Shown in pieces: positions 1-20,058 of a stretch of DNA of 20,058 nucleotides. Below the pieces are notes generated by a model. The model made no database searches. It had not been told where the DNA came from and saw nothing but the letters and a program-made list of their open reading frames with translations. The first letter of the stretch is position 1. The number at the start of each line of letters is the position of its first letter. The stretch lies in the NCBI GenBank assembly GCA_021927905.1, contig BLLK01000037.1, positions 1 to 20,058 on the forward strand, in the 5' to 3' direction. The translations under genes and the position numbers were made by a program. This DNA comes from Chaetoceros tenuissimus. Its lineage: Eukaryota; Bacillariophyta; Thalassiosirophyceae; Chaetocerotales; Chaetocerotaceae.

Positions 1-113
1 ATATATTTTTCTTGTAAAAAGTATTTTTAAAAACCTATGTTTCTTCTTTATGTATCTTCAATCCTATCCGATTTTTCTACAATGTTAGTAATATATTTCG
101 TAATGGTTGCACT

Positions 114-1075
114 TTAATCCCTACTGCCTTTATTTTCAACTGCATCTCTCTTTCTTTGCGACAATGGCTGATACGCTTTACTCCCATTGATTGCCTCTTG
201 CAGTAATTCATCTTCAAATGCTCTAACTTTTAGCAAAGCTTTGCTATGAATGTTTCCAAATATGAACTGGCAAAGATGCGTTCCTCTCAATCGAGCAAAT
301 TTGATATCTCTGGTTTTGCAAAACTTTCCGAATTCGTATTTGTACTATTGGATTCTGTTTCAATAATACCAGTTGCATTACTTTTGGTTTGAAAAGATTC
401 GGAATCGACTATCAAATCTTGATCAAATTGCACCAGTAGCGTCTTGTCAATGTCGTATAGATTGGATATTTCATCCCATAGCTGTTGCGGTGAAGGCCGA
501 GATTCGAGAAGTTTCTTTGCGCCCGGTACCGATTTTACCACATTGGAATTATTAAAAGCAACGAGAATATTCGCATCTCTATCGAAAGCAATCGTTTTGA
601 TCATTTGCAAACGGCTACCAAGACTATAACCAATACTTAGTACATTCATATTCGCTGCTTCCTCTTCACCGTATTCATCCACTACGATATTTCGATATGC
701 TTTATTGAATTCGATTGCGATTGACTTTGCAAGTTGAAAGTGATTCAATGGATTCTTTGAAAAAGTCACAGGAATAGATGATGCGATGACTATAGAATTT
801 GATTGCTTTGCTATTTGTTCCAGCATGGGCATATAGAATTGCAGAGGATAGAATCAAAAGAGATTACCGCCAATAAAGTGAAGCATTGTTTGCTTGAGGA
901 GTTTCAGATTCATTGTTGGCATCAATTGGAGGACGAGGAAGAAAGACATGTGTTCATTTTTTATAGGTCCCATTCCCAGTCTAGACTTTGTGGTTCTTCA
1001 TCATCATAGTCATCTATGTATTAGTCATCATCGTCTTCGGTAATCATCATCATCATTGTAGCTTCGGCTTTGGAG
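114..1075 (-). pseudogene. Decayed DUF1350 (alpha/beta-hydrolase-like) gene
   Basis: Reading on the minus strand, the core matches my knowledge of the DUF1350 family: an HFIGG segment, then PLQFYMPMLEQ, a nucleophile-elbow-like GYSLGS, RDANILVAFNN, and LLVQFDQD, followed in another frame by KFARLRGTHL. The function of this family is poorly known; it resembles alpha/beta hydrolases. The gene is broken. The core open stretch is 287-832. An in-frame TGA at 854-856 separates HFIGGNLF from FYPLQFY; one base change from a GGA glycine codon would explain it. The C-terminal part (KFARLRGTHL to a TAA at 114-116) is in a different frame, so one frameshift lies within 287-344. Upstream, an acidic stretch and an RPPIDANNESETPQ segment (about 900-1060) lie in other frames with further stops. 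Several independent lesions make a pseudogene more likely than recoding or one sequencing error. Introns cannot be fully excluded. The 5' limit is approximate. Confidence 0.72.
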
Positions 1076-1617
1076 TTGAATATTTGTTGGTAGAGGATTT
1101 TGCTTTCATGATGTCAAGTGAACGGATTTTTTTGGACGAGGTTGAATAGATAAAGATATGACGACGAGAAAAGCCGTTGACGGAAGTTAAACTCGATTGG
1201 ACATATGGAAAGACGTCATGTAACTATTTTTATTTTAGGTTCAAAGCTTTTACCTCATTCTTGAAGGGGGTTCTGATAACGAAAGTGATAGAGTTGGAAA
1301 GGAAAGAGGGAGAAACAAATAATGTAAGGATGGGAAGCAAAGAACAAGGATGAGATTGGAAAGTGATAAAGATGGGAAGCAAAGAACAAGGATGAGATTG
1401 GAAAGTGATAGGAGTGGGAAGAAAAGAGGGAAATATATATAAGGATTGCATAAATTTATATCCAATCAAGCATATATCTCTTTCCAAGTCTTAGATCCCT
1501 CACACCCCTTCTGACTCCTCTGTAAGTCATACTGTTGATTATAGATCAAGAAACATATTTATTCTAGCTGGTTTAGAACCTATTCCTTCTCCCCAATCAA
1601 CCATGCACCAGTCATAA
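1076..1617. other. Non-coding stretch between DUF1350 relic and Copia element
   Basis: I see no convincing gene here. Short open frames on the minus strand at 1230-1487 are translations of the purine-rich minisatellite and have low-complexity protein composition. From about 1490 to 1617 the sequence is unremarkable. In a minus-strand frame it extends for about ten codons the coding remnant found on the other side of the Copia element (11691-12220). Confidence 0.5.
1329..1410. repeat. 42-bp minisatellite, two near-perfect copies
   Basis: A 40-bp unit beginning GATGGGAAGCAAAGAACAAG occurs at 1329-1368 and again at 1371-1410, giving a 42-bp period. Flanking purine-rich sequence (1295-1328 and 1411-1435) looks like degenerate partial copies. 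The + strand is strongly A and G rich, as in the large satellites at the right of the window, but the unit sequence is different. Confidence 0.85.
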
Positions 1618-1622
1618 CACAG
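1618..1622. repeat. Target site duplication of the Copia element, left copy
   Basis: CACAG directly abuts the outer edge of the left LTR and is repeated at 11686-11690 just outside the right LTR. Five base pairs is the usual target duplication size for Copia integrases. Confidence 0.85.
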
Positions 1623-1927
1623 CGTTGAAATACCTCTCCTTTGGTAGCTATGTGCTCCTCAAGTGCTGTAGTATATAATACTCTGTAGCCAGATGAAGTA
1701 CTTGGTCTTCTATAGATTTTAGTTTACTCAATACAGAAACTGATGGTTTCTATTTAATGAGATGAAGCAACACAGATGATGCTGCCGTTACGTGTTGCTT
1801 CATCTCCTCCACACATTCTTCATTCTGAGCTCTTACTGCTTCTGCGTACATTTGCTTTCGCCGTTCTACAATTTTAGCATGATTACTACTACTGTCATTG
1901 TTTGCTGTTTTCTTATTATTTCCAACG
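1623..1927 (-). repeat. 3' LTR of the Copia element
   Basis: 305 bp, aligning end to end with 11395-11685 with six substitutions and one extra 14-bp stretch (about 1764-1777). The element's last open frame crosses the inner edge of this LTR and stops inside it at 1750-1752. The purine tract next to the inner edge is weak (sense strand GAAGGAG, about 1930-1937), so the second-strand primer is not obvious. Confidence 0.92.
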
Positions 1928-3680
1928 GGCTCCTTCGGGTGAGTGTACCCTGTATATGACACACTTATATGGTCCCTTCCCATTATTGCTCTCCTGAAGT
2001 CTGTAAAACCCTTACCCATTATTGGCTTAGTAATTATTTGTTAGTTGGACAATACACTACCTCAACGTTGCCATTCTTGATTCTGTCTGTTGACCAGAAC
2101 TGTTTAATGGCCATGTGCTTCATATTTGACGTACAAGAATCCTGACCATTCTTCAAAATCTTGATCTCTGACTCATTATCTTTTGCTAGCACATTACTTT
2201 CAAGCTTGTACCCTTGTTCTTCCATGAACATTTCGAAGTAAATGTTCTTTGGTAGTCCTTCGCTCGTCCCTACTAGTTCGCATTCAGTAGAACTATGTGT
2301 ATTCATCTTTTGTTTGTAGGCTTTCTGATCTAAAACGCCTGTTCCCATCGTAATTATCTGTCCTGTGTGTCCCCTCATATCATCGTGTACAGCATGCGCT
2401 GAATCTGTCATTGTTAGCATGTGCAATAAGTCATCAGCTCCTACGGTTCTGAGATTGTCTTGGGTTGTCTTTATCCAACTCATCATTCTCATAAATTTGT
2501 GACAGTCCTCTCTATTTGGCTCGTGCACCCTAGTCATCAGAAAGGTATTGGTAAACTCTACGTCTGGTCTGCTTCTTTTCATAGCCCATGCTACCTTCAT
2601 TATATACTTCAACAGCATGTCAGCCTTCTCTCTGGTTAGCTTTGGTGATTTCTTGTTTACTTTGAGTAACCACTTCGCATGAGGTGTTTTGTATTTTCAA
2701 TTTTGTACCATACCTAATTCCTCCTCTAAATCTTTGATCATTTGCTTGATGTATGGCACTGTTCCAATGTCCACCTTGCCATCTCCTCTGAAATAGAAGT
2801 CTATACCCAGGAATTCAAGCTTGTTTCCTCGCTGTATCGTCAAGCCTGGGAACCGTTCGTTGATCTTGTTAATCAGGTCAGTGACTGCCTTAGTTTGACC
2901 ACCAACAATGTTGTCATCTACGTACCACCCAATCGTGAGTTGTTTTCCATCCACTACTTTGTTCGTGACACACTTATCTACCTTGTTTATCTGGAAACCC
3001 TCTTGTATTAACACGTCTGCAAACATGTTATACCACAATAAAGCGGACTCGATCATGCCATAAAGAGCCTTCAAAATTCTGCAGTACAACACTTTCTTCC
3101 CTTTTTCATACCTTACACTCTCAGTGAAGTCTGGGTTAACCTCTAACATTATGTCTACGAATTGCCCTTCAAATTTTAGTAGTGCAAACTTGTCGTCAGG
3201 TAAGTCGGTGTGCAAGTAAGCCCCAGGGACGTCAAACACTGCCACATCTCTCTTTTCGAATGCAAAGATGGTTACCAATGCTATCAGTGATTTGACCGAC
3301 ATGGTTGATGATGATGTCTCTTCTCTAGGTAGGAACTTCCTTTACCCACTTCTGTCACTACAACATCTACCCTTGATTTTTCCATCCCTTTTCTCCTTGA
3401 TCAAGTTTATTGCTCTCAACGCCTTTGCCTTCTGTTCCGCAGTCGAAGAGTCATAATCCACTACTCCTAGTACACACATGTCGTTTAGCTGCTTGTATTC
3501 TTTTATCAACGCTGCTACTGCTTGTTCCTGGAATATCTTAATTCCTTCTGTTGCTGTCATTTGGTTAAACATGTAATCTACTGCTCTTGAGTACAACTGT
3601 CTGGTAGTGGTGTGATTGAGATCTTCTGCTAGGTTCGAGAAGTTGGTTGAACTCCTCTTTTTGCATATAACTTTTTCCAC
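1750..3680 (-). pseudogene. Copia pol, reverse transcriptase and RNase H part
   Basis: Sense is minus. The N-terminal reverse transcriptase stretch KALRAINLIKEKRDGKIKGR (3680-3345) is separated by a TAA (3342-3344) from the main polymerase domain (3302-2700). That domain has DVPGAYLH and the catalytic YVDD box at 2913-2924. An in-frame TGA (2697-2699) separates it from the thumb and RNase H region (to 2034). RNase H acidic sites are visible as TDSAHAVHDDMRGHTG (about 2405), SSTECELVG (about 2286) and DNESEIK (about 2183). After CPTNK a small frame-disrupting deletion (near 2030) removes the residues expected before TKPIMGKGF. The frame then continues from 2019 through the LTR edge to a TAG at 1750-1752, giving about 58 LTR-encoded residues rich in N, K and E. 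In life it would convert element RNA to DNA in cytoplasmic particles. This copy is inactive. Confidence 0.88.
1759..1806. repeat. 15-bp perfect inverted repeat created by an insertion in the 3' LTR
   Basis: GAGATGAAGCAACAC at 1759-1773 is the exact reverse complement of 1792-1806, with an 18-base spacer. The other LTR lacks the extra 14 bases and there only 7 bp can pair, so the insertion copied the complementary arm. Confidence 0.85.
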
Positions 3681-4755
3681 CAGTACTACCTATGTTGCTC
3701 AAAGGGTCTTGCGGTGGTCTTCTGGCTCTTTGGGATCTCTGAGGTCTCTCCTCTGTAGTATTACTATTGGTGTCTTCGTTATTATCTTCTCCTTTATATT
3801 CAGACCCAGTATCCTCATCATTTGATTCAATACTATTGTCTTCTACATCTGCATCATCTTTGCTCCTTACTTCAACGTCTTCGCTCCTTACTTCAAATTC
3901 CTCGCTCCTTGGTTCTTCAAGTTCATCACTGATGTCTACGCTCCTTACTTCTTCTTCTAGATCATTTGCTCCTGGGTTGTCAGGTAATAGTTTGTCGTCA
4001 CTCTCATTTACGTCCGAAGTATGGAAAGAGCTGTCATCTGATGAGTCCAAGTCTCCTTCACTACTGGTGGATGATACAGTGACATCGTCATATACATAGG
4101 TGCTACCGTCATCTGAATCTCCCTCGTCTATGTCAGTGTCATTGATGGTCATGTTATTTCCAGGTGACATACCAAGTTTTGGTATTCCATTCTCATCTAG
4201 GAAGTCCGCTTTCTCTCGTGCAGCTAACTCGTGTACTCTCTCAATTACCTCGTCAGTGATAGCTAATTCATCCCATTGGTGACCACGTATTCTCTTTCCA
4301 GTGTCTAATGACATGAAGTAGTACCCTCCTTGAGAGTTGGATGGTCATAGCGCCATTGCACAAACGGATCTTGGTGTCCTATTGTTCTTTGATTCCCTGA
4401 ACACCAGACAATATGCCCCAAAAGTTACTTCAAGATTTCCAGCGTCATGTGGTCCTCGACCTTCTATTACAGCTCCAGGGCTTAAGTCCTTCGAAACACT
4501 TCCTTCTCTCAAATGTTGGTTGATCCAGTAAAATACGTCTATGATGTTTTCGTCTACAATGATCTTTGGGACCTGTTTATAAGGTAATTTGTCCCAATAA
4601 CATCTCTGTCTGTCTTTGACAAATCTGATTTCTCTTTTGATGAATGGGTTATGCTCATTTGCAGCACAAGTATCGACTGTAGCATTCACCTTTCCTTTGA
4701 TCCTATCAAACTCATTATCTCCATTCACTAGTTCAATGGTAAAACCTCTATTGTT
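3565..4755 (-). pseudogene. Copia integrase C-terminal half and acidic linker
   Basis: This continues, across the LINE insertion, the integrase that starts at 9124-8828. GFTIELVNGDNEFDRIKG holds the second catalytic aspartate. TCAANEHNPFIKREIRFVKD follows where the third catalytic residue, a glutamate, is expected; by my alignment it may be the lysine of FIKRE. An in-frame TGA at 4345-4347 falls between CAMAL and PSNSQGGYYF, where related elements usually have arginine. After SLDTGKRIRGHQW comes a long Asp/Ser/Glu-rich linker (about 4180-3800) with repeated VRSED/VRSKD units, then RRPPQDP and KSYMQKEEF. The frame then shifts (within 3565-3680) into the reverse transcriptase frame. The linker is the usual low-complexity connection between integrase and reverse transcriptase in Copia polyproteins. 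Confidence 0.82.
4740..4755. repeat. Target site duplication of the LINE, left copy
   Basis: TAAAACCTCTATTGTT is repeated perfectly at 8812-8827. It is Copia integrase coding sequence: the integrase translation reads smoothly from the right copy into the left copy when the LINE is removed. Confidence 0.95.
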
Positions 4756-4756
4756 G

Positions 4757-7141
4757 GAGGCATTTGGTATACACCCACAGTTTGTCTTTGACGGATCTGA
4801 TCATAGATCAATTGAAATAGCATTCTCTAAAGAGCGATTGATGGGCGACCCAATCCCCTTGACATGGACGCAACCATCAATAAATGCAAACCATCCAAAA
4901 CAAGTAAAGTCATTTGTAGAAGAGCTACTAGCGCTCCATAGAAAAGGGAGAACAATGGAGGCTCTGGAAGCAGCAGAGGAGAAGCTTAAAAGCAATGATC
5001 CACCAGTACAACTAGAAGGACTGAAGAAGGTACTGAGCATTGAAAAGCGAGCAATGACGGATTATTTAACCAGTGCAACACGTAAAGTTCTCAAGCCAAG
5101 GAGTAACATTGATGTGCCTTGGTCGGTGAAACTAGCTATCAGTAAGAAAGCAAGAATAGCAGCCAGGAAAGAATGGGAGAAGGATAAGGAGAATGACGAA
5201 GCATACAACAAGTGGAAAGAATCGCGTACCAAATATGAAAAAGCATTAGTCAGAGCTCCTGAGCTGAGAAAAGAAATGTATGATTCAATGGTAGAAGAAA
5301 TGTCTTACAGAATGCATTGTTCTGAAGATTCAGCAATACGTGCAATTTACAATTGTGAAGTCTTGAGGGACCTTTGTGCAAAGAACAGGACAGTCTTAAA
5401 AGGTGCAAGAGGAAAGACGATGACACATATCCTTGTTGGTGAACCGGTTGAATCAGTGAAAACACAGTGGATGAAAATCACTGACAGTGAACTCATTGAA
5501 GAAATATTACTACGTTTTAATGAACGGCACTTGCAGCAGTCAACAATCTCTCCATTCGCGCATGGCCCACTACGACAAATATTGGGAGAAGATGGCAAAG
5601 GCAGCCAAGCATTCTTGGACGGTCTGATTGACTCGGAGGTAGCTGAAGAGTATGGTCACCTAGCAACAGCGACGAATTTAATCATCGAGGAAATGAAAAT
5701 GAAAGAGATAGGTGGAGAACCAGCAAAGTTCGAATGGACCTTCGATGAGGCAGACTACAAGGAAGCATTTGGCAAAGCACGTCTCAACACAGCACCAGGT
5801 TTTTCAGGCTTGAACATGCATACATTAAGAGCGATATCAACAAATAAAGAGCTTCGTACAATCTATGCCAAGGTGCTAGAGCTACCATTCCGATATGGAT
5901 TCACTTATCCTCGATGGGAAAAGACAGTTCAAGCCTTACTTATGAAAGAGCTACTGCCATTTGTACATAGGTGGAGAATTCTGGAACTCATGGAACAAGA
6001 CTACAACGGGGTCCTTAAGTTAGTAGTAGGACGTAAATTCGCAGCACACGACCAGGAATTCTTCCAAAACAAAGAGTCATATGGAGCAGTAAAGAAGAAG
6101 AGTGCACATGACGCACTCAACTCGGTGCAGAATGTTCTGGAATATAGTAGGATAATGAGTAGTCCAATCGCAATAGCTCCCAAAGACGCCACAGGCTGCT
6201 TCGATCTACTGCGGAGGGAAATCATAAAAGTAATCCAAGAATCCAAGGGAATGCCAAAGGAGTTTGGTGAATGTGTAGTGCAAACACTTCATGGCATGGA
6301 GAGGCATATCCGCTTAGCAGGAAAGTTATCAAAGAAGAGTGTCAAATATAACAGCAACAACAACATTGGTGGTATAGGGCAAGGAAGTGGAGAAGGTCCA
6401 CAGGACGGAAATGACATGATTGGATTGCTTAAAGATGTCCATACCAAAACAACTCGAGGATGCACATTACTTCATCCGGATGGAGTGCAGTCAGTAACCA
6501 GACATGGAGGCGGCTTCATTGATGACCAAATCGATGTGATATCACTGGACACGCAGGTTGCAGAACAGGAGAAAGAGTTAGTTGAAGATATCCTTCTTCA
6601 GTGGCAAAACTTGCTAAATGTATCCGGAGGTGATCTAAGTATTAACAAATGCACAGTAGGATTCGCCCAGTACAAATTTGTCAAATCCATAAAGAGAGAC
6701 TACGTAAAGATGAAGAGCATCAATGAGAATGAGACACAAATAGAGCTTCAACCCAATAACCAGCTCTTGCAAAAGGAAGTATTGAAACGACTGGAACCAA
6801 ACAACGGAGAGAAGTATCTAGGAGTAAGGAATGCTCTAAGCGGTTCTAATAGTGATGAATTCAAGGCGCGAAAGTTACAAGTAGAGGAAATGGCAGGACG
6901 AGTGTCCATGTCACATATCACAAGACAACAAGCATACATGATTCACTCCATTCAGTATAAGCCAGCGATCATATATCCTCTACAGCACACAACGTTTACG
7001 ACAAAGCAGTGCAAAGCAATACAAGTTCCGATGACAAATGCACTGTTGCCAAAAATGGGATTCAATAGACTAACCCTAACCCTAACAGTACATTGCGACT
7101 CAACCAAGCCACATCAAGCAAATAATGGGAATACAGAGTGA
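4757..7141 (+). CDS. LINE ORF: endonuclease remnant plus reverse transcriptase
   Basis: The open frame extends upstream to an ATG at 4616, but its first 46 residues are antisense of Copia integrase and are fortuitous. The first ATG inside the element is at 4841. Numbering from 4616: SDHRSIEI (residues 61-68) is the end of an AP-type endonuclease. A charged helical linker fills about 85-250. Reverse transcriptase motifs follow: NTAPGFSGLNMHTL (about 390), motif A KDATGCFD (catalytic Asp about 524), motif B-like GGIGQGSGEGP (about 585) and the catalytic FIDD box (about 635-637, 6515-6526). EKYLGVRN then marks the thumb. Similarity ends after LLPKMGFNR (about 7069). The next residues, LTLTLT, translate a telomeric repeat, and the last 20 or so look like frame-shifted sequence. 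Stop TGA at 7139-7141. It is otherwise free of internal stops. It would make cDNA at a nicked target site, but without the endonuclease this copy is probably inactive. Confidence 0.85.
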   Translation, partial: EAFGIHPQFVFDGSDHRSIEIAFSKERLMGDPIPLTWTQPSINANHPKQVKSFVEELLALHRKGRTMEALEAAEEKLKSNDPPVQLEGLKKVLSIEKRAMTDYLTSATRKVLKPRSNIDVPWSVKLAISKKARIAARKEWEKDKENDEAYNKWKESRTKYEKALVRAPELRKEMYDSMVEEMSYRMHCSEDSAIRAIYNCEVLRDLCAKNRTVLKGARGKTMTHILVGEPVESVKTQWMKITDSELIEEILLRFNERHLQQSTISPFAHGPLRQILGEDGKGSQAFLDGLIDSEVAEEYGHLATATNLIIEEMKMKEIGGEPAKFEWTFDEADYKEAFGKARLNTAPGFSGLNMHTLRAISTNKELRTIYAKVLELPFRYGFTYPRWEKTVQALLMKELLPFVHRWRILELMEQDYNGVLKLVVGRKFAAHDQEFFQNKESYGAVKKKSAHDALNSVQNVLEYSRIMSSPIAIAPKDATGCFDLLRREIIKVIQESKGMPKEFGECVVQTLHGMERHIRLAGKLSKKSVKYNSNNNIGGIGQGSGEGPQDGNDMIGLLKDVHTKTTRGCTLLHPDGVQSVTRHGGGFIDDQIDVISLDTQVAEQEKELVEDILLQWQNLLNVSGGDLSINKCTVGFAQYKFVKSIKRDYVKMKSINENETQIELQPNNQLLQKEVLKRLEPNNGEKYLGVRNALSGSNSDEFKARKLQVEEMAGRVSMSHITRQQAYMIHSIQYKPAIIYPLQHTTFTTKQCKAIQVPMTNALLPKMGFNRLTLTLTVHCDSTKPHQANNGNTE
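7070..7086. repeat. Interstitial telomeric repeat (CTAACCCTAACCCTAAC)
   Basis: 17 bp of perfect CCCTAA repeat (TTAGGG on the minus strand), nearly three units. It lies between the last recognisable reverse transcriptase residues and the start of the RNase H frame. Confidence 0.9.
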
Positions 7142-8717
7142 GGAATGGACTGACGACAGTACTTTGGCGGTAGTAGCAGCATTGAGAGAGGGAAGGACCA
7201 TCACAATCTTTGGTGACGGCTCTGTGAAGGATGGACGAGGTAGCCATGCCTATAGAATAATACCACATGACAATTTGTATGATGATAGGGGCACTTTGAC
7301 AGCTGGAGCAGTAACTAATGGGGACCGGAGGTGGATCACCTCACTCAGAACAGAGCAGATGTCGCAACTAGGAGCACTATATACAATTCTTGCTATAGCA
7401 GTCACAAATGAGGTAACAGACTCAAAGTCAACCTTTCTCTTTCGCTACGACAATCAAGAGAGTCTTCGACGGGTGAAAATAGTCCATTCCTTTTACACAG
7501 ATGCATCACCATTTGCAACTGATTATGACGTATGGGCAGAGATAACGAGAGTGTGTGAGAGATTCCCAAATGTCATCATAGAAGAGTCTTGGGTAAAAGG
7601 GCATCAGGATGATGATTCAGAAGATGTTACCATCGAAGCACAGCATAATATAGACATGGATGCATTGGCAGAGGTGCATCGTGAGTCAGATGAAACAATG
7701 CCACAGGCACCATTGTTCTGTAGTGAACGAGCACAGATATTAATGGACGGGATTGCGGTCACTCAAGGATTCCACCACCAATTACGGGTGCATTTATTAG
7801 GAGACAACCTGAGGCAGTATATCAAGGGTAAGACCGGCTGGACAGACAATGAATTCAATACAGTCAACTGGCAAGCACTAGAGCGGTACCTCAAGGCAGT
7901 ATCTCCAGGCAAACGAACCAACATTATCAAAATGCAACATGGATGGCACCACACCTGTGAAAGAGATGCCATGTTCAAGGAGTCTGGCAATTTCAAATCG
8001 GGTCACACAAGCACATTCTGCCCATTCGGGTGTGGTGAGAGCGACTACCGCTGGCATTTCTTGCGATGCACAAAGTCTCCAATATCGAAAGAAGCAGCAA
8101 GTGAGACAAGGAAACTTCATAACGTATTCAAACGATACAAAGTACATCGTGAGATGCAAAGTGTGATACTGCAACGAGTGAAGGCTACGCTACAAAGTCA
8201 ACGAATTGTACCTATGCAACTAGATGATCATACAGATCCTTTGCTCCAAGAAGCACTGGACGAACAAGACATATTAGGGTGGGATCAATTCCTGCTCGGG
8301 AGACAGTCCAAGCGCTGGGAGGAATTACAGCACAAGGAATACTCGAGACTGGCTGCACAGTTACCAGCAAACTCCTCGCTCCCTGCACACTTCAAATCTA
8401 CAGTACTCTCCAAAATGATGATCCAAGAGGCAACTTACATCGTGCTGAACCGATGGCAGGTGCATAACGAAGTGGCCCATACAGCTATTACTGCGAAGGA
8501 ATATATCATAGACCGAGACAAAGCCAAGGTTCAAGTTCGGGCACTACTATCTGCACCACGACCAGACCACAGAGCATTGACAAGACTGATACCTGAGACA
8601 GTTGAGACACTTTTGTCACAACCGCTAGAACGCATTCAAGAATGGATCGCTACATGGAAGGCTTCTAAAGCTTACATAGCGCCATCACTTATCACAACAT
8701 ATATGCAAACAACATAA
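7125..8717 (+). CDS. LINE ORF: RNase H with zinc-finger-like C-terminal region
   Basis: 530 residues from ATG at 7125 to TAA at 8715-8717, overlapping the upstream frame by 17 bp in a different frame. The frame actually opens right after the telomeric tract (TAA at 7083-7085), so residues upstream of the ATG are also coding-like. RNase H type I signature: FGDGSVKDGRGS (Asp31), TEQMSQLGAL (Glu77), FRYDNQES (Asp109), then WVKGHQDDD and AQHNIDMDALA (His160, Asp177 or 179). This domain removes RNA from the RNA-DNA hybrid. Residues 299-315 form a C-x3-C-x7-H-x3-C cluster (CPFGCGESDYRWHFLRC), typical of the zinc-binding tail of many LINE proteins. The remaining 200 residues are charged and alpha-helical in character, without a domain I recognise. 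Originally this was probably one polyprotein with the reverse transcriptase. The separation appears secondary. Confidence 0.85.
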   Translation: MGIQSEEWTDDSTLAVVAALREGRTITIFGDGSVKDGRGSHAYRIIPHDNLYDDRGTLTAGAVTNGDRRWITSLRTEQMSQLGALYTILAIAVTNEVTDSKSTFLFRYDNQESLRRVKIVHSFYTDASPFATDYDVWAEITRVCERFPNVIIEESWVKGHQDDDSEDVTIEAQHNIDMDALAEVHRESDETMPQAPLFCSERAQILMDGIAVTQGFHHQLRVHLLGDNLRQYIKGKTGWTDNEFNTVNWQALERYLKAVSPGKRTNIIKMQHGWHHTCERDAMFKESGNFKSGHTSTFCPFGCGESDYRWHFLRCTKSPISKEAASETRKLHNVFKRYKVHREMQSVILQRVKATLQSQRIVPMQLDDHTDPLLQEALDEQDILGWDQFLLGRQSKRWEELQHKEYSRLAAQLPANSSLPAHFKSTVLSKMMIQEATYIVLNRWQVHNEVAHTAITAKEYIIDRDKAKVQVRALLSAPRPDHRALTRLIPETVETLLSQPLERIQEWIATWKASKAYIAPSLITTYMQTT

Positions 8718-8811
8718 ACTCCTTCCCCTTTTTCATCCACCCAATTGGGCCGATGTAATGAAGTTGATACTCATAATGTAGTGATTAACGTCAGTAAAGA
8801 TTTTATTATTA
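8718..8811 (+). other. LINE 3' untranslated region and TTATTAT tail
   Basis: 94 bp between the RNase H stop codon and the right target duplication, ending in ATTTTATTATTAT-like simple sequence. No further coding is seen. Confidence 0.8.
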
Positions 8812-8827
8812 TAAAACCTCTATTGTT
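8812..8827. repeat. Target site duplication of the LINE, right copy
   Basis: Perfect 16-bp match to 4740-4755. Confidence 0.95.
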
Positions 8828-9124
8828 ATGCATTGCTATTGCATTGTTTAATGCTTTCACTATCTCTTCTGTTGGCCTGTAATATGTGACTCTTCCTGTT
8901 GCACTTAGTTTTTGCTTATTGAAAGTGACTCCAATGATGAAGAGGATATTCCTTCCCTTGATTATGAGGTATGGGGCATAGTTGCTGTAAAAGAAGTCTA
9001 TGTCAAGTATCTCATTTGGATGGTGGCGTACCAGATTCGATGGTAGAGCGGTTCTGAGTGCTTTGTTGTTTTTGTTGGCTCGCTTTTGTACTGTCTTGCC
9101 TACAATGAGTTGTTCTGCCGCCCC
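8828..9124 (-). pseudogene. Copia integrase, N-terminal part of catalytic core
   Basis: Minus strand, in the same frame as Gag-protease but after an in-frame TGA (9125-9127). It reads GAAEQLIVGKTVQKRANK, a basic segment, then EILDIDFFYSN with the first catalytic aspartate (about 8995), GRNILFIIGV, and RPTEEIVKALNNAIAMHN. The reading continues into NNRGFTIEL within the LINE target duplication and then at 4755 downwards, so the LINE split the integrase between its first and second catalytic aspartates. No ATG starts here; it was made as part of the Gag-Pol polyprotein. Confidence 0.85.
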
Positions 9125-11005
9125 TCAAAAAATTGCTCTTGCTCTTGTGACGTCCTCTGCTGTAACTGGGGCATTGATGATGCTGTTTCCTTGGCCACTA
9201 AGTATACACTTGAACTCTGCATCTGAAGGCCAACCCATCCTGCCTTGTAGTATTCTTGCATTCTCCGCTCCTTCCACTTCAGCATTGGAGAAAAAATTCT
9301 TGTTAGCTTTAACAGTTGAAAAGAAGAGGTGATGGAAGGAAGTAGATGTGTGAACTCGATTTAGGTTACTGCTACTGTTGACATCGAAACCGTAAAGACC
9401 ATTGCTTAATTGTTTGAATTCCAAGATGTAATCATTGGAGATAAAAACAAAGAAACTACTGGAATGACGTGAATCTTTGAAAACCCTGTAATACTGTTCC
9501 AGATCCGCCATACTCAGGATGTTAGCCAGAGACTTGCTATTGAAATAAGCAGTCAGAGCTGGTAACAACTTGATATGACCTTTCTTTTCATAGTCCATGA
9601 ATCCTCCATTTGTATGTCCTTGGATCGGTAAACACACACCTATTCCCACCATCAACCCCCTGATAAAGAAAGAAGAAAAAGTTGAGCCAGTGTCAACAAT
9701 AATAAGTGACTCTGGAAGCCGAGGCTGAGACTGGACGAAAATATAGCCAAACTGCGAAAGGATAATGTAATTGCCTGTGCCATTGTTATCGTCAGGGCAA
9801 TCGTTCGCGTAATGTCCAGGACAATTGCATCTGTAACATGTGATGTCTGCACGAAGTGGTCCTGTTCTTCCTGCCACTGGTTGACACGTCACGGTACCTC
9901 CATTCTGTGCAAACTGCATTCCGTTTCGTCCTGCTCCTCTGTTTCTTTGTGAATTATTACCTCTATCACTATTGTTATTGTTGCTACTCTTCCAGTGAGT
10001 CATCATGTGGATTGCTCCTGCCATAGTTGTAGGGTAGTTGTCTTGACCCTGTAAAAGGCTATTGTGTAGCTGGTCCCACAGTCCTCCGAATCTCTTCACA
10101 TCTGCATTCATAAGGAACGCCATCGCTGCATATTTTTCTCTCACATCCTCATCAGTTATACTTGCATCTTTGGCCTTTTCTCTCTTCAGCAAATCCTCAT
10201 GGTCCACAATATCAACGTTGGCCTGTGATACTAACTCTTGGGCATTCTGGAAGTCCACTTGGTAATCCTCTAAAGACTTCCCCATTTGCTCGGTGCGATA
10301 AAAATCTCTGGTCGCTGTCAATGCTGTGTTGATAGCATTCGAGGAGGTAGTAACGCCGTGCACGATTCTCTTGATGCTCTTCAATAGCCAAATAGCGTTG
10401 TAATCATTCTGTTGTGTCTCATAATCATGCTCAGCTCTTAGATTCTCAACTAACGCTTTGGTACATTGACCTAAAATGATTCCCTACAGCTTTGCCATGT
10501 TCTCTTGTAGGAGACTTTTCTTCTTTGAGAACTGATTCATTTCCTGCGCGTATAATGCATTTGTTGGTGCCATCATCATACTGTTTTGCTGCATCCTGAT
10601 TGCTCTCTCGGCATCTGTCTCATTCTCACCTGGTTCTGCTTGTGTGATGCCCAAGTATTCCACTAGTTTATCAATGTTTGGGAGCTCGTTTCTAATAAGG
10701 ACATGCGGGTCTTCTAGTTCTGCTACAGCTCTGGACAGGACACTTGGGCTCTTGAAGTTCACTAGGATGTAAGTAGCCAGCTTCTTGGTAAAGTTAGCTG
10801 TTTTCTGGTTCGTACTCTCCGCACGCGTACCCAAGACTGGTAACTCCATAATTTGACCTTTGAAGTTCTTGAATGAGTTCCCTCCACCACTTCTGTTGTT
10901 GTGTCTATTTCTCCTGTCTACATCTGGACCATTCACGTTTCCAGTTTGTTCCTGCTGCGACTGATCTGCCGCCAGTTGTTCTTGTTACTGCTGGTTCTCA
11001 CTCAT
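9125..11005 (-). pseudogene. Copia Gag and protease
   Basis: Likely start is the ATG at 11003-11005 (MSENQQ). The same frame then runs to 9125 with two internal stops: TAA at 10985-10987 in a glutamine-rich run, and TAG at 10484-10486 just before GIILGQCTKALVENL. Open pieces are 10984-10487 and 10483-9128. Capsid-type helices include LWLLKSIKRIV-like and YQVDFQNAQELV segments. The CCHC zinc knuckle CYRCNCPGHYANDC lies at about 9838-9797, preceded by an Asn/Arg-rich RNA-binding stretch. The aspartic protease active site is VDTGSTFSSFF (DTG at 9694-9686). The section ends with VTAEDVTRARAIF before the TGA at 9125-9127 that precedes integrase. Gag would package element RNA in virus-like particles and the protease would cut the polyprotein. 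This copy is inactive. Confidence 0.87.
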
Positions 11006-11011
11006 TTTGCT

Positions 11012-11328
11012 CTACACTAGCTTCAAATTTTCTGGTAGCCTGGTTGTTGTTCTCCCACTCGTTTCCAGTTTAATCAACACGAACACTTTCCCAATATGTG
11101 TCACTATAGCTATATCTCTGTACTTCCCGTACTTGGCCTTGGTTAGCACTTTCACACGGGCTCCAACACTAGTCTTTTCTCAGAGCTACTAGGAAGCTTC
11201 TCTTTACCTTTACTTTCTTTCTCTAACTTTAAGTTGTTCAATTGGTTCGAAAGCAATTCCACAGTAGTAGCTTTCAGTAATTTGATCTCTTCCAATAGGT
11301 TGTCGTTGCTAACCTGACTAATGGTCAT
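11012..11328 (-). pseudogene. Small upstream Copia reading frame: coiled coil plus KOW-like segment
   Basis: Between the primer-binding region and gag, a 59-codon frame (11328-11152) starts MTISQVSNDNLLEEIKLL and is rich in Leu/Glu/Lys spaced like a short coiled coil. It stops shortly after GKEKLPSSSEKR. In the adjacent frame the sequence continues sensibly as VGARVKVLTKAKYG, then DIAIVTHIGKVFVLIKL and RLPENLKLV, ending at a TAG (11012-11014), two codons before the gag ATG. The second part has the alternating hydrophobic and glycine pattern of a KOW/SH3-like barrel. A minus-one shift or a lost base in the AAAA run near 11172 would join the two into about 105 residues. It may be the N-terminal part of Gag or a separate protein. 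I cannot name a family. Confidence 0.6.
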
Positions 11329-11380
11329 AAACCGCTGTAGTTAGGTTGTGCAAAATTTGGCAATTTGGGTTATCCTAGTT

Positions 11381-11394
11381 TTAAATAGAAACCA
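11381..11394 (-). promoter_or_regulatory. Primer-binding region of the Copia element
   Basis: Directly next to the inner edge of the 5' LTR, the sense strand reads TGGTTTCTATTTAA. TGG is the usual start because tRNAs end in CCA, but the rest does not look like the complement of a tRNA T-arm. Instead, all 14 bases are exactly complementary to a sense-strand segment within the LTR (11516-11529, and 1744-1757 in the 3' LTR). Confidence 0.7.
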
Positions 11395-11685
11395 CGTTGA
11401 AATACCTCTCCTTTGGTAGCTATGTGCTCCTCAAGTGCTGTAGTATATAATACTCTGTAGCCAGATGAAGTACTTGGTCTTCTATAGATTTTAGTTTACT
11501 CAATACAGAAACAGATGGTTTCTATTTAATGAGATGATGCTGCCTTTACGTGTTGCTTCATCTCCTCCACACATTCTTCATTCTGAGCTCTTACTGCTTC
11601 TGCGTACGTTTGCTTTCGCCGTTCTACAATTTTAGCATGATTACTACTACTGACATTGTTTGCTGTTTTCTTATTATTTCAAACA
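11395..11685 (-). repeat. 5' LTR of the Copia element
   Basis: 291 bp. On the sense strand it begins TGTTTGAAATAATAAG and ends GGTATTTCAACG. It lacks the 14-bp insertion of the other LTR. The promoter should lie in its upstream half. I see no unambiguous TATA box, though AT-rich candidates exist. Differences from the 3' LTR are six substitutions, four of them transversions. Confidence 0.92.
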
Positions 11686-11690
11686 CACAG
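11686..11690. repeat. Target site duplication of the Copia element, right copy
   Basis: CACAG adjoining the 5' LTR, matching 1618-1622. Confidence 0.85.
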
Positions 11691-12220
11691 GATGAATGGG
11701 CTCTGATTTTTCTATCACCCTTTCTATATTCCATAAACCCTTTTACTTTTGCATCTCTTCTAACTATTCCTGCTCCTTCCCTATAGAATAGCTTGGCTAC
11801 AACTGCTGTTAAAATTAACTGTGGAGACAAAGATGTCACCAAATTTGAATCCAATTTCCTGCCCACCTCATATAATGAATTGAGAATGACATTATGTATC
11901 AGAATCTGGAAAATCTGGATGATAATTAGGAATTCTTCCTTAGTCTTTCAAATCTTTTGAAATTAACCATGCTGTGCTATCTCCTTCTTATAATGATAGA
12001 TGGTCCCATTATCTCTCATTTTTGTAGTGATAGAATAATATTTATCCCTTTTCAAAAAAAATTGTTGCTGGATCTGCTAGTGGATACTGTAGTAGATTAC
12101 CATATACTATCCCAGATCACATTGAATCTTCAAAATCATCATAATTGGTCCTATGTGTCAACCCTGGAAGATCAAATTCAAGTTTTACATAATCCAAGTA
12201 TTCTTCCTGTACCCAACAGA
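11691..12220 (-). pseudogene. Degenerate coding remnant of unknown family
   Basis: On the minus strand a coding-like translation is visible in pieces. EEYLDYVKLEFDLPG and HRTNYDDFEDSM (about 12200-12125) are followed by TGA, then in the same frame GIVYGNLLQYPLADPATIFF, then several stops. Further on is GRIPNYHPDFPDSD (about 11930-11895). A different frame, open from about 11905 to the Copia target site, reads VGRKLDSN, LILTAVVAKLFYREGAG and VKGFMEYRKGDRKIRAHSS. The last frame continues for about ten codons beyond the other end of the Copia element. I do not recognise the family. Biased composition could mimic coding, so confidence is limited. Confidence 0.4.
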
Positions 12221-12985
12221 GAAGAATGTGGCAGATAGAGCAGTAGTTGTATTGTTGTGATGATGGAATGTAATTGAGTTGTGGCTAACCGTAGGTGTGT
12301 AAAGTGATGAAAGAAGGTGAAGATATAGAAGATGGAGAATGAGAATAGAATGTTGAAAGATTAGAGTGTATGTAGTAGATAAAAGAATATTGGTTAGGGC
12401 AACGGAGAAGAATGTGACAGATAGAGCAGTAGTTGTATTGTTGTGATGATGGAATGTAATTGAGTTGGGTGAAGATATAGAAGATGGAGAATGAGAATAG
12501 AATGTTGAAAGATTAGAGTGTATGTAGTAGATAAAAGAATATTGGTTAGGGCAACGGAGAAGAATGTGACAGATAGAGCAGTAGTTGTATTGTTGTGATG
12601 ATGGAATGTAATTGAGTTGTGGCTAACCGTAGGTGTGTAAAGTGATGAAAGAAGGTGAAGATATAGAAGATGGAGAATGAGAATAGAATGTTGAAAGATT
12701 AGAGTGTATGTAGTAGATAAAAGAATATTGGTTAGGGCAACGGAGAAGAATGTGACAGATAGAGCAGTAGTTGTATTGTTGTGATGATGGAATGTAATTG
12801 AGTTGTGGCTAACCGTAGGTGTGTAAAGTGATGAAAGAAGGTGAAGATATAGAAGATGGAGAATGAGAATAGAATGTTGAAAGATTAGAGTGTATGTAGT
12901 AGATAAAAGAATATTGGTTAGGGCAACGGAGTAGAATATGACAGATAGAGCAGTAGTTGTATTGTTGTGATGATGGAATGTAATT
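12221..12985. repeat. Satellite A, 186-bp tandem repeat, about four copies
   Basis: Copies start GAAGAATGTG or a close variant at 12221, 12407, 12559, 12745 and 12931. Spacing is 186 bp except 152 bp for the second copy, which lacks 34 bp (including the GGCTAACCGTAG motif). The last copy is cut off at 12985, where satellite B begins. A typical unit has only seven C on the + strand. Because 186 is divisible by three, a long spurious minus-strand frame (12394-13056) results; I do not annotate it as a gene. Confidence 0.95.
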
Positions 12986-14814
12986 AATGGTATTGGATGA
13001 TGAAGAGCAGAGATTGAATGAGAAGCAGGTGAGTGGAGTGAGTGTAAGCTAACCATAGTGTTGATAGAAGAAGTGTGAATGTGAGGAGGAAGATAGAAGA
13101 GTGAAATTTTGAGAGGTAGGGTTTTGGTTTATGGGAGGTAGAATATAATAGAATAGATGATGATGGATGGAGATAGCAGAGAGAGAAAGGAAGATTGTGT
13201 GGTGTATGTTTTAGATTGGATTATGATGGTATTGGATGATGAAGAGCAGAGATTGAATGAGAAGCAGGTGAGTGGAGTAAGTGTAAGCTAACCGTAGTGT
13301 TGATAGAAGAAGTGTGAATGTGAGGAGGAAGATAGAAGAGTGAAATTTTGAGAGGTAGGGTTTTGGTTTATGGGAGGTAGAATATAATAGAATAGATGAT
13401 GATGGATGGAGATAGCAGAGAGAGAAAGGAAGATTGTGTGGTGTATGTTTTAGATTGGATTATGATGGTATTGGATGATGAAGAGCAGAGATTGAATGAG
13501 AAGCAGGTGAGTGGAGTAAGTGTAAGCTAACCGTAGTGTTGATAGAAGAAGTGTGAATGTGAGGAGGAAGATAGAAGAGTGAAATTTTGAGAGGTAGGGT
13601 TTTGGTTTATGGAAGTAGAATATAATAGAATAGATGATGATGGATGGAGATAGCAGAGAGAGAAAGGAAGATTGTGTGGTGTATGTTTTAGATTGGATTA
13701 TGATGGTATTGGATGATGAAGAGCAGAGATTGAATGAGAAGCAGGTGAGTGGAGTAAGTGTAAGCTAACCGTAGTGTTGATAGAAGAAGTGTGAATGTGA
13801 GGAGGAAGATAGAAGAGTGAAATTTTGAGAGGTAGGGTTTTGGTTTATGGGAGGTAGAATATAATAGAATAGATGATGATGGATGGAGATAGCAGAGAGA
13901 GAAAGGAAGATTGTGTGGTGTATGTTTTAGATTGGATTATGATGGTATTGGATGATGAAGAGCAGAGATTGAATGAGAAGCAGGTGAGTGGAGTAAGTGT
14001 AAGCTAACCATAGTGTTGATAGAAGAAGTGTGAATGTGAGGAGGAAGATAGAAGAGTGAAATTTTGAGAGGTAGGGTTTTGGTTTATGGGAGGTAGAATA
14101 TGATAGAATAGATGATGATGGATGGAGATAGCAGAGAGAGAAAGGAAGATTGTGTGGTGTATGTTTTAGATTGGATTATGATGGTATTGGATGATGAAGA
14201 GCAGAGATTGAATGAGAAGCAGGTGAGTGGAGTAAGTGTAAGCTAACCGTAGTGTTGATAGAAGAAGTGTGAATGTGAGGAGGAAGATAGAAGAGTGAAA
14301 TTTTGAGAGGTAGGGTTTTGGTTTATGGGAGGTAGAATATGATAGAATAGATGATGATGGATGGAGATAGCAGAGAGAGAAAGGAAGATTGTGTGGTGTA
14401 TGTTTTAGATTGGATTATGATGGTATTGGATGATGAAGAGCAGAGATTGAATGAGAAGCAGGTGAGTGGAGTAAGTGTAAGCTAACCGTAGTGTTGATAG
14501 AAGAAGTGTGAATGTGAGGAGGAAGATAGAAGAGTGAAATTTTGAGAGGTAGGGTTTTGGTTTATGGAAGGTAGTATAGATAGAATAGATGATGATGGAT
14601 GGAGATAGCAGAGAGAGAAAGGAAGATTGTGTGGTGTATGATTTAGATTGAGTTATGATGTTATTGGATGATGAAGAGCAGAGATTGAATGAGAAGCAGG
14701 TGAGTGGAGTAAGTGTAAGCTAACCGTAGTGTTGATAGAAGAAGTGTGAATGTGAGGAGGAAGATAGAAGAGTGAAATTTTGAGAGGTAGGGTTTTGGTT
14801 TATGGGAGGTAGAA

Positions 14815-16145
14815 TATGATAGAATAGATGATGATGGATGGAGATAGCAGAGAGAGAAAGGAAGATTGTGTGGTGTATGTTTTAGATTGGATTATGATGG
14901 TATTGGATGATGAAGAGCAGAGATTGAATGAGAAGCAGGTGAGTGGAGTAAGTGTAAGCTAACCATAGTGTTGATAGAAGAAGTGTGAATGTGAGGAGGA
15001 AGATAGAAGAGTGAAATTTTGAGAGGTAGGGTTTTGGTTTATGGGAGGTAGAATATAATAGAATAGATGATGATGGATGGAGATAGCAGAGAGAGAAAGG
15101 AAGATTGTGTGGTGTATGTTTTAGATTGGATTATGATGGTATTGGATGATGAAGTGCAGAGATTGAATGAGAAGCAGGTGAGTGGAGTAAGTGTGAGCTA
15201 ACCGTAGTGTTGATAGAAGAAGTGTGAATGTGAGGAGGAAGATATAAGAGTGACATTTTGAGAGGTAGGGTTTTGGTTTATGGGTGGTAGAATATGATAG
15301 AATAGATGATGATGGATGGAGATAGCAGAGAGAGAAAGGAAGATTGTGTGGTGTATGTTTTAGATTGGATTATGATGGTATTGGATGATGAAGAGCAGAG
15401 ATTGAATGAGAAGCAGGTGAGGGGAGTAAGTGTAAGCTAACCGTAGTGATGATAGAAGAAGTGTGAATGTGAGGAGGAAGATAGAAGAGTGAAATTTTGA
15501 GAGGTAGGGTTTTGGTTTATGGGAGGTAGAATATAATAGAATAGATGATGATGGATGGAGATAGCAGAGAGAGAAAGGAAGATTGTGTGGTGTATGTTTT
15601 AGATTGGATTATGATGGTATTGGATGATGAAGTGCAGAGATTGAATGAGAAGCAGGTGAGTGGAGTAGTGTAAGCTAACCGTAGTGTTGATAGAAGAAGT
15701 GTGAATGTGAGGAGGAAGATAGAAGAGTGACATTTTGAGAGGTAGGGTTTTGGTTTATGGGTGGTAGAATATGATAGAATAGATGATGATGGATGGAGAT
15801 AGCAGAGAGAGGAAGGAAGATTGTGTGGTGTATGTTTTAGATTGGATTATGATGGTATTGGATGATGAAGTGCAGAGATTGAATGAGAAGCAGGTGAGTG
15901 GAGTAAGTGTAAGCTAACCGTAGTGTTGATAGAAGAAGTGTGAATATGAGGAGGAAGATAGAAGAGTGAAATTTTGAGAGGTAGGGTTTTGGTTTATGGG
16001 AGGTAGAATATGATAGAATAGATGATGATGGATGGAGATAGCAGAGAGAGAAAGGAAGATTGTGTGGTGTATGTTTTAGATTGGATTATGATGGTATTGG
16101 ATGATGAAGAGCAGAGATTGAATGAGAAGCAGGTGAGTGGAGTAA
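14815..16145. repeat. Higher-order duplicated block within satellite B, first copy
   Basis: Colinear with 17205-18535 at a constant offset of 2390 bp, exactly ten 239-bp monomers. I counted about seven mismatches over roughly 1330 bp. Shared rare variants (AACCATAG near 14964 and 17354; GGAGTAGTG lacking AA near 15663 and 18053; GTGAATATGAG near 15950 and 18340) show common descent of the block. Confidence 0.85.
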
Positions 16146-17204
16146 GTGTAAGCTAACTGTAGTGTTGATAGAAGAAGTGTGAATGTGAGGAGGAAGATAG
16201 AAGAGTGAAATTATGAGAGGTAGGGTTTTGGTTTATGGGAGGTAGAATATGATAGAATAGATGATGATGGATGGAGATAGCAGAGAGAGAAAGGAAGATT
16301 GTGTGGTGTATGTTTTAGATTGGATTATGATGGTATTGGATGATGAAGAGCAGAGATTGAATGAGAAGCAGGTGAGTGGAGTAAGTGTAAGCTAACCGTA
16401 GTGTTGATAGAAGAAGTGTGAATGTGAGGAGGAAGATAGAAGAGTGAAATTTTGAGAGGTAGGGTTTTGGTTTATGGGAGGTAGAATATGATAGAATAGA
16501 TGATGATGGATGGAGATAGCAGAGAGAGAAAGGAAGATTGTGTGGTGTATGTTTTAGATTGGATTATGATGGTATTGGATGATGAAGAGCAGAGATTGAA
16601 TGAGAAGCAGGTGAGTGGAGTAAGTGTAAGCTAACCGTAGTGTTGATAGAAGAAGTGTGAATGTGAGGAGGAAGATAGAAGAGTGAAATTTTGAGAGGTA
16701 GGGTTTGAGTTTATGGAAGATAGTATTAGATAGAATAGATGATGATGGATGGAGAAAGCAGAGAGAGAAAAGGAAGATTGTGTGTATGATTTAGAGTGAG
16801 TTATGATGTTATTGGATGATGAAGAACAGAGATTGAATGAGAAGCAGGTGAGTGGAGTAAGTGTAAGCTAACCGTAGTGTTGATAGAAGAAGTGTGAATG
16901 TGAGGAGGAAGATAGAAGAGTGAAAGTTTGAGCAGTAGGATTTTGGTTTATGGAAGATAGTAGTATGAGATAGAATAGATGATGATGGATGGAGATAGCA
17001 GAGAGAGAAAGGAAGATTGTGAATATGATTTATATTGAGTTATGATGTTATTGGATGATGAAGAGCAGAGATTGAATGAGAAGCAGGTGAGTGGAGTAAG
17101 TGTAAGCTAACCGTAGTGTTGATAGAAGAAGTGTGAATGTGAGGAGGAAGATAGAAGAGTGAAAGTTTGAGCAGTAGGATTTTGGTTTATGGAAGATAGT
17201 AGTA

Positions 17205-18535
17205 TGAGATAGAATAGATGATGATGGATGGAGATAGCAGAGAGAGAAAGGAAGATTGTGTGGTGTATGTTTTAGATTGGATTATGATGGTATTGGATGA
17301 TGAAGAGCAGAGATTGAATGAGAAGCAGGTGAGTGGAGTAAGTGTAAGCTAACCATAGTGTTGATAGAAGAAGTGTGAATGTGAGGAGGAAGATAGAAGA
17401 GTGAAATTTTGAGAGGTAGGGTTTTGGTTTATGGGAGGTAGAATATAATAGAATAGATGATGATGGATGGAGATAGCAGAGAGAGAAAGGAAGATTGTGT
17501 GGTGTATGTTTTAGATTGGATTATGATGGTATTGGATGATGAAGAGCAGAGATTGAATGAGAAGCAGGTGAGTGGAGTAAGTGTAAGCTAACCGTAGTGT
17601 TGATAGAAGAAGTGTGAATGTGAGGAGGAAGATAGAAGAGTGAAATTTTGAGAGGTAGGGTTTTGGTTTATGGGAGGTAGAATATGATAGAATAGATGAT
17701 GATGGATGGAGATAGCAGAGAGAGAAAGGAAGATTGTGTGGTGTATGTTTTAGATTGGATTATGATGGTATTGGATGATGAAGAGCAGAGATTGAATGAG
17801 AAGCAGGTGAGTGGAGTAAGTGTAAGCTAACCGTAGTGTTGATAGAAGAAGTGTGAATGTGAGGAGGAAGATAGAAGAGTGAAATTTTGAGAGGTAGGGT
17901 TTTGGTTTATGGGAGGTAGAATATAATAGAATAGATGATGATGGATGGAGATAGCAGAGAGAGAAAGGAAGATTGTGTGGTGTATGTTTTAGATTGGATT
18001 ATGATGGTATTGGATGATGAAGTGCAGAGATTGAATGAGAAGCAGGTGAGTGGAGTAGTGTAAGCTAACCGTAGTGTTGATAGAAGAAGTGTGAATGTGA
18101 GGAGGAAGATAGAAGAGTGACATTTTGAGAGGTAGGGTTTTGGTTTATGGGTGGTAGAATATGATAGAATAGATGATGATGGATGGAGATAGCAGAGAGA
18201 GGAAGGAAGATTGTGTGGTGTATGTTTTAGATTGGATTATGATGGTATTGGATGATGAAGTGCAGAGATTGAATGAGAAGCAGGTGAGTGGAGTAAGTGT
18301 AAGCTAACCGTAGTGTTGATAGAAGAAGTGTGAATATGAGGAGGAAGATAGAAGAGTGAAATTTTGAGAGGTAGGGTTTTGGTTTATGGGAGGTAGAATA
18401 TGATAGAATAGATGATGATGGATGGAGATAGCAGAGAGAGAAAGGAAGATTGTGTGGTGTATGTTTTAGATTGGATTATGATGGTATTGGATGATGAAGA
18501 GCAGAGATTGAATGAGAAGCAGGTGAGTGGAGTAA
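17205..18535. repeat. Higher-order duplicated block within satellite B, second copy
   Basis: Second copy of the block at 14815-16145. Colinearity ends at about 18535, where this copy has the 57-bp deletion. At the left end the register is lost in the GAAGATAGTAGTATGAG variant monomer. Confidence 0.85.
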
Positions 18536-20058
18536 GAGTGAAAATTTGAGAGGTAGGGTTTTGGTTTATGGGAGGTAGAATAAGTAATAGAATAGATGAT
18601 GATGGGATGGAGATAGCAGAGAGAGAAAGCAAGATTGTGTGGTGTATAAGTTTTAGATTGGATTATGATGGTATTGGATGATGAAGAGCAGAGATTGAAT
18701 GAGAAGCAGGTGAGTGGAGTAAGTGTAAGCTAACCGTAGTGTTGATAGAAGAAGTGTGAATGTGAGGAGGAAGATAGAAGAGTGAAAATTTGAGAGGTAG
18801 GGTTTTGGTTTATGGGAGGTAGAATATGATAGAATAGATGATGATGGATGGAGATAGCAGAGAGAGAAAGGAAGATTGTGTGGTGTATGTTTTAGATTGG
18901 ATTATGATGGTATTGGATGATGAAGAGCAGAGATTGAATGAGAAGCAGGTGAGTGGAGTAAGTGTAAGCTAACCGTAGTGTTGATAGAAGAAGTGTGAAT
19001 GTGAGGAGGAAGATAGAAGAGTGAAAATTTGAGCAGTAGGGTTTTGGTTTATGGAAGATAGTAGTATGAGATAGAATAGATGATGATGGATGGAGATAGC
19101 AGAGAGAGAAAGGAAGATTGTGAATATGATTTATATTGAGTTATGATGTTATTGGATGATGAAGAGCAGAGATTGAATGAGAAGCAGGTGAGTGGAGTAA
19201 GTGTAAGCTAACCGTGGAGTTGATAGAAGAAGTGTGAATGTGAGTAGGAAGATAGAAGAGTGAAATTTTGAGAGTTAGGGTTTCGGTTTATTGGAGGTAG
19301 ATAGAATATGATAGAATAGATGATGATGGATGGAGATAGCATAGAGAAAAGGAAGATTGTGTGTATGTTTTAGATTGAGTTATGATGTTATTGGATGATG
19401 AAGAGCAGAGATTGAATGAGAAGCAGGTGAGTGGAGTAAGTGTAAGCTAACCGTAGTGTTGATAGAAGAAGTGTGAATGTGAGGAGGAAGATAGAAGAGT
19501 GAAAGTTTGAGCAGTAGGGTTTTGGTTTATGGAAGATAGTAGTATGAGATAGAATAGATGATGATGGATGGAGATAGCAGAGAGAGAAAGGAAGATTGTG
19601 AATATGATTTATATTGAGTTATGATGTTATTGGATGATGAAGAGCAGAGATTGAATGAGAAGCAGGTGAGTGGAGTAAGTGTAAGCTAACCGTAGTGTTG
19701 ATAGAAGAAGTGTGAATGTGAGGAGGAAGATAGAAGAGTGAAATTTTGAGAGGTAGGGTTTTGGTTTATGGGTGGTAGAATATGATAGAATAGATGATGA
19801 TGGATGGAGATAGCAGAGAGAGGAAGGAAGATTGTGTGGTGTATGTTTTTAATTGGATTATGATGGTATTGGATGATGAAGAGCAGAGATTGAATGAGAA
19901 GCAGGTGAGTGGAGTAAGTGTAAGCTAACCATAGTGTTGATAGAAGAAGTGTGAATGTGAGGAGGAAGATAGAAGAGTGAAATTTTGAGAGGTAGGGTTT
20001 TGGTTTATGGGTGGTAGAATATGATAGAATAGATGATGATGGATGGAGATAGCAGAGA

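What the first reader, a model, noticed from the sequence alone, without database searches (positions are those of the whole stretch)
11381..11529. Copia element with an LTR segment perfectly complementary to its own primer-binding site: possible self-priming
Seen directly: the first 14 sense-strand bases after the 5' LTR (11394 down to 11381, TGGTTTCTATTTAA) are the exact reverse complement of sense-strand TTAAATAGAAACCA inside the LTR (11516-11529, also 1744-1757). The match starts at the very first base after the LTR. A chance 14-base match in a 291-bp LTR is roughly one in a million at even composition. Known: Tf1/sushi-type elements prime reverse transcription by folding the 5' end of their own RNA onto the primer-binding site, while Copia elements normally use a tRNA or half-tRNA. 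Inference: if transcription starts just upstream of 11529, the RNA 5' end could fold back and prime synthesis. That would be unusual in Copia.
Basis: partly seen in the sequence, partly recalled or inferred. Interest (0 to 1): 0.8.

Follow-up and report, generated by a model that had tools for sequence, protein, structure and literature searches.

The report
Self-priming Copia retrotransposons in a diatom
A group of jumping genes in a diatom appears to start copying itself by folding the front end of its own RNA back as a primer, rather than borrowing a transfer RNA from the cell.

Summary
The window holds a degraded Copia element (minus strand, 1623-11685, TSD CACAG). The first 14 nt after its 5' LTR perfectly complement an LTR segment. 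The host is probably a diatom. One RT clade in this genome (99/99) has five families with five different 14-nt sites, each perfectly matched by its own 5' LTR. Of 14 base pairs, 11 vary on both sides and 70 of 70 cells pair. In all five the helix ends at the LTR/PBS junction on one side and directly after an initiator-like TCA(TT) on the other. One family first looked like an exception, but its true PBS was exactly the one its LTR segment predicted. A possible sister clade (F5/F6) shows a looser version. Eleven other Copia loci lack it (3-5 nt); one of them matches a tRNA-Asn anticodon arm 14/14. The best reading is Tf1-like self-priming in Copia. Transcript start, RNA cleavage and priming are inferred, and the tRNA check is incomplete. 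Self-priming was already proposed for plant TAR-lineage Copia, so this is a new variant of a known kind, with strong covariation support.

The parts
1618..1622 (.). target-site duplication CACAG, left copy
   Evidence: read
1623..1927 (-). 3' LTR (305 bp, with 14 more bases than the 5' LTR)
1744..1757 (-). self-primer 14-mer TTAAATAGAAACCA, 3' LTR copy
2724..3395 (-). Copia-type reverse transcriptase region (RVT_2), broken by a stop codon
4756..8811 (+). later insertion (16-bp direct repeats at 4740 and 8812) that interrupts the Copia element; not part of the priming system
9125..10384 (-). gag-like frame with a CCHC zinc knuckle
11381..11394 (-). primer-binding site, sense TGGTTTCTATTTAA, first 14 bases after the 5' LTR
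11395..11685 (-). 5' LTR (291 bp)
11516..11529 (-). self-primer 14-mer TTAAATAGAAACCA, 121 nt before the PBS
11530..11532 (-). TCA directly before the primer (initiator-like TCATT); predicted transcript start
   Evidence: function inferred
11686..11690 (.). target-site duplication CACAG, right copy
   Evidence: read

Best explanation
This is a copy of a Copia family that starts reverse transcription by self-priming, as Tf1 does. Transcription starts at an initiator (TCA|TT) in the LTR, so the RNA begins with the 14-nt segment (inferred). That 5' end folds over a 113-121 nt R-U5 loop and pairs with the PBS directly after the LTR (complementarity shown, pairing predicted). A nuclease, probably the element's RNase H, cuts after nucleotide 14; the freed 3' end sits exactly at the LTR/PBS junction and is extended into U5 and R (inferred). 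When plus-strand DNA later copies the primer, the new PBS is rewritten from the LTR segment, which would keep the two in step as families diverge (inferred). The window copy itself is dead: its RT has a stop codon and a 4-kb insert interrupts it.
For: Anchored complement from the first PBS base is 14 nt in 6 of 6 loci of one RT clade (99/99) and in the window. None of 2000 shuffled LTRs reached it for any of the six. It is 3-5 nt in 11 of 11 other Copia loci with LTRs. Across the five families 70 of 70 cells pair, 11 of 14 pairs changed on both sides, covariation is 0.857 against 0.269 for shuffles (0 of 500) and at most 0.215 when slid. Leaving out F3 or F4 still leaves 10 varying, mirrored positions. 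F3 and F4 differ at 4 primer positions and all 4 are mirrored in the PBS. Family L053 seemed an exception until its LTR segment predicted TTGTTTCTTTTTAA; that was found once, exactly, after ...CCAACG, 115 nt downstream. All five primers follow TCA and start with TT. The helix has mean pairing probability 0.97-0.98 in 8 of 8 leader fragments, though each fragment was cut at the helix ends, which favours it. PBSs of F1-F6 match no more than 7 nt of 19 tRNAs, while one outside family (L094) matches tRNA-Asn 14/14. Window and L054 copies are about 82% identical inside, but primer and PBS are 28/28 identical.
Against: No RNA data: transcript start, cleavage and priming are not observed. F1's PBS starts with TGG, as tRNA sites do. 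The tRNA check is weak: 19 genes read, 63 of 2031 candidates scored, no initiator tRNA recognised among them; and of 8 site entries from families outside the clades only L094 matched, the others 5-7 nt like F1-F6, so a missing match says little. The five families share descent, so changes are not all independent. F3 rests on one locus (L049) whose LTRs are only 83% alike; its 3' LTR carries TTCTTTAAACCTAA, which differs at 3 positions from its 5' LTR primer and so does not match its own PBS. F4's 3' LTRs lack the primer segment in both copies, and L053's 3' LTR ends early. At two C64 junctions the PBS carries an extra base. No related genome was available for an outside test.
Confidence: 0.86

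Rival explanations
1. A host tRNA (3' end ...TTAAATAGAAACCA) is the real primer, and the LTR copy is a chance or regulatory match.
For: In F1 the PBS begins with TGG, the complement of a tRNA's CCA end. Another Copia family here has a tRNA-type site (L094 with tRNA-Asn). The host tRNA set was not read in full.
Against: The PBSs of L053, F2, F3 and F4 lack TGG yet match their own 5' LTRs over 14 nt. None of the T-arm pattern hits listed coincides with a tRNA place listed (compared by eye; searches list about 100 of 333 and 100 of 212 hits; I ran no tRNA finder on them). None of 19 tRNAs matches an F1 to F6 site over more than 7 nt.
Confidence: 0.07
2. The paired segments form an RNA structure used for something else (packaging, dimer formation, translation control), with another primer.
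For: The predicted helix is strong, and structured leaders serve such roles in retroelements (general knowledge).
Against: It does not explain why the helix ends exactly at the LTR/PBS junction in all five families, while 11 loci outside the clades do without it.
Confidence: 0.06
3. Chance or an inherited inverted repeat without function.
For: F1, L053 and F2 primers share 12 of 14 bases pairwise, so part of the agreement is descent.
Against: 11 of 14 pairs changed on both sides with no mismatch in 70 cells; about 1e-5 chance matches for the window alone.
Confidence: 0.01

Closest known systems
Tf1 of Schizosaccharomyces pombe (Ty3/gypsy, Tf1/sushi group)
   Same: [quoted passage not shown] cut between 11 and 12; PMC7175516, passages seen). 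Here 14 bases, same geometry.
   Different: Tf1 is Ty3/gypsy; this element has a Copia-type RT. In Tf1 the mechanism was demonstrated (PMC4600332, passages), here it is inferred from sequence.
Plant TAR lineage of Ty1/copia (Houba, Osr-1)
   Same: A Copia lineage predicted to self-prime (PMC6317226, passages seen).
   Different: Plants; the passages seen give no covariation or primer length, and no sequence was compared here.
Tj1 of Schizosaccharomyces japonicus
   Same: LTR segment complementary to the PBS, proposed self-primer with a proposed cleavage site (PMC4600332, passages seen).
   Different: Related to Tf1, not Copia.
Fungal GalEa Copia elements with a Conserved Hairpin Site
   Same: Copia elements without a tRNA site, with an RNA hairpin at the PBS (PMC5445492, passages seen).
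   Different: The authors never found an LTR inverted repeat complementary to their hairpin.
Half-tRNA-primed Copia elements (Osser, Bryco, Bianca; PMC6317226, passages seen)
   Same: Copia superfamily; the same host genome has a family with such a site (L094, tRNA-Asn anticodon arm).
   Different: The primer is a tRNA fragment, not the element's own RNA.

Membership tests
Ty1/Copia superfamily (Pseudoviridae) | Copia-type RT (Pfam RVT_2) | tested here: met
   Window 2697-3302 1.5e-13; L052 1.8e-17; L054 1.4e-14
Ty1/Copia superfamily (Pseudoviridae) | integrase before RT in the polyprotein | tested here: inconclusive
   About 770 residues lie between zinc knuckle and RT and about 300 after RT in L052, which leaves more room for it before RT than after; SH3_retrovirus at 840-885 before RT at 1185 in L054, below cut-off; no integrase core family found; structure model too weak, pLDDT 35.8
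Ty1/Copia superfamily (Pseudoviridae) | paired LTRs and short target-site duplication | tested here: met
   Window LTRs and 5-bp TSD; 14 measured F1 LTR pairs differ by 0 or 1 base
Tf1-type self-priming | LTR segment complementary to the PBS from its first base | tested here: met
   14 nt in 6 of 6 clade loci and the window
Tf1-type self-priming | the two segments covary | tested here: met
   exception inside L049, whose 3' LTR carries a different 14-mer
Tf1-type self-priming | the complementary segment is the 5' end of the RNA | not testable with these tools
   Only indirect: TCATT initiator-like motif at its start
Tf1-type self-priming | RNase H cleavage and priming from the freed 3' end | not testable with these tools
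   none
Tf1/sushi group (Ty3/gypsy) | Ty3/gypsy-type RT | tested here: not met
   RT is RVT_2 (Copia type)
tRNA-primed Copia | PBS complementary to a host tRNA | tested here: inconclusive
   No match over 7 nt for F1-F6 in 19 tRNAs, against 14/14 for L094; but seven other outside entries also matched only 5-7 nt, so the tRNA set is too small
fungal GalEa CHS elements | palindromic sequence at the PBS position instead of a PBS | tested here: not met
   No palindrome in the five PBSs (read); L044 in the same genome has one
plant TAR lineage | RT/IN phylogeny within TAR | not tested
   no reference sequences at hand

The most novel reading that the evidence does not exclude
Two related Copia clades in diatoms use a self-primer defined at one end by the core-promoter initiator and at the other by the LTR end. 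Each replication cycle rewrites the PBS from the LTR, so primer sequences can drift freely and tRNA dependence is lost for good. Self-priming would then have arisen in Copia, separately from Tf1/sushi and perhaps separately from plant TAR elements, before these two clades split. (Odds lowered from 0.5 in my draft: the tree program flags the join of the two clades as long branches meeting, and the F5 helix stops 5 nt short of the initiator A.)
Probability: 0.42. Interest if true: 0.7.

Novelty: new variant of a known kind. Interest (0 to 1): 0.62.

Why it matters
In the papers I saw, demonstrated self-priming is that of Tf1, a Ty3/gypsy element; in Copia it is a prediction for one plant lineage. 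Here a natural set of families gives covariation evidence for it in a second, non-plant Copia group. Young-looking copies exist (14 LTR pairs with 0-1 differences), so transcript 5' ends and strong-stop DNA can be checked directly. It bears on how retroelements escape dependence on host tRNA and on whether self-priming arose more than once.

Tried and rejected
Treating L053 as a counterexample: with LTRs set by the repeat search it showed only 5 nt. I then saw that its 3' LTR ends early and that its LTR holds a primer-like segment; the predicted PBS was there exactly. This was a correction after a miss, and I report it as such.

Ten of 30 fetched Copia stretches gave no usable LTR pair and were dropped from the counts: L042, L046, L047, L051, L059, L060, L062, L064, L065 (a repeat there was not taken for LTRs), L095. 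Of five 5'-end stretches fetched later, L088 (F2) and L092 (F4) had the 14-nt pair, L089 and L091 had none in the stretch, and L090 has a 14-nt inverted repeat not at an LTR end, which I did not count. A further F2 pair on C65 lies just outside L090.

Matches elsewhere in the PBS region of outside families, not at its first base, reach 8 nt (L039, 10 of 200 shuffles) and 9 nt (L043, offset 13, 2 of 200). I took these as chance.

tRNA patterns with a T-arm gave no more hits than the reversed-pattern control (106 and 106 against 107 and 117) and slightly more (164 and 169 against 150 and 125, family copies included); they were of little use. The L039/L045 site resembles the initiator-tRNA anticodon arm (recalled), but the one genome hit I followed was another element, not a tRNA gene. 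The structure model of the putative integrase was too weak to use.

The F5/F6 match alone is modest (4 to 11 of 2000 shuffles). With a bulge the helix has 15 pairs in each: in F6 from the A of TCATT, in F5 from 5 nt after that A. Energies are -14.8 and -12.2 kcal/mol against shuffled means of -5.5 and -4.3; the lowest of 500 shuffles were -13.8 and -12.4, so F6 is not beyond all shuffles.

Full report
What is there. The window carries a Copia retrotransposon on the minus strand, 1623-11685, flanked by the 5-bp duplication CACAG (read). It has a CCHC gag-like frame and a Copia-type RT (RVT_2) with a stop codon. Against a relative (L054) it aligns at about 82% identity and is interrupted by a 4-kb insertion. 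The 14 bases after the 5' LTR and their complement in the LTR are exactly as reported. The chance expectation at the LTR's composition is about 1.1e-5.

The genome and host. The assembly has 41.0 Mb in 68 contigs. Sixty-three light-harvesting protein matches were found; the best-scoring one hits FCPI-7 of entry 6ly5 at 4.4e-103, which I recall as a diatom (Chaetoceros gracilis) complex. I take the host to be a diatom. The assembly is unnamed.

The family in the window (F1). Fifty-six exact hits of the 14-mer were found. Seventeen LTR/PBS junctions have both segments exact: 16 flagged, plus L016, seen. Two junctions on C64 have an extra T in the PBS. Fourteen LTR pairs measured differ by 0 (7 pairs) or 1 (7 pairs) base; the window's pair differs by 5 mismatches and 14 gap positions; two of the 17 pairs tried were not measured. 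So other copies look young and the window copy old.

Related families. RVT_2 gave 133 matches in the genome. I fetched 30 stretches around a chosen set and could set LTRs in 20. In the RT tree of 29 rows, the window family, L053, F2 (L052, L055), F3 (L049) and F4 (L061) form a clade with support 99/99. Their sites differ: TGGTTTCTATTTAA, TTGTTTCTTTTTAA, TTGTTTCTATTGAA, TTAGATTAAACGAA, TTAGGCTTAAAGAA. Each 5' LTR holds the exact complement 113-121 nt upstream. Counted from the first PBS base the match stops at 14 nt in all six loci and the window; in F2, F3 and F4 it also includes the last LTR base.

Covariation. With one row per family, 70 of 70 cells pair, 3 pairs never vary and 11 changed on both sides; 0 of 500 shuffles reach any of the five measures; slid versions reach at most 56.9% paired. 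These families are related, so the shuffles are not a probability. Dropping F3 or F4 leaves 10 varying positions. The sharpest single case is F3 against F4: 4 of 14 primer bases differ, and all four changes are mirrored in the PBS, inside flanks that are mostly alike (103 of 118 columns identical between primer and PBS).

A complication. L049, the only F3 locus, has LTRs only 83% alike. Its 5' LTR matches its PBS. Its 3' LTR carries TTCTTTAAACCTAA at the same place, in the same flanks, with 3 differences from the 5' LTR segment and one from the F4 primer. Such an element is not a simple insertion; I think it a recombinant whose 5' LTR and PBS came together. It counts against treating F3 as a clean family.

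Two fixed ends. One end of the helix is the LTR/PBS junction in all five families. The other is directly after TCA, with the primer starting TT. [quoted passage not shown] the one it used is the diatom Thalassiosira pseudonana (PMC3599244, abstract and passages). This fits a transcript that begins at or one base before the primer. It is inference; no RNA data were at hand.

A possible sister group. F5 (L058, L063) and F6 (L066) lie in a clade next to the first (93/87, not starred; the tree program flags this join as long branches meeting, so it may be false). They show 9 nt (F5) and 8-9 nt (F6; its LTR end is uncertain by one base) of perfect match from the PBS start, with different sequences. 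With one bulge each has 15 pairs; the helix begins at the A of a TCATT in F6 and 5 nt after that A in F5. I read this as the same device in looser form, with moderate confidence.

Controls. Eleven Copia loci outside these clades have only 3-5 nt of anchored complement. Fifteen site entries (two identical) were tested against 19 tRNA genes. Only L094 matched fully (tRNA-Asn, 14/14). F1-F6 matched 5-7 nt, but so did the other seven outside entries (5-7 nt), so the lack of a tRNA match does not by itself mark out this clade. The tRNA listing is incomplete (63 of 2031 candidates scored). Exact searches with the F2, F3/F4 and L053 14-mers show primer/PBS pairs at 4, 3 and 3 places. The remaining hits are 3' LTR copies, seven L045-type leaders, and places I did not identify (12 of 31 for F2).

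Literature. PMC6317226 (passages) predicts self-priming for the plant TAR lineage of Ty1/copia and for Tcn1 chromoviruses, and cites an earlier proposal for Houba and Osr-1. PMC7175516 (passages) describes Tf1: the first 11 bases pair with the PBS and RNase H cuts between 11 and 12. PMC5445492 (passages) reports fungal GalEa elements with a hairpin site and no LTR complement. A search for self-priming, LTR retrotransposon and diatom returned two papers; I saw term passages of both and no report of self-primed diatom Copia in them. PMC2806351 on diatom retrotransposons does not hold the terms tRNA, primer binding or self-prim in its main text. Other searches: (listings only, apart from the papers named here). 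Subscription papers are mostly not held, so this is not proof of absence in print.

Verdict. Self-priming in this Copia clade is very likely. Shown: complementarity, its end points, covariation across families, absence in the 11 outside loci tested. Inferred: transcript start, folding in the cell, RNase H cleavage, priming, and rewriting of the PBS from the primer.

Noticed in passing
window 4740-8827: A roughly 4.06-kb insert with 16-bp direct repeats (TAAAACCTCTATTGTT) holds frames of 841 and 530 aa without a convincing Pfam or solved-structure match. The 530-aa protein has 79 matches in the genome, itself included, down to about 24% identity, some in open frames of up to 1893 aa: a mobile element family I could not name.
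   Followed up: partly
L045, 22 nt after the 5' LTR; six further places: A family with an initiator-tRNA-like site (recalled) also carries the F2 primer-binding sequence TTGTTTCTATTGAA a few bases further on, though its own stretch lacks the complement. It could be a relic, a second site or chance.
   Followed up: partly
L049, 5' LTR 1828-1841 and 3' LTR 7628-7641 (sense orientation): The two LTRs of one element carry different primer segments in the same flanks; only the 5' one matches the PBS. Possibly a recombinant between related families.
   Followed up: partly
L044, first 12 bases after the 5' LTR: Palindrome TACTTCGAAGTA at the PBS position, which recalls the palindromic site of fungal GalEa elements (PMC5445492).
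   Followed up: no
L040, L041, L043: PBS CGCTTCCTCTGCGC looks complementary to the D-arm of an initiator tRNA (recalled; the initiator tRNA gene was not found).
   Followed up: no
L094, after the 5' LTR: PBS matches the tRNA-Asn anticodon arm 14/14: a half-tRNA-type site in the same genome.
   Followed up: partly
L061 and L092/L093 (F4): Both 5' LTRs hold the primer segment, but both 3' LTRs lack a block of about 119 nt that contains it; the two copies lie about 27 kb apart and may be one duplicated insertion.
   Followed up: partly
C64 junctions (L020, L037): Two F1 junctions have a PBS with one extra T against an unchanged LTR segment.
   Followed up: no
L051, L059, L060: A long first frame and a long second frame in register, parted by a single stop codon; no LTR pair was found in the stretches.
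   Followed up: no
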